The notes under the pieces: model-generated
What the model saw: only the letters and a program-made list of their open reading frames with translations
Told to the model about the DNA's origin: nothing
The model's database searches: none
Source: Haliea salexigens DSM 19537
GTDB taxonomy: Bacteria; Pseudomonadota; Gammaproteobacteria; Pseudomonadales; Halieaceae
Assembly (NCBI RefSeq): GCF_000423125.1
Contig: NZ_AUHJ01000005.1
Coordinates: 62,001 to 126,000 of the forward strand
Reading direction: 5' to 3'
Length of the DNA stretch: 64,000 nucleotides
Translations under genes and position numbers: made by a program
Shown: positions 1 through 64,000 of the stretch, piece after piece
Layout of the letters: every line of letters starts with the position of its first letter
Position numbering within the stretch: the stretch's first letter is position 1

Positions 1-1259
1 TCGCGGTGCCGGACCACAATGTGCCGACCTCACGGGAGGAGCGTGCCGGCGGGATTGCCGGTATTCGCGACCAGGTGTCGCGTTTGCAGGTGCAGACACT
101 TGACGACAACTGCCGCGACTTTGACATTGTAGAGATACCCATCAACGACGTGCGCCAGGGCATTGTGCATGTGGTGGGACCGGAGCAGGGCGCAACCCTG
201 CCGGGCATGACAATCGTTTGCGGCGACTCGCATACCTCCACCCACGGTGCGCTGGGAGCCCTGGCGCACGGCATCGGCACCTCGGAAGTCGAGCACGTAC
301 TCGCCACGCAGTGCCTGATTCAGCAGAAAATGAAAAACCTGCTGGTACGTGTTGACGGCGCGCTGCCAGCGGGCGTGACCGCCAAGGATGTCGCGCTGGC
401 GATTATCGGTCGCATTGGTACGGCAGGCGGCACCGGCTACGCCATCGAGTTCGCCGGCGAAGTGATTCGCGGTCTCAGCATGGAAGGCCGCATGACGCTG
501 TGCAACATGTCTATCGAGGCGGGCGCCCGCATGGGCATGATCGCCGTGGACCAGACCACGCTCGACTACGTGAAGGGCCGAACCTACTCCCCCAGCGGTG
601 CGCTCTGGGATGCGGCGCAGGCCGCATGGGCTGACCTGCACAGCGATGCCGACGCGGTGTTCGACAAAGTGGTGACACTGCGCGGGGAAGACATTGTGCC
701 GCAAGTGACCTGGGGCAATTCACCGGAGATGGTGCTGCCTGTTGATGGCCATGTGCCGGACCCGCAAGGCATGGACAACGCGACACAGCGCAGCGCCGCG
801 CAGCGCGCCATTGAGTACATGGGGCTGACGCCGGGCATGGCGATTACGGATATCCACCTTGATCGCGTGTTTATCGGCTCCTGCACCAACTCGCGTATTG
901 AAGACCTGCGTGCGGCGGCCGCGGTGGTGCGCGGGCGGCAGGTGGCTTCCAGTATCAAGCAGGCGTTGGTTGTGCCCGGCTCCGGCCAGGTGAAGGCACA
1001 GGCCGAGGCCGAAGGCCTGCACGAGATATTTCTCGCGGCGGGCATGGAGTGGCGCGAGCCGGGTTGCTCGATGTGCCTGGCGATGAATGCGGACAAGCTG
1101 GGGGCGGGGGAGCACTGTGCCTCCACCTCCAACCGCAATTTTGAGGGGCGTCAGGGGATTGGCGGGCGCACGCACCTGGTCAGTCCGGCGATGGCGGCGG
1201 CTGCCGCCATCGCCGGGCATTTCGTTGACGTTCGCACCTTGCAGGAGTCCACACAATGA
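1..1259 (+). CDS. leuC: 3-isopropylmalate dehydratase large subunit, 5' end cut by window
   Basis: Large subunit of isopropylmalate isomerase; with LeuD it converts 2-isopropylmalate to 3-isopropylmalate in cytoplasmic leucine synthesis. The window opens inside the gene: the first whole codon is at base 3 and the frame starts near the conserved DHNV motif, so about 60 residues of a ~470-residue protein lie upstream. The [4Fe-4S] ligands are visible in SCTNSR (Cys codon 882) and PGCSMC (Cys codons 1065 and 1074). The stop overlaps the leuD start as ATGA, suggesting translational coupling of the two subunits. The only uncertainty is the missing 5' end. Confidence 0.97.
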
Positions 1260-1915
1260 AAAGTTTCACCGTGCTGGAGGGGCTGGTCGCGCCAATGGAT
1301 CGCGCCAATGTCGATACCGACATGATCATCCCCAAGCAGTTTCTCAAGTCGATCAAGCGCAGCGGTTTCGGGCCCAACCTGTTCGACGAAATGCGCTACC
1401 TCGATGAGGGGCAGCCGGGTGAGGATTGCAGCAACCGGCCCCTGAACCCTGATTTCCCCCTGAACCAGCCCCGCTATCATGGCGCGACAGTGCTTTTGGC
1501 GCGGGAAAACTTCGGCTGTGGCTCCAGCCGCGAGCACGCGCCCTGGGCGCTTGAGGATTACGGCTTTCGGTGCATCATTGCCCCCAGCTTTGCCGACATC
1601 TTCTACAACAACTGTTTCAAGAACGGCATTCTCCCGGTGGTTTTGCCCGCTGCAACGGTTGAGCAGCTGTTCACGGCGCTTTATGCACAAGCGGGGTATC
1701 GCCTGGAGATCGACCTGGCTGCTCAGGAGGTGCGCACGCCCGCAGGCGAAGTGCTGGGTTTTGAGGTGGATGTCGCGCGCAAGCAGTGCCTGCTGAAGGG
1801 GCTGGACGACATCGGCGTGACGCTGGAAAGCGCTGCGCATATTCACAAGTTTGAGAATCGCTGGCGGGAGCAGTCCCCCTGGTTGTTCAATGTGATTGGT
1901 AAAGGACAGGGCTGA
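1256..1915 (+). CDS. leuD: 3-isopropylmalate dehydratase small subunit
   Basis: Small subunit (219 aa, normal for bacterial LeuD) of isopropylmalate isomerase, the partner of the upstream LeuC. The N-terminal [19 protein letters not shown] and the central [14 protein letters not shown] stretch are family signatures; the latter lies close to the substrate in the complex. The ATG shares four bases with the leuC stop. The next gene, leuB, begins one base after this stop, so leuC-leuD-leuB behave as one translational unit. No anomalies seen. Confidence 0.97.
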
Positions 1916-1916
1916 G

Positions 1917-2996
1917 ATGAGTAAACGTATTCTGGTTTTACCCGGTGATTACATCGGTCCGGAAATCATGGCCGAGGCGGTGCAGGTGCTGGAAACGGTG
2001 AACCAGCGTTACCAGCTCGGGCTGTCGCTGGAACACGGCCTGCTCGGTGGCGCCGCGATTGATGCGCACGGTGTGCCATTGCCGGATGCCACGTTGCAGG
2101 CGGCGCGGGACGCCGATGCGATTCTGCTCGGCGCTGTGGGCGGCCCCAAGTGGGACGCCGTGGAACGGCATTTGCGCCCGGAGCGTGGGCTGCTCGGTTT
2201 GCGTTCGCAGCTGGGGCTCTTCGGCAACCTGCGTCCAGCCATTCTCTACCCGCAGCTGGCTGAGGCCTCCAGCCTTAAGGCAGAGGTGGTCGCCGGTCTG
2301 GATATACTGATTGTCCGGGAACTGACCGGCGGCATTTACTTCGGTGAGCCCCGCGGCATTCGCACTCTGGAGAATGGCGAGCGACAGGGCTTCAATACTT
2401 ATGTCTACAGTGAGTCCGAAATCCGCCGCATTGGCCACCTGGCGTTCGGTCTGGCGCGCCAGCGCGACCGCCGCGTGTGTTCAGTCGACAAGAGCAACGT
2501 GCTTGAAGTGACTGTGCTCTGGCGGGAAGTGATGGAGGAGGTCGCTCGCGACTACCCGGATGTCGAACTCAGCCACATGTATGTCGACAATGCGGCGATG
2601 CAGCTGGTGCGAGCGCCGAAGCAATTTGATGTTATGGTAACCGGCAACATGTTCGGCGATATCCTGTCGGACGCGGCGGCCATGCTCACCGGATCGATCG
2701 GCATGCTGCCCTCCGCGTCGCTGGATAAAGACGGGCGCGGCATGTACGAGCCCTGCCATGGTTCTGCACCGGATATCGCGGGGCAGGGCAAGGCGAATCC
2801 GTTGGCCACGATCCTCTCGGTCGCCATGATGCTGCGCTACACTCTTGACGAGGCCGAGGCTGCGGAGGCCATCGAGCGGGCGGTGAGCAGCGTGCTCGAC
2901 CAGGGCCTGCGCACACCCGACATCGCCGCTGCGGGTCAGCCGGCGGTGTCTACCCGCGAGATGGGCGCCGCCGTGGTCGCCGCGCTTGGCGGTTGA
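1917..2996 (+). CDS. leuB: 3-isopropylmalate dehydrogenase
   Basis: NAD-dependent oxidative decarboxylation of 3-isopropylmalate, third step of leucine synthesis. ATG 1917 is preferred over an in-frame TTG at 1896 because AAAGGA sits just upstream (1901-1906) and the family N-terminus [11 protein letters not shown] begins here, giving 359 aa. Substrate and metal residues are recognisable ([46 protein letters not shown]). One oddity: the nearly universal GDGIGPE near the N-terminus reads GDYIGPE, with Tyr at residue 12. The rest is intact, so I expect an active enzyme. Confidence 0.97.
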
Positions 2997-3023
2997 ACGT
3001 TCACTTTTTCAATTGAGGTTGTT

Positions 3024-4049
3024 ATGAGCAAGCAGTATGACGTTGCCGTTGTCGGTGCCACGGGCGCCGTAGGCGAAACCATGATGTCCATTCTTGAAGA
3101 GCGCGACTTTCCGGTACGCACACTCTATCCGCTGGCCAGTGCACGGTCGGCGGGCAAGACCGTGAAGTTCCGCGGCAAGTCGGTGCGAGTCACGGACCTC
3201 GCGGAGTTCGATTTCAGTCAGGCCCAGATCGGACTGTTCTCGGCGGGTGGCAGTATCTCCGAGGAATTTGCGCCGAAAGCGGCGGCTGCGGGTTGTATTG
3301 TTATCGATAACACCTCCCATTTCCGCCGTGATGCCGATATCCCACTGATTGTGCCTGAAGTGAATCTGCCGGCACTGGCGGGCTATACCCAGCGCAATAT
3401 CATTGCCAACCCCAACTGTTCGACAATCCAGATGCTGGTTGCGTTGAAACCCATTTATGACGCCGTGGGTATTGAGCGCATCAACGTGTGCACTTACCAG
3501 GCAGTGTCCGGTACCGGCAAGGAGGCGATTGAAGAGCTTGCGGGACAAACTGCGCGGCTGTTGAACGGGCAGAGCATCGAGTGCGAGGTCTACCCGAAGC
3601 AAATCGCCTTCAATGTGCTGCCGCACATTGATACTTTCCAGGACAACGGCTACACCCGGGAAGAAATGAAAATGGTCTGGGAGACCCACAAGATCTTCGG
3701 TGACGAGAGCATCCAGGTGAATCCTACCTGTGTTCGGGTGCCGGTTTTTTTCGGTCATTCCGAGGCACTGCATATCGAAACACGTGACAAAATCTCTGCG
3801 GCTGACGCGCGCAAGTTACTCGAAGGATCTCCGGGCATTACGGTGGTTGATGAGCGTGCAGACGGCGGCTATCCCACAGCGGTCACCGAGTCGGCGGGCA
3901 AGGACCCGGTGTTTGTCGGCAGGATTCGCGAGGATATCTCTCATCCCCGTGGCCTTGATCTCTGGGTTGTATCAGACAACGTGCGCAAGGGCGCGGCGCT
4001 CAACAGTGTCCAGATTGCCGAGGCACTGATCCGGGGTTATATTGATTAA
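3024..4049 (+). CDS. asd: aspartate-semialdehyde dehydrogenase
   Basis: Reduces aspartyl phosphate to aspartate 4-semialdehyde, the branch point to lysine/diaminopimelate, threonine and methionine. 341 aa. The N-terminal VGATGAVGETM is the NADP loop; the catalytic cysteine is in NPNCSTIQM; ERINVCTYQAVSGTG and the C-terminal DNVRKGAALN stretch are characteristic. It lies 27 bases after leuB and ahead of fimV, the Pseudomonas-type order. Its product is also the co-substrate for carboxynorspermidine/carboxyspermidine formation by the enzyme encoded at 25177-26397. Confidence 0.96.
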   Translation: MSKQYDVAVVGATGAVGETMMSILEERDFPVRTLYPLASARSAGKTVKFRGKSVRVTDLAEFDFSQAQIGLFSAGGSISEEFAPKAAAAGCIVIDNTSHFRRDADIPLIVPEVNLPALAGYTQRNIIANPNCSTIQMLVALKPIYDAVGIERINVCTYQAVSGTGKEAIEELAGQTARLLNGQSIECEVYPKQIAFNVLPHIDTFQDNGYTREEMKMVWETHKIFGDESIQVNPTCVRVPVFFGHSEALHIETRDKISAADARKLLEGSPGITVVDERADGGYPTAVTESAGKDPVFVGRIREDISHPRGLDLWVVSDNVRKGAALNSVQIAEALIRGYID

Positions 4050-4053
4050 CCCT

Positions 4054-4081
4054 TTGCGTTACAACATACTTGCGGTATCTT
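4054..4081 (+). promoter_or_regulatory. weak sigma70-like promoter before fimV
   Basis: TTGCGT (4054-4059), a 16-base spacer and TATCTT (4076-4081) lie in the 109-base gap between asd and fimV. The match is modest. The gap shows no clear terminator, so read-through from asd is also possible. Confidence 0.25.
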
Positions 4082-4158
4082 CGGAGTCGTCATGAAGGGG
4101 CTCGAGCCGCAATAAAGATGGCTCAGGGGATGGCAGGGGAGCATAACAAGGCGTGTTT

Positions 4159-6522
4159 ATGGCTCGAAAGAAGCGGTTGGCAGTTGCACTGGCAGCCTTG
4201 GGGTGCCTGCAAGCAGGTTCTGTTTGGGCATTGGGGCTTGGCGAACTTTCGCTGAACTCGTTTCTGAATGAACCGTTGCGAGCGGAAGTGGGGCTGCTGG
4301 ATGTCGGCAACCTCGACCAGGATCAGATTCGCGTTCGGCTCGCGACCGCGGACGATTTCGATCGGTTGGGCATTGATCGTGCGTACTTCCTGACGGGTAT
4401 CAGTTTTGAAGTTCGCGTCGACAAAAACGGCGGCGGCGCGATCATCCTCACCTCGGAAGATCCGGTGCTCGAACCGTATCTCGACTTTATCGTCGAGGCC
4501 CGCTGGCCGTCCGGCCGTCTGTTGCGCAATTACACGGTACTGGTCGACCCGCCAGCATTTGAATCGCAGAGCACTACTGTGTCTGCTTCACGGCTGGTGG
4601 CCGAAGCGGAGGCCAGTGCTGAAGTGCCGGCGGAAACCGTCGAGTCATCGGGCGAAGGTACGCGGGTGGGCATGCGCGAATCCGAGCTCGCGCCCGGGGC
4701 AATGCCTGAGCGAAATTTTAGTGCGGGCACCGCGTCCGATCCGGCGCCGGGTGCCCGTTACATGATCCGTCGCGATGAGACTCTGTGGACGATTGCCCAG
4801 CGTGCACGCCCTGAGGGTGTCACGGTGCAGCAGGCCATGCTGGAAATCCAGCGCCTGAACCCCGACGCTTTCATCGACGGCAATATCAATCGCATCAAGG
4901 CCGGTTACATTATTTACCTGCCTGACAGCAGTGACGTTGCCGGTGACGCAGATGTCGCAGCCGTGCTTGCGGAAGTGCGGCAGCAAAATGAAGACTGGCG
5001 CGCGGGTCGTGCCTCAGCGCCGGCGTCGGCGGGTCCCGCATTGCGCATCTCGGCCGGAGCCGCCAGCGAACAGGGCGACACGGATACGCGTGCGGATGCG
5101 GTGCCTGACAGTACCTCCGCAACCGAAGTCGCGAGCGCAGCCGCAGAAGACGCGATGGCTCCGGCAACAGATTCTGCAGCCGATGCGCGCGAGCGCGCCG
5201 CATTTGGCGAGCAGCTCACACAGTTGACCGATCGTCTCGATGCGCTTGAGCGCATGGTTGAGGTCAAGGACGCGGAAATTGCAGCTCTGCAGCAGGCTCT
5301 CGCCGAGGCGGAAGCGACGCCGGGCAGCGCTTTACCGGCCGAGGACGTCGCCGCTGACACGGTGGTGGCTCCTGTCGTTGCACCGGCGCCCGCTGTGGTC
5401 GTGCAGCCAGAGTCGCCCGCGCCGCAAGCAGGCAGCAATAGCTATTGGCTCTATGTCGCAGGTGGTGCAGTCCTCGCGCTGCTGGCAGGTCTGTTCGTGT
5501 GGCGTCGCCGCCAGGAAGACGACACCGGTGAAGAAGCCTTGGCAGTGGTGCCCGCTGCGCGTGCGCCGCGCCAGAAAGAGGCCGACGCCTTCGCGGATAT
5601 TCAGCTGCAGGACCATGCAGTCGAGTTTGACGAAGACGAGAGCAGCGAATCGGCGGCGGCAACTCCGCCAGAGACGCCCCCTGTGGATGCCGGGCTGCAG
5701 CGCGGCGGCCAGCGCGGCTACGGTGAGCGCAAGCACGACGAATACGCGTCCGATGTTGACGCGGGCGATGCGCTCGCGGAAGCGGATATTTATATCGCCT
5801 ACGGGCGCTACGCCCAGGCCATGGACTTGTTGCGCAAAGCCACCCTGTCGGATCCCGATAACCCGGCTTACCGTCTCAAGTTGTTGGGTCTGGCGGCTGA
5901 GACTGGCGATCGTGACCAGGCTGATCAGCAGATGATGGAGTTGCAGCGTATTGGCGATGCCAACAGCATTGCCCGCGCCGAGCAGATGCTCAGTGATGCG
6001 CGGCTGTCGCCGGTCGACGAGCGCATCGATGCACAGGATGAGTTTGCCTCCTCTGCGCCAGGTGATGCGTTCAACGACGGCGGGTTCCTGTCGGATCTCG
6101 ACGAAGACGCCGCACCACCAGCGACACCCGCGGGGGCGCCCGCATCCTATGCGCCTGTTGATGATCTGTCCGGGGACTTGCCGGAGCTCGAAGAGCTGAG
6201 CAGCCTGGATGGGCGCGATGCCCTGGTCCCCTCCGTGGATGAGGAACCCGAGTTCCTCGACCTTGAAATTGAAGATGGCAGCGCTGATGAACTCGATTTG
6301 TCGGCCGATTTCGAGAAAGGGCGCAGCGGTGGTGACAGCAGTGAAGACGATTTCGTGTTCGCCGACGACGGCGACCCGATGTCTACCAAGCTGGATCTCG
6401 CCCGAGCCTACATCGACATGGGCGACGACGATGGCGCACGGCAAATTCTCGATGAAGTGATCCTCGGCGGTAGCTCGGAGCAACAGCAGGACGCACGGGA
6501 GTTGCTCGAAAGGCTTGGCTGA
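4159..6522 (+). CDS. fimV: FimV/HubP-type polar hub protein with LysM domain
   Basis: Inner-membrane pole-organising protein; in relatives it recruits type IV pilus, chemotaxis or chromosome-partition proteins. 787 aa from ATG 4159 (an in-frame GTG is two codons upstream). Visible parts: signal peptide (about 1-24), FimV N-terminal domain, peptidoglycan-binding LysM domain (about 199-253), a predicted coiled coil (about 348-386), one membrane span (about 428-450, ending WRRR), then an acidic cytoplasmic region with a TPR-like unit (ADIYIAYGRYAQAMDLL) and the C-terminal FimV motif (TKLDLARAYIDMGD...ARELLERLG). The acidic linker length is typical of the family. Location between asd and truA matches Pseudomonas. 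Confidence 0.93.
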   Translation: MARKKRLAVALAALGCLQAGSVWALGLGELSLNSFLNEPLRAEVGLLDVGNLDQDQIRVRLATADDFDRLGIDRAYFLTGISFEVRVDKNGGGAIILTSEDPVLEPYLDFIVEARWPSGRLLRNYTVLVDPPAFESQSTTVSASRLVAEAEASAEVPAETVESSGEGTRVGMRESELAPGAMPERNFSAGTASDPAPGARYMIRRDETLWTIAQRARPEGVTVQQAMLEIQRLNPDAFIDGNINRIKAGYIIYLPDSSDVAGDADVAAVLAEVRQQNEDWRAGRASAPASAGPALRISAGAASEQGDTDTRADAVPDSTSATEVASAAAEDAMAPATDSAADARERAAFGEQLTQLTDRLDALERMVEVKDAEIAALQQALAEAEATPGSALPAEDVAADTVVAPVVAPAPAVVVQPESPAPQAGSNSYWLYVAGGAVLALLAGLFVWRRRQEDDTGEEALAVVPAARAPRQKEADAFADIQLQDHAVEFDEDESSESAAATPPETPPVDAGLQRGGQRGYGERKHDEYASDVDAGDALAEADIYIAYGRYAQAMDLLRKATLSDPDNPAYRLKLLGLAAETGDRDQADQQMMELQRIGDANSIARAEQMLSDARLSPVDERIDAQDEFASSAPGDAFNDGGFLSDLDEDAAPPATPAGAPASYAPVDDLSGDLPELEELSSLDGRDALVPSVDEEPEFLDLEIEDGSADELDLSADFEKGRSGGDSSEDDFVFADDGDPMSTKLDLARAYIDMGDDDGARQILDEVILGGSSEQQQDARELLERLG

Positions 6523-7360
6523 TTCAGGCATAGAGCAGGCGTTTTCCAGCGCTCTGCTTCCCACCGGAACGCGCATCGCCTGCCGTATAGAGTACGACGG
6601 CAGCGGTTACCACGGCTGGCAGGCCCAGTTGAAGTCCAGCTCACCCACCGTGCAGGGCGCGCTTGAGCACGCCCTGGAGCGGGTGGCGGTGCAACCCATA
6701 CGTGTACACTGTGCCGGGCGCACTGATGCCGGTGTCCACGGCCACGCGCAAATCGTGCATTTCGACGCCCCCTGTACCCGCAGCGCCAAAGCCTGGGTTC
6801 TGGGTGGCAACAGTCACCTGCCGCCGGATGTGCGTATACACTGGGCACAGCCGGTGCCAGAGGACTTTCATGCGCGCTTTTCGGCGCTTGCTCGACGCTA
6901 TCGCTACGTCATCGTCAATAGCGCCATTCGCCCCGCCCTGAGCAGTCGTCAGTTGACCTGGCAGCGCAAACCGCTGGATGCAGTGCGCATGCACGGCGCG
7001 GCGCAGGCACTGCTTGGCGAACAGGATTTCAGCGCCTTTCGTGCCGCGGCGTGCCAGTCGAGTACGCCGTTTCGTTGCGTGCACCATTGTTCCGTGACGC
7101 GCCGAGGGGATTTGCTGGTCATCGACATCGAGGCGAATGCATTCCTGCATCACATGGTGCGCAATATCGCCGGCAGCCTCATGGCCGTTGGCTGTGGCGA
7201 GCAGTCGCCTGAATGGATTGCAGACCTGCTGCTCGCAGGGGACCGCACCCGTGCGGCTGAAACTGCTCCCGCGGAGGGGCTGTACCTTGTAGACGTGCGT
7301 TACCCGGCGCAGTTCAGCTTGCCGGTAACCCCGCCGGGGCCCCTCGTGTTGCCGGGTTGA
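6515..7360 (+). CDS. truA: tRNA pseudouridine(38-40) synthase
   Basis: Isomerises uridines 38-40 in the anticodon stem-loop of several tRNAs. 281 aa. IEYDGSGYHGWQ opens the domain; the catalytic aspartate is in GRTDAGVHG (about residue 70); AFLHHMVRNIAG is the conserved C-terminal segment. The frame opens with TTG at 6515, overlapping the fimV stop by eight bases, with GGGAG 13 bases upstream. The conserved part starts about 20 residues later, so the exact start is uncertain. Confidence 0.94.
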   Translation: MADSGIEQAFSSALLPTGTRIACRIEYDGSGYHGWQAQLKSSSPTVQGALEHALERVAVQPIRVHCAGRTDAGVHGHAQIVHFDAPCTRSAKAWVLGGNSHLPPDVRIHWAQPVPEDFHARFSALARRYRYVIVNSAIRPALSSRQLTWQRKPLDAVRMHGAAQALLGEQDFSAFRAAACQSSTPFRCVHHCSVTRRGDLLVIDIEANAFLHHMVRNIAGSLMAVGCGEQSPEWIADLLLAGDRTRAAETAPAEGLYLVDVRYPAQFSLPVTPPGPLVLPG

Positions 7361-7380
7361 AGACACTGCGCCCCAGGGTC

Positions 7381-7389
7381 TGCTATCAT
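7381..7389 (+). promoter_or_regulatory. extended -10 promoter before trpF
   Basis: TGC-TATCAT in the 64-base truA/trpF gap is an extended -10 element. No good -35 is visible at standard spacing. It would start the trpF-trpB-trpA transcript independently of truA. No short Trp-rich leader ORF or attenuator hairpin was found here. Confidence 0.35.
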
Positions 7390-7424
7390 CCGCGGCCTTC
7401 GTCAGGTAATCACCGATCCGAACT

Positions 7425-8042
7425 GTGGCCAGAACCCTTGTCAAGATATGCGGTATCACCCGCGTTGCGGATGCTATTGCCGCCAGTGAGGCCGGAGCCG
7501 ATGCCATTGGTCTGGTGTTCTATTCGCCCAGCAAACGCTGTGTGACGCCGCAGCGGGCCGCGGAGATCGTTGCCGCGTTGCCGCCGCTTGTCACGGTTGT
7601 GGCCTTGTTCGTTGATGCCGGCGCAGAGGAAATCCATAGCACTCTGCAGCGCGTACCCGTAGATTGTTTACAGTTCCACGGTGACGAGCCCCCGCAGTTT
7701 TGCGCGCAATTCGATCGCCCCTACCTGAAAGCCTTGCGCATGAAGCCGGGGATTGATGTTGGCGCGGTCGCGAAGGGCTATCACGGCGCGCGCGGCCTGT
7801 TGCTGGACAGTTGGCAGCCCGGTGTGCCCGGCGGCACCGGGCAAACGTTCGACTGGTCGAGCATACCGGCCCGGTTACCGCGGCCACTTGTGCTCGCGGG
7901 CGGGCTTGACGAGCACAATGTGGCCAGTGCCATTGCGGCCGTGCAACCCGCCGCTGTGGACGTGAGCGGAGGCGTGGAGAGCGCACCCGGTATCAAGGAT
8001 GCGGCGAGAATACGGCGCTTTATTGCCGCAGTGCACAGCTGA
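7425..8042 (+). CDS. trpF: phosphoribosylanthranilate isomerase
   Basis: Amadori rearrangement of N-(5-phosphoribosyl)anthranilate in tryptophan synthesis. 205 aa TIM barrel starting at GTG 7425 ([11 protein letters not shown]). The catalytic cysteine lies in [27 protein letters not shown] and [10 protein letters not shown] are family motifs. First of a trpF-trpB-trpA run, 22 bases before trpB. Monofunctional: no TrpC fusion is present. Confidence 0.95.
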
Positions 8043-8064
8043 TTTTTTTGCAGGGGAAGATGTC

Positions 8065-9285
8065 ATGACAACGGATCTCAATACGAAAATTTTTGCGTCG
8101 GTACCCGATGCAGAGGGGCGTTTCGGGGTTTACGGTGGCAAATTTGTCGCCGAGACACTCATGTCGGCGCTGTCCGAGCTTGAGGCCCTGTATCGCCAGT
8201 TGGCCGATGACCAGGAATTCCAGCGCGAACTGGATGAGGACCTTGCGCACTACGTCGGTCGGCCGTCCCCGCTGTACGAAGCGCGGCGCTGGTCGGACCG
8301 CGTAGGTGGCGCCCGTATTCTGCTCAAGCGGGAAGACCTGAATCACACCGGTGCGCACAAGGTGAATAACACCGTCGGGCAGGCACTTCTGGCCAAGCAC
8401 ATGGGCAAGCGGCGGGTCATTGCCGAAACCGGTGCCGGCCAGCACGGTGTCGCCACGGCCACGATCGCCGCCAGGCTGGGCCTCGAATGCCACGTCTTCA
8501 TGGGCGAAGAGGATGTGCGGCGCCAGGCGCTCAATGTGTACCGCATGAAGCTGCTGGGCGCGACGGTTGTGCCGGTTACCTCCGGCTCGCGCACCCTCAA
8601 GGATGCGATGAACGAGGCCATGCGTGATTGGGTGACCAACGTCGATGACACGTTCTACATCATCGGTACCGTTGCCGGCCCGCACCCGTACCCCATGCTG
8701 GTGCGGGATTTTCAGTGTGTAATCGGTCGCGAAGCGCGGGCACAGTCCCTCGCTCAAACCGGGCGTCTCCCGGACGCTCTGGTGGCCTGTGTGGGCGGCG
8801 GTTCCAATGCCATCGGGTTGTTCCATCCGTTCCTCGAGGATGAGTCAGTCGCCATGTACGGTGTGGAGGCGGGCGGTCACGGCGTTGCCAGCGGTGAGCA
8901 TGCTGCGCCCCTCACAGCTGGTACACCGGGCGTACTGCACGGCAATCGCACCTACCTGATGCAGGATGAGGACGGGCAGATCATGCACACGCATTCCGTA
9001 TCAGCCGGCCTCGATTACCCGGGTGTCGGCCCAGAGCATTCATGGTTGAAAGACATTGGCCGGGTGAACTATGTCACGGCTGATGATGCCGAGGCACTGG
9101 CGGCGTTTCACGATCTGACGCGCACCGAGGGCATTATGCCTGCACTCGAAAGCGCGCATGCGCTGGCCTACGCCGGCAGGCTCGCGGCCACCATGACGCC
9201 CGAGCAGACTATCATCGTCAACCTGTCAGGCCGTGGCGACAAGGATATACACACCGTTGCCGATATCGACGGCATCGACTTCTGA
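8065..9285 (+). CDS. trpB: tryptophan synthase beta chain
   Basis: PLP enzyme joining indole and serine to give tryptophan; forms alpha2-beta2 with TrpA. ATG 8065 is chosen because GGGGAAG lies eight bases upstream and the product (406 aa) matches family length; the frame is open further upstream into trpF. The PLP lysine is Lys99 in [20 protein letters not shown] and the phosphate-binding GGGSNAIG are present. All catalytic landmarks look normal. Confidence 0.97.
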
Positions 9286-9312
9286 ATTGCAGATGCACGA
9301 GGAGAACAGCTA

Positions 9313-10134
9313 GTGAGCAAGATAGCCGGGCGCTTCCAGCAGCTCGCCGCCCAGGGCCGCAAGGCCCTGGTGCCCTATATCGTCGCGGGGGATCCCAACC
9401 TCGCCAGCACCGTACCGCTGATGCATGCCCTGGTTGCTGCGGGTGCCGATATCATTGAGCTGGGGGTGCCTTTTTCCGACCCCATGTCCGAGGGACCGGT
9501 TATCCAGAAAGCCCACGAGCGCGCACTGGCCAGCGGTGCCCGCCTGCGCGATGCGCTGGCCATGGTGGCCACGTTTCGCGAACAGGATACCGAAACCCCG
9601 GTGCTCCTGATGGGTTATGCCAATCCGGTTGAACACATGGGTTACGCGCGCTTCGCCGATCAGGCAGCCGCGGTTGGCCTCGATGGCCTGTTGACCGTGG
9701 ATATCCCACCGGAGGAAGTGGCCGGTGTCAACGCCGAGCTGCACCGCGTGGGCATGGATAATATTTTCCTGATTGCGCCCACCACGCCGAAAGCGCGTAT
9801 CGAGTCCATCGTCAATCAGGCCAGTGGTTTCATTTATTATGTTGCCCTGAAAGGGGTTACCGGCGCCGGTAACCTGGATGCAGACGACGTGGCGCGGCAT
9901 CTCGCACATATCCGCGAAGCCACCACGCTGCCACTGGCCGTCGGCTTCGGCATCAAGGATGCCGAGTCCGCCTGTCGTGTGGGCGCCACCGCAGATGGCG
10001 TGGTGGTGGGCAGTGCGCTGGTCGATGTCATCGCGCAGGCCGCCGCCGAGGGTGCCAGTCAGGAAGATCTGCTGCGCGTGGCGGCGGAGCTGGTGGCGAG
10101 CATCCGCAGCGGATTGGACAGCATCGCTTCCTAG
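9313..10134 (+). CDS. trpA: tryptophan synthase alpha chain
   Basis: Retro-aldol cleavage of indole-3-glycerol phosphate, channelling indole to TrpB. 273 aa from GTG 9313 with GAGGAGA upstream. Catalytic Glu49 is present in [11 protein letters not shown]. The second catalytic acid, Asp60 in the E. coli/Salmonella enzyme, is glutamate here (PMSEGP, codon 9490-9492). The family signature tolerates D or E at this place, so activity is expected. Last gene of the trp run; accD follows after a promoter-like element. Confidence 0.96.
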
Positions 10135-10151
10135 ACGGTGCTGCCGGCGGC

Positions 10152-10157
10152 TATAAT
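10152..10157 (+). promoter_or_regulatory. -10 element before accD
   Basis: A perfect TATAAT lies 24 bases upstream of the accD start in the short trpA/accD gap. The expected -35 position falls in the end of trpA and is poor (TTCCTA at 18 bases). Likely an independent start for accD-folC. Confidence 0.35.
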
Positions 10158-10181
10158 GGTGTCACCACAACGGGGGATGCC

Positions 10182-11123
10182 ATGAGCTGGATTGACAAGA
10201 TACTGCCTTCCGGAGTGCGCAAGGAAGAGGGCGCTCGCCGCTCCAGCGTACCCGAAGGATTGTGGAAAAAGTGCGTCAAGTGCGATGCCGTGCTGTATCG
10301 GCCCGACGTTGAGCGCAATGATGACGTCTGTCCCAAGTGTGATCATCACATGCGTATCGGCGCTCGCCGTCGCCTGGATATTTTCCTTGACCGCGATGGT
10401 CGCGAGGAAATCCTCACGGATATCGAGCCTGTTGACCGTCTGAAATTCCGTGACAAGAAACGCTATCGCGATCGCCTCTCGGCCGCACAGAAAGCGACCG
10501 GGGAGAAGGACGCCTTGATCGCCATGCGCGGCACCCTGCAGGGTATGCCAGTGGTGACCGTCGCCTTCGAATTTGCGTTTCACGGTGGCTCCATGGGGTA
10601 TGCCGTCGGCGAAAAATTCACGCGAGCGGCCCAGCTCGCGCTCAGCGAGGGTATGCCCCTGGTGTGCTTCTCGGCCTCGGGCGGTGCGCGTATGCAGGAA
10701 GCGCTCATCTCGCTGATGCAGATGGCGAAAACCAGCGCGGTGATTGAGCGCATGAAAGTAGCCGGTATCCCCTATGTCTCTGTGATGACCGACCCCATCT
10801 ATGGTGGCGTATCCGCTTCACTGGCCCTGTTGGGCGATATCAATGTCGCCGAGCCGGACGCGCGCGCCGGGTTCGCCGGCCCCAATATCATCGAGCAGAC
10901 GATTCGTCAAAAGCTGCCGAAAGGCTTCCAGCGCAGCGAGTTTCTGCTCGCGCACGGCGCCATCGACATGATCGTGCACCGCAACGACATGCGCGACACC
11001 CTGGCGCGATTGCTCGGCAAGTTCACCGGGCAGGTGCCGGTGGTGCCCGAGGACACCGAAGACGATGCCAGCAGCGCGGACGCCTCGGGCTCGGTCGAGA
11101 GTATCGATCTCACGGATGACTGA
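10182..11123 (+). CDS. accD: acetyl-CoA carboxylase carboxyltransferase subunit beta
   Basis: Beta subunit of the carboxyltransferase that moves the carboxyl group from biotin to acetyl-CoA, the committed step of fatty acid synthesis. 313 aa. An N-terminal four-cysteine zinc ribbon is visible (CVKC ... CPKC, about residues 30-52), followed by the crotonase-like domain with [12 protein letters not shown] and [10 protein letters not shown]. The C-terminus is acidic and serine-rich. The final eight bases overlap the folC start. accD-folC-dedD-cvpA-purF is a conserved gammaproteobacterial order. Confidence 0.96.
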
Positions 11124-12396
11124 GCCTTCGCTGGCCGACTGGCTGGCGCGTCTGGAAGCGCTGCACCCCCGGGAAATCGAGTTGGGCCTGGACAGGGTTG
11201 CGTCGGTCGCAGCCCATTTGCAGCTGTTGGCGCCATCCGCACCGGTGATCACGGTCGCGGGAACCAATGGCAAGGGCTCCGTCGTGGGGGCGCTGGAGGC
11301 GCTCTTGACGCACAAAGGGCTCTGCGTCGGGGTTTACACGTCGCCCCATTTGCTGCGCTTCAACGAGCGGATACGGATAGGCTCGCGGAACGTGGACGAT
11401 ACGGATATCGTCGCCGCGTTCGAGGCGATTGATGCCGCCAGGGGCAACGTTTCCCTGACCTATTTCGAGTTTGCCACACTCGCCGGACTTTACCTGTTCA
11501 AGCAGCGCGATGTGGATGTCGTGGTGCTGGAGGTGGGCCTGGGTGGGCGTCTGGACGCGGTCAACATAATTGATCCCAGCGTGGCGGTGATCACGAGTAT
11601 TGCCCTGGATCATCAGGATTGGCTGGGCGACAGCCTGGACGCGATCGCGCGCGAGAAAGCCGGCATCCTGCGCCCGGCAATTCCCGCCGTTATCGCCTGC
11701 AGTGCGCCGCCGGCCGGGTTGACCGCTGCGGTGGAGGAGAGCGGTGCGCGGGCGCATTGGCTGGGGCAGGCATTCGGCGTAGAGTCTGCCGCGGGGGGCT
11801 GGGCAGGATGGTTGGCCAGCGCCGGCGGTGAGCAGCGCCGTCTGCCGGTAATACATAACCCGGCGCTGCTCGCAGAGAACCTGTGTGCAGCGCTGCAGGC
11901 ACTCGAATGCCTGGCCATATCGGCTTCTGATACGGAGCTCCTTGAGGTGTTACCTGCACTGCAACTGCCGGGGCGGCGCCAGCAAGTCACGGTGGGCGGT
12001 GTACGCGTGCTGCTCGATGTGGCGCACAACCCTGCGGCAGTGGCCAGGCTGGTTGACTTCCTTGAGGCAGAACCCTGCGAACAGAAGACGATTGCGGTAT
12101 TTTATGCCATGGCCGACAAGGATATCGCGACTATGCTGGAACTCATCAAGCGCCACGTTGATGCCTGGTTCCTGGCCGATCAACCGGGTAATGCGCGTGC
12201 CGCATCCGCCGCTGCGATTGCAGCGCAATTGCGGGATGTGGGGGTGAGCATGATCAGTGTCAGTCGCAACCTGCGTCAGGCGCTGGCACGCGCTCGCAGC
12301 GTAGCAGCCCCCGGCGACCGGCTGCTGGTGTTCGGCTCCTTTCACACAGTTGCGGCGGCTCTCACCTGGCTGTCGCGGGAACAGGAAAAGGCGTAA
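11116..12396 (+). CDS. folC: bifunctional dihydrofolate/folylpolyglutamate synthase
   Basis: Adds glutamate to dihydropteroate and to folates. ATG 11116 ([10 protein letters not shown]), overlapping accD, gives 426 aa, the family norm. The ATP loop [10 protein letters not shown], the [13 protein letters not shown] segment and [12 protein letters not shown] are clear, as is the C-terminal [10 protein letters not shown] motif. Upstream in-frame codons inside accD give an arginine-rich extension unlike the family and are rejected as the start. Confidence 0.95.
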
Positions 12397-12399
12397 GCA

Positions 12400-13059
12400 G
12401 TGAACGATATTCTCAAGCAACGCCTCGTCGGTGCGCTCATACTGGTCGCGCTCGGGGTGATTTTCTGGCCGATCATTTTTGTCGAGCCACAGTCCGACGG
12501 CAACATCGAGAACTTGCGCATTCCTCCGCGGCCGGACGTGGATACCACGCCGATTGCCGCACCGGATACCAGCGGCATGCGCGGCTCGCCGGATGCGCCC
12601 CTCGACGCGCCGGAGGATAGCGAGCCGCTCGTAGATGATGATCTGGGCTGGTCGGAGCCCCCTACCGTGGCTGCCACGCTGGCGACGGAGAGCAGCGGCG
12701 TTGAGGAAGCGCGCGAGGCCGCCAGCGAGGAAGCCGCTGCAGGGCGAGCACCGCCGCCTGAGCCGGGAGAGACGCGGCAGGAGGCCCCGGAGCAGCCCGC
12801 ACTGGATGCCCAGGGCGTACCCATCGCCTGGATGCTGCAGGTGGCCAGTGTGAGCAGCCAGGACAAGGCGGAGGCCCTGCGGCAGCGCCTGGAAGCGATG
12901 GGTGAAAAAGCCTGGGTCGACCCGGTCAGTGTGGGCGGTCGCACGATGTATCGGGTCAATGTCGGCCCCAAATTCGAACGCGCCCGGCTCGACGCCCTGC
13001 GCCCGGAGGTGGACACCGAGTTTGGCGTCAAGTCTTTGGTGCGGCGGTATTTACCCTGA
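12400..13059 (+). CDS. dedD: DedD-like SPOR domain cell division protein
   Basis: Inner-membrane protein whose periplasmic SPOR domain binds denuded glycan at the septum. 219 aa from GTG 12400, close to E. coli DedD (220). One N-terminal membrane span (about 7-26, LVGALILVALGVIFWPIIF), a long acidic Pro/Ala/Glu-rich linker, and a C-terminal SPOR domain (about 145-219) starting AWMLQVASVSS and ending SLVRRYLP. It starts four bases after folC, as in E. coli. Confidence 0.88.
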   Translation: MNDILKQRLVGALILVALGVIFWPIIFVEPQSDGNIENLRIPPRPDVDTTPIAAPDTSGMRGSPDAPLDAPEDSEPLVDDDLGWSEPPTVAATLATESSGVEEAREAASEEAAAGRAPPPEPGETRQEAPEQPALDAQGVPIAWMLQVASVSSQDKAEALRQRLEAMGEKAWVDPVSVGGRTMYRVNVGPKFERARLDALRPEVDTEFGVKSLVRRYLP

Positions 13060-13141
13060 TGGAGGGCCCGGTAAGCTTTGGTGTTGCGCGCCAAGCTGGT
13101 AGACTGCCGGCCCCGCGAGCTCGGCAATGGCAGGCGGCACT

Positions 13142-13660
13142 GTGCTGAATATTGATGCGTTGACCTGGGTGGATTGGGCGATCGTCGCAATTGTGACACT
13201 GTCCACGCTGCTCAGTTTGCTGCGCGGTTTTACCCGGGAAGCGCTCTCTCTGGCGGGCTGGATAGCAGCATTTGTCCTCGCCTATGTGTTTGCCGGCGAT
13301 CTGGCTTCACGCCTCACCGGCCTCATCAGCAACCTCACGGCACGCTACATTGCGGCGTGGCTGTTGATCCTGGTCGGCGTTCTACTGTGTACAGGGCTGA
13401 TCGGCCTGCTGATGGCCCAGTTGGTGAGGGTGACGGGATTGGGAACACTCGACCGTCTGCTGGGTACCATTTTTGGCTTTGCCCGCGGCGTGATCATCGT
13501 GCTGGTACTGGTGTTTCTCGTGCGCGAGTTGCTGCCACCGCGCGACCAGATGTGGCTGCATCAGGCCTATTTGATGCCGCAGGTCGATGCGCTGCTGGAC
13601 TGGTCCATGCAGCGACTCGGCGAGTTCAACGCCGGGCGGCTGCCGGCGGTCAGTGTCTGA
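13142..13660 (+). CDS. cvpA: CvpA family membrane protein
   Basis: Integral membrane protein; the E. coli relative is needed for colicin V production and its biochemical role is unclear. With GTG 13142 the product is 172 aa and begins MLNIDALTWVDWAI, aligning with the family N-terminus; an in-frame ATG at 13127 adds five residues but lacks a ribosome site. About four hydrophobic spans are visible, with the conserved SLLRGFTREALSL segment in the first cytoplasmic loop. Lies immediately upstream of purF, the usual partner. Confidence 0.87.
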   Translation: MLNIDALTWVDWAIVAIVTLSTLLSLLRGFTREALSLAGWIAAFVLAYVFAGDLASRLTGLISNLTARYIAAWLLILVGVLLCTGLIGLLMAQLVRVTGLGTLDRLLGTIFGFARGVIIVLVLVFLVRELLPPRDQMWLHQAYLMPQVDALLDWSMQRLGEFNAGRLPAVSV

Positions 13661-13678
13661 CAAAGAGGAATACGCAGT

Positions 13679-15202
13679 ATGTGTGGGCTGGTAGGACTGG
13701 TTGGCAAGGGTAATGTTGCGCCCGATATCTATGATGCTCTGACGGTGTTACAGCACCGGGGACAGGATGCCGCCGGCATAATGACCTGTTACGGCGGGCG
13801 CTTTACACAACGCAAGAGCGAGGGCCTCGTGCGCGATGTGTTCCGACAGGATCACATGCAGCGACTCAAGGGTCCCATGGGGATCGGCCATGTGCGCTAC
13901 CCCACGGCGGGCAGCTCAGGCACGGCGCTCGCACAGCCGTTCTATGTCAACTCGCCCTACGGCATCGCGCTGGCGCACAACGGCAATCTGACCAATTCGG
14001 AACAGCTCACACGCGAGCTGTTCCAGGACGACCTGCGCCACCTGAACACGGATTCCGACTCGGAAGTCCTGTTGAACGTGTTCGCGCACGAATTGCAGAC
14101 TCTGGGCAAGCTCAGCCCGACAGCCGACGATGTATTTCAGGCGGTCATGGCCGTGCATCGCCGTTGCCGCGGTGGTTACGCGGCGGTGGCCTTGATTGTC
14201 GACTACGGCGTGGTCGGGTTTCGCGACCCGCTGGGTATTCGTCCGCTGGTGATCGGCGTGCGTAAAACCGACGCGGGGGACGAGTATATGCTGGCTTCCG
14301 AAAGTGTCGCCCTGGATGTGCTGGGTTTCAGTATGCTGGGTGATGTGGCGCCGGGAGAAGCGGTTTTTATCGACAGCCGCGGTGCCATGCACCGGCGCCA
14401 GTGTGCGCAGAACCCGGAGCTGCGTCCCTGCATATTCGAGCATGTGTATTTTGCACGTCCGGATTCGCTCATGGATGGCATTTCGGTGTACAAGACCCGC
14501 ATGCGCCAGGGCGAGGCGCTGGCACGGAAGGTGCTGCGCGAGCGGCCCGAGCACGACATTGACGTGGTGATCCCGATTCCCGATACCAGCCGCATTGCCG
14601 GCCAGTCGCTGGCCTCTGAGCTGGGAATCAAGTTTCGCGAAGGCTTCATGAAGAACCGCTATATCGGGCGCACGTTCATCATGCCAGGGCAAAGCGAGCG
14701 CAAGAAGTCGGTGCGCCAGAAGCTCAATCCGGTGCCACTGGAATTCGAAGGCAAGAACGTCATGCTGGTGGACGACTCCATTGTGCGCGGCACCACTTGT
14801 CGCCAGATCATCCAGATGGCCCGCGACGCAGGGGCCGCCAAGGTCTACTTCGCCTCTGCGGCACCGCCGGTACGCTATCCGAATGTCTACGGCATCGATA
14901 TGCCGTCGGCCACGGAGCTGATTGCCCACGGACGCACTGTCGACGAAGTGTGTACGCTCATCGGCGCCGACTGGCTGGTGTATCAGGATCTCGAGGATCT
15001 GGTGAACTGCTCCCGTGAAGGCAACAAGGGCACAATGGGCTTTGATTGTTCGGTGTTCAATGGCGATTATCCCACCGGGGATGTGGACCAGGCCTATCTT
15101 GAACGTATCGAGGCACTGCGCAACGACGATGCCCAGAGCCGTAGCCGTGCCCGGGTGCTCGCCGAGGGTACAGTGGTGGGCATTCACAATGACGTCAGCT
15201 GA
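13679..15202 (+). CDS. purF: amidophosphoribosyltransferase
   Basis: Committed step of purine synthesis, making phosphoribosylamine from PRPP and glutamine. 507 aa. The nucleophile Cys2 follows the initiator directly (MCGLVG), so there is no propeptide, as in the E. coli type. GHVRYPTAG and the LAHNGNLTN oxyanion-hole region mark the Ntn glutaminase domain. The PRPP loop is [12 protein letters not shown] (about residue 362). GAGGAA lies 10 bases before the ATG. metZ starts six bases after the stop. Confidence 0.97.
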
Positions 15203-15208
15203 GGCAGC

Positions 15209-16405
15209 ATGAACGATTCCAACGACCCGCTGGCAGGCGCCGGACTGGACACACTGGCCATCCGAGCCGGTATTCACCGCACGGCTGAGGGTGAGCACTC
15301 CGAGCCCATTTTCGCCACTTCCAGCTACGTCTTCAATTCTGCGGCGGACGCGGCGGCGCGCTTTGCCGGTGAAGCACCGGGCAACGTCTATTCCCGGTAT
15401 ACCAACCCCACAGTGCGCAGCTTTGAAGAGCGCCTGGCGGCCCTGGAAGGCGGTGAGGCCGCCGTGGGCACGGCCTCTGGCATGGCGGCCATTCTCAGCA
15501 CCTGCATGGCGCTGCTGAAGGCGGGCGACCATGTTATCTGCTCGCGGGATGTCTTCGGCACTACAACCAACCTCTTTGCGCGCTACATGACACGTTTCGG
15601 GGTGAGTGTGGATTTCGTACCCTTGCTCGCGACCGATGAATGGCGTGCCGCGCTGCGCCCGGAAACGCGCCTGTTGTATCTCGAGACGCCCTCCAACCCC
15701 CTGTGCGAGGTCGCCGATATCCGTGCCCTGGCAGACCTCGCTCATGCGCAGGGTGCGCTGCTGGTTGTGGATAACTGTTTCTGTACACCGGCGCTGCAGC
15801 GCCCCCTCGCGCTGGGAGCGGATATCGTCATTCATTCGGCGACCAAGTATCTCGATGGGCAGGGTCGCTGCGTGGGTGGGGCGGTGGTGGGCTCGCAGGC
15901 CCTGATGGACGAGGTGGTGGTATTCCTGCGCACCTGCGGGCCGACCATGAGCGCGTTCAACGCCTGGGTTTTCCTGAAAGGGCTGGAGACGTTGCGCCTG
16001 CGTATGGAGGCACACTCGCGCGCGGCGCTGGAACTGGCCCTGTGGTTACAACAGCAGCCGCAGGTCCAGCGGGTGTACTATGCGGGCTTGCCGGAACACC
16101 CTGGACACGCACTCGCTGCCAGCCAGCAGACGGCGTTTGGTGGCGTGTTGTCCTTTGAGGTGCGCGGCGGTCAGGCGGCCGCGTGGCGTTGTATTGATGC
16201 CACGCAAATCCTTTCCCTGACCGCGAACCTCGGGGATGCCAAATCCACCATCGTACACCCGGCAACTACGACTCACGGGCGCCTCAGCGCACAGCAGCGT
16301 GCTGACGCGGGCATCAGCGACGGGCTGATTCGGGTGGCCGTTGGGCTCGAGGATGTGGCAGACCTGCGCAGGGATTTACAGCGCGGCTTGAGCGCGGCGG
16401 GCTGA
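15209..16405 (+). CDS. metZ: O-succinylhomoserine sulfhydrylase
   Basis: PLP enzyme that makes homocysteine directly from O-succinylhomoserine and sulfide, bypassing cystathionine. 398 aa of the Cys/Met metabolism family. The PLP lysine is in HSATKYLDGQGR (about Lys213), where the DGQGR continuation is typical of MetZ rather than MetB. SRYTNPTV and ASGMAAI are also family motifs. It follows purF as in pseudomonads. With metH in this window it gives homocysteine and then methionine; the sulfide would come from the sulfite reductase at 29756-31420. Confidence 0.92.
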   Translation: MNDSNDPLAGAGLDTLAIRAGIHRTAEGEHSEPIFATSSYVFNSAADAAARFAGEAPGNVYSRYTNPTVRSFEERLAALEGGEAAVGTASGMAAILSTCMALLKAGDHVICSRDVFGTTTNLFARYMTRFGVSVDFVPLLATDEWRAALRPETRLLYLETPSNPLCEVADIRALADLAHAQGALLVVDNCFCTPALQRPLALGADIVIHSATKYLDGQGRCVGGAVVGSQALMDEVVVFLRTCGPTMSAFNAWVFLKGLETLRLRMEAHSRAALELALWLQQQPQVQRVYYAGLPEHPGHALAASQQTAFGGVLSFEVRGGQAAAWRCIDATQILSLTANLGDAKSTIVHPATTTHGRLSAQQRADAGISDGLIRVAVGLEDVADLRRDLQRGLSAAG

Positions 16406-16463
16406 AGCCGATTATCCTGCGTAACACCTTGCCAGAGCATTGAACAAGGCCAGGAGCAACAGC

Positions 16464-17393
16464 ATGGATATAGTAGGCGCGATTGACAGTGCCGTGGCGG
16501 AGGTTGGCACGGCACTGTTGGGCAAAGAAGCGCAAATCAGACTCGCGCTGTGCTGCCTGCTGTCGCGCGGGCATCTGCTGATAGAGGACTTGCCCGGGAT
16601 GGGCAAAACCACCCTGTCACATGCACTCGCGGTTGTGCTTGGCCTCTCCTATAAACGCGTACAGTTCACCAGCGATCTGCTGCCCGCGGATATCCTCGGT
16701 GTCTCTGTGTACAACCGCAACGATGGCAGCTTCACCTTTCACCCCGGCCCGGTGTTCACTCAGGTTCTGCTGGCAGACGAAATCAACCGCACGACGCCGC
16801 GCACACAGAGCGCGCTGCTGGAAGCCATGGCTGAAGGGCAGGTAACCATCGAAGGGGAGACCCGCCGTCTGCCCCGCCCGTTTTTTGTTATCGCCACACA
16901 GAACCCGATCCACCAGTCGGGAACCTATCCGCTGCCGGAAAGCCAGCTGGACCGCTTCCTGATGCGTTTGCATCTCGGGTATCCCGACCCACAGGCCGAG
17001 CGGCAGATGCTGCTCAACACCGCAGCCGGTGAGAACCCCGAGGCCACCCTGCAGCGCTGCCTGGCGCCAGAGGAGCTGGAGTCCTGCCGCGCTGCAACGC
17101 GCCAGGTGCATGTGGCGGACAGCGTACTGGACTACCTGCAGCGGCTGGTGGCGTTTACCCGCGAACGCGCCGAGTTTGCTGTGGGGCTATCGCCACGCGG
17201 AGCTCTGGCATTGCTCGACTGTGCCCGCACCTGGGCGTTCATGAACCGCCGTCAGCATATCGTGCCTGAGGATTTGCAGGCGGTGCTGGCTGCTGTGGCT
17301 GCGCACCGCCTGGTGCCCAGCGGTGACTACGCCGGTGATGGACATGCGCTGGTGGATCTGATGCAGCGCAGTGTGGATGTGATCCGGTCCTGA
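16464..17393 (+). CDS. MoxR family AAA+ ATPase
   Basis: MoxR ATPases act as chaperones, usually with a DUF58 and a VWA-domain partner. ATG 16464 has AGGAGC close upstream and yields 309 aa; an in-frame TTG at 16440 is less likely. Walker A is GMGKTT (about residue 46), Walker B LLADEINR, sensor 1 IATQNPI, and SPRGALALL marks the lid. First gene of a three-gene operon with the DUF58 protein and TgpA. The client is not evident. Confidence 0.92.
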   Translation: MDIVGAIDSAVAEVGTALLGKEAQIRLALCCLLSRGHLLIEDLPGMGKTTLSHALAVVLGLSYKRVQFTSDLLPADILGVSVYNRNDGSFTFHPGPVFTQVLLADEINRTTPRTQSALLEAMAEGQVTIEGETRRLPRPFFVIATQNPIHQSGTYPLPESQLDRFLMRLHLGYPDPQAERQMLLNTAAGENPEATLQRCLAPEELESCRAATRQVHVADSVLDYLQRLVAFTRERAEFAVGLSPRGALALLDCARTWAFMNRRQHIVPEDLQAVLAAVAAHRLVPSGDYAGDGHALVDLMQRSVDVIRS

Positions 17394-17401
17394 ATCCGGA
17401 C

Positions 17402-18394
17402 ATGGCAGACGACAGGCAGGCAAACGGGGAGGGTAATGGGTTGCGCAGGCATTTCGGGCGCTGGCTGGCGCGGCGCATTCCACCTGCACGCTCAGTCACG
17501 TTGGACCAGCGCCGCATCTTCATTTTTCCCTCTCTGCCGGGGCTGTTTTTTGCGGTGCTGTTGCTGCTCATTCTACTCACAGCCATCAACTATCAGAACA
17601 ATATGGCCTATGCAGTCGCCTTCCTGCTCGCCACGCTGTTCGTTATCTCCACACTGCACACCTACGCCAACCTGGCTGGGTTGACGCTACATGCGCTCTC
17701 GGCCTCGCCTGTATTCCCCGGGCAACGCAGTCAATTCCGTGTGCGGGTGCAGCGTGCTGGCAAAGCAACACACTACGCCCTGCGGCTCAGCTGGCCACAG
17801 GGAAGCGACAGCGTCGTCAGCCTGGTGGATCGGGACAGCTGCGAAGTGACGCTGTATGTTCCCGTCGGGGCCAGAGGCTGGTTCAATCCGGGGCGCCTGT
17901 TACTGGAAAGCCGCTATCCACTGGGTTTGCTGCGCTGCTGGACCTGGCTTGACCTGGATCTGCAGGCCCTGGTTTACCCTCGACCCCTGATCACCTCGGC
18001 ACCGCCGGGGGTCGCCAGCGAACGTCCGGAGGGTACCGCCGTGGAAACTGCAGGCAGCGATGATTTCCACGGTTTCCGCAGCTATCGACAGGGCGATGCG
18101 CTGCGGCAGGTGCACTGGAAAGGTGTGGCGCGAGGACACCCGCCACAAAGCAAGGTGTACGGTTCCTATGCCAGTCACAGTGCCTGGCTGGATTGGGAGG
18201 CTTTTGCCGATGCTTCCGGCGAACATCGCCTGTCCTACCTGTGCTACTGGGTGCTGGCATTGGAACGTCGGGCTGAGGATTATGGGCTGCGCCTCCCGGG
18301 CGTCGAGATAGCCCCCGACTCGGGTGAAGCCCACCAGTCCAGGGTGCTCGCCGCCCTCGCCGTGTTCCAGCTTGCCGGAGGCTGGGGCAAATGA
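17402..18394 (+). CDS. DUF58 domain membrane protein
   Basis: 330 aa. Two adjacent hydrophobic spans near the N-terminus (about 43-62 and 66-86, with YQNNMAYAVAF between), then a soluble region and the DUF58 core containing DDFHGFRSYRQGDALRQVHWK, the family signature. DUF58 proteins accompany MoxR ATPases and transglutaminase-like proteins, as here; the function is unknown. Starts eight bases after moxR and its stop overlaps the tgpA start as ATGA. Confidence 0.9.
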   Translation: MADDRQANGEGNGLRRHFGRWLARRIPPARSVTLDQRRIFIFPSLPGLFFAVLLLLILLTAINYQNNMAYAVAFLLATLFVISTLHTYANLAGLTLHALSASPVFPGQRSQFRVRVQRAGKATHYALRLSWPQGSDSVVSLVDRDSCEVTLYVPVGARGWFNPGRLLLESRYPLGLLRCWTWLDLDLQALVYPRPLITSAPPGVASERPEGTAVETAGSDDFHGFRSYRQGDALRQVHWKGVARGHPPQSKVYGSYASHSAWLDWEAFADASGEHRLSYLCYWVLALERRAEDYGLRLPGVEIAPDSGEAHQSRVLAALAVFQLAGGWGK

Positions 18395-20409
18395 GCCAGA
18401 CATTGGCCGCCGGGACTCTGATACCGCGCAATGCACTGGTGTGGATTATCATCAGTCAGTTTGCGCTGTTGGCGCCGCACCTGACGCGGTTGCCGCTCTG
18501 GTTGGTGCTGGTTTACCTGGCCACGGCGGTATGGCGAATACTGGTTTTCCAGGGGCGCGCGTCATTCCCCGGGCGGGCACTGCGGGCGTTGTTGGCGGTT
18601 GCCGGGTTTGTGGCTATCTACCTGAGTTACGGCAACCTGCTGGGTCTGGAGCCAACGGTTGCGCTGTTGCTCATTGCATTTTCCTTCAAATTGCTCGAAT
18701 TGGTGAAACCCAAGGACGCCTATGTGCTGCTGTTTCTGGGGTACTTCATTTGTGTCATCGGCTTTCTGTTCAGTCAGGACCTGTTGTTGGTCCTGTACGC
18801 CCTGTTCACGCTGGTACTTGTGACCACGGGGCTGGTGGCCCTGCACCGGCCGCGGGAAGATCGCTTCCGTCTGGGCAGCGTGCGTCTGCCGGCCCTGATG
18901 CTGGCGCAGGCGTTTCCATTGATGCTTGTGCTGTTCTTTCTGTTTCCGCGCATCGGGCCGCTGTGGACGGTGCCAGTGAAGAGTCACGCGGCGAAAACCG
19001 GCGTCAGCGACTTCATGAAACCCGGCGATATTTCCACCCTCAGCCAGTCGGGTGAGGTGGCGTTCCGGGTACAGTTCGAGGGCGATATTCCACCCAGATC
19101 CGGACTGTACTGGCGGGGCCTGGTATTCAGTGTCCTCGACGAGGGTGCCTGGCGCAGCCTGCGGTACAACGAGCTGCCGGCCGGCGAATTGCGTCAACCC
19201 GCGGTGACCCGTGAGGGCAACCCGCTGTCCTATAGTGTGCTCATGCTGCCCACGCAGCAAAACTGGCTGTACAGCCTGCGCTATGCAGAGCCGGAACAGC
19301 GTGGCATTCTGCGTACCTCCGACTTCCGCCTGTACTCCCCGGTCGAAATCGAGGAGCAGATGCAGTACAAGGTGCGCAGCTGGCCGGCCACCCCACTTGA
19401 ACTGGAGCTGTCCGCCTGGCGCCGGCAGACGGAGTTGACCCTGCCAGCGCAGCACAACCCCGCCACCCGCGAGCTGGCACAGCGTCTGCGTCGCGCGGCG
19501 CAAGACGATGCGGGGTTTGTCGACGCTGTGCTGCGCTATTTCCGCGAGGAGCCTTTCGTCTACACCCTCCAACCACCGCTGCTTGACACCCAGGATCCCA
19601 TGGATCAATTCCTGCTGCAGACCCGGCGCGGCTTCTGTGAACACTACGCCTATGCCTTCGTGGTCATGATGCGCGCTGCCGGCGTGCCTGCGCGGGTGGT
19701 GGCCGGATATCAGGGCGGCGAGGTCAACCCGGTGAACCGCACGGTGATCGTGCACCAGTTCGACGCGCATGCCTGGGCGGAAGTCTGGCTCCAGGGCCAA
19801 GGCTGGGTTCGTATCGATCCGACGGCGGCGGTGTCTCCCGACCGTATCGAACTTGGCCTGGAAGAGGCGGTTGCCGGCGAGGGCAGCTTTCTCGCCAACT
19901 CCCCGCTGTCACCCCTGCGCTATCGCGGCGTAAACTGGGTGAATATGCTGCGCCTGCGCTACGATGCGCTCACCTACCAATGGCAGAGTTGGGTGGTGGG
20001 TTTTGATGGCGAGGAGCAGTACCGTTTGCTGCAGAACCTGTTCGGCAGCATCCGCACGCCCGTGTTTGCCGGTGTTGTGTTGGCCAGCGGTGCCCTTGTT
20101 CTGCTGCCCGTGGCCTGGCTGTTGCTGCGCCGCCGCCGACCTCCGGCCCTGCCACCCGAACAGGCGCTATACCTCGACTTCTGTGAGCAGATGCACAAAC
20201 GCGGCGTGACACGCCGGCCCGGGGAAGCGCCTGGCAGTTTCGGGCGGCGCATTGCACTGGAGGCGCCCGCGCTGCAGGAGTGGGCACATCAGGTTACCGC
20301 GGTGTTTGACCAGCTCGAGTACAGCCAGGGCTCCGGGGAGCCCGCGGCACATCGTCAGCAACTTGCACACCTGCGGCAGCTGTTGCGTCGCGGGCCGCAG
20401 GCGCAGTAG
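18391..20409 (+). CDS. tgpA: TgpA-type membrane transglutaminase-like protein
   Basis: 672 aa. The N-terminal third is membrane-embedded (DUF3488-type, several spans to about residue 195). A periplasmic transglutaminase-like domain follows, with the triad Cys416 in RRGFCEHYA, His in FDAHAWAEVW and Asp in RIDPTAA. A last span (about 551-575) precedes a C-terminal cytoplasmic DUF4129-like tail. P. aeruginosa TgpA is a periplasmic-facing protein important for growth. The gene order moxR-DUF58-tgpA is the common gammaproteobacterial one. Confidence 0.9.
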   Translation: MSQTLAAGTLIPRNALVWIIISQFALLAPHLTRLPLWLVLVYLATAVWRILVFQGRASFPGRALRALLAVAGFVAIYLSYGNLLGLEPTVALLLIAFSFKLLELVKPKDAYVLLFLGYFICVIGFLFSQDLLLVLYALFTLVLVTTGLVALHRPREDRFRLGSVRLPALMLAQAFPLMLVLFFLFPRIGPLWTVPVKSHAAKTGVSDFMKPGDISTLSQSGEVAFRVQFEGDIPPRSGLYWRGLVFSVLDEGAWRSLRYNELPAGELRQPAVTREGNPLSYSVLMLPTQQNWLYSLRYAEPEQRGILRTSDFRLYSPVEIEEQMQYKVRSWPATPLELELSAWRRQTELTLPAQHNPATRELAQRLRRAAQDDAGFVDAVLRYFREEPFVYTLQPPLLDTQDPMDQFLLQTRRGFCEHYAYAFVVMMRAAGVPARVVAGYQGGEVNPVNRTVIVHQFDAHAWAEVWLQGQGWVRIDPTAAVSPDRIELGLEEAVAGEGSFLANSPLSPLRYRGVNWVNMLRLRYDALTYQWQSWVVGFDGEEQYRLLQNLFGSIRTPVFAGVVLASGALVLLPVAWLLLRRRRPPALPPEQALYLDFCEQMHKRGVTRRPGEAPGSFGRRIALEAPALQEWAHQVTAVFDQLEYSQGSGEPAAHRQQLAHLRQLLRRGPQAQ

Positions 20410-20481
20410 TGGTAGCCGGGCCGAGCGCAAACGAGCGAAGGTGACTTTACTGGAATGCGGCTTGGCGCTGTGCGACCCCGG

Positions 20482-21765
20482 TTACAGCAACGTGCCGTAA
20501 TCCGCCTGCAGCTGGTCGAAGTTCAGTGAGGCGATAAAGCGCGAAAAGCTCATCCAGGTAGCAAGCCCGGTCAAATCGGCGAAGTGGGGCGGCAGGAAAC
20601 GCGGTGCGCTGACCACGCCTTCGTCAATAAGCAGGCGCCAGTCCTTGATGTCCTCCAGCAGAATCTTGCCGCAGAAGAGCACCGGCAGCGTGTCCAGCTT
20701 GCCGGTGCTCATGGCCAGGCGGAGAAAATTGTAGGTCTGCACGAAACCGCGCATGTAGGCGAGGTCCTTGGTGTACGGCCGGCCCTCCGGCGTACTGCCG
20801 CGAAACACCCGCACGGCGATGCTGTAGCTGTCGTCGGCGCTCATGTTGTGGTCCTGCAGGTAGTTGAATACCTCCAGGAAGTTTGCGCCGTTCTCGGCCA
20901 GTGTGACCGCGCGAACGCGATTTATCAGCCTGTACAGCCGCGATGGGCTGGAGCGCAGGGTGAGTATTTCGGTCAGGACCGCGAGCCCCTCCTGCGTAGT
21001 GGTGGCTGACGGGGTGCCTTTGCTGAGGAAGGTGCAGGCGGGCTGCGCCGTGCCGTTCAGCGTAGTGCCCAGATGTACCCAGCCTTCATGCACTTCCAGG
21101 ACGTCGATATCCAGCGCGTTGAATACGGCATCGCTGCGGATTTTCAGGTAATCCGAACCCGCCGCGGCATCCGCCGTCATCTGGTCGTTGAGCAGCACAC
21201 GGATTCCGGCATCTGGAAATGCCTGCAGCAGGCGCTCGTTGAGCATTGCCACGGCCTCTGCCGCTGGAATTGTCTTGGGCGCCTCCTGCATGGAGGTGTT
21301 TTGCAGCAGGTTGATCAGGGTGGCTTCCATGGCGGTGCCTAGGTCGGCCAGCGTAGGGTCACCGGCGTGGAAGACATCGGAGGAGGAGCCGTAGAGGTCC
21401 TCGGATATCTGGCCGAATTCGGCCTGTCCCCGGAACTCCAGCATCTGCACCACACTGCGATACTCGCGACACATCCGGCGCATGATTTGCGCCAGTGGGT
21501 TGAGCTGGCCCAGTTTGCGCGCGATATCGCGTTCGATTTCCTGGAACTCAGCGCGTTTCGCGCCGGGGTCGAAGTCCAGTGGGTTGTGCTGCTGGTAGAA
21601 CGCCGCATCCACCCGGGGGAGTTCGCGACAGCCGCTGGCAAAAAACTGGCGCCGCACAGTGCCGTTCCACTTGATGGCATCGAGAATGCGAATTGGCCGT
21701 TGGGCCTCAACGATGCGGTCAGACAGCGTTCTCACCAGTGCGAGGTAGTGTGGATCTGCACTCAT
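20482..21765 (-). CDS. DUF1704 QEGLA-motif protein, putative zinc metalloprotease
   Basis: 427 aa from the ATG at 21765, one base after the stop of the upstream GNAT/C39 gene; an upstream in-frame start overlapping that gene is less likely. The family is annotated as flavohemoglobin expression-modulating QEGLA motif protein (DUF1704). The HExxxH motif HEGWVH is at residues 226-231 and the QEGLA glutamate is Glu259, the arrangement expected for two His and one Glu zinc ligands. Eukaryotic DUF1704 members (MATCAP) remove C-terminal tyrosine from tubulin. The bacterial substrate is unknown. No signal peptide, so probably cytoplasmic. Confidence 0.85.
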   Translation of the reverse strand: MSADPHYLALVRTLSDRIVEAQRPIRILDAIKWNGTVRRQFFASGCRELPRVDAAFYQQHNPLDFDPGAKRAEFQEIERDIARKLGQLNPLAQIMRRMCREYRSVVQMLEFRGQAEFGQISEDLYGSSSDVFHAGDPTLADLGTAMEATLINLLQNTSMQEAPKTIPAAEAVAMLNERLLQAFPDAGIRVLLNDQMTADAAAGSDYLKIRSDAVFNALDIDVLEVHEGWVHLGTTLNGTAQPACTFLSKGTPSATTTQEGLAVLTEILTLRSSPSRLYRLINRVRAVTLAENGANFLEVFNYLQDHNMSADDSYSIAVRVFRGSTPEGRPYTKDLAYMRGFVQTYNFLRLAMSTGKLDTLPVLFCGKILLEDIKDWRLLIDEGVVSAPRFLPPHFADLTGLATWMSFSRFIASLNFDQLQADYGTLL

Positions 21766-21766
21766 A

Positions 21767-22948
21767 TCAGGCGGTTCCGCGTGGCCTGATTGCGACCACC
21801 GCGCGCAGGCGGTTGCCACCAAAGCGGCTCATGGCGGCGAATTCTTCCCGCGCAATGGGTAAATACTGGCAGTCGAGTGGGGCCTTGTTGTCGTCCCGGC
21901 TGCCAGCGGGCGTGCCCAAGTCGTCGAGCTCGGGGTCGTGGACATAGAAGCAGGCTTCGTCGTAGCCGGACAGCGCTACCCAGTGCGGCGCCTTTTTGCT
22001 GTCCAGACGGTAGGTGGAAATGAGGATAAGGATATTGGCGCCGGCGTTGAACATGGCCAGCAGCCGCTCCTGATCCAGATCCTGGTAGTGAACCGTTATG
22101 CCGCGTGCGGCACACTGGCTGACAAAACCATCGTGAACCAGGCCTATCACGCGTTTTTTGTTCTCGTCACGGACGCCTTCAACGAACAGTGGGCCGGGTG
22201 CGTTGACCCAGACCTCGGCGTGGAAACCGCGAGCGTCAGCAGCCAGCGCCAGCCCCAGTGGGTGACAACCGCCATGACCGGAGGTCATAAAGATGGTGGT
22301 GGCCTCGCGCCAGATCTCGATTTCCTCCAAGGGTGACGGGAGGTATGTTTCATCCAGGCCTGCCATGGCCATCATCAGGGCTGCGGGCCCACAGGTGAAG
22401 GGGGTTGTCTGCGCCAGCCAGGGTAATGTGCGCGGGCCACTCTCGGGTTGGTAGGCGCGCACACATTTCTCCATGCGCAGGGCATCGCTGTGGTCTTCGT
22501 AGTAATCGTCATAGCGTCCGAACTGTGCGTACCCCATGTGCTCATAGAGCGCGATAGCGGCGGTGTTGCTGGCGGCGACTTCCAGGCGTAAGTAGAGCGC
22601 ACCGGTGGCGCGGGCATCAATTTCAGCTTGCTGCAACAGTTGGCGCGCTACGCCTCGTCCCTGACGATCAGGGGCGACTGCGAGCGAATATAGCCGCGCG
22701 AGGCGGGTGCCTTGACGCAATATCACCAGGCAATAGCCCGCCAGCCCGTCGCTATCGCGGGCCACGAGAAACACGCAATCCGTGCGACGCAGCCAGCGTT
22801 TGAAGCTGCGCCGGGAAAGCCGGTCCGTGCGAAAACAGCGGCTTTCGATCTCCAGAAGCCCCTCGAGGTCATCCGGGCGCGCGGCTTCTATCTGCAGCGC
22901 GCTCTCGGCTTGGGCTTTTTCGGATGTAATTTTGGCGGGTAACGGCAT
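21767..22948 (-). CDS. fusion of GNAT acetyltransferase and papain-like (C39-type) peptidase
   Basis: 393 aa from ATG 22948 (GAGGAA upstream; an in-frame TTG two codons earlier is possible). The N-terminal half (about 20-165) is a RimI-like GNAT domain with the acetyl-CoA loop DRQGRGVARQLL and the ALYEHMGY motif. The C-terminal half is a peptidase C39-like domain: Cys186 in PFTCGPAALM, His322 in APHWVAL, and a following Asp in YVHDPE. Transcribed ahead of the DUF1704 gene with a one-base gap, so the two likely act together, perhaps in peptide modification and trimming. The substrate cannot be told from sequence. Confidence 0.87.
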   Translation of the reverse strand: MPLPAKITSEKAQAESALQIEAARPDDLEGLLEIESRCFRTDRLSRRSFKRWLRRTDCVFLVARDSDGLAGYCLVILRQGTRLARLYSLAVAPDRQGRGVARQLLQQAEIDARATGALYLRLEVAASNTAAIALYEHMGYAQFGRYDDYYEDHSDALRMEKCVRAYQPESGPRTLPWLAQTTPFTCGPAALMMAMAGLDETYLPSPLEEIEIWREATTIFMTSGHGGCHPLGLALAADARGFHAEVWVNAPGPLFVEGVRDENKKRVIGLVHDGFVSQCAARGITVHYQDLDQERLLAMFNAGANILILISTYRLDSKKAPHWVALSGYDEACFYVHDPELDDLGTPAGSRDDNKAPLDCQYLPIAREEFAAMSRFGGNRLRAVVAIRPRGTA

Positions 22949-23090
22949 GATCAACAGGTTCCTCGATACGCGTCAATATAGTGTGTGTCGGCGTCAGCTG
23001 TCACGGCTAGCTGCATGGCAGGTTGAAAACTACCAAAACACTGCCTTTGCCTGTTAGGCTGTAGCTTCATAGGCTGGCGCCAAATTCTCC

Positions 23091-23118
23091 TTGCGTTTGC
23101 TCTACAGCGCCTTAGAAT
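23091..23118 (+). promoter_or_regulatory. sigma70-like promoter for speA
   Basis: TTGCGT (23091-23096), a 16-base spacer and TAGAAT (23113-23118), about 105 bases upstream of speA in the 275-base gap between the divergent genes. The long leader shows no riboswitch I recognise. Confidence 0.45.
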
Positions 23119-23223
23119 CGGCGCCGTTTCAACTACCCTTGTACGCCATGCCGTTGACGAGCAATCGTTGCACCTGAGGTCCTCCCGCCTCTGTGTGCAC
23201 ACTGACAGGAGCCCAGGAGGACT

Positions 23224-25149
23224 ATGACTGATTCAGCACAGCCCACGCAGGATTGGAGTGCAGCGGATAGCGCAGAACTCTATGGCATCAACGCCTGGGG
23301 TGCGGGCTATTACAGCATTGCCGACAGCGGCGACGCCCAGGTCACCGTCAACACCGGCGAAGGTGAAACAACGGTTTCGCTGATGGATATCGTCGCAGGC
23401 ATGCGTGCTCGCAGCCTCGAAATGCCCGCCGTACTGCGTATCCGCAATGTGCTGGACCACCGTATCAAGGTGCTCAACGAGGCGTTTGCCGATGCCATCA
23501 GTAGCGGTGGCTACAACAACGTCTATCGCGGTGTGTTTCCCATCAAGGTGAACCAGCAGTGTCACGTGATAGAGGAGATCGCCAACTATGGCAGCCGCTA
23601 TCATCACGGCTTTGAAGCTGGTAGCAAAGCCGAGCTGACTATTGCGCTGAGCCAGTTGCGCGACACCGAGAGCCTTGTGGTGTGCAACGGCTACAAGGAT
23701 TCCGAGTTTATCGACCTGGGCCTGTACGCCCGTCGCATGGGGTATCCCTGCTTCTTCGTACTGGAGTCCCTCAGTGAGCTGCGCATGATTATCGAGCGCA
23801 GCAGGGTATTGGGCGTGGAACCCCTGATTGGCGTGCGCATGAAGAGCTCCGTCAAGGTGGATGGCCACTGGAGCCAGGACAGCGGCGACCGTTCAATTTT
23901 TGGCCTCTCGACTGCGGCACTCATTGCAGTGGTGGATGAGCTGCGCGCCGCCGACATGTTGCACTGCCTGCAGATGCTGCATTGCCACCTCGGCTCCCAG
24001 GTGCCCAATATCCGCAACGTGCGCAACGGTGTGCTCGAAGCGTGCCGGTACTACGCCGGGCTGGTGGAAGAGGGCGCGGCCATGGGCTACCTGGACCTTG
24101 GTGGCGGTCTTGCCGTGGACTACGAGGGCGCCCGTACCAACAGCACCCACAGCATGAATTATCAGCTGGAGGAGTATTGCGTCAATATCGTGGAGAGCAT
24201 CCGCGAAACCTTCGACCCGTTGGATATTGCCCACCCGGTAATCATTTCCGAATCCGGGCGTGCCACCGTTGCCTATTCCTCGCTGTTGCTGTTCAACGTG
24301 CTCGACGTGCGCAGCTGTGAGCCGCTGGATCTGCCGGCGGCTATCGATGATGATTGTGTGGAACCTCTGAAGCACATTCAGGAAGTACTGCGCGTGGTGG
24401 GGGAGGCCAACTTCCAGGAGTGTTACAACGACGCCCTGTTCTACCGTGATGATGTGCGCGACATGTTCAACCACGGCCAGGCCAGCCTGCGCGAACGCGC
24501 CATGGCGGAGGATATCTGCCTTGCGGTGCTGCAGCGTATCGCGCAGATTCTACCCGGTGTGGCTCGCGTGCCGCCCGAGCTGGAAAACCTCAGCGAGGTT
24601 CTCTCCGACATTTACTACGGGAATTTCAGCCTTTTTCAATCGCTGCCGGATATCTGGGCGATCGACCAGTTGTTCCCGATCATGCCCTTGCACCGCCTGC
24701 AGGAGTTACCCAACCGCCAGGCCATGCTGGCGGACCTGACCTGCGATTGCGACGGCAAGATCGATAACTTCTCGCTGCCGGCGGGAACCTCGAAAACGCT
24801 GCCGTTGCACGCGCTGCGTGAAAATGAGGACTATATCCTGGGTGTGTTCCTGGTGGGCGCCTACCAGGAAACCCTTGGCGATCTGCACAATCTCTTTGGT
24901 GATACCAACGTCGTGAATGTCACCATCAACCCCGATGGCAGCTTCGACTTTGCACGCGAGTTTCACGGCGACAGCATTTCCGATGTGCTCAGCTATGTGG
25001 AATACGAGCCGAAGCACATGCAGGAGCAGTTCCGGCAAGTGGCGGAAAGTGCTGTACGCAGCGGGCGTATCTCCGTTGCCGAGCGCCAGGAGATCCTGCG
25101 GGCTTTCCGCGATAGCCTGCAGGGCTACACGTATTTCGAGCATCACTGA
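23224..25149 (+). CDS. speA: biosynthetic arginine decarboxylase
   Basis: Decarboxylates arginine to agmatine, the first step of a putrescine route. 641 aa, right for the large SpeA family. PLP Lys108 lies in FPIKVNQQ; DLGGGLAVDYEG and SESGRATVAY are conserved barrel and dimer-interface motifs. A well-placed ribosome site (CCAGGAGG) precedes ATG 23224. It heads a three-gene polyamine run with the carboxynorspermidine dehydrogenase and nspC. No agmatinase or agmatine deiminase gene is present in the window. Confidence 0.96.
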   Translation: MTDSAQPTQDWSAADSAELYGINAWGAGYYSIADSGDAQVTVNTGEGETTVSLMDIVAGMRARSLEMPAVLRIRNVLDHRIKVLNEAFADAISSGGYNNVYRGVFPIKVNQQCHVIEEIANYGSRYHHGFEAGSKAELTIALSQLRDTESLVVCNGYKDSEFIDLGLYARRMGYPCFFVLESLSELRMIIERSRVLGVEPLIGVRMKSSVKVDGHWSQDSGDRSIFGLSTAALIAVVDELRAADMLHCLQMLHCHLGSQVPNIRNVRNGVLEACRYYAGLVEEGAAMGYLDLGGGLAVDYEGARTNSTHSMNYQLEEYCVNIVESIRETFDPLDIAHPVIISESGRATVAYSSLLLFNVLDVRSCEPLDLPAAIDDDCVEPLKHIQEVLRVVGEANFQECYNDALFYRDDVRDMFNHGQASLRERAMAEDICLAVLQRIAQILPGVARVPPELENLSEVLSDIYYGNFSLFQSLPDIWAIDQLFPIMPLHRLQELPNRQAMLADLTCDCDGKIDNFSLPAGTSKTLPLHALRENEDYILGVFLVGAYQETLGDLHNLFGDTNVVNVTINPDGSFDFAREFHGDSISDVLSYVEYEPKHMQEQFRQVAESAVRSGRISVAERQEILRAFRDSLQGYTYFEHH

Positions 25150-25176
25150 ACCACTCAGCTATACAGGAGCAGGGTT

Positions 25177-26397
25177 ATGTCCAGAGTCATTATTATTGGA
25201 GCGGGTGGCGTCGGCGCCGTGGTGGCCCACAAGTGCGCCCAGCTGCCGACTGTTTTTACTGACATCGTGCTCGCCAGCCGCACCGAGGCCAAGTGCAAGG
25301 CCATTGCCGCACAGATAGAACGGCCTGTTCGCACGGCCCAGGTGGATGCCGACAATGTCGCTGAACTCACCGCGCTATTGGAGCGTGAGCAGCCTGAACT
25401 GGTGATCAATGTCGCGCTTCCCTACCAGGACCTGAGTATCATGGATGCCTGCCTTGCTGCAGGAGTGCACTACCTCGATACCGCAAACTACGAGCCGCCG
25501 GATACGGCCAAGTTCGAATATCACTGGCAGTGGGCCTATCAGGATCGTTTCCGCGAGGCAGGCTTGACGGCGATATTGGGCAGCGGCTTTGATCCCGGTG
25601 CAACCAACATTTTCACCGCCTATCTCGCCAAACATTACTTTGACGAGATACACGAGCTCGACATCATCGACGTCAACGGCGGTGATCACGGCTATCCCTT
25701 CGCGACGAATTTCAACCCGGAAATCAACATCCGCGAGGTCAGCGCGGAGTGCCGGCACTGGGAGAACGGGAGTTTTGTCACCACGCCGGCCATGTCCAAG
25801 CAGGCGCGTTTCGAGTGTCCGGACGCGGTGGGCAACTACAACATCTACCGCATGTACCACGAAGAGCTGGAGTCGCTGAGCAAGCATTTTCCGGGCTTGA
25901 AACGGGCCCAGTTCTGGATGAGCTTCTCGGAGAACTACCTGAAACACCTGGAAGTTCTGGAAAATGTCGGCATGACGGGGATACAGCCGGTCGAGTTCCA
26001 AGGACAGCAGATTGTTCCCATCCAGTTTCTGGCCTCATTGCTGCCGGACCCCTCCACCCTCGGGCCCCGTACCAAGGGCAAGACCTGCATCGGCTGCATC
26101 GTGCGCGGCGTCAAGGATGGCAAGGAACGCGTGATGTACCTGTACAACATCTGTGACCACGAAGCCTGCTACCGTGAGGTGCAGTCACAGGCTATTTCCT
26201 ACACCACCGGTGTGCCTGCGGTCATCGGTGCGAAGATGATTCTCGAGGGGCACTGGCGTGAGCCGGGCGTCTGGAACGTCGAGCAGCGTGACCCGGACCC
26301 CTTCATGTCCGACATGAATCTGTACGGCCTGCCCTGGCAGGTGGTTGAGCTCGACCCTGGCTTCCAGCTGGACGTGGTGCAAGGTCGGGACCTGTAG
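25177..26397 (+). CDS. carboxynorspermidine/carboxyspermidine dehydrogenase
   Basis: Saccharopine-dehydrogenase-family enzyme, 406 aa, with N-terminal Rossmann motif IIGAGGVGAVVAHK. The segments NVALPYQDLSIMDAC, GFDPGATNIF and DVNGGDHGYPFATNF match the CASDH branch, which condenses aspartate semialdehyde with putrescine or diaminopropane. The call rests on these motifs plus position: nspC follows after one base and speA precedes. AGGAGC lies 12 bases before the ATG. Confidence 0.9.
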   Translation: MSRVIIIGAGGVGAVVAHKCAQLPTVFTDIVLASRTEAKCKAIAAQIERPVRTAQVDADNVAELTALLEREQPELVINVALPYQDLSIMDACLAAGVHYLDTANYEPPDTAKFEYHWQWAYQDRFREAGLTAILGSGFDPGATNIFTAYLAKHYFDEIHELDIIDVNGGDHGYPFATNFNPEINIREVSAECRHWENGSFVTTPAMSKQARFECPDAVGNYNIYRMYHEELESLSKHFPGLKRAQFWMSFSENYLKHLEVLENVGMTGIQPVEFQGQQIVPIQFLASLLPDPSTLGPRTKGKTCIGCIVRGVKDGKERVMYLYNICDHEACYREVQSQAISYTTGVPAVIGAKMILEGHWREPGVWNVEQRDPDPFMSDMNLYGLPWQVVELDPGFQLDVVQGRDL

Positions 26398-26398
26398 C

Positions 26399-27574
26399 AT
26401 GCAGATTCTGCAGTTCACCGATTTCAGCAAGCTGGATCTCGCGCGGCTCCCGTCCCCGTGCTATGTCGTTGACGAAGTCGCCATTGAACGCAACCTGCGG
26501 ATCCTGCGACACGTGGCGGATGCCAGCGGTGCCAAGGTGCTGGCGGCGCTGAAAGCGTTTTCCTGCTGGCGCCTGGGCGCACTGACCACGCGCTATCTCA
26601 GTGGCAGCTGTGCCAGTGGCCTGCATGAGGCGCGCCTCGGGCACGAGCACTACGGCGGGGAAGTGCATGTTTTTGGCGCGGGCTACCACGAGGCTGACCT
26701 GCAGCAGATTCTGGAAATTGCACATCACGTGGTGTTCAACAGCTGTGGCCAATGGCGGCGTTTCAGGCCGCTGTGCCTGGCTGCTCAACAGCGTCGCCCC
26801 GAGCTGCGCTTCGGCCTGCGCATCAATCCCGAACACTCAGAGGGCGATATACCCATCTATGACCCTTGTGCGCCAGGTTCGCGACTCGGCATCCTGCGTT
26901 CGCAACTGGATGTCGACAGCCTCGAGGGTATCAGTGGTCTGCACTTTCACACGCTGTGCGAACACGACTTCCCGCCACTGGCCCGCACCTTGGCAGCGGT
27001 GGAGGAAAAGTTTGGCGACCTGCTGCCGCGCATGGATTGGGTCAACTTTGGGGGTGGGCACCACATCACGCGCCCGGACTACCAGGTGGATGAACTGATT
27101 GCCTGCATTCGCGAGTTTGCGGCGCGCCATCAGGTTCAGGTCTACCTGGAACCCGGTGAGGCGGTGGCGATTGGCAGTGGGGTACTGGTCAGCGAAGTAC
27201 TGGACCTCACGTGGAACGCGCTCGACCAGGCGATTCTGGATTGCTCGGCGACCTGCCACATGCCCGACACGCTGGAGATGCCCTATCGCGCCGAGGTCAT
27301 GGATGCGGATGCGCCGGGGGTATTACCCCACACCTATCGCCTGGGCGGCCTTACCTGTCTTGCCGGTGATGTGATCGGTGACTACAGCTTCCGGCAGCCC
27401 TTGCAGGTCGGCCAGCGCGTGGTATTCAAGGACATGGCGCACTACACCATGGTGAAAACCTCTACCTTCAACGGTACCCGCCTGCCCGCCATAGCCCTGT
27501 GGAATTCGGAGACAGATGCACTGGAGATCGTGCGGCGGTTCGATTACGAGGATTTCCAGCAGCGCCTGTCCTGA
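26399..27574 (+). CDS. nspC: carboxynorspermidine/carboxyspermidine decarboxylase
   Basis: PLP alanine-racemase-fold decarboxylase giving norspermidine or spermidine. ATG 26399 follows the preceding TAG after one base and gives 391 aa, the family length. PLP Lys52 is in ALKAFSCW; GLHFHTLCE, VNFGGGHHIT and LEPGEAVAIGS are typical. With the CASDH enzyme this is the S-adenosylmethionine-independent spermidine route; no speE or speD is present in the window. Confidence 0.93.
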   Translation: MQILQFTDFSKLDLARLPSPCYVVDEVAIERNLRILRHVADASGAKVLAALKAFSCWRLGALTTRYLSGSCASGLHEARLGHEHYGGEVHVFGAGYHEADLQQILEIAHHVVFNSCGQWRRFRPLCLAAQQRRPELRFGLRINPEHSEGDIPIYDPCAPGSRLGILRSQLDVDSLEGISGLHFHTLCEHDFPPLARTLAAVEEKFGDLLPRMDWVNFGGGHHITRPDYQVDELIACIREFAARHQVQVYLEPGEAVAIGSGVLVSEVLDLTWNALDQAILDCSATCHMPDTLEMPYRAEVMDADAPGVLPHTYRLGGLTCLAGDVIGDYSFRQPLQVGQRVVFKDMAHYTMVKTSTFNGTRLPAIALWNSETDALEIVRRFDYEDFQQRLS

Positions 27575-27595
27575 GCTGTTGCCTGCTACTTCGGG

Positions 27596-27609
27596 GCCCA
27601 TGCATGGGC
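27596..27609. repeat. 14-base perfect palindrome between nspC and clsC-like gene
   Basis: GCCCATGCATGGGC reads the same on both strands. It lies 22 bases after the nspC stop and 22 bases before the -35 of the next promoter. It could be an operator or form a short stem; no T-run follows, so it is not a standard terminator. Confidence 0.5.
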
Positions 27610-27631
27610 GATGGTCCTGCGCAAGCCGCGT

Positions 27632-27659
27632 TTGCACAACCCCGGCATGCCGCTACAAT
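27632..27659 (+). promoter_or_regulatory. sigma70-like promoter before the clsC-like gene
   Basis: TTGCAC (27632-27637), 16 bases, TACAAT (27654-27659). Transcription from here would begin near 27666, which excludes the more upstream in-frame ATG at 27611 and supports ATG 27695. Confidence 0.45.
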
Positions 27660-27694
27660 CGGGGGCATCCCGTTTGCCTCTGGAGCGCCCTTCG

Positions 27695-29293
27695 ATGTCC
27701 CACCGCCTGTGCTGGCCGCAAACTCGTCCATTGCGCGGCTGTGTCTCCCGCTGGCAGTCAGTGGCACCGCTGGTCATGGCGACGCTGGTCACCGCCTGTG
27801 CGGGTCTGCCCAACCCTGACAATTACGCCAAACCCGTAACGCATGTCATAACCGATACGGAAAACACGGCCCTGGCACGGCGTGTGGAGCAGTGGTATCC
27901 CGCCGATGCGGCAGGGCTCTCCGGGTTTGTGCCACTGGCCGAGGGCATGCGCGCTTTTGTCGCCCGCGTAGGGCTGATACGGGCTGCCGAGAGCAGCCTC
28001 GATGTGCAGTATTATATCTGGCACGCTGACACCAGTGGCCAGCTGCTGGCCCATGAGCTGCTGCAGGCGGCTGACCGAGGCGTGCGGGTCAGGCTGCTGC
28101 TGGATGACCTGGATACCGCCGGCAAAGATACCTTCCTCAGCCAGTTCGATACCCACCCGAACATCTCGGTTCGGCTGTACAACCCTTTTGCCTATCGCGG
28201 CAATCGTGGGCTGGGTTTTGCCTCCGATCTCAGCCGCCTGAACCACCGCATGCACAACAAGTCGCTGACCGCAGACAACCTGCTGACTGTGGTGGGCGGG
28301 CGCAACATCGGCAATGAATATTTCAACGGCCTCGCGCACACGGCGTTCTCGGACCTGGACGTGCTGGCTGTGGGCCCGGTTGTGAACGCGGTGTCTTCCA
28401 TGTTCGACCAGTACTGGAACAGCGATGCAGCGGTGCCCATGGCGGCCTTCGCGCGCGCTGACGATGTCGCGGTGGAGCGCCTGTCCGCGGCGCGCAGTCA
28501 GTTCGAGGCCGTTGCCCGCTCGGCGTTCGCATCGGACTATGTACAGGCCATCAAGGGGTCTAGCTGGCTTGAGCAGATGCAGCTGGATCAACTCACATTC
28601 GCCTGGGGCAGCGCCAATGTGATTTTCGATGATCCCGATAAACCCCTCAAGCGGGAGGTGACCGCGGAGACGCATCTTGCACCGCAACTGCTGCCCATGC
28701 TGCAGAACGCGGCGCGCGAAGTGTTGATTGTGTCACCGTACTTCGTGCCCGGCGACACGCTGGTGGCGTTCCTTGCCGGCCTCGAAGAGCGCGGCATACA
28801 GGTGCGGATCCTCACCAATTCCCTGGCCGCCAACGATGTTGGCCTGGTGCACGCGGGTTACATGCGCTATCGCAAGGATTTACTGCGCGCCGGAGTGGAG
28901 CTCTACGAATTCAAGCCCGAGCCCGGGGAGCTGCAACGGAACAAGCGCTGGACCGGCTCTTCTACGGCAAGCCTGCATGCCAAGACTCTGGGCGCGGATG
29001 CGCGGCATGTTTTCGTCGGCTCTTTCAACCTCGATCCGCGCTCCGTGGCGCTGAACACCGAGATGGGCATCATCATCGACAACAACGAGCTGGCGGCGCA
29101 GATGCGCGCAGGTTTCGAGCAGGTGATCAGCCACAGTGCCTATGCCGTGGCACTGAACGGGGAGGGAGACTTGCGCTGGCTTGACCCGGCAGCGCCAGGG
29201 AGTGAACCCCTGGCGCAGGAGCCGCGCACCACCTGGTGGCAGCGATTTGTCGTGGGTACGCTTTCTCTTGTGGTACCCGAGAGCATGCTCTAG
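27695..29293 (+). CDS. phospholipase D family lipoprotein, cardiolipin synthase C-like
   Basis: 532 aa. Two HKD motifs are visible, HNKSLTAD (about residues 187-194) and HAKTLGAD (about 427-434), each followed by the GG/GS-x-N segment of the family (VVGGRNIGNEY, VGSFNLDPRS). The N-terminus has basic residues, a hydrophobic run and the lipobox LVTAC, so it is probably a lipoprotein. ClsC-type enzymes make cardiolipin from phosphatidylglycerol and phosphatidylethanolamine; other PLD activities are possible. Start 27695 is chosen from the promoter position and GGAGCG upstream. The stop shares CTAG with the convergent DUF934 gene. Confidence 0.85.
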   Translation: MSHRLCWPQTRPLRGCVSRWQSVAPLVMATLVTACAGLPNPDNYAKPVTHVITDTENTALARRVEQWYPADAAGLSGFVPLAEGMRAFVARVGLIRAAESSLDVQYYIWHADTSGQLLAHELLQAADRGVRVRLLLDDLDTAGKDTFLSQFDTHPNISVRLYNPFAYRGNRGLGFASDLSRLNHRMHNKSLTADNLLTVVGGRNIGNEYFNGLAHTAFSDLDVLAVGPVVNAVSSMFDQYWNSDAAVPMAAFARADDVAVERLSAARSQFEAVARSAFASDYVQAIKGSSWLEQMQLDQLTFAWGSANVIFDDPDKPLKREVTAETHLAPQLLPMLQNAAREVLIVSPYFVPGDTLVAFLAGLEERGIQVRILTNSLAANDVGLVHAGYMRYRKDLLRAGVELYEFKPEPGELQRNKRWTGSSTASLHAKTLGADARHVFVGSFNLDPRSVALNTEMGIIIDNNELAAQMRAGFEQVISHSAYAVALNGEGDLRWLDPAAPGSEPLAQEPRTTWWQRFVVGTLSLVVPESML

Positions 29294-29772
29294 GCGGGCT
29301 GGCTCTCGCTGTCGCGGCGGCGGAACAGGGGCAGGGGCTCGTCGATGCTGGCCTGATAATGTTCCGAGAAGACGCGCAACTGGCGCAGGTATTCCTCGAG
29401 ACGAGAAGCGTCTGCGGGCTGGAACGCGTCAAAACCACAGCGACGCAGGTAGTGTACCTGGTCGGGCATAAACTCGCCGGTCGCGCGCAGCTCGCCGCGA
29501 TAGCCACGCTGCCGCAACTCACGCGCGTAGGAAAATCCGCGCCCATCGGTAAACACCGGAAAATCCACCGCAATGATAGCGAGCGTATCCAGCGCCTCCA
29601 CAAGCGTGGCAACCTCGTCACCCGGCTGCAGCTGTACGGTGGGCAGTGTTTCTGTAGCCGCCTGCCATTGGGCCAGGGTTGGGAAATGGTCTTTGAAGAG
29701 CTGATCGCCGTCGGGCAGGGCGCGCTGCCAGCTATCGCTGCTGACGGTGTCGTTCTTAATCAGCTTTGGCAT
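29290..29772 (-). CDS. DUF934 protein, sulfite-reduction partner
   Basis: 160 aa. Members of this family (COG3749) are described as probable oxidoreductase-like proteins of sulfite reduction because they are encoded next to the CysI hemoprotein, as here. GFSYARELRQRGYRGELRA and the QVHYLRRCGFDAF stretch are the conserved core. ATG 29772 overlaps the cysI end by 17 bases; a longer frame upstream lies inside cysI and is only a shadow of it. Its stop overlaps that of the convergent clsC-like gene. Confidence 0.87.
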   Translation of the reverse strand: MPKLIKNDTVSSDSWQRALPDGDQLFKDHFPTLAQWQAATETLPTVQLQPGDEVATLVEALDTLAIIAVDFPVFTDGRGFSYARELRQRGYRGELRATGEFMPDQVHYLRRCGFDAFQPADASRLEEYLRQLRVFSEHYQASIDEPLPLFRRRDSESQPA

Positions 29773-31420
29773 AAACGCGCTCCTTGAAGGGTTCAATCCC
29801 GACCCGGTTGTAGGTTTGCAGGAAGGTTTCCTCGCCTTCACGCAGGCTGACGAAGGTGCCCAGCAGGTTTTCCACCACATCGGGAACCGCTTCCTGGCTG
29901 AAGGAGGGCCCGAGAATCTTGCCAATGGCGGCATCCTTGGACTGACTGCCACCGAGGCTTACCTGATAGAACTCCGCACCTTTCTTGTCCACACCCAGAA
30001 TGCCGATGTGACCGATGTGGTGATGGCCACAGGCGTTCATGCAGCCGCTGATGTTGAGCTCGACAGGCCCCAGGTCATACAGGTAGTCGAGATCCTCGAA
30101 GCGCGCCTGGATCGCCTCGGCCACGGGAATCGACTTGGCATTTGCCAGAGAGCAATAGTCACCGCCGGGACAGCAGATGAGGTCGGTGATGTAGCCGATG
30201 TTGGCCGTGGCCAGGCCCGCTTTCTGCAGGTGCTGCCACAGCTCATACAAGGCGGCTTCTTCTACATCAGCAAGCACCATGTTCTGCTGATGCGTCGTGC
30301 GCAGCTCGCCAAAACTGTAGCGATCTGCCAGGTCGGCCAGCAGTTCCAGCTGGCGGTCGGTAACATCGCCGGGGGCAATGCCGGTTGCCTTGAGGGATAT
30401 GGTGACCGCCCGATAGCCGGGCACCCGGTGTGCGCGTGTGTTCCGTGCCAGCCAGTTGCCGAATATCGGGTCTGTTGCCGCCCGTGCCGCCAACGCCTCC
30501 TGCGAGGACCTGCCATCCAGCGCGGCATACGGCGGGCTGGTAAAAAACGACTGGGCACGGGTGATCTCGTTTTCGGTGAGCGTGCTGGGGCCGTCCTTGA
30601 GCAGGGCCCATTCGGCCTCCACCGCGTCGCGAAACGCGTCGATCCCCATTGCCTTGACCAGAATCTTGATGCGGGCCTTGTACTTGTTGTCGCGCCGACC
30701 GTGCTGGTTGTAGACACGGAGTATGGCCTCGAGATAGGTCAGCAGGTGACGCTTCTCCAGCCACTCGCAGATCACCGAACCAATTACCGGCGTCCGGCCC
30801 AAACCACCACCGACCAGAACCTTGAAACCCAACTCGCCTGCAGCATTGGGCAGCAATTCCACGCCGATATCGTGCGCGTGAATTGCGGCTCGATCCTCCT
30901 CACTGGCGCAGACTGCAATCTTGAACTTGCGCGGCAGAAAGGCGAACTCGGGATGCAGGGTCGACCACTGGCGAATGATTTCACACCAGGGGCGCGGATC
31001 TTCGCGTTCGTCGGCGGCTACGCCCGCGAACTGGTCGGTCGTGGTATTGCGAATACAATTGCCGCTGGTCTGTATGGCGTGCATCTGCACGCCGGCGAGC
31101 TCAGCGAGAATGTCGGGCACTTCCTCCAGCAACGGCCAGTTCAGCTGGATGTTCTGGCGGGTGCTGACATGCGCGTAGCCCTTGTCATAGTGGCGTGTGA
31201 TGTGTGCCAGCTTGCGCACCTGCGTGCTGCTTAGCAGGCCGTAGGGCACGGCGATACGCAGCATGGGCGCCAGCCGTTGTACGTAGAGCCCGTTCTGCAG
31301 GCGCAGCGGCAGGAACTCTGCATCACTCAGTTCCCCGGCAAGGTAGCGCCGGGTCTGGTCCCTGAATTGCGCGACTCGCTCGTCGACGATGCGCTGGTCG
31401 TACTGGTCGTAAATGTACAT
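29756..31420 (-). CDS. cysI: sulfite (nitrite/sulfite) reductase hemoprotein
   Basis: Siroheme and [4Fe-4S] enzyme of assimilatory sulfite reduction, 554 aa. Cluster ligands are Cys417 and Cys423 (CPGGDYC) and Cys460 and Cys464 (CMNAC). The duplicated ferredoxin-reductase-like halves are recognisable (HVSTRQNIQLNW; ELRTTHQQNMVL). No CysJ flavoprotein lies nearby; the partner is DUF934, the arrangement in pseudomonads, where the electron donor may be ferredoxin or another reductase. A nitrite role cannot be excluded, but the DUF934 neighbour argues for sulfite. Confidence 0.93.
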   Translation of the reverse strand: MYIYDQYDQRIVDERVAQFRDQTRRYLAGELSDAEFLPLRLQNGLYVQRLAPMLRIAVPYGLLSSTQVRKLAHITRHYDKGYAHVSTRQNIQLNWPLLEEVPDILAELAGVQMHAIQTSGNCIRNTTTDQFAGVAADEREDPRPWCEIIRQWSTLHPEFAFLPRKFKIAVCASEEDRAAIHAHDIGVELLPNAAGELGFKVLVGGGLGRTPVIGSVICEWLEKRHLLTYLEAILRVYNQHGRRDNKYKARIKILVKAMGIDAFRDAVEAEWALLKDGPSTLTENEITRAQSFFTSPPYAALDGRSSQEALAARAATDPIFGNWLARNTRAHRVPGYRAVTISLKATGIAPGDVTDRQLELLADLADRYSFGELRTTHQQNMVLADVEEAALYELWQHLQKAGLATANIGYITDLICCPGGDYCSLANAKSIPVAEAIQARFEDLDYLYDLGPVELNISGCMNACGHHHIGHIGILGVDKKGAEFYQVSLGGSQSKDAAIGKILGPSFSQEAVPDVVENLLGTFVSLREGEETFLQTYNRVGIEPFKERVYAKAD

Positions 31421-31455
31421 CGAAAGGTCCTGTCACCTGTCCGCAAATCTGGCGA

Positions 31456-31479
31456 GGCGCTACCTTACCAGAAAGCGCC
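31456..31479. repeat. hairpin in the cysI leader
   Basis: GGCGCT and AGCGCC form a perfect six-pair stem around a 12-base loop, 36 bases upstream of the cysI start. It would lie in the cysI transcript leader. No known riboswitch match. Confidence 0.3.
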
Positions 31480-31529
31480 GCGCTGAATTATGCTGATTGT
31501 TTATAAGTTTAGAACGCGAGCTGCAGTTA

Positions 31530-31545
31530 CCCCGGCGAGCCGGGG
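31530..31545. repeat. GC-rich inverted repeat between cysI and the 37-aa ORF
   Basis: CCCCGG-CGAG-CCGGGG, a short strong stem 28 bases upstream of the -35 of the following promoter. No T-run on either side, so not an obvious intrinsic terminator. The remainder of the 236-base gap holds promoter elements only. Confidence 0.35.
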
Positions 31546-31572
31546 GGCACCTCACTTGGGCGCGGCGGTGCG

Positions 31573-31600
31573 TTGGCAGTGGGGCCTTTCCTGCTATAAT
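31573..31600 (+). promoter_or_regulatory. strong sigma70 promoter before the 37-aa ORF
   Basis: TTGGCA (31573-31578), 16 bases, perfect TATAAT (31595-31600). The best promoter match in the window, located about 57 bases before a very short ORF with its own ribosome site. Confidence 0.6.
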
Positions 31601-31656
31601 CGCGGCCCTTGAGAGCCGGTGTTACCGGAAACCACGAACCAGCAGGAGCACAACCT

Positions 31657-31770
31657 ATGTCAGGATCCACCAAACAGAGCGATGGGGCAGCCGATGCGAT
31701 CGCCGCCACCGCCATCATCACCATCGTGGTGTTCGGGCTGTACCTGTGGCTGGGAGCCATGCCCGGCTAG
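31657..31770 (+). CDS. 37-residue putative membrane peptide
   Basis: ATG 31657 is preceded by CAGGAG nine bases upstream and a consensus promoter, and the frame runs to TAG at 31768. The product has a polar N-terminus (MSGSTKQSDGAAD) and one hydrophobic span (about residues 14-34, ending YLWLGAMPG), so it looks like a single-pass small membrane protein. I do not recognise a family. It converges on the DUF2970 gene, the two stops sharing CTAG, which would produce overlapping transcripts. The expression signals favour a real gene over chance. Confidence 0.6.
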   Translation: MSGSTKQSDGAADAIAATAIITIVVFGLYLWLGAMPG

Positions 31771-32027
31771 GCGGCACTGCTGATCACTATTTTCACGATA
31801 GCGACCACAGTCACGATAAACAGCAGGGTGAAGATCAGACCTGCGGCGATGAACACCCCGAATCGACCCTGCTTGAAATCCCGCTCACGGTTGCGGCTGC
31901 TCTGGACGCCCAGGCCAGCCGCAAACACACTGCTGATGACCTGCCAGGGGCGCAGCGGCGCTTTCTGTTCGACATCGCCCTCAGCCTTTGCGTTCTGAGC
32001 CTGCTGCGTTTCAGCGGGTTCGGACAT
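31767..32027 (-). CDS. DUF2970 family small membrane protein
   Basis: 86 aa. A polar, Gln/Glu-rich N-terminus is followed by the DUF2970 core PWQVISSVFAAGLGVQSSRNRERDF and a C-terminal hydrophobic span (about 60-82). Function unknown; such genes are widespread in gammaproteobacteria. GGAGTG lies just before the ATG. It follows metH on the same strand with a 42-base gap, so metH read-through is plausible. Confidence 0.8.
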   Translation of the reverse strand: MSEPAETQQAQNAKAEGDVEQKAPLRPWQVISSVFAAGLGVQSSRNRERDFKQGRFGVFIAAGLIFTLLFIVTVVAIVKIVISSAA

Positions 32028-32069
32028 TGTTACACTCCTCGATTTTGCTCAGCGTGCTCGCGCACATCA

Positions 32070-35759
<3,690 letters not shown>

Positions 35760-35879
35760 GTTGGTACCTGTGTGTTGAAGAGGGGCGTGTCAGCCGCCGC
35801 TAAAAAAGCCCGCAATATTAACAGATAATGACGCGCTGTTGGGTCGCAGCATTTGCTCTCGCACTGGCACCGGGATGTT

Positions 35880-35888
35880 TGCTAGAAT
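35880..35888 (+). promoter_or_regulatory. extended -10 element before nfuA
   Basis: TGC-TAGAAT lies about 34 bases before the nfuA ATG, in the 162-base gap between divergent metH and nfuA. No strong -35 and no recognisable IscR site. Confidence 0.35.
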
Positions 35889-35921
35889 ACTTGACCAATT
35901 TACTCGGAATGGAAGAGGGCC

Positions 35922-36497
35922 ATGGTTACCATCACGGAGTCAGCACAGGGATATCTGGCGGAACTGCTGTCAAAGCAGGAAGATGCCCTGGGTGTGCGGG
36001 TATTTATCAACCAGCCTGGAACCCCGAAGGCAGAGACCTGTATCGCCTACTGCCGTGACAGCGACATTCTTGAGGGCGATGAAAAGCGCGACTTCGGGGC
36101 CATCACTGCCTGGTTCGATGCCCGCAGCCTGCCGTTTCTGGAAGATGCCCTGGTCGATTACGCCAAGGACCGCATGGGCGGACAACTGACCATCAAGGCG
36201 CCGAACGCGAAGTTGCCGCGCGTGGATGAAAACAGCCCGCTGGAAGATCGTATCAATTACATTCTCTACAACGAAGTAAACCCGGCGCTGGCGGCGCACG
36301 GCGGGGAGGTCAGCCTTGTCGAGTTGACGCCTGACCCCTATGCCATTCTCAAGTTCGGCGGTGGTTGCCAGGGCTGCGGCATGGTGGACCAGACCCTCAA
36401 GGGCGGGGTGGAAAAAACCCTGCTTGAGCAGTTGCCTGAGTTGCGCGGCGTGCGCGACACCACCGACCACTCGGATCGCAGCAACGCCTACTATTGA
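35922..36497 (+). CDS. nfuA: Fe-S biogenesis protein NfuA
   Basis: Carrier that delivers [4Fe-4S] clusters to client enzymes, especially under stress. 191 aa, identical in length to E. coli NfuA. A degenerate A-type N-terminal domain (about 1-95) lacks the A-type cysteines, and the C-terminal Nfu domain has Cys149 and Cys152 in GGCQGCGM. Monocistronic, divergent from metH. Possible clients in the window include LeuC and CysI. Confidence 0.96.
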
Positions 36498-36541
36498 GTC
36501 TAGCCCCGGGGCGCGCGCTGCCTGAGGAGTGTGCAGCGCCC

Positions 36542-37621
36542 TCAGGCGTCTTCGAGACGCCGGGGCAGGGCGGTTTGCACAGCCGCATGCAACTTGCGCA
36601 GGCAGTTTTCGGTTTCTTCCCAGCCAATACAACCATCGGTAATCGATACACCGTATTGCAGGTCTTCGAGGCGCTCGGGGATAGACTGGCTGCCCGCGTG
36701 CAGGTGGCTTTCTATCATCAGGCCAACAATTGAACGGTTGCCTTCCAGGATCTGGTTGCCCACGTTTTCTACTACCAGGGGCTGCAGCTCGGGCTGCTTG
36801 TTGGAGTTCGCGTGGCTGCAGTCAACCATGATGTTCAGCGGCACACCGGCTTTCACCAGCGCCTCTTCGCACAGCTTGATGTGCACTGAGTCGTAGTTGG
36901 GACCATTGCTGCCACCGCGCAGCACGATATGGCCGTAGCGGTTACCGCGCGTGGTGATGACCGCAACCTCACCGTCGCCGTTGATACCCAGAAAGCGGTG
37001 GGGCTTGGCCACGGAGTTCAGCGCATTGCTGGCTACGGTGAGTCCGCCATCGGTGCCGTTCTTGAAGCCGACTGCGGACGAGAGGCCACTGGCCATTTCG
37101 CGGTGGGTCTGTGATTCCGTGGTGCGCGCACCAATCGCCGACCAGCTGATCAGGTCCTGCAGGTACTGCGGCGAGATCGGGTCCAGCGCCTCGGTGGCGG
37201 TGGGCAGGCCGAGCTCGAGAATATCCAGCAGGAGCTTGCGACCGATGTGCAGGCCCTCTTCAATCTTGAACGAATCATCCAGGTAGGGATCGTTGACCAG
37301 GCCTTTCCAGCCCACGGTGGTGCGTGGTTTTTCGAAATACACGCGCATGACAATGTACAGGCTGTCCTGGAGTTCGTCAGCCAGCGCCTTGAGACGCCCG
37401 GCGTATTCCAGTGCGGCATCCACATCGTGTATTGAGCAGGGGCCGACGACCACGAACAGGCGGTGGTCCTTGCGGTCGAGGATATTCTCGATCACCTCGC
37501 GACTGCTGGCGAGCTGCGCGTGCGCAGCGGCGCTCATGGGCAGCGCCTGCTTCAGTTTCGCCGGGGTGATCAGTACGTCCTGTGAGGCGACGTTGACGTT
37601 GTAGACTTCGGTATGACTCAT
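36542..37621 (-). CDS. aroG: class I 3-deoxy-7-phosphoheptulonate synthase
   Basis: First step of aromatic amino acid synthesis, condensing PEP and erythrose 4-phosphate. 359 aa of the AroF/G/H type. VVVGPCSIHD, RVYFEKPRTTVGWKGL, SWSAIGARTTESQ and the metal-site segment DCSHANS are all intact. The feedback specificity (Phe, Tyr or Trp) cannot be assigned from sequence by eye, so the symbol is used for the family. Monocistronic, convergent with nfuA. Confidence 0.92.
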   Translation of the reverse strand: MSHTEVYNVNVASQDVLITPAKLKQALPMSAAAHAQLASSREVIENILDRKDHRLFVVVGPCSIHDVDAALEYAGRLKALADELQDSLYIVMRVYFEKPRTTVGWKGLVNDPYLDDSFKIEEGLHIGRKLLLDILELGLPTATEALDPISPQYLQDLISWSAIGARTTESQTHREMASGLSSAVGFKNGTDGGLTVASNALNSVAKPHRFLGINGDGEVAVITTRGNRYGHIVLRGGSNGPNYDSVHIKLCEEALVKAGVPLNIMVDCSHANSNKQPELQPLVVENVGNQILEGNRSIVGLMIESHLHAGSQSIPERLEDLQYGVSITDGCIGWEETENCLRKLHAAVQTALPRRLEDA

Positions 37622-37679
37622 TGCGCATTACCTGATTGCGGGCTTCTGGCGGGCGCGTAGCGGCCCGCTGCGGCGAAGC

Positions 37680-37685
37680 ATTCTA
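37680..37685 (-). promoter_or_regulatory. -10 element for aroG-like gene
   Basis: TAGAAT on the minus strand, 59 bases upstream of the start, inside CTATAGAAT. A GC-rich hairpin (GCGGGC/GCCCGC) follows in the leader. No TyrR-type box is apparent. Confidence 0.3.
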
Positions 37686-37725
37686 TAGCAGCGTCAGGCT
37701 TTTGAACAGAAAGTGACCGCTGCCC

Positions 37726-38595
37726 TCAGGATAGCGGCGCGATAACCTCGTCAGCGTAGCGTTTCACACCATCGATCTTCAGTGCGACATCCTCCGTTTC
37801 GCCGTGATAGAACATCCAGGGCATGGTGAGGATATGGGTGACGCCAGCGTCTTCCAGGCGCCGATAGCCGTCAGCGTCCCAGGCGTCGTTGGGAGTGGCC
37901 ATGACCTCGAAGGGCTCGCTGTCCCGACCGTACTCCCGGCGCCATTGGCGTATGCGTTCAATGCTCTCGATAATCTCACTCGACGGCTGCAGGTCGGTGA
38001 CCCAGCCGTCGGCAAGGCGTGCCGCGCGCCGCATGGCCGGGTCGGAAATGCCGCCGATCCAGAACGGAACGCGGGCAGTGGGCGCAGGGTTCATCTCCAG
38101 CCGGTCGAAGTCGTAGTACTGCCCGTGGTATTCCACCATCTCGCCCGTCCAGAGCAGGCGCATGATCTCCAGCATTTCATCGGTGCGCTTGCCGCGCGTT
38201 TTGAAATCCTGCTGCATCAATGCGAATTCATCCGCAGACCAGCCCACACCGAACGCCGGTGTCACCCGGTTGTTGGACATAATCGCTGCGGTGCTGATGG
38301 CCTTGGCCACCAGAAACGGATTGCGCATGGGCAGTACAAAAATATTGGTGGTGAAGCGCAGCCGCTTGGTGATGGTTGCCAGTCCGCCAATGACCACCCA
38401 AGGGTCGGGCCAATCGGTGAATGCGCCCCAACGCCGGCTGCCGTCCTCGGTGTAAGGGTAGGGCTGGCTGATGTTCTCCGGATGCACCACGTGGTCGGAA
38501 AAGGACATCGCCTCCCAGCCGTATTCATCGGCGACCGGCGCGATGTCGGTGAGGTGTGAAACCGTGCTGAACGAGGTGGAGAGGACAAACTTCAC
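37726..38595 (-). CDS. LLM class (F420/flavin-dependent) oxidoreductase
   Basis: 289 aa luciferase-like monooxygenase fold, close to the Rv2161c-type group annotated as F420-dependent. Motifs: SFSDHVVHPENIS, PAFGVGWSADEF, and RGKRTDEMLEIMRLLWTGE before the YHGQYYDF segment. GTG start with GGAG eight bases upstream. Stands alone between aroG and rlmG. The cofactor (F420 or FMN) and substrate are unknown; F420 genes are not in this window. Confidence 0.85.
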   Translation of the reverse strand: MKFVLSTSFSTVSHLTDIAPVADEYGWEAMSFSDHVVHPENISQPYPYTEDGSRRWGAFTDWPDPWVVIGGLATITKRLRFTTNIFVLPMRNPFLVAKAISTAAIMSNNRVTPAFGVGWSADEFALMQQDFKTRGKRTDEMLEIMRLLWTGEMVEYHGQYYDFDRLEMNPAPTARVPFWIGGISDPAMRRAARLADGWVTDLQPSSEIIESIERIRQWRREYGRDSEPFEVMATPNDAWDADGYRRLEDAGVTHILTMPWMFYHGETEDVALKIDGVKRYADEVIAPLS

Positions 38596-38719
38596 AGCGA
38601 AACTCCGTCAGTTTTATTGTTGAATTACCGTCACTCTAGCAAGATGCCCTGTCCTGCAGCAGCGCGGTTCAGCCTGGCCGCGGAACAAGCCTGCCATTGT
38701 CCAACAAGTCATACCCGGC

Positions 38720-39886
38720 TCAGCGCTCGGCGAGATAGACCCGAAACTTGCGATTCTCGGCCAGAACCCGCCATTGCTTGAAGCCCGCTTGCAGGGCGCT
38801 GCGGTAGTCGAGGTGGCGGTTGGCCACCAGGCACAGTGCGCCAGCCGGCGCCAGCACCTGAGCCGCCTGCAGAATCAGGCGACGTCCGACAAAATCATCC
38901 ACGGTGTGTTGTGCGTGAAACGGGGGGTTGCACAACACCAGCTCGGGCGCGTCTGCCGTCCAGTCCAGCAGGCCATCACCGTGTAGGAAGCGTGTCTGTT
39001 GGTCTGCCGTCGATGGTAGCAGGCGCCCGGCGTTGACGCGCGCCGAAGCAATGGCCTGCGCCGATTCATCGCAAAACCACACGGTTGCGGCGAGTCCGGC
39101 CTGTAGCGCAGTCAGGCCGATGACACCGTTGCCACAAGCCAGGTCTACCGCGCACGACACGGGCCGCAACGCCGGTAACTGGTCGAGGAGAAACCGGGTG
39201 CCGATATCCAGTCCCTCGCGGCTGAACACGTTCGGCAGGGCGTACAGCGGTATACCGAGCGCGTCACTGGGGTAGTCGTTACCGGGTTCGGGCACGGCGC
39301 TCACTGGCTCCGCAGCGCGCTGTGCGCGCCACAGATGCGCCTTGTGCTGGCCGAGTTCCCGGTGCGGGGAGCCAATCCAGTGCTGCAGCTCCTCGTTCAG
39401 GCCCTTTGGTGTGTGTTTGTCCATGGCGGCTGCCAGCAGCGGGGCCCCGGCGGGTAACAGGCCGGCGAGTGTCGCCAGTTGTTGGCGCAGCAGGGCTTTT
39501 TGCTTGGGCACGCGCAGCAGCACGATGTCGGGTGCGGCGGGCGGGCGCTCGGTGCTCCAGACCACATCAACCGCCGGCGCACTATTGTTCGCGGTATTCA
39601 GCGCTGCGGCGTGGGCGGCCAGCGCGGAATCGGTCCACAGCGTCGTGGCGATGCCACTGGCCGAGAGTGCGGTGCAGAGCGCCCCGTGCTCATCATTCAC
39701 CACCAGCGCTGACGTGGGGCGAGGCCGCATCTGCGCCACGGCCTCGAGCAACAACAGGTCTGCGCCACACCAGGCTTGCAGTAACTCCTTGCGCCGGGCC
39801 GGGTAGCGTTGTAGAGGGAAGTCGCCCAGCGGCGTTTGACAGAGCTGAGGTGTGCCCGCTGTCGCGGAATCAACCGTCTCCGACAT
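38720..39886 (-). CDS. rlmG: 23S rRNA (guanine-1835-N2)-methyltransferase
   Basis: Modifies G1835 of 23S rRNA. 388 aa, near E. coli RlmG (378) and longer than RsmC (343). The inactive N-terminal half-domain has the VPKQKALLRQQL segment seen in RlmG. The C-terminal domain has NVFSREGLDIGTRF, DLACGNGVIGL for SAM binding and the catalytic NPPFHAQH, ending with VANRHLDY. RsmC is the alternative, but length and N-terminal motif favour RlmG. Overlaps the end of mltD by 17 bases. Confidence 0.88.
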   Translation of the reverse strand: MSETVDSATAGTPQLCQTPLGDFPLQRYPARRKELLQAWCGADLLLLEAVAQMRPRPTSALVVNDEHGALCTALSASGIATTLWTDSALAAHAAALNTANNSAPAVDVVWSTERPPAAPDIVLLRVPKQKALLRQQLATLAGLLPAGAPLLAAAMDKHTPKGLNEELQHWIGSPHRELGQHKAHLWRAQRAAEPVSAVPEPGNDYPSDALGIPLYALPNVFSREGLDIGTRFLLDQLPALRPVSCAVDLACGNGVIGLTALQAGLAATVWFCDESAQAIASARVNAGRLLPSTADQQTRFLHGDGLLDWTADAPELVLCNPPFHAQHTVDDFVGRRLILQAAQVLAPAGALCLVANRHLDYRSALQAGFKQWRVLAENRKFRVYLAER

Positions 39887-41240
39887 AGAGTGTCAGCTGT
39901 TGCCCGGGAAAGATGGGGGCGCGGGCATTCAGGGCATTCCAGGCGACAATGTCCTCGACTCGCACCTTGAAGCGTCCGGCAATCCGGTACAACGAGTCGC
40001 CGGGGCGCACCTTGTAGTCCCTCGCCTCGGGAATTTTCGTCCCGCTGCGGCTGGCGATGCTCAGGGCGCTGTCGTCACCACGGGGAATCACCAGTGTGGC
40101 GCCTTCCCGGATGAAATTGCTGTGCAGGTTATTGGCGGCGCGCAACAGGTCTACACGGGTGGAGAACAGCCGGGCGATGCGGCTCAGGGTGTCACCCCGT
40201 CGCACCCGGTAATGGTCCCACTGCACGCGCTGCTCGGCAGACAGCTGTGCCAGTTGCTGCTGAAATGCCGTGGCGCGGTCTGGCGGCACAAGCAAGTCGC
40301 CGGCATGAGGCGCTGTTGCCCAGCGCAGGTGGCCGGGATTGAGCGCCTGCAGCCGGGCTTTCGGAACACCTGCCAACTGTGCTGCGCGACCGAGCTCCAG
40401 CTGCCCACCAGTCGGTACGGCGACAAATGCGGGCCGATTCTGCAGCGGTGGCAGGTTGACGGCCCAGCGCTCGGGCTCGGCGATCAGACTGCTCAGGGCC
40501 AGCAGGCGCGGTACATAATTCCGGGTTTCTCGCGGCAGGGGTAGGGACCAGAAGTCGGTTGGCCGGCCACGAGCGGCATTGCTCGCCACCGCCCGGCTGA
40601 CCCGGCCGATGCCACCGTTGTAGGCAGCGAGCGCGTTAAGCCAGTCGCCATCCAGGGTGGCATACAGATACTCCAGGTAGTCCAGGGCAGCACGGGTGGA
40701 ATCCCGCAGGTCCCGGCGGCCGTCGAACCACCAGTCGCTGGTGACGCCCAGGGTTTTTCCGGTGCTGGGTATGATTTGCCAGAGGCCAACGGCCTGCTGG
40801 GATGACACGGCGAAAGGATCCAGCTGGCTTTCAACCAGAGGTAGCAGGGCCAACTCGAGTGGAAGGTCACGACGCTCGACCTCTTCGACAAGGAAGTGCA
40901 GATAGAGCTCACCGCGTTCCGCAAGTACCCGCTGCAGCCCGGATCTCTGACGCAGGTAGTAGTTGCGTGCGTCCGCCACCTGGGCGTTCTCGGGTACCTG
41001 CCACTGCATGCCATGCTGCAAGCGGCCCCACAAGTCGTCGGGGTTGCTGTGGGGTAGCCGAATGGGACGATTTTCGACGCTGAGCCGGGCGGGGACCGCC
41101 TGTGTGATGGCGTTGGCGCCAGGGCGCGCTGCATCGGCGCTCTCCCCGGGCGGCAGGGTCTGGCAGCCTGCCAGTGCAAAAAGTGCCGAAACTACTATAG
41201 CTATGCTTTTTAAGCTTTTGATTATGTGGCGTTTTATCAA
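39870..41240 (-). CDS. mltD: membrane-bound lytic murein transglycosylase D
   Basis: Lipoprotein that cleaves peptidoglycan glycan strands. About 456 aa. The N-terminal basic/hydrophobic segment ends in the lipobox LAGC. The GH23 domain has catalytic Glu in LPLVESQLDPFA followed by AVGLWQIIPSTG and AYNGGIGRVSRA. Two C-terminal LysM repeats start YRVRRGDTLSRIA and YKVRPGDSLYRIA. The TTG at 41240 overlaps the gloB stop as TTGA and has GGAAAG at good distance, so I prefer it to GTG 41255, which has no ribosome site. gloB-mltD adjacency is common in gammaproteobacteria. Confidence 0.92.
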   Translation of the reverse strand: MIKRHIIKSLKSIAIVVSALFALAGCQTLPPGESADAARPGANAITQAVPARLSVENRPIRLPHSNPDDLWGRLQHGMQWQVPENAQVADARNYYLRQRSGLQRVLAERGELYLHFLVEEVERRDLPLELALLPLVESQLDPFAVSSQQAVGLWQIIPSTGKTLGVTSDWWFDGRRDLRDSTRAALDYLEYLYATLDGDWLNALAAYNGGIGRVSRAVASNAARGRPTDFWSLPLPRETRNYVPRLLALSSLIAEPERWAVNLPPLQNRPAFVAVPTGGQLELGRAAQLAGVPKARLQALNPGHLRWATAPHAGDLLVPPDRATAFQQQLAQLSAEQRVQWDHYRVRRGDTLSRIARLFSTRVDLLRAANNLHSNFIREGATLVIPRGDDSALSIASRSGTKIPEARDYKVRPGDSLYRIAGRFKVRVEDIVAWNALNARAPIFPGQQLTLYVGDG

Positions 41241-42004
41241 AATGAGTCTTTCCACGATCGGAGCGCAGCGAAGACGGATGCGGGCGCATCACCCTGCCAT
41301 TTTCCCTCGCGTTGCAGGGAGGCAATCAACGCCGGTTCAGCGCAGCGCAGGAACGGGTTGGTGGCTCGTTCAACAGCGATGGATGAGGGTACGCTGGGCT
41401 CATCTTGTGCGCGTAGTCGGGCAACGGCCTTTACCCGTTGCGCCAGTGTGCTGTTGTCCGGCTCGGCCGCCTGCGCGAACCGCAGGTTGGCCTGCGTGTA
41501 TTCATGCGCGCAAAACACCCGGGTCTCGGCTGGCAAAGCCGCCAGCGCCGACAGGGAGGCATGCATCACGGGTGCGGTGCCTTCGAACATGCGTCCGCAG
41601 CCGCCGGCGAAAAGCGTGTCCCCACAAAACAACAGGGGGTCTTCGCCAGGGCTGAAGAAAGCGATGTGATCAAGGGTGTGACCGGGCACGGCAATGACGG
41701 TGAAATCCCGACCAAACACGGAAACGGAATCGCCCTCGCCAACCGCGTGCGTGATACCGGTAATTGCAGGGTTGTCGGGGCCGTACACAACGGGCTGCGC
41801 ATGCGCAATGAGCTCGGGCAGCCCCCCCACGTGATCGAAGTGGTGGTGCGTGATGAGGATTGTGGTCAGCTGCAAATTGCGCGCGCGTAGCAGGCTCAGC
41901 ACGGGGGCCGCATCGCCCGGGTCGACCACGGCACAGTGCTCGCCGTCTTGAAGCAGCCAGATATAGTTGTCGTTGAAGGCCGGTATCGGTTCAATTGCCA
42001 GCAT
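41237..42004 (-). CDS. gloB: hydroxyacylglutathione hydrolase (glyoxalase II)
   Basis: Hydrolyses S-lactoylglutathione to lactate and glutathione. 255 aa metallo-beta-lactamase fold. The two-metal site THHHFDHVGG, VPGHTLDHIAFF and FCGDTLFAGGCGR are intact, as is the C-terminal FCAHEYTQANLRFA. Overlaps mltD at its 3' end. Its start is almost head-to-head with the methyltransferase gene. Confidence 0.95.
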   Translation of the reverse strand: MLAIEPIPAFNDNYIWLLQDGEHCAVVDPGDAAPVLSLLRARNLQLTTILITHHHFDHVGGLPELIAHAQPVVYGPDNPAITGITHAVGEGDSVSVFGRDFTVIAVPGHTLDHIAFFSPGEDPLLFCGDTLFAGGCGRMFEGTAPVMHASLSALAALPAETRVFCAHEYTQANLRFAQAAEPDNSTLAQRVKAVARLRAQDEPSVPSSIAVERATNPFLRCAEPALIASLQREGKWQGDAPASVFAALRSWKDSF

Positions 42005-42084
42005 GGATGACGTTCAAAACCCCTTCAAATGCATTAACATGGCCGCTGATTCAAGCGAGTGCCGGTGAACGGCCACGGGAACTG

Positions 42085-42840
42085 ATGCGCGAGTGTAGCG
42101 ATATTTTGGCCGAACTGGAATCCTGGTACGCCAGGGAATCCACCCGGCACCTGCACGCAACGGTGCAGGAGGCCCTGGAGCCATTGCTGGAAACCGCCTT
42201 TGGCTACCATCTCCTGCAGATTGGCCACACCCGCGATCAGCCTTTATACGGCAATAGCCGCATCAGGCACCGCGCCTATCTGGCGCCAGCGCAAGGGGCA
42301 GCGGTTTCCCTTATTGCCCAGCACGACGAGTTGCCGATAGAAAGCGACAGCGTCGATGTCGTGATTGCGCATCACAGCCTTGATTTCACCCAGCGGCCGC
42401 ACGAAGTGCTGCGCGAGTTACAGCGCGTGCTCACGCCCCACGGGCAGCTATTGCTGGTGGGTTTCAACCCGCTGGCCGCAGGGTGCGGTGTACGCCGGCT
42501 GCGGGGCCTCGCGGGGCACCCCCTGTGGCAGGCGCTGTCGCCCGTAAGCGCTCGCAGGTTGCTGGACTGGCTGCGCCTGCTGGGCCTGGAAATCCAGTCG
42601 CTGCGCTACCTGCACCCGTTACCCGTGACAGGGCAGGGGCGTATCGCCCGCTACGCGCAGCAGGCCAATCAGTGGAGCCAGAAAATACCCTTGCCGCTTG
42701 GCGAGCTTTACCTGGTGCACGCCGTCAAGCAGGTGGGCGGGCGCGTGTTGCCGGTGCGTCGCTCGCTGCAGGGCCCGCGCTTGATCGGGCTGACGGTGCC
42801 CAAGCCAGCGGCAGCACCACGTGGAGACCACGCAGCGTGA
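42085..42840 (+). CDS. YafS-like SAM-dependent methyltransferase
   Basis: Class I methyltransferase resembling E. coli YafS, also encoded between gloB and rnhA. Motifs: [29 protein letters not shown][17 protein letters not shown]. ATG 42085 (GGGA just upstream) gives 251 aa; an in-frame ATG at 42007 would leave two bases between its start and gloB's. A promoter-like pair TTCAAA/TAACAT (42013-42040) also favours the later start. The glycine-rich SAM loop is degenerate, so activity is uncertain. Confidence 0.82.
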
Positions 42841-43280
42841 AGCAGGTCGAAATATTCACCGACGGCGCGTGTCGCGGGAACCCCGGGCCAGGCGGTTGGG
42901 GCGCACTGCTGCGCTTTGCGGGCCGTGAGCGGCAGCTGTATGGCGGCGCTGCGGAAACCACCAATAACCGCATGGAACTGCAGGCCGCCATTGAGGCCCT
43001 GCGCGCGCTCAAGGAACCCTGCGAGGTCAACCTGACCACGGACTCCGTGTATGTGCGCGACGGTATTACCAAGTGGCTTCCCAACTGGAAGCAGAAAAAC
43101 TGGAAGACGGCGGCACGCCAGCCGGTCAAGAATGTCGATCTCTGGCAGGCGCTGGATGAACAGAACCAGCGTCATCGTATTCAGTGGCACTGGGTCAAAG
43201 GCCACAGCGGTCATCGGGAAAACGAGATTGCCGACCAGCTGGCCAATCGGGGTATCGACGAGCTACTACATAAAACCTGA
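42837..43280 (+). CDS. rnhA: ribonuclease HI
   Basis: Cleaves RNA in RNA-DNA hybrids. GTG 42837 overlaps the preceding TGA (GTGA) and gives 147 aa; the much longer open frame upstream lies in another frame of the methyltransferase. Catalytic acids are visible: Asp in [14 protein letters not shown], Glu in [13 protein letters not shown], Asp in TTDSVYV and Asp in [17 protein letters not shown] is the handle/active-site loop. Lies 16 bases before dnaQ in the same direction, unlike the divergent arrangement in E. coli. Confidence 0.96.
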
Positions 43281-43296
43281 ACAACGGAAGCACACT

Positions 43297-44022
43297 GTGA
43301 GACTGATTGTACTGGACACAGAGACCACTGGCCTGGAAGTCAGCCAGGGGCACCGCATCATCGAAATTGGTTGCGTGGAACTGGTCAACCGGCGTTTGAC
43401 GGGAAACCATTTCCACCGTTACATCAATCCGGAGCGCGACATTGACCAGGGCGCGATAGAGGTGCACGGCATTACCCGCGAATCCCTGGCCGACAAGCCG
43501 GTATTTGCACAGGTGGCCGCAGATTTCCTCGAGTTCGTGCGCGGCGCGGAGCTGGTCATCCACAACGCGCCCTTCGATCTCGGCTTTCTGGATGCGGAAC
43601 TGCGACGGCTGGATGACAATCACCCGGGGCTTGACCAGTGGTGTACGGTCACCGACACCCTGGTCATGGCGCGCCGGCGCCATCCCGGGCAGCGCAACAA
43701 CCTCGATGCGCTGTGCAACCGCTACACCGTGGACAATTCCCAGCGCGATTTGCACGGCGCCCTGTTGGACGCCGAAATCCTGGCGGATGTCTACCTGGCG
43801 ATGACCGGTGGACAGACCACGTTTCAGCTTGCCGACAACGGTCCCGGCGAGGAGGGCGGCAGTGGCCACAGCGAGGGGATTCGGCGCCTGCCCGCCCAGC
43901 GCCAGCCTTTGCCGGTGATCAGGGCCAGCGCAGAGGAGCTCGCGGCACACGAAGCTCAGCTGGAGGCGATTGAGCGCAGCAGTGGTGGCAGGGTGGTCTG
44001 GCGGGAGGTTTTTCCAGCATGA
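43297..44022 (+). CDS. dnaQ: DNA polymerase III epsilon subunit
   Basis: 3'-5' proofreading exonuclease of the replicative polymerase. GTG 43297 with ACGGAAG upstream gives 241 aa. ExoI DTETTG, ExoII HNAPFDLGFLD and ExoIII HGALLDAEILADVY are complete (DEDDh type). The C-terminal tail after about residue 180 would bind the alpha subunit. The stop overlaps nudC as ATGA. Part of methyltransferase-rnhA-dnaQ-nudC-sohB. Confidence 0.96.
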   Translation: MRLIVLDTETTGLEVSQGHRIIEIGCVELVNRRLTGNHFHRYINPERDIDQGAIEVHGITRESLADKPVFAQVAADFLEFVRGAELVIHNAPFDLGFLDAELRRLDDNHPGLDQWCTVTDTLVMARRRHPGQRNNLDALCNRYTVDNSQRDLHGALLDAEILADVYLAMTGGQTTFQLADNGPGEEGGSGHSEGIRRLPAQRQPLPVIRASAEELAAHEAQLEAIERSSGGRVVWREVFPA

Positions 44023-44834
44023 GTGTTGAATTTCACAATCGCGCGCCGCAATCCATCGAAGGCGCGCTGCACCTGGTGTTCCAGGGCGGGCAGCTGGTGA
44101 GCGACATGCACACGGAACCCCTGCTGCCCCGCGCTGAGCTGCAGCAACTGGGCTGGCTGGTGGTGCGCGAGCAGTTCCTTGGCTACTGGCACGGCCGCCC
44201 GTGTTTTGCGGTGGAAATTGATGCCGGCATCGAGCCGGACCCCATGCGTTTCGTGCGTGGCAGCCTGTATCAGTTGCTGGGCCGGGTTGATGATGGCCTG
44301 TTCGCACTGGCCGGGCGCGCGGCACAGCTGCTGGCCTGGGAGCGCGACCACCAGTACTGTGGGCGCTGCGGTGCCGCGATGGTTGTGGATATCGGCGAGC
44401 GCGCCATGCGCTGTACGCCCTGTGCGACCATCAACTACCCCCGCATCAATCCCTGCGTGATCACGCTGGTGACTCACGGCGAGGAGCTCCTGCTGGCGCG
44501 CAATGCCAACTTCCCGGGCAAGATGTACAGCACGCTTGCCGGGTTTATTGAAGCGGGTGAAAGCGCCGAGGATACCCTGCACCGCGAGGTGCGCGAGGAA
44601 GTGGGCGTGGAGGTGACGCGGCTGCGCTACTTCGGGTCGCAGTCCTGGCCCTTTCCCAGCCAGCTCATGCTCGGCTATTTTGCCGACTATGCGGGAGGCG
44701 ACATTGTCTGTGAGCCGGGCGAGATCGCCGACGCACGCTGGTTCCATTACAGTGCTCTGCCGCAAGTGCCGCCGCCCAGTTCCATTGCAGGGCAACTCAT
44801 TCGTCACTACATCAGCGAACTAACACGGGAGTAA
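44019..44834 (+). CDS. nudC: NAD+ diphosphatase / NADH pyrophosphatase
   Basis: Hydrolyses NAD(H) and removes NAD caps from RNA. 271 aa. The zinc ribbon is CGRCGAAM ... CTPC, followed by NYPRINPCVI. The Nudix box runs GFIEAGESAEDTLHREVREE, and the NudC-specific SQSWPFPSQLM follows. The start overlaps dnaQ; sohB follows after four bases. Confidence 0.94.
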   Translation: MSVEFHNRAPQSIEGALHLVFQGGQLVSDMHTEPLLPRAELQQLGWLVVREQFLGYWHGRPCFAVEIDAGIEPDPMRFVRGSLYQLLGRVDDGLFALAGRAAQLLAWERDHQYCGRCGAAMVVDIGERAMRCTPCATINYPRINPCVITLVTHGEELLLARNANFPGKMYSTLAGFIEAGESAEDTLHREVREEVGVEVTRLRYFGSQSWPFPSQLMLGYFADYAGGDIVCEPGEIADARWFHYSALPQVPPPSSIAGQLIRHYISELTRE

Positions 44835-44838
44835 CCCC

Positions 44839-45894
44839 TTGGAGCACGTATATCAGTACGGTCTTTTTCTGGCCCAGACACTTACCTTCGTAATTGCGGC
44901 ACTCCTGCTGGTCGCGGGCCTTGTGGCGCTCGGCCAGCGCCACAAGGCGCGGGCAGAAGGGCACATCGAAATCCATAAGGTGAATGACAAGTACAAGGAC
45001 ATCGCGGACGCGATGCGCACCGCCATGACCGACCCGGTGCTGCAGAAAGTGGCTGAAAAGGCCCGCCAGAAAGTGAAAAAGGCCGAAGCCAAGGCCGCCA
45101 AGAAGCGCGCCAAGAAACCAGAATCAACTGAAGAAAAGCATCGTAATAAATTGTTTATACTGGATTTTGACGGTGACATAAAAGCCAGTGCCTGTGACCA
45201 GCTACGCGAAGAGATTTCCGCTGTATTGCCGCATGTGGACGAGGGCGATGAGATTCTGCTGCGCCTGGAGAGCCCGGGCGGCATGGTACACGGCTACGGC
45301 CTTGCCGCCAGTCAGCTACAGCGGATTACCGATGCAGGCGCGCAATTGACCGTGGCCGTCGACAAAGTGGCGGCCAGCGGCGGTTATATGATGGCCTGCG
45401 TTGCCCAGCGCATCATTGCTGCGCCGTTCGCCATTCTGGGTTCCATTGGCGTGCTGGCACAATTGCCCAACTTCCACCGGCTGCTGAAAAAGCACGATAT
45501 CGATTTCGAGCTGCTCACAGCGGGGGAATACAAGCGCACTTTGACCCTGTTCGGCGAAAATACCGACAAGGGCCGGGAAAAGTTCATTGAAGACCTGGAG
45601 AAAACCCACACCTTGTTCAAAGCATTTGTCAGCGAAAACAGGCCCTCGCTGGACATTGAGCAGGTCGCCACCGGCGAGGTCTGGTATGGGCGTGAGGCGG
45701 TCGCGATGGGCCTTGTCGATGCGGTGCAGACCAGTGATGCCTTTGTGCAGGCCCAGCTGGAGGAGCGGGATGTATTCGAAGTGTCTTACGTGGAGCGCAA
45801 GAACTGGCAGGACAAGCTGGGCATGGCGGCACAAGGCGCCGTCGAGCGGGGTTTATTGAAGCTGTGGCAATACAACCGCGGGCCTCACGCCTAG
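44839..45894 (+). CDS. sohB: inner-membrane S49 peptidase SohB
   Basis: Signal-peptide-peptidase-A-like serine protease with a Ser-Lys dyad. 351 aa from TTG 44839. One N-terminal membrane span (about 10-32), a highly charged Lys/Ala-rich linker (about 70-100), then the protease domain with LESPGGMVHGYGLA, the nucleophile Ser in VAASGGYMMAC and the Lys in AGEYKRTLTLF. Convergent with cti, 15 bases apart. Confidence 0.93.
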   Translation: MEHVYQYGLFLAQTLTFVIAALLLVAGLVALGQRHKARAEGHIEIHKVNDKYKDIADAMRTAMTDPVLQKVAEKARQKVKKAEAKAAKKRAKKPESTEEKHRNKLFILDFDGDIKASACDQLREEISAVLPHVDEGDEILLRLESPGGMVHGYGLAASQLQRITDAGAQLTVAVDKVAASGGYMMACVAQRIIAAPFAILGSIGVLAQLPNFHRLLKKHDIDFELLTAGEYKRTLTLFGENTDKGREKFIEDLEKTHTLFKAFVSENRPSLDIEQVATGEVWYGREAVAMGLVDAVQTSDAFVQAQLEERDVFEVSYVERKNWQDKLGMAAQGAVERGLLKLWQYNRGPHA

Positions 45895-45909
45895 GCCACG
45901 CGGCACGCT

Positions 45910-48177
45910 CTAATAGCCCAGGTAGCGATTGTAATCCAGCACGCCGGCGGCCAGCCCGTCCTGTTCTCGGTAGAGTGTGTGCAGGCGGTCGCTGACCGAC
46001 CAGAACCAGGGCGAATTGCGCCGTACCCCGTAGCGCTGGCGCAATAGCTGGAAGTCTTCTTCCGCCTGCATGCCCAGGATATCGTTGACGAACAGGGGCA
46101 CCTGTTTTTCGTGTACCTGGAAAAACTGGTTGGGGTGGGCGCCGATAAGCCCGGCAACTACCGTCACCGCGTCCTCTTTCGGCAGGCGGCGTTCTTCCTC
46201 GCGGAACAGCTGTGCGATGTTACTGTACCCGGCATCGTGCAACAGCGTATAGGCTTCATCACGCCCCGGCCCGATGACGTTCACGAAGCTCACCGCGGGC
46301 AGGAAGCTGTTGTGCTCACCGCGTGCGCTTATCAGGGTCTCGAAGGCCGCTGCCATTTCCGCGCTGGCGGTACGTCGGTAGTCAAAGGACGGCGCCTGCG
46401 CCCCGTGCAGGCGCTTGCGCATCCAGCCCAGGAATTCGGCTTTCGGATCTTCCGAGGTGAAGCTCAGGCTGGTCTCTCGCTGCATCGCGTCGCTGCGCAC
46501 GAAAGGGTGTTCGCGGGCCGAATCGGGGGCGTTCCGGTACCAGTGCTCCCACAGTGCCTGACGCCGGTTTGCCGGCAGGAACATGAGGAAGTTCAGCTCA
46601 CCCTCCATGCGCAGGAAGTCCATGTACAGCCGTGACTCCAGTTGATGCGAGGCGGCCCCGTAGACGTCGAAGTTCGCCACCAGCAGGTAGTGAATGCGCT
46701 CCAGCAGAGAATAGGTGATGAACCATGCGGTTTTCGGCGTCTCGCCCACGAAACCCTTGACGACGGAAGCGGTGTCCACGTGGCGCGCGATGGTCAGTGC
46801 CGCATTGGGGTTGTCGCCATCACCATCCCAGATCACCTCCTGGCCAGGCCGGCGACCCTGCTCCACGTACTGCCGCTCAAGATAGTCTGCTTTGGCGCGC
46901 ATGTAGCGGGCGTGGCCGCGCGCATAGCGGCGCCATTCGAGCAAATCGATCACCGTGCCCGTGCGTGCCGCCGGCAGTCGCAGGTTGCGGGCCTCGCGCT
47001 CGAGAAAAGCTCCGTCCAGTTCCGGGTCGAGTTCGTCCGGGTCCATGAACATCACCCAGAAGCGGTCGTCAATCACATTCAGGGCAATTTGCCCACGGCA
47101 TACCGGCCCCTTGATAAAGTTCATGATGGTGAACTCGGCTTCCTCCAGCAGGAAGCGATAGCGCGAGCGCACGGGCAGGGCGGCAAAAGTTGTAAACGGA
47201 TTGCCGGCCGTGTTTTCGTCGTAGCCGGGCACCTTGTCGACCGCATAGTCGGGCGAGAGAAACAGTGACTGATACCAGGCGCGGCGCTCGGCATCAAACC
47301 GGTAGGGCTGGTGGCTTTTTGCGGCCACGATAATCGGCATCGCCTGGAGGCGGTAAAAAAACGTCTTGCGACCCGGGTCGTCAAAGGGGCGCCGGGTTGT
47401 CAGTAGATCGATGGGCTCCCCCGGCGGTGTGGCCGAGCGCACCAGCCTGAACCACCGCGGGCGGTCATCTGCCTGTAAATAGAGCGTCGCCAGGAACAGG
47501 TGTTCGTAAACATACCGCGCCATCAGCCGTGACTTGTTATCGTCGCCATTGAGGAACTGCTCCCAGGCCGCGAGCTCTGTCTGTAACGCGGGAGAGAGCG
47601 GTCCCTGTTTAAGGGCCGGCGCTCCAGCGTCCAGCCAGCTAACCAGTGTGGCGTGCTCGTCCGGTTGCAGTGCGGGCAGGCCATAAGGCATTCCCCACAG
47701 GGGGAATTCACTGGCGAACTGGTCAAAGTCGCCCGGTTTGGCACATTGCTGATCGCGGTGCAGGCGAAAGTCGAAGCCCTCGGGCAACGGGCCGTTGGGC
47801 GGCAGGGGGTTCGCCTGCTTCAAATCCAGCATGCGGCGCAGTACGCCGGCAGCGGGCTCCGACGCGTTGAGGACGGGGTAAAACCCTTTCTTGCGCCAGG
47901 CTCGTTCGCCCTGCACGTCATCGAACAGGCGGGTGAGGTCGCCCGCAAGCAGGCGCGTGGAGTCGTACACCAGCGTCTGGCTGCCGCCCCGCACCAGCCC
48001 TTCGTGCGCTTCCATTTTCAACTGACAGGGTGCGTCGTAACAGGCGTGGCAAACCACACAGCGCTGCTCGATCAGCTGATGTGCCTGGCTGGCCAGACTC
48101 TCTGCACCGACGACTGCGCTGCTGAGCAGCCCGAGTACTATGGCGAGCAAACCATTACTGCGCAGGTTCACAATCAC
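45910..48177 (-). CDS. cti: fatty acid cis/trans isomerase
   Basis: Periplasmic heme c enzyme that turns cis-unsaturated membrane fatty acids to trans without hydrolysis, a solvent and heat stress response. 755 aa, typical for Cti. Signal peptide (about 1-25) and the heme motif CVVCH near residue 40, followed by the characteristic CYDAPCQLK. Starts at GTG 48177 or GTG 48171. Its upstream neighbour on the same strand is a small membrane protein whose end overlaps this start. Confidence 0.93.
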   Translation of the reverse strand: MIVNLRSNGLLAIVLGLLSSAVVGAESLASQAHQLIEQRCVVCHACYDAPCQLKMEAHEGLVRGGSQTLVYDSTRLLAGDLTRLFDDVQGERAWRKKGFYPVLNASEPAAGVLRRMLDLKQANPLPPNGPLPEGFDFRLHRDQQCAKPGDFDQFASEFPLWGMPYGLPALQPDEHATLVSWLDAGAPALKQGPLSPALQTELAAWEQFLNGDDNKSRLMARYVYEHLFLATLYLQADDRPRWFRLVRSATPPGEPIDLLTTRRPFDDPGRKTFFYRLQAMPIIVAAKSHQPYRFDAERRAWYQSLFLSPDYAVDKVPGYDENTAGNPFTTFAALPVRSRYRFLLEEAEFTIMNFIKGPVCRGQIALNVIDDRFWVMFMDPDELDPELDGAFLEREARNLRLPAARTGTVIDLLEWRRYARGHARYMRAKADYLERQYVEQGRRPGQEVIWDGDGDNPNAALTIARHVDTASVVKGFVGETPKTAWFITYSLLERIHYLLVANFDVYGAASHQLESRLYMDFLRMEGELNFLMFLPANRRQALWEHWYRNAPDSAREHPFVRSDAMQRETSLSFTSEDPKAEFLGWMRKRLHGAQAPSFDYRRTASAEMAAAFETLISARGEHNSFLPAVSFVNVIGPGRDEAYTLLHDAGYSNIAQLFREEERRLPKEDAVTVVAGLIGAHPNQFFQVHEKQVPLFVNDILGMQAEEDFQLLRQRYGVRRNSPWFWSVSDRLHTLYREQDGLAAGVLDYNRYLGY

Positions 48178-48373
48178 CCCGCTGTATGATGGCCCGGTTT
48201 ACCAGCGCGTCCTGATCACCGGATTCATCAGCGAGTACAGCGGCTCCCATGTCCTGATTCAGCGCGCTGCAGGGGTCCGGCTCGGGCTCGGTGGTCAGCC
48301 AGGCCAGCACTGCAATGATCAACAATACCGCCACCAGTGACAGCAGGGATAGATACCAGGGATTTTTGAGCAT
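48155..48373 (-). CDS. small membrane protein upstream of cti
   Basis: 72 aa. One N-terminal hydrophobic span (about 6-28, LSLLSLVAVLLIIAVLAWL) then a polar, probably periplasmic tail with two cysteines (DPCSALNQD and RGDCEP). Not a lipobox. Overlaps the start of cti by 23 bases, so it is probably co-transcribed. I do not recognise a family; the hydrophobic segment and operon position make it plausible. Confidence 0.6.
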   Translation of the reverse strand: MLKNPWYLSLLSLVAVLLIIAVLAWLTTEPEPDPCSALNQDMGAAVLADESGDQDALVNRAIIQRGDCEPAQ

Positions 48374-48454
48374 GGTCAGGCTGACTCAGGGTTGGTGTAG
48401 GCCGATGATAGCACGCATACTGTGCGTCCTCCCGCACCGACCCGACGGCTTCAC

Positions 48455-49072
48455 ATGGATATAAGCAGCTTCATCTACAGCCTGGATCTGATTGGGGTAG
48501 GGGTGTTTGCCATCAGCGGTGCGCTGGCCGCAGCGGAAAAGCGTCTGGATATTCTGGGCTTCCTGCTGTTTGGAACGATCACGGGTATTGGTGGCGGCAC
48601 CCTGCGTGACCTGCTGCTGCACACTGGAGAGGTGTTCTGGATCGGGGATACGGCGTATCTGTGGATGTGCATTGGCGCGGGCGTAGCCACCTGGTTCCTC
48701 GCTCACCTGTTTGTTTCACTGCGCCGTGTGTTGCTGTGGGCCGATGCACTGGGGCTGGCCCTGTTTTCGGTGCTTGGCACCCAGAAAGCACTGGCCTTCG
48801 ACGCGCCGCTTCTGGTCGCCATTGGTATGGGCATGATGACGGCCACATTCGGCTCGCTGATTCGCGACGGACTGCTGGGCCGCCCACCGGTGCTGCTTGA
48901 GCCCGACATCTACGTAACGGCAGCGGCACTGGGGGCGGTCAGCTATGTGGTGCTGGAGTCGCAACCCTGGGCGCAGGAGGTGGCACTGCCGCTGGCGGTG
49001 GCCGCAGCATTCAGCTTGCGCGCCGCGGCGATTCTTTTCGACCTGCGCTTGCCCAAATACCCCCCAGAGTAG
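48455..49072 (+). CDS. TRIC/UPF0126 family membrane channel (YicG-like)
   Basis: 205 aa from ATG 48455. Seven hydrophobic segments in a duplicated arrangement: GIGGGTLRDLLL in the first half and ATFGSLIRDGLLG in the second, the paired glycine/RD motifs of bacterial homologues of trimeric intracellular cation channels. Likely a cation or small-solute channel; the physiological substrate is unknown. Convergent with rimK, 14 bases apart. Confidence 0.88.
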   Translation: MDISSFIYSLDLIGVGVFAISGALAAAEKRLDILGFLLFGTITGIGGGTLRDLLLHTGEVFWIGDTAYLWMCIGAGVATWFLAHLFVSLRRVLLWADALGLALFSVLGTQKALAFDAPLLVAIGMGMMTATFGSLIRDGLLGRPPVLLEPDIYVTAAALGAVSYVVLESQPWAQEVALPLAVAAAFSLRAAAILFDLRLPKYPPE

Positions 49073-49086
49073 CTTGACGGCAGGCC

Positions 49087-50004
49087 TCAGCCTTTGCCGG
49101 TGGGCTTGTTGGGGCCAGCCTGTGAGTCTTTCTCCAGATATTCGATAATCTTGTTCGCGATATCGATACCGGTGGCCTTCTCGATGCCTTCCAGGCCAGG
49201 GGAGGAGTTCACCTCGATGACCAGCGGGCCGTGACTGGAACGCAGGATATCCACGCCGGCCAGATCCAGCCCCATGACCCGCGCCGCTTTCACCGCCAGG
49301 CGCCGCTCTTCGGGGCGCAGTTTGATCACCTCGGCGGTGCCGCCGCGGTGCAGGTTGGAACGGTATTCGCCTTTCACCGCCTTGCGTTGCATGGCGGCGA
49401 TGACTTTGTCACCCACCACAAAACAGCGAATATCCGAACCACCCGCCTCGCGGATGAACTCCTGCACCAGAAAGTCGGATCCGATGCCGCGGAAGGCGTT
49501 GATCAGCGCTTCTGCCGCTTTCTTCGTTTCAGCCAGTAACACCCCATTGCCGTGGGTGCTTTCGGTGAGCTTGAGGATCAGGGGCGCGCCGCCAACCGAT
49601 TCAATCAACTTGTCGGTGGCCCGCGCCGAGTGGGCGTAACTGGTGATGGGCTGGCCGATACCGCGGCGGGCGAGCAGCTGGTGTGCGCGCAGTTTGTCAC
49701 GTGAGCGGGTGATGGCAATCGACTCATTCAGGGAGTACACCTGCGCGACTTCAAACTGACGCAGCACTGCACAGCCATACGACGTAATGCTGGCGCCAAT
49801 GCGCGGGATGACGGCCTCGAAGTCCAGTGCCTCAACCCGTTCTGCGGAGTGCTGGTAGATCACGGTGGGATCATTCGCGGTGATGTTCATGTAGCACTTG
49901 AGGACGTCGATCACACTGACATCATGGCCGCGCGCCGCTGCCGCCTCCACCAGCCGACGAGTGGAGTAGAGCCTGCGATTGCGCGACAGGATGCCAATTT
50001 TCAT
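49087..50004 (-). CDS. rimK: RimK alpha-L-glutamate ligase
   Basis: ATP-grasp ligase that adds glutamates to the C-terminus of ribosomal protein S6 and makes poly-alpha-glutamate in E. coli. 305 aa (E. coli 300). [14 protein letters not shown] opens the protein; [12 protein letters not shown] is the ATP loop, [14 protein letters not shown] the grasp segment and [14 protein letters not shown] the metal/substrate site. No retropepsin-like rimB nearby. Confidence 0.94.
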
Positions 50005-50097
50005 AGGGTGCCCTTGTGAGCCAGAGGAATGTGATACTGGCCTACATGATAGCTGTTCTGTGGAGACTTTGCGCGTACACCTCCCAAGCTGTCGCGC

Positions 50098-51033
50098 TCA
50101 GTAGCCGGCGGTCTTGTCGACCAGCCCCTGCAGGGGCTCACCGCGGGAAAATGCCTGTACATTGGCAATAAAGGGGGCGAGCAGGCGCTCCGTCATATTG
50201 GGGCCACTCCACGAAATATGTGCGCTGAGGCGAATGCCGGGGTGACTGTAGATCCAGTGACCTGCGGGCAGGGGCTCCGGGTCGACAACATCCAGCGAGG
50301 CGCAAGCAAGGTGGCCAGTGTCCAGCGCCGTGCGCAGCGCGCCCTGATCTACCAGGCTCGCACGCGATACGTTCACCAGATGTGCGCCGGGCTTCAGGGC
50401 TGCCAGCGTCTGTGCGTTGATCAGGCCGTCGCTCTCGGGCGTGGCGGGGAGGGCGAGTACCAGGTGATCCGCTTGCGGCAGAAGGCTGTCGAGCTGTTCG
50501 ACCAGTCGCACGCCGGGCATGGGGCTCTCTCGGTGGCGGCGAACGGTTGCCATAACCTGCATATCAAATGCCAGCGCGCGCCGTGCAACCGCCTGACCAA
50601 TGGCGCCAAAACCAACAATACCCAGGGTTTTGCCCTCCAGGCAGCCGAGGTCCGCGGCGTACCAGGAAGCAGGGGGTTCTTTGAGCCAGCGCTCCGGCAA
50701 CTGCTTCTCCCGGGCGAGCATGGTGGCTAGCACCCATTCGGCAATGGGCGTAGCGGTCGCACCTCGGGAGCAGGTGAGTACTGTGTCATCGGCCAGCAGT
50801 GATAGCGGGAACCCATCAATGCCAGTGCCGAACACGTGAATCCAGCGCAGCCCCTGGCATGCCGTAATCAGGGCAGGGAGGTCGCCCCCGCGCACAGTGC
50901 ACAGCAACACATCAGCTGCGAAGGGCTGCAGAGAGCCATCGCCAGAGGGCACCACATACGTATCAACGGCCTGACCTAGCCCCTGCAACTGCTCGCAAAG
51001 GCCGGGTATGTCGTGTTGTAGCGCTATTCGCAT
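50098..51033 (-). CDS. D-2-hydroxyacid dehydrogenase
   Basis: NAD(P)-dependent reductase of 2-oxoacids, 311 aa from ATG 51033, which has AAAGGAG at good distance; the longer upstream frame lies in the EEP gene. Nucleotide loop GFGAIGQAVA, catalytic Arg in NVSRASLVDQ, Glu in VVDPEPLP and His in LSAHISWSGP. Glyoxylate, hydroxypyruvate or phenylpyruvate are possible substrates. Follows the EEP gene by 14 bases. Confidence 0.88.
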   Translation of the reverse strand: MRIALQHDIPGLCEQLQGLGQAVDTYVVPSGDGSLQPFAADVLLCTVRGGDLPALITACQGLRWIHVFGTGIDGFPLSLLADDTVLTCSRGATATPIAEWVLATMLAREKQLPERWLKEPPASWYAADLGCLEGKTLGIVGFGAIGQAVARRALAFDMQVMATVRRHRESPMPGVRLVEQLDSLLPQADHLVLALPATPESDGLINAQTLAALKPGAHLVNVSRASLVDQGALRTALDTGHLACASLDVVDPEPLPAGHWIYSHPGIRLSAHISWSGPNMTERLLAPFIANVQAFSRGEPLQGLVDKTAGY

Positions 51034-51047
51034 GCAAGAATCTCCTT

Positions 51048-51800
51048 TTAAAGTGTAAAGCAACCCAGCAGGGCGGCATGGTCCGACAGATCGCGCCAGT
51101 GGCCGTCTCCCAATCGCTGGCAGCTGACCGCCTGCAGGCCTCGATAGTAAATCCGGTCTACCGGGAACATCGGCGCCCATACCGGGAAGGTGCGCGCATG
51201 TTGTCCGCGCAACGACATGAAAACCTCTTGCAGGTCCAGGTTTGCCTCCAGGTAACGGGCGCCGCGCTGTCGCCAGTCGTTGAAGTCTCCAGCCAGGATA
51301 AGTGGCTCCCCGTGCGGTACGTGAGCCTCTATGCGGCGCACCAGTGTTTGCAACTGCGTGCGTCTTTCACGTTCGAGCAGACCGAGATGTACACAGAGGG
51401 TGTGCAGTCGGGTACCCAGCCGAGGGACTTCGAGAACGCTGTGCAGGATGCTGCGACTCGAACGCGGGAACAGGGAAACGTCGATATTCTCGGAGTCCAG
51501 AATCGGGTAGCGGCTGAGCAGGGCGTTGCCGTGATCTCCCTTGCGGTAAATGGCGTTGCGCGCGTAGGCGAAGTGCGGCCACACCTGATCGGCCAGATAT
51601 TCGAAATGCGGCTCTTCCGGATAGGTGAAGCGTTGCCGACGCCGCGGACTGAACTGCGCCGTGCCATGAACTTCCTGCAGAAACACCAGATCCGCCCCGG
51701 ACTCCACAATCCGTTCCCGGATCCCGTCGAGGATGAAGCGACGGTTACCGCTGCAGAAGCCCTTGTGGATATTGTAAGTGAGAACGCGCAGCTCAGGCAT
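51048..51800 (-). CDS. endonuclease/exonuclease/phosphatase family protein
   Basis: About 250 aa from ATG 51800 (MPELRVLTYNIHKG). The DNase I-like fold is shown by TYNIHKG, catalytic Glu in VFLQEVHG, AGDFNDWR and the terminal SDHAALL. The frame stays open upstream; ATG 51893 would add 31 polar residues, but a promoter-like element at 51900-51927 would start RNA about there, favouring 51800. Substrate may be DNA, phosphoinositide or another phosphodiester. Confidence 0.83.
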   Translation of the reverse strand: MPELRVLTYNIHKGFCSGNRRFILDGIRERIVESGADLVFLQEVHGTAQFSPRRRQRFTYPEEPHFEYLADQVWPHFAYARNAIYRKGDHGNALLSRYPILDSENIDVSLFPRSSRSILHSVLEVPRLGTRLHTLCVHLGLLERERRTQLQTLVRRIEAHVPHGEPLILAGDFNDWRQRGARYLEANLDLQEVFMSLRGQHARTFPVWAPMFPVDRIYYRGLQAVSCQRLGDGHWRDLSDHAALLGCFTL

Positions 51801-51899
51801 CGAGCTATCCGCGGGGGTAGAACTGTTGCCGGCGTGCACCGTGCTGTCTCCTTGGCGCAGTGTGGGACTGGGTGGCTTTGAGCGTTGAGGCATTGCGCC

Positions 51900-51927
51900 A
51901 TTATGCGGACAGTCATTGCTTGCGCAA
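51900..51927 (-). promoter_or_regulatory. sigma70-like promoter for the EEP-dehydrogenase pair
   Basis: On the minus strand TTGCGC (51927-51922), 16 bases, CATAAT (51905-51900). Predicted RNA start near 51893 gives a leader of about 90 bases before ATG 51800. Confidence 0.35.
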
Positions 51928-52074
51928 AGCCCTGGTCCGATGGTTTGCAGGACGACCGTTAAGGCAACAGGTAGCTTTGGGCGCTGCATGAGATTGGCCG
52001 GAGGGCCAGAAAACAGCCCCGGAGCCTGCAAAACACGGTAAATTTGTTCTCGGCGAAAGAATCCACAACTGCGT

Positions 52075-52088
52075 ATAATATATATTAT
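52075..52088. repeat. AT-rich 14-base perfect palindrome
   Basis: ATAATATATATTAT, wholly A/T in a GC-rich region, carrying a TATAAT (52074-52079) on the plus strand and -10-like sequences on the minus strand. Possible divergent promoter core or operator. Confidence 0.5.
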
Positions 52089-52310
52089 GTTAAATAGAGC
52101 ATTTGGGCACACAGTTATGCACAGCCTGAATCTGTTTGGCCCCTTCGGCGCCGCCACGGCCTCTGAGCACCACTCCGCGTTACGCTTGTTCCGGAAACGC
52201 CCCTCGATGTCTTTCGTCGGAATCTGACGCTGGGATACACTGCTCGTGATGAGGACAGGTTTGTCGCGTTGCGCCCCGTCGGCTGCGCGCAGTCACAGGA
52301 GGAACATCAA

Positions 52311-52763
52311 CTGGATATCTGGGTGGACGCCGATGCCTGCCCGGGCATGGCAAAGGACATTCTGTTTCGAGCGGCGCGCCGCACTGGCCTGCTACTGACC
52401 CTTGTGGCCAATCATTCCCTGGCCGTTCCAGCGGACGCCAATATCCGCATGCTGCAGGTAACCAGCGGGTTTGATGTCGCCGATGACGAAATTGTGCGGC
52501 GCGTGAAAGCCGGCGATCTGGTTATCACCGCGGACATTCCCCTCGCTGCTGAAGTCATAGCCAAAGGCGCGCTGGTAGTCAGCGCGCGCGGCGAGCGCTA
52601 CACGGCGGACAACATCCAGCCCAAGCTCAATATGCGTGACTTCATGGACACGATGCGCTCCAGTGGTATCCAATCCGGCGGCCCTGCGGCATTGAACAAT
52701 CAGGATAAACAGCGCTTCGCCAACGAACTGGACAAGTTGCTCGCCGCGAGCCAGCGCGAGTGA
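52311..52763 (+). CDS. YaiI/YqxD family (DUF188) protein, probable CTG start
   Basis: Family of unknown function with a PIN-like fold. The conserved N-terminus [10 protein letters not shown] starts directly after CTG 52311, which has a consensus AGGAGG eight bases upstream (52297-52302) and gives 150 aa, close to E. coli YaiI (152). The only upstream in-frame conventional start, TTG 52269, lacks a properly spaced ribosome site and adds 14 non-conserved residues. [29 protein letters not shown] and NMRDFMD are family motifs. Confidence 0.87.
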
Positions 52764-52817
52764 CCGTCGGCCTTCATCAGCAGACGAGCCCTTTCCTCTC
52801 TGGCACGAAAAACTCGA

Positions 52818-55514
52818 ATGAGCCTGGTCATGCGCCCTGAGATCAACCGCGGGGATCCGCGGCTGCAACAACCCTGGACGCACGCGCCGGAAAGCGTGGC
52901 CGACGCTCTGGCGGTAGACCCGTCGCGCGGTCTCGCTGCAGATGAATCCCAGAGGCGACGACAGCGTTACGGGTCGAACGTGTTCCGGGAGAGCAAACCG
53001 AGGCCCGCCCTGGCCATCTTGCTGGCCCAGTTTCGCAGTATCGTGGTCATCCTGCTGTTTGCGGCCACGGCTTTGGCACTCGTCATGGGAGACGGTATAG
53101 AAGCCCTGGCGATCGGGGTGGTAATCGTCATCAACACGGCCCTGGGTTTCACTACAGAGTGGCGCGCAACACGCTCCATGGAGTCGCTCAGGCAGTTCGC
53201 GCGCACGGAAACCACGGTTTTGCGCAATGGGCGTCCCGAGCGCATAGCCACCGCGAGCGTGGTGCCTGGGGATGTGGTGTTGCTCGAAGCCGGTGATGTC
53301 GTGCCGGCGGACTTGCGCCTGCACGAGGCGAGTAAATTACAGGCCGATGAATCGGCACTGACTGGCGAGTCATTGCCCGTGCGCAAGCATGTAGACCGTG
53401 TAGCGCCGGACGCGACGCTGCTCGAACGCCCCAATATTGCCTACGGCGGTACGTCACTCACCCGCGGCACGGGCAGTGGACTGGTGGTGGCCACGGGCAT
53501 GGACACCGAGTTTGGCCGAATTTTCGACCAGGTCAGCACGGCGCGACCTCAGCAAACACCATTGGAAAAGCGGCTCGATGCGCTGGGTAAGCGCCTGGTT
53601 TGGCTGGTTCTGCTGATGGCGGTGTTGTTGGCGGTGATCGGTGTGCTTACCGGCAGGGACCTCGCGCTCGCTATTGAAGTGTCAATCGCGCTGTCGGTCG
53701 CCGCCATTCCCGAGGGCCTGCCGATCGTTGCCACCATCGCCCTGGCACGCGGCATGTGGCGGATGGCCCGGCGCAATGCGCTGATCACCCGTTTGTCGGC
53801 GGTGGAAACCCTGGGCGCAACGGGCATCATTCTCACCGACAAGACCGGCACGTTGACAGAAAACCGCATGGCGGTCACCGCGTTACTACTGGGTGACACC
53901 GACATTAGGTGGAATACAGGCGAGAATGCTGCGCCTGCCTCTGAGGCTGTGCGGCGTCTGCTCGAGCGAGCTGCATTGTGCTCCAATGCAGCATTGAGTG
54001 AGGATCAACAGGGTGACGGCCAGGGCGTCGGCGACCCCACGGAGTTGGCGCTGCTGGTCGCCGCAGCACAGCTGGGGCTCGACCGCCCTGCCCTGTTGGC
54101 CGCAACACCGGAGGTCCGCGAAGAGCCCTTCAATGCCGAAGACAAGCGCATGGCCACCATCCATCGAGACGCACACGGTTTTTTTACGGCGGTAAAAGGC
54201 GCACCGGAGAGCCTGCTGCCACTGTGTCGCACGGAGCTTGTGGAAAGCGGAGAGCGCGAACTGGATGCGGCACGGCGCGACCATTGGCTGCAGCGGGCGG
54301 AGAGCCTGGCGGCCCGTGGATTGCGTACCCTCGCGGTCGCAGACCGCCGCTTGGGAGCGGAACAGGATGCGCCCTACAGCGACCTGGTACTTCTGGGCAT
54401 TGTGGGCATGGAAGACCCCCCGCGCGAGGGCGTGAAAGAGGCGATTGCCCAGTGCCATACCGCGGGAGTCGACGTTGTGATGATTACGGGGGATCACGCG
54501 GCAACCGCCGGGCGTATCGCCGCCGATACGGGGATCGTCGGTCAGCAGGGTAGCGCGCGGGTTATCGATGGCGCGGAGTTAACCGCCCTACTTGCGCAGG
54601 AAAATACGGACGAGCTGTTGAGTGCCCGGGTGTTTGCACGAGTCACCCCGGAGCAGAAGTTGCGCCTGATAGACCTGCACCAGCGAGCTGGCCGCGTTGT
54701 GGCCATGACCGGCGACGGGGTGAACGACGCTCCGGCGCTCAAGAAAGCTGATATCGGCGTAGCCATGGGTATCCGGGGCACCGCCATCGCGCGAGAGTCG
54801 GCGGCCATGGTGCTGCAAGACGACGAATTTCGCACGATTGTAGCGGCGATCGAACAGGGCCGCGCGATCTTCAGCAACATTCGCAAGTTCGTCATTTACC
54901 TCATGTCATGTAACATCAGCGAAGTCCTGATTGTGGTATTGGCAACCATAGCAGGCGTCCCACTTCCATTGTTACCACTGCAGATTCTATTCCTGAACCT
55001 GGTAACGGATGTGTTCCCCGCGTTGGCCTTGGGAGTGGGAGGCGGCGCACCAGAAGCCATGAAGCAGCCACCGCGGCCCGCCAGTGAACGGGTATTGATG
55101 CGCGGCCATTGGGTGCTCATAGGGCTGTATGCCGTATTGATATCCACTGTTGTGCTCGGTGCGATGGCGGTGGGCAGTGTGCTGCTTGGCTTTGATAGTG
55201 CCAAAGCCGTCACGGTATCATTCCTGACCCTCGCCCTGGCGCAAATGTGGCACGTCTTCAACATCCGCGCAGACAATGGCCGCTGTTTCCGCAATGAGAT
55301 TACTGGCAATCCCTGGATCTGGGCCGCACTGTTGTTATGCAGTGTGCTGGTTGGCGCCGCCGTCTACCTCCCTCCGCTCGCCGCTGTGTTGTCGCTGGTG
55401 AATCCGGGGTTGGATGGCTGGCTGCTGATTGGAGTCGCGAGTGTGCTACCCATTTTTATTGCGCCCCTCCTGCGAAATTTTGTATCACTTGGCGGGCCTG
55501 CACCCCGCCAATAG
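52818..55514 (+). CDS. P2-type cation-transporting ATPase (Ca2+-type)
   Basis: 898 aa. Actuator loop DESALTGESLPV, phosphorylated Asp341 in DKTGTLTEN, MITGDHAATAGRIA and hinge TGDGVNDAPALK are intact. TM4 has AAIPEGLPIVATIALARGM and TM6 LFLNLVTDVFPALALG, both matching Ca2+/Mn2+ pumps of the SERCA/PMR1 kind rather than heavy-metal P1B pumps; there is no N-terminal metal domain. About ten spans. Follows yaiI by 54 bases and stands without other transport genes. Confidence 0.9.
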   Translation: MSLVMRPEINRGDPRLQQPWTHAPESVADALAVDPSRGLAADESQRRRQRYGSNVFRESKPRPALAILLAQFRSIVVILLFAATALALVMGDGIEALAIGVVIVINTALGFTTEWRATRSMESLRQFARTETTVLRNGRPERIATASVVPGDVVLLEAGDVVPADLRLHEASKLQADESALTGESLPVRKHVDRVAPDATLLERPNIAYGGTSLTRGTGSGLVVATGMDTEFGRIFDQVSTARPQQTPLEKRLDALGKRLVWLVLLMAVLLAVIGVLTGRDLALAIEVSIALSVAAIPEGLPIVATIALARGMWRMARRNALITRLSAVETLGATGIILTDKTGTLTENRMAVTALLLGDTDIRWNTGENAAPASEAVRRLLERAALCSNAALSEDQQGDGQGVGDPTELALLVAAAQLGLDRPALLAATPEVREEPFNAEDKRMATIHRDAHGFFTAVKGAPESLLPLCRTELVESGERELDAARRDHWLQRAESLAARGLRTLAVADRRLGAEQDAPYSDLVLLGIVGMEDPPREGVKEAIAQCHTAGVDVVMITGDHAATAGRIAADTGIVGQQGSARVIDGAELTALLAQENTDELLSARVFARVTPEQKLRLIDLHQRAGRVVAMTGDGVNDAPALKKADIGVAMGIRGTAIARESAAMVLQDDEFRTIVAAIEQGRAIFSNIRKFVIYLMSCNISEVLIVVLATIAGVPLPLLPLQILFLNLVTDVFPALALGVGGGAPEAMKQPPRPASERVLMRGHWVLIGLYAVLISTVVLGAMAVGSVLLGFDSAKAVTVSFLTLALAQMWHVFNIRADNGRCFRNEITGNPWIWAALLLCSVLVGAAVYLPPLAAVLSLVNPGLDGWLLIGVASVLPIFIAPLLRNFVSLGGPAPRQ

Positions 55515-55578
55515 ATAGCTGGAGACGTTACCGCCGCCGCGTCAGGGTGCTGCAGCTCACGCGGCAGCTGTTGACGGG

Positions 55579-56346
55579 CTAGCGCATCAGTGCACCACCG
55601 TTCACGTTGAAAACCTGGCCATTGATCCAGCGCCCGTCTTCCGACAACAGCATTGCCACCATGCCCGCAATGTCATCGGGTGATCCCAGTCGCGTCCCCG
55701 GGATTCTGCTTAACATGTAATTTTTGATATCGTCGGTCAAGTGGCCGCTGCTTTCCATTTCTGCAGTGAGCACAAACCCCGGCGCGACAGAGTTGGCGGT
55801 AATCCCCCTGGCGCCATAGCAAGAGGCCACATGACGCATCAGCGCATTCAGGCCACTCTTCGACATGGCATAGGAAGGGCGAACAGGCTCTCCCGCATCG
55901 GCCGCGCTGGAACTGGTGTAGACAATTGCACCGCTGTCGTTAGCCAGCAGATGAGGTAATACCGCCCGGGTGCAGAGTAAATGCCCCTTCAGGTTGACAT
56001 CAATGGTTCGATCAAAGATATCGAGTGACACAGTTTCTGCGTCGCTGTCTTCCATAATGACGCGCAGGTCTGCCGCGTTGATGTGTGCGCCGTCCAATCC
56101 GCCCAGGCGCTCAACAGAAAACGCCACGGCTTCATCCACGGTGCGCTTGTCTGCGAGGTCGATAGCGATCGGATAGGCTTCACCACCTGACTCACAAACC
56201 TGCTGTGCGACAGTGTTCGCGCCCTCCGTGTTGATATCCGCAACACAGACTCTGGCACCCTCCCCGGCCAACCGGCGCACGGTGGCTGCGCCGATACCAC
56301 TACCTGCGCCCACGACAATAATACGTTTCCCTTTAAGCCTGGACAT
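55579..56346 (-). CDS. SDR family oxidoreductase
   Basis: 255 aa classical short-chain dehydrogenase: GAGSGIG cofactor loop, VADIN (Asp favouring NAD), catalytic Ser in YTSSSAADAG and Tyr/Lys in PSYAMSKSG; C-terminal INGQVFNVNGG. The usual NNAG motif after beta-4 reads NAAD (HINAADLRV). AGGAG is eight bases before the ATG. First gene of the accessory cluster; substrate unknown. Confidence 0.88.
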   Translation of the reverse strand: MSRLKGKRIIVVGAGSGIGAATVRRLAGEGARVCVADINTEGANTVAQQVCESGGEAYPIAIDLADKRTVDEAVAFSVERLGGLDGAHINAADLRVIMEDSDAETVSLDIFDRTIDVNLKGHLLCTRAVLPHLLANDSGAIVYTSSSAADAGEPVRPSYAMSKSGLNALMRHVASCYGARGITANSVAPGFVLTAEMESSGHLTDDIKNYMLSRIPGTRLGSPDDIAGMVAMLLSEDGRWINGQVFNVNGGALMR

Positions 56347-56462
56347 GCTGTTTCTCCTTTATGTAATCACACCGTTGAGTGTAATGATAAAACGAGCGGG
56401 TGCGGCATCTCGCTGGAAAAGCGACACCGCGGTGTAGCATGCGTTACCAGCGTGAGCGCGCA

Positions 56463-57089
56463 TCAGCCACAATCGCTTTTTTGCAAGTTTGCCTGCAGGG
56501 CAAGGCGGAGTGCGCCGAGGTGAGTGTCCAGCGCGTGCTCGAATCGCGCATCGCTGAAATGCGCCGCACTCACCATGAAAATAATGCCGCCGCCCCAGAC
56601 CAGATTGAAGACTACACCACCCTCCTCACGCAGGCTTTGCTCCTGGACCGGAACACTGTACGGCTCAAAGATACGGGTGAGTGTCGCCTCGCCGAGTGGG
56701 TGCAGGCGGCGCTCCGCCATGTCGCGCAGGATCAGGCCTAACTGGGCGGGCCGACTGCGCATGAACCGGAGCCAGGCGGTAACGGTCGCAAGAATACGTT
56801 CAACTTCGCCATGGCCGGGCGGCGCTGCGTGCTCGGCCAGATATGTGGCGTAATCAACCGCCATGCGTTCCAGCACCGCGCGATACAGTGCCTCTTTATG
56901 GCCAAAAAAATGGGCCACGCTCGGTGCTGTCTTACCGACGTCAGCCGCCACATCCTGCAGTCGGGTGGCGGCGTAACCGAGATCCGCAAACCGTTGCTCT
57001 GCGGCGTCAAGAATCGTCGTTCGAGTCTGCGCACCGAGGCGCCCCTCGCCCTTGGGGCGACCGCGCCGAGCCGGTCTGTCCTTCGTCAT
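56463..57089 (-). CDS. TetR family transcriptional regulator
   Basis: 208 aa. N-terminal helix-turn-helix (about 22-68): TILDAAEQRFADLGYAATR, then VAADVGKTAPSVAHFFGHKEAL; divergent C-terminal ligand domain. Divergent from the PLP-fold gene with a 207-base gap carrying promoter and palindrome elements, so it probably represses that gene and perhaps the cluster. An acyl-CoA-like ligand is possible, given the neighbours, but is a guess. Confidence 0.88.
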   Translation of the reverse strand: MTKDRPARRGRPKGEGRLGAQTRTTILDAAEQRFADLGYAATRLQDVAADVGKTAPSVAHFFGHKEALYRAVLERMAVDYATYLAEHAAPPGHGEVERILATVTAWLRFMRSRPAQLGLILRDMAERRLHPLGEATLTRIFEPYSVPVQEQSLREEGGVVFNLVWGGGIIFMVSAAHFSDARFEHALDTHLGALRLALQANLQKSDCG

Positions 57090-57184
57090 ATCGCACGCCC
57101 CTTGTGCTCCGCTTCTTTCAGCAAAATCATTCGAGCTGATATCACATATTAAACCGGTGGTGGACTGCCCTGATTTTTACTGAA

Positions 57185-57212
57185 TTGATATTAAGTTAAT
57201 TGGCGGTATTCT
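57185..57212 (+). promoter_or_regulatory. promoter with embedded palindrome before the PLP-fold gene
   Basis: TTGATA (57185-57190), 16 bases, TATTCT (57207-57212). The odd palindrome ATTAA-G-TTAAT (57190-57200) fills the spacer, a classic repressor position. A second palindrome, TGATATCA, lies at 57137-57144 nearer the tetR start. The assignment to the adjacent TetR is inference. Confidence 0.4.
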
Positions 57213-57296
57213 GTCACGGTGTCGCAGCAATTTGTGCGATGTCCCGGATTCAGGCGCTCACTGCCCTTCCCATGCTTGCGTAAAGAGGAAATAAAA

Positions 57297-58532
57297 ATGG
57301 CGACAGATAAACTGGAACCCCGCGTAGTCCGTTACGGCGGTGCCATGTTCGGCGAGGATGAAATCGCCAAAGTGAATGCTGTACTGCAAGACCCCAACGG
57401 TATGATCCCAGGCGCCCGTGTGGGTGAATTTGAAGCCGAAGTGGCGGCCTTCATGGGCAAAAAGCACGGTGTCATGGTTAATTCCGGCTCCTCTGCACTG
57501 ATGATCGCGATGCGACTACTGAACCTGCCCCAGGGCTCAGAGGTCATCACGCCTGCCCTCACATTTTCCACCGACGTGGCGACGATCTACCAGGCTGGAT
57601 ATACCCCTGTGTTCATCGATGTGGGCCTGGACAGCTACCAGATGATCGCAGACCGGGTCGAAGACGTTGTTACGGAAAACACAAGGGCCATACTGGTGCC
57701 CGACCTTATCGGTGGCATTGGTGACTGGGACAAGCTGCGTGCGCTGGCCGACAAGCACGGATTGCAACTGGTACACGACTCCGCCGACACCCTGGGTGGC
57801 AGCCTGCGGGGCCGCAAAACTGCGACTCGGGCTGACATTTCGATTACCAGTTTCTCTATTTTTCACATCATTACTGCGTTGGGCAATGGCGGCATGGTGT
57901 TCTTCGATGACGATGAGCACCTGGACAAAGCACTCATGCTGCGTGCCTGGGGCCGCTCTTCCGAGAAATACATGTTCGGTACCAAGGTGGCAGAAAGCGA
58001 TGGACGCTTCTTGGAAAAACTCGACGGCCTGGACTACGACTCGCTGTTCCTGTTCGAGGACCTGGCCTACGGCTTTATACCCAACGAGGCAGGGGCAGCG
58101 TTCGGCCTGGGGCAGATGAACCGTATTCACGAGCTGTGGAAGCTCCGCAATACCCGTTTCCAGGGCTACTATGACTTCTTCGCGGAACACGCCGATCAAT
58201 TCATCGTGCCGACCACGCTCCCGGAAACTGAAACGACCTGGATATGCTTCCCGCTGCAGATCCGTCCGGAAACCGGCTGGAGTCGCAAGCGTCTGCAAAT
58301 GCATCTGGAAGACAGTGGTATTTTTTCGCGGGTGATCTTTTCGGGCAACATCACGCGACACCCCATGTTGAAAGGCCGCGACTATCGCGTGCATCCGGAG
58401 GGCCTGGGCAACTGTGACCAGATCATGGAGTTTGGCGTGATGCTGCCCTGCCACCCCACGATGACGGAAGAAGACCAGCAGTACGTGAAACAGGTACTGC
58501 TGGAGTTCATCGAGGCCGACGGCGAGCCCTGA
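57297..58532 (+). CDS. DegT-fold PLP/PMP enzyme of RfbH/ColD dehydratase type, His at Lys position
   Basis: 411 aa from ATG 57297 (AGAGGAA upstream). Resembles RfbH/E1 and ColD sugar 3-dehydratases along its length: NSGSSALMIAM, VHDSADTLGG (Asp161 for the pyridine nitrogen), LRAWGRSSEKY, FSGNITRHPML. In SFSIFHIITALGNGG the position of the aminotransferase Schiff-base lysine is His190, as in ColD (His188), so it should not be a standard aminotransferase. The cysteines that bind [2Fe-2S] in RfbH (following DWGRD) are absent, and the EGG motif is NGG. No sugar nucleotide genes nearby. Confidence 0.82.
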   Translation: MATDKLEPRVVRYGGAMFGEDEIAKVNAVLQDPNGMIPGARVGEFEAEVAAFMGKKHGVMVNSGSSALMIAMRLLNLPQGSEVITPALTFSTDVATIYQAGYTPVFIDVGLDSYQMIADRVEDVVTENTRAILVPDLIGGIGDWDKLRALADKHGLQLVHDSADTLGGSLRGRKTATRADISITSFSIFHIITALGNGGMVFFDDDEHLDKALMLRAWGRSSEKYMFGTKVAESDGRFLEKLDGLDYDSLFLFEDLAYGFIPNEAGAAFGLGQMNRIHELWKLRNTRFQGYYDFFAEHADQFIVPTTLPETETTWICFPLQIRPETGWSRKRLQMHLEDSGIFSRVIFSGNITRHPMLKGRDYRVHPEGLGNCDQIMEFGVMLPCHPTMTEEDQQYVKQVLLEFIEADGEP

Positions 58533-58594
58533 GATTGTCGAACAAACCAGGCGCTGTAGAGAAACCGGTTTTTCCCGCTCGTCCCGTGCTGTCG

Positions 58595-59464
58595 TTAGTT
58601 GCCAAGGCCTGACGGCACGATATCGGGGTGGGCATACTCCGGGAGCACCGGGTCAGCAATGCGCTCTTTGCCGTTGAGGGTATACACCGGGAACTGATGA
58701 TGATGCGGAAAATGCAGGCTGTATGCAGTCAAGCCCGTGCGCTCAGCGGCCGGCAAGTGACATAGGGCCAGGCCAGTCTCCGCGATATATTCAATGCGTT
58801 CGGAGGGATACTCCTCGGGAATCCACTCGCTCGCCCCCGGTGTACGAATAGCGGTGCTCGGCGCGAGGGTGTTCACCGCGATATTGTCAGCCAACAGCTC
58901 CGCTGCAAGCCCCTGGGTCATGCGGTGCACTGCTGCTTTGATCGCAGCATATACCGTCGCGCCACCCTGCGCCGCGAAACTGTCATACGGACGCAGCGGC
59001 GGAAGTGCGGTCACAGAGCCCAACGTGACGATCCAGCCCCCGCCCCGCTTGCGCATCTCGGGTACCGCGTGGTGATAGAGAATGAACGGGGCACGCAGGT
59101 AGTGCCCGATGGTGTTTTCAAACAGGGTCTGCTCCATGTTCACCGTAGGCGCGTATTCGGCCTTACCGCCACTGTGCACCAGAATATCCAGGCCACCCAC
59201 CGCACCGACTGCCCGTTCAACCAGGCTTTGCAAATCGTCTTCTTTCTCGAGGTCGGCGACCAATGGATGGGCGCGGCCACCCTCGGCCTCTATCAATGCC
59301 ACCGTCTCCTTCAGGGTGCCTTCATACTTTCCGGCACTGTCCAGGCTGCGCGCCGTGACTACGACCGTCGCCCCCGCAGAGGCCAGCCGCTGTGCCAGCG
59401 CGCGGCCTATCCCCCGACTGGCTCCGGTAACCAGTGCAATCTTGTTGTCGAGTAACTTCGGCAT
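58595..59464 (-). CDS. SDR family oxidoreductase
   Basis: 289 aa. TGASRGIGRALA cofactor loop; VTARS after beta-2 suggests NADP preference; catalytic Ser in LGSVTALPP and Tyr/Lys in VYAAIKAA. The NNAG motif is replaced by HSGG (LVHSGGKAEY), and the C-terminus carries an extra tail of about 40 residues with a His-rich HFPHHHQFP stretch. Convergent with the PLP-fold gene; the Dabb-like gene lies upstream on the same strand (38-base gap). Confidence 0.86.
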   Translation of the reverse strand: MPKLLDNKIALVTGASRGIGRALAQRLASAGATVVVTARSLDSAGKYEGTLKETVALIEAEGGRAHPLVADLEKEDDLQSLVERAVGAVGGLDILVHSGGKAEYAPTVNMEQTLFENTIGHYLRAPFILYHHAVPEMRKRGGGWIVTLGSVTALPPLRPYDSFAAQGGATVYAAIKAAVHRMTQGLAAELLADNIAVNTLAPSTAIRTPGASEWIPEEYPSERIEYIAETGLALCHLPAAERTGLTAYSLHFPHHHQFPVYTLNGKERIADPVLPEYAHPDIVPSGLGN

Positions 59465-59502
59465 AGTGAAATCCTTCCTAGCGGGCCAGGTTGCAAAGGC
59501 CG

Positions 59503-60546
59503 TTAATGCCCGGGGGCTATCAGCTCCAGCGCCAACAAGCTTTCCCCGAAAGCGCTGAAGGCATGAGAGAGGTTTACGTCGATCGCCTGGTCACCGGACT
59601 CCGGATCAAACCAGCGGTCGATATGCGCCCAGTGATGCGGGTGAATCATATAGGGGCCTGTCAGGCCGTCGAGGTCGTTGAATTCCTGCTCCCACACCCA
59701 GGTCCAGGGTGCGGCATCGGTGTGGTGCCAGCCTGCCGAGCTGGCCCGGCTCAAGCGCCAATTGCGTATCTCGGGAATGTGCAGTGGCATGGCGAGAAGG
59801 TCGCGTTCGAAGCAAACCGCCGTATCAGCATCCACGCCAGGCTGCAGACGGAAAAAGGCGGTGCGCTTGACCCCGTTGGCAATTCCGGGGGCACGCAAGC
59901 CTGCGCCCACAGTGTCCATCGCCAGCGCATGTATGGCGTCGCAATGCTGGTCGAGCAGGGGCGCAATGTGCTGCCGCCAGACTGTGCTTTTCTGCGCTTC
60001 CCCAGCGGTGTTCGCATCGGGATACAGGAGGTCCCAGGTCAGGTGGCCGGCGGCGTACTCCGGGGCAAAGTTGCGCGCCAGCGCTGTATGTTCTGCACCG
60101 GGTAATAGTGCCATCACCTCACGCAGGCCAGCGTCCAGCGTATCGATGCTGCCCTCACGCACGCGCAATTGGGCTGTCTCGCGGTAGCCTAGGCTCGCCA
60201 CGTCGGAAGCATTGCCAATGGGCGCTGGCAGCTCACTGGCCGTGTGTGCTCCCGGATAAACGCGCTCCCGAGAAATCGTGAGCGCGTCAATGCGCTGCCA
60301 GAACTCGGCCACTGCCGGGGTACCGGACTGCGCTCGCATGCTCCACCAGGCGCCCACGTCTGCCACTTCCCAGCGCTGCCAGAGCGTCAGCGGGGCCTCT
60401 GCAAGCATGAGCGGGGGGGATATTTCGCGCGAAACCAGCCGCAAGCCCCGCTCTGCCGCAGCCGGCTGATAGCACTCGCGAAACAGGCGCTCCACCTCGG
60501 GCAGCTGTGTTGCTTCAAGAACAATCCGGTCCAGTACTGTAATCAT
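59503..60546 (-). CDS. two-domain Dabb/EthD-like protein
   Basis: 347 aa from ATG 60546; GTG 60582 would add 12 residues. The C-terminal domain (about 225-325) looks like a stress-responsive A/B barrel (Dabb): KRTAFFRLQPGVD, a regular LHIPEIRNWRLSRAS segment and PYMIHPHHWAHIDRWFDP. The N-terminal 110 residues suggest a second ferredoxin-like domain of NIPSNAP/EthD kind, less certain. Such domains are small dimeric folds that often support catabolic or cyclase enzymes. Same strand as the SDR at 58595-59464. Function unknown. Confidence 0.65.
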   Translation of the reverse strand: MITVLDRIVLEATQLPEVERLFRECYQPAAAERGLRLVSREISPPLMLAEAPLTLWQRWEVADVGAWWSMRAQSGTPAVAEFWQRIDALTISRERVYPGAHTASELPAPIGNASDVASLGYRETAQLRVREGSIDTLDAGLREVMALLPGAEHTALARNFAPEYAAGHLTWDLLYPDANTAGEAQKSTVWRQHIAPLLDQHCDAIHALAMDTVGAGLRAPGIANGVKRTAFFRLQPGVDADTAVCFERDLLAMPLHIPEIRNWRLSRASSAGWHHTDAAPWTWVWEQEFNDLDGLTGPYMIHPHHWAHIDRWFDPESGDQAIDVNLSHAFSAFGESLLALELIAPGH

Positions 60547-60675
60547 CCAGTTCAACTCATTGCGCGCACCTTGCTGGTACACTAACGCAATCCGGCACGG
60601 ATTGTCGTGACTGTACGCATGCCTTTCAGTGCCGAAAGAGACATAACAACAACGAGTTCAAGGAGCACTACCAGC

Positions 60676-62250
60676 TTGGATACCAACCTCATTCGCCAGC
60701 AAACCGTCTACCACGCATTGCGGCGCACGGCGGCCCGAAACCCTCAGCAGGCCGCCATTCGACAGCACGACGTAAACTGGACCTATGCCGAATTTCATGA
60801 CCTTTGCCTGCGCGTTGCTGGCGGGCTGATTGAACGTGGAATTCAGCCCGGTGACCGCGTCGCCATCCTGTCGCGAAATTCGAATGCCTTTGCCGTAGCA
60901 CGCTTCGCCATAAGCGCGATCGGTGCCGTGCTGGTGCCGGTCAACTTCATGCTCAATGTGCAGGAATCGGCCTATATCATTGAGCACAGTGGAGCCCGCC
61001 TGCTTCTGGTGGGAGACAGCGAGGTGGAGAAAGCGCAACAGGTGGCTACACAATGCCCCGAACTTGAGCAATTGTTCTGGCTGGCAACTTCAGGTGATGC
61101 GCCTGAAGGACTGGACGCTTTCAGCCTGCTGGCCGAGAGTGCCCCGCTGGCGACCCTACCTGCTGTAGAGAGTCAGGATGCCGCACAGATCATATACACC
61201 AGCGGCACTGAATCGGCGCCTAAAGGGGCGGTGCTAAGCCACGCGGCGGTATTGTGGCAGTACGGCAGTATTCTTGCCGATGCGGAAGTCTGTAGCACGG
61301 ACACCCTTTTGCACGCCTTGCCACTGTTCCACTGCGCACAGCTGGACTGCTTTCTAGGGCCCGCGATTCAGTGCGGCGCCAGCAGTGTGATAACGGACGA
61401 CAACAGCCCAGCGAACCTGCTCGAATTGTTGTCGCGCGAAAAAATCAGCTCGTTTTTTGCGCCCCCTACCGTCTGGATTTCCTTGCTCCGCCATCCCGAC
61501 TTTGACCGTGCGGACCTGTCTGCACTGCGCAAGGGCTACTACGGCGCGTCCATCATGCCGGTGGAAGTGCTGAAGGAAATTCAGACTCGCTTGCCCCAGT
61601 TGCGCTTATGGAACCTGTATGGGCAAACAGAAATTGCGCCGACGGCAACCATCCTCAAACCGGAAGACCAATTACGCAAAGCCGGCTCAGCGGGCCGTCC
61701 GGTACTCCACGTTGAAACGCGTGTCGTTGACGATGACGGCAATGATGTCGCAACCGGTGATATCGGCGAAGTCGTCCACCGGTCACCACAGTTATTGACC
61801 GCGTATTTCAGAAACCCGGAGAAGACCGCGGAGGCGTTTACGGGTGACTGGTTCCACAGTGGTGACCTAGCAACACTCGATGAGGAAGGCTACCTCACCA
61901 TTGTCGACCGCAAAAAAGATATGATCAAAACGGGCGGCGAGAATGTGTCCGGGCGAGAAGTGGAAGAGACTATCTACCAGCTGCCCTGGGTCGCGGAAGT
62001 GGCAGTCATCGGCCTGCCACACCCACACTGGGTGGAAGCCGTTGCTGCTGTCGTAGTGCCCAAGGGTGAAGCGCATGCGCAGGCAAGTGAACAGGCAGTT
62101 ATCGACTTTTGCAAACAGCGTCTGGCCGCTTTCAAAGTGCCCAAACGCATCCTCATGGCGCAGGATTTGCCGCGCAATCCTTCAGGTAAAATCCTCAAGC
62201 GGAACCTGCGCGACACGCACGCCGGCGTTTTCAGCAGCGCCCCTGAGTAG
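60676..62250 (+). CDS. AMP-dependent acyl-CoA synthetase/ligase
   Basis: ANL superfamily, 524 aa from TTG 60676 (AAGGAG 11 bases upstream); ATG 60619 in frame would add 19 Ser/Thr-rich residues. P-loop YTSGTESAPKGA (about 172), LWNLYGQTEIAPT, hinge HSGDLATLDEEGY, DRKKDMIKTGGENV and catalytic Lys in NPSGKILKR are complete. The substrate is probably a fatty or other carboxylic acid. Divergent from the Dabb-like gene and convergent with an SDR gene six bases away. Confidence 0.9.
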   Translation: MDTNLIRQQTVYHALRRTAARNPQQAAIRQHDVNWTYAEFHDLCLRVAGGLIERGIQPGDRVAILSRNSNAFAVARFAISAIGAVLVPVNFMLNVQESAYIIEHSGARLLLVGDSEVEKAQQVATQCPELEQLFWLATSGDAPEGLDAFSLLAESAPLATLPAVESQDAAQIIYTSGTESAPKGAVLSHAAVLWQYGSILADAEVCSTDTLLHALPLFHCAQLDCFLGPAIQCGASSVITDDNSPANLLELLSREKISSFFAPPTVWISLLRHPDFDRADLSALRKGYYGASIMPVEVLKEIQTRLPQLRLWNLYGQTEIAPTATILKPEDQLRKAGSAGRPVLHVETRVVDDDGNDVATGDIGEVVHRSPQLLTAYFRNPEKTAEAFTGDWFHSGDLATLDEEGYLTIVDRKKDMIKTGGENVSGREVEETIYQLPWVAEVAVIGLPHPHWVEAVAAVVVPKGEAHAQASEQAVIDFCKQRLAAFKVPKRILMAQDLPRNPSGKILKRNLRDTHAGVFSSAPE

Positions 62251-62256
62251 TTAAGG

Positions 62257-63117
62257 CTAGTCTATCGACAGCCCCATACCCTTGAGCACTTCTTCCGGAA
62301 GTGCAGGGGCTTGCAGAGCCGATAAGTGCGCGGCGCGGCCAGCGGCAAACTCACGGGTAAGCTCCGGGTGCGTGGAGACCCAAAATTCCCCTGCGGCAAT
62401 TTGCGGCAGAATGCGCTGCGCCGCCTCGTATCCACTGATGCCGTCCGACGCCAGCATACCGTGCATCATCACGCGGTGCTGTTCGCTCGCGGAATTGGTC
62501 GTAGTGCCACCGTCCTCAAAAATACGGGTGGCCACCGGCCCGGGCAAAACCGCGGACACCTGAATTGGCGCCTTGCTTATCTGCATTTCCAGGAACAGGC
62601 ATTCGCTGAAGGAGATCATGGCGTGCTTGCTCAGGATGTAGGATGTCTGCACAGGCATCATGCCAAGGCCGCCAATGGAGGCGGTGTTGGCAATCCAGGC
62701 AGGCTGGCCACTGGCGATCATTCTCGGGGCAAAGGCCCGCACGCCATGTATCGCACCGTGAATATTGATATTGAGTGTCTTGTCCCACTGCGCTGCGGAG
62801 AGCTCCCAGGTCAGGCCCAGCGTCTCGACGCCGGCATTGTTGATCAGCAGCGTGACGTCGCCCCAAGTGTCATGGGTGGTTGCCGCGAGCGCGTCGATAG
62901 AGGCAGAATCTGCTACGTCAACCCTCACGGCCATGGCTTCCCCACCCCGATCACGGATACTCTCAGCCACAAGCTGCGCACGATCTTCGGCAATGTCCGC
63001 CACCACGACACGCATACCCTGTTCAGCCGCCACGCGCGCCAGCCCTTCCCCTATCCCCGAACCTGCACCGGTAATAACGGCGACTCCGCCGCGCAAGCGT
63101 TCCATACTGGTTTCCAT
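62257..63117 (-). CDS. SDR family oxidoreductase
   Basis: 286 aa from ATG 63117 with AGGA nine bases upstream. GAGSGIGEGLA, VADIAED (Asp favouring NAD), intact INNAGV, catalytic Ser in NTASIGGLG and Tyr/Lys in SYILSKHA. The C-terminal extension (EEVLKGMGLSID) is typical of SDRs acting on acyl or terpenoid-like substrates in catabolic clusters, but the substrate is not shown. Confidence 0.88.
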   Translation of the reverse strand: METSMERLRGGVAVITGAGSGIGEGLARVAAEQGMRVVVADIAEDRAQLVAESIRDRGGEAMAVRVDVADSASIDALAATTHDTWGDVTLLINNAGVETLGLTWELSAAQWDKTLNINIHGAIHGVRAFAPRMIASGQPAWIANTASIGGLGMMPVQTSYILSKHAMISFSECLFLEMQISKAPIQVSAVLPGPVATRIFEDGGTTTNSASEQHRVMMHGMLASDGISGYEAAQRILPQIAAGEFWVSTHPELTREFAAGRAAHLSALQAPALPEEVLKGMGLSID

Positions 63118-63186
63118 CGGTTGTTATCCTGTTACTTGTTCGTTATTTGTCGAAGCCGCGGGCGATCGAATAGTCGTTGACTCCGC

Positions 63187-64000
63187 TCACTCGATATTTG
63201 CTACTTCCAGCACGATTTTCCCGCGGGTGTGCCCCTGCTGCAGAATACGGTGTGCGTCAGCAACGTCGCGCAGCTGAAAGATCCTCAAGGGTGGGAGTCG
63301 CACATCGCCACTGACCAGCAGGCTGGCAATTTTTTCCAGAGTCCTGGTGCAGTTCGTGTCGTCCATTGTAGAAAATACGCGATTGACACCCCTGGCAGCG
63401 CCCGCCTGCGCGGCTGCAGGAATATCGCCGTCGTCGACCAGGGTAGGAATGCTGACAAAGGTGCCCCCTGATCGCACCAGGTCAAGACCATTCGGCAATG
63501 TGCTGACGCCCACCGCATCCATGAGAAAATCAAGCCCCTCTGGCGCCCAGGCCTGCACTTCACGCGTGATATTTTCCGTGCGGTAGTCAATGACTTTGTC
63601 GACGCCGAGATCCCGCAGGTATTGCACATTGGGCGTTGAGCACGTCGCCGCGACTTCTGCACCGGCCCAACGGGCAAACTGTACCGCAAAGCTGCCGAGA
63701 CCTCCTGACCCGCCGTGAATCAGTGCCTGCTGACCTCGCTGCAGGCCCCCGCGGTCAAACAGTCCCTGCCAGGCCGTGAGTGATGCCACGGGCAACGCGG
63801 CAGCCTGCGCGAAATCCAGCCCCTCGGGGATTCGCGCGACCCGGTCGGCGTTGGCGACAACAAACTCTGCATAGCTCCCCTGCCCCCCCTGACCATGATT
63901 GGTTGGCGTAAAGACCCGGTCGCCAACGGCAAAGCCCTCAACGCCTTCGCCCACCGCACTGATGCGGCCCGCGGCGTCAAAGCCGATAATGTAGGGAAAA
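63187..64000 (-). CDS. zinc-type alcohol dehydrogenase/quinone oxidoreductase family, 5' end cut by window
   Basis: The frame runs off the window end (reading FPYIIGFDAAG from base 63999), so about 60 N-terminal residues are missing. GFDAAGRISAVGEGVEGFAVGDRVF, the NADPH loop HGGSGGLGSFAVQFA and the closing GKIVLEV mark the quinone oxidoreductase branch of the MDR superfamily. No catalytic zinc cysteines appear in the visible part. Same strand as the preceding SDR, 69 bases away. Confidence 0.88.
   Translation of the reverse strand, partial: FPYIIGFDAAGRISAVGEGVEGFAVGDRVFTPTNHGQGGQGSYAEFVVANADRVARIPEGLDFAQAAALPVASLTAWQGLFDRGGLQRGQQALIHGGSGGLGSFAVQFARWAGAEVAATCSTPNVQYLRDLGVDKVIDYRTENITREVQAWAPEGLDFLMDAVGVSTLPNGLDLVRSGGTFVSIPTLVDDGDIPAAAQAGAARGVNRVFSTMDDTNCTRTLEKIASLLVSGDVRLPPLRIFQLRDVADAHRILQQGHTRGKIVLEVANIE

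Follow-up and report, generated by a model that had tools for sequence, protein, structure and literature searches.

A lysine-less DegT-fold protein without iron-sulfur cysteines, encoded away from sugar genes and possibly a PMP-dependent deoxygenase of ring compounds in marine bacteria

The 64,000-nucleotide stretch of Haliea salexigens DSM 19537 DNA analysed here (the window) encodes P0001, a DegT-fold protein of 411 residues in which a histidine replaces the Schiff-base lysine, the iron-sulfur cysteines of its closest structural relative are missing, and the neighbouring genes are not those of sugar biosynthesis. From this combination we infer that P0001 is a glutamate-recycled PMP enzyme acting in catabolism as an alpha-ketol deoxygenase on a lipophilic ring substrate, possibly a steroid, a tentative reading to which we give a little less than an even chance. 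It appears that marine bacteria have recruited enzymes of this type to dehydroxylate ring compounds, steroid-like or other, in the course of degrading them, apparently a new pathway for the DegT dehydratases that lack the lysine. It is chemically demanding to remove a hydroxyl that adjoins a ketone, and to our knowledge PMP-based catalysis achieves it only with nucleotide sugars. A non-sugar member was not reported in the open literature that we searched, a body of text with most subscription journals outside it, which makes this weak evidence of absence. If true, the catabolic reading would account for the way in which marine bacteria deal with polyhydroxylated steroids or terpenoids, would give biocatalysis a means of deoxygenation without a nucleotide handle, and would imply that some genes now annotated as aminotransferases encode something else.

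The gene and the features around it that are used below are the following, with positions counted along the window.

55579..56346, minus strand: SDR in which GAHINAADL replaces the usual NNAG (PF13561, 7.7e-53)
56463..57089, minus strand: TetR-family regulator, divergent from the P0001 gene (by eye)
57176..57199, plus strand: conserved element TTTACTGAATTGATATTAAGTTAA, a candidate operator or promoter (conservation; imperfect palindrome by eye)
57297..58532, plus strand: P0001, the DegT-fold, putatively PMP-type enzyme without the lysine and the Fe-S cysteines (frame, profile match, alignments)
57864..57866, plus strand: codon of His190, at the Schiff-base lysine position (phmmer alignment to E1 3bcx and 3bb8; 51/51 family rows)
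58595..59464, minus strand: SDR, convergent neighbour of P0001 (profile/sequence match)
59503..60582, minus strand: protein with a C-terminal Dabb domain (PF07876, 1.1e-07)
60607..62250, plus strand: fatty acyl-CoA synthetase (NF006182, 744.4 bits, cut-off 663)
62257..63117, minus strand: SDR (profile match)
63187..63954, minus strand: MDR-type oxidoreductase, continuing towards the window end (by eye)

The reading frame of P0001 is open along its full length. A GTG at 57219 is a possible upstream start that would extend the protein, but the alignment with orthologues begins at the ATG. P0001 is a member of the DegT superfamily (Pfam DegT_DnrJ_EryC1, PF01041: 4.5e-76, 256.9 bits, cut-off 19.8); on the NCBIfam RfbH model NF011936 it reaches 244.6 bits against a cut-off of 423 and is therefore not an RfbH by that rule. 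The closest solved structures found with phmmer are E1 (3bcx, 4.8e-48) and next, farther away, ColD (2gms, 1.2e-33). The E1 alignment spans residues 15-404, keeps the WGR...YD region and places His190 in register with His220 of E1, a register confirmed by chain 3bb8, which we take to be the H220K mutant of E1 and which has a lysine in this column. The initial annotation had placed His190 at the Schiff-base lysine position, as in ColD and RfbH, and we reach the same conclusion. In an alignment of 59 proteins, the histidine is found in all 51 rows of the four groups assigned in this analysis (A, which includes P0001, A2, C and B) and in 5/5 RfbH rows; the Schiff-base lysine of the DegT sugar aminotransferases is not at P0001 column 190, where histidine stands instead.

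The [2Fe-2S] cysteines of RfbH had been described as absent, and they are. At the positions that we take to be the cluster cysteines of E1 (193, 251, 253 and 261), P0001 has A163 at 193, S222 at 251 and no cysteine around 253-261; its only cysteines are residues 317, 373 and 385, and a cysteine at E1 position 193 is present in some orthologues. P0001 is thus like E1 in its fold, its histidine and its WGR...YD region, and unlike it in lacking the cysteines, in an NGG loop that is one residue longer, and in having no rfbF or rfbG nearby. With ColD it shares the histidine and the lack of an Fe-S cluster and, since the cysteines are absent, the glutamate-recycled ColD route would be expected for it, whereas in the tree ColD occupies a separate branch. 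SpnQ, as described in an extract of a review (PMC8987622) and compared here by that description rather than by sequence, is another 3-dehydratase with histidine for lysine; it differs in having an Fe-S motif and a dTDP-sugar substrate, P0001 having no cysteine in the region.

Other changes around the active site are of uneven diagnostic value. The replacement of EGG by NGG, singled out in the initial annotation, is real, but it is not distinctive: clade B, which is linked to rfbF and rfbG, has GNGG too, and NGG was therefore dropped as a sign of a non-sugar enzyme. The residue after SGSSA is Leu or Ile in 46/46 rows of A, A2 and C, and Asn in RfbH, ColD and B. Six residues (His190, Asp161, Ser185, Trp218, Arg220 and Arg345) do not vary in any of the 51 rows from the four groups, and the clade A rows are at least 67% identical to P0001, which together argue for strong constraint on the active site. 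The loss of the lysine might be taken to mean that P0001 is a PLP-fold protein without PMP catalysis, a regulator or a dead enzyme; given the invariant residues and the conservation within clade A, we regard this as very improbable indeed.

The tree was built from 23 A, 6 A2, 17 C, 5 B, 5 RfbH and 3 other rows; it omits L115 (which has an internal TGA), near copies and partial loci. In it, the four groups A, A2, C and B share a branch that excludes RfbH and ColD (99/100). A and A2 come together (100/100), A and B (100/98) are each single branches, and C is a grade rather than a clade. The split of A, A2 and C from B has support of 90/80, and of 94/85 in a second tree that omits the outgroups L031, ColD and L148 and the row L110 because of their long branches. 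L108, labelled A2, places beside A, away from the five other A2 rows. Grouping L088 and L117 with B is not rejected (AU p 0.21), so that on these alignments a single origin of the non-sugar group A/A2/C is likely, and no more than that. As to whether P0001 belongs among true sugar dehydratases, a point raised in the initial annotation, the branches make it sister to, and not part of, a group with CDP-sugar genes; its nearest sister, B, does lie in CDP-sugar clusters.

Clade B was found in Sinorhizobium, Labrenzia/Roseibium, Leisingera, Palleronia and Ensifer. Its members resemble P0001 in their 40-43% identity, their GNGG loop and their lack of Fe-S cysteines, and differ from it in keeping the Asn after SGSSA and in coming after rfbF-rfbG (5/5 loci examined). 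Both rfbF and rfbG were found within 8.5 kb at 5/5 clade B loci, and neither of them at any of the 48 loci of A, A2 and C (23 A, 6 A2 and 19 C). We know of no characterised clade B member; B is presumably a CDP-sugar enzyme, and the idea that P0001 has no sugar kin at all was dropped on account of it. Loci were labelled by blastp (E 1e-10 over 45% of one query, within 8.5 kb) on gene calls made by a simple GC-position method, so that some neighbours will be wrong or missed, and several contigs stop less than 8.5 kb from the gene; within these terms, no glycosyltransferase of the types searched lies near the 48 A/A2/C loci. A sugar-transferase-like gene is found near one clade A locus, L005. 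L073-L076 and L078 are RfbH relatives without Fe-S cysteines downstream of rfbF-rfbG, and in the three of these loci that are annotated a class I SAM methyltransferase gene comes next; perhaps a branched deoxysugar is made there by a ColD-type route linked to CDP.

This kinship raises the possibility, to us an unlikely one, that P0001 is an unlinked nucleotide-sugar 3-dehydratase, most likely for a dTDP- or other NDP-4-keto-6-deoxysugar, and that its neighbours are incidental. The characterised members with histidine for lysine that the review covers, E1, ColD and SpnQ, use nucleotide sugars (PMC8987622, in extract), the sister clade follows rfbF-rfbG, and the gene near L005 points the same way. 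Among 33 carrier genomes, RfbB was found over cut-off in 30, Gmd in 21, CDP-glucose 4,6-dehydratase in 5 and the cytidylyltransferase in 4; a dTDP-sugar substrate is therefore possible. The window's genome is one of the 30 with the dTDP-glucose dehydratase RfbB, which is unlinked to P0001. Two carriers, G134 (clade A; L143) and G712 (group C; L145), carry rfbF and rfbG but show no RfbH over the 9-9.5 kb retrieved, the next genes being epimerase-like and methyltransferase-like by eye, so that CDP-4-keto-6-deoxyglucose may exist there without a canonical RfbH beside it. Against this stand the 0/48 count for rfbF, rfbG and the searched glycosyltransferases, the Leu or Ile that replaces Asn after SGSSA, and the window's genome itself (99.98% complete), which has no match to CDP-glucose 4,6-dehydratase or glucose-1-phosphate cytidylyltransferase (TIGR02622, TIGR02623) at E 1e-20 and no GDP-mannose dehydratase Gmd at E 1e-60. 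Moreover, two genomes of the window's genus, G018 and G019, carry rfbF, rfbG and a separate true RfbH with its cysteines. Finally, G693 has six copies and no RfbB or CDP-glucose dehydratase was found in it, though Gmd is present (421.5 bits, cut-off 415). The absence of sugar genes beside P0001, noted at the outset, holds up both on reading the window and with the set of neighbour queries. The larger claim, of a PMP-type dehydratase working outside deoxysugar synthesis, gains from the locus counts, from P0001's own genome and from the separate RfbH of its congeners; because RfbB is in the genome, it is probable at best and not proven by such sequence comparisons.

P0001 is, to judge by its recurrence in relatives, not a chance frame. 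A scan that took a single genome for each species and used patterns built from P0001 itself, and was hence confined to close relatives, found 29 loci (three incomplete) with identities of 68-98%. They lie in Haliea, Parahaliea, Sediminihaliea, Halioglobus, SAR86, other Gammaproteobacteria and MAGs of Myxococcota/Deltaproteobacteria. Among 140 genomes of the Halieaceae, the window's family, 19 encode a member at E 1e-100 or better, and five of these carriers have the second type, A2, at 55-56% identity. Of 398 genomes in a Pseudomonadota sample, the window's own was the sole one with a member at E 1e-60, and a sample of the phylum of G540 (Myxococcota by the title of L021) gave 12 of 235 at E 1e-80, five of the 12 being already among the loci found before. 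This last phylum and the Actinomycetota also have more distant members, about 40-48% identical, as do plasmids of rhizobia and roseobacters; 25 plasmid records of the family were found, seven of which were assigned (five B, two C). Phages have seven records at 1e-30, and the five listed show 29-30% identity. Parahaliea aestuarii carries two clade A copies on separate contigs, L002 and L003, 86% and 89% identical to P0001. The six paralogues of G693 (L108-L113), a 3.4 Mb genome of G540's phylum, are 42-53% identical to P0001, as if each served a different substrate.

The neighbours of A, A2 and C carry most of the argument on substrate. SDRs are the commonest (13/23 A, 2/6 A2 and 8/19 C loci) and account for 23 of 179 genes no more than two places from the family member versus 16 of 382 at four or more places (Fisher p 3e-4), an enrichment that comes mostly from C (11/70 versus 4/171) and is weaker in A (10/86 versus 9/147). 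A Pfam tally put the SDR family at 11/73 neighbours in A and 14/69 in A2 and C; it covered 73 of 84 clade A, 16 of 22 A2 and 52 of 68 C neighbours, plus one from L115 by hand, and omitted short, very long and probably spurious ORFs. SDR-like genes seen by eye in L112, L113 and L114 are unlabelled in the locus counts. Acyl-CoA ligases were found at 5 A, 2 A2 and 4 C loci, KstD-like flavoproteins at 2 A, 0 A2 and 4 C (6/48), Baeyer-Villiger monooxygenases (BVMO) at 2 A, 0 A2 and 2 C (4/48), and KshA at 2 A loci and at none of A2 or C (2/48). Rieske ring-hydroxylating alpha subunits occur at 4 A loci, with 0 in A2 and C, and DUF1214 at 5 A, 2 A2 and 0 C. At least one of the non-sugar families searched for is present at 33/48 loci, and none of them at the other 15. 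The initial summary of the neighbours as acyl or alcohol metabolism proved too wide for the relatives, near some of which, in two phyla, steroid-type ring enzymes recur.

The most suggestive of these loci is L014, in a Halioglobus MAG (retrieved at greater length as L141), where the gene directly precedes one for a 3-oxosteroid 1-dehydrogenase-like protein (7p18, 1.1e-141; 593.7 of 789 bits on its best NCBIfam model, under the equivalog cut-offs). A KshA-like oxygenase (4qdc, 2.6e-60) and two SDRs follow downstream, and on the upstream side there is an NADP-glutamate dehydrogenase (737.3 bits, cut-off 536) together with an acyl-CoA ligase and a further KshA-like gene recognised by blastp. The ligase recurs in L011, as do the KstD-like gene and the glutamate dehydrogenase; L011 belongs to the same genus-level group, g10, which is the only source of both glutamate dehydrogenase and KstD in clade A. 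Elsewhere in clade A, a KshA-like gene lies two places upstream in L013 (9.7e-45) and a BVMO nearest to steroid monooxygenase three places upstream in L004 (4e-67). In group C, which comes from another phylum, a Delta4-(5alpha)-ketosteroid-dehydrogenase-like gene (4at0, 9.6e-130) is two places from the G693 copy L109 and a KstD-like gene (7p18, 1.3e-70) three places from L087; the KstD-like labels of L089 and L106 come from blastp alone. A steroid is our best guess at the substrate because such genes recur in two phyla; they are away from most copies, P0001 included, around which KstD, KshA and BVMO are all absent within 8.5 kb (up to 64000, where the window ends). A GlnII-type glutamine synthetase gene (409.3 of 500 bits, under the cut-off) lies near 4/23 clade A loci, all of them Myxococcota/Delta with a common gene order. 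The DUF1214-type proteins were noted near L020, L021, L022, L026, L080, L083 and L104, in SAR86, Halieaceae (A2) and Myxococcota/Delta; of three tested against PF06742, two matched weakly and that of L026 not at all.

The chemistry that we envisage is modelled on ColD. There, according to an extract of the review PMC8987622, PMP forms an imine with the 4-keto sugar, the C4' proton goes to the histidine and the hydroxyl at C3 is lost; the deoxy-ketone and ammonia are released by hydrolysis, and PMP is regenerated by glutamate. By analogy, an SDR would oxidize a vicinal diol at one of its hydroxyls, and the resulting ketone would condense with PMP in P0001; His190 would remove the C4' proton and the neighbouring hydroxyl would be expelled. 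With no Fe-S cluster, the enamine would be hydrolysed as in ColD to the deoxy-ketone, ammonia and PLP, and PMP would then be regenerated by glutamate, itself recycled by glutamate dehydrogenase. Such a deoxy-ketone would suit a ketosteroid dehydrogenase, KshA or a Baeyer-Villiger monooxygenase as the next enzyme. A wider proposal, which we regard as rather doubtful, is that of a whole family of PMP alpha-ketol deoxygenases in steroid or terpenoid catabolism, in which SDR, PMP dehydratase and glutamate dehydrogenase would act together to convert a vicinal diol to a ketone, consuming NADPH, as marine bacteria degrade polyhydroxylated sterols. Possible substrates would then be an ecdysteroid 2-hydroxy-3-ketone or a 16-hydroxy-17-ketone.

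The same PMP chemistry could also serve catabolism on a sugar-like substrate without a nucleotide, such as a glycoside, a cyclitol or a 3-keto-glycoside, which we find distinctly unlikely. Alpha-ketols arise naturally from cyclitols. A Gfo/Idh/MocA gene lies just downstream of the L108 copy (by eye), and genes of inositol type (iolC, Gfo/Idh/MocA and sugar phosphate isomerase/epimerase) lie about 7.5-11 kb from L072 of R. erythropolis, both of which suggest a sugar or cyclitol. However, L108 and L072 are the only two such loci that we came upon, and they have to be set against the 33/48 loci with non-sugar families.

A non-sugar PMP enzyme might, alternatively, yield an amine, a transaminase-like outcome, in place of the deoxy-ketone. 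Native amine dehydrogenases belong to the 2,4-diaminopentanoate-dehydrogenase-type family, genes of which we noted near the group C copies L088, L115 and L117, the last scoring 107.9 of 400 bits on NF040740. Counted by locus, they lie near 4/19 of group C, 0 of A2 and 0/23 of clade A, P0001's own. There is a precedent in SpnQ, which transaminates in the absence of its reductase, but transamination was not seen for ColD and E1 (both from the extract of PMC8987622). The His in place of Lys in 51/51 rows also speaks against an amine as product, and we think this outcome improbable.

A further point on the ring-compound deoxygenase that we favour is a count of one enzyme type of steroid degradation, KshA. 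The window's genome encodes seven KshA_C-domain proteins, and the median is 7 in Halieaceae carriers versus 2 in the other 121 genomes (p 9e-9 with kinship ignored, genomes without a listed match being scored as zero); by genus means the p value is 0.01, in a comparison confounded by kinship. G042, a carrier of the A2 type, has zero. Growth on cholesterol is described for a Halieaceae isolate in an extract of PMC5790920.

The gene looks, on sequence evidence, as though it had its own sensor, made of the divergent TetR-family regulator and the 24-nt element between the two genes. A TetR relative stands at the corresponding place in L004. The element matches once in the window and 0 times in 100 shuffles, is overlapped by a promoter-like pair, and is identical in L001 and L004, much of the remaining L004 spacer having diverged. 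Its 21-nt core (at most 3 mismatches; control 0) occurs once each in four of the five genomes searched, directly upstream of a P0001-type gene, and was not found in the fifth, G134. An exact inverted repeat as TetR operator was sought in the window spacer, and none of at least 7 nt with close arms was present. A regulon was likewise dropped: the element, single in each of the four genomes and adjoining the P0001-type gene, points to no further genes. On the far side of the regulator, the GAHINAADL motif of the SDR is found again in SDR relatives two genes away in L001, seven genes away in L002, and adjoining the A2 gene in G020 (L083, L046).
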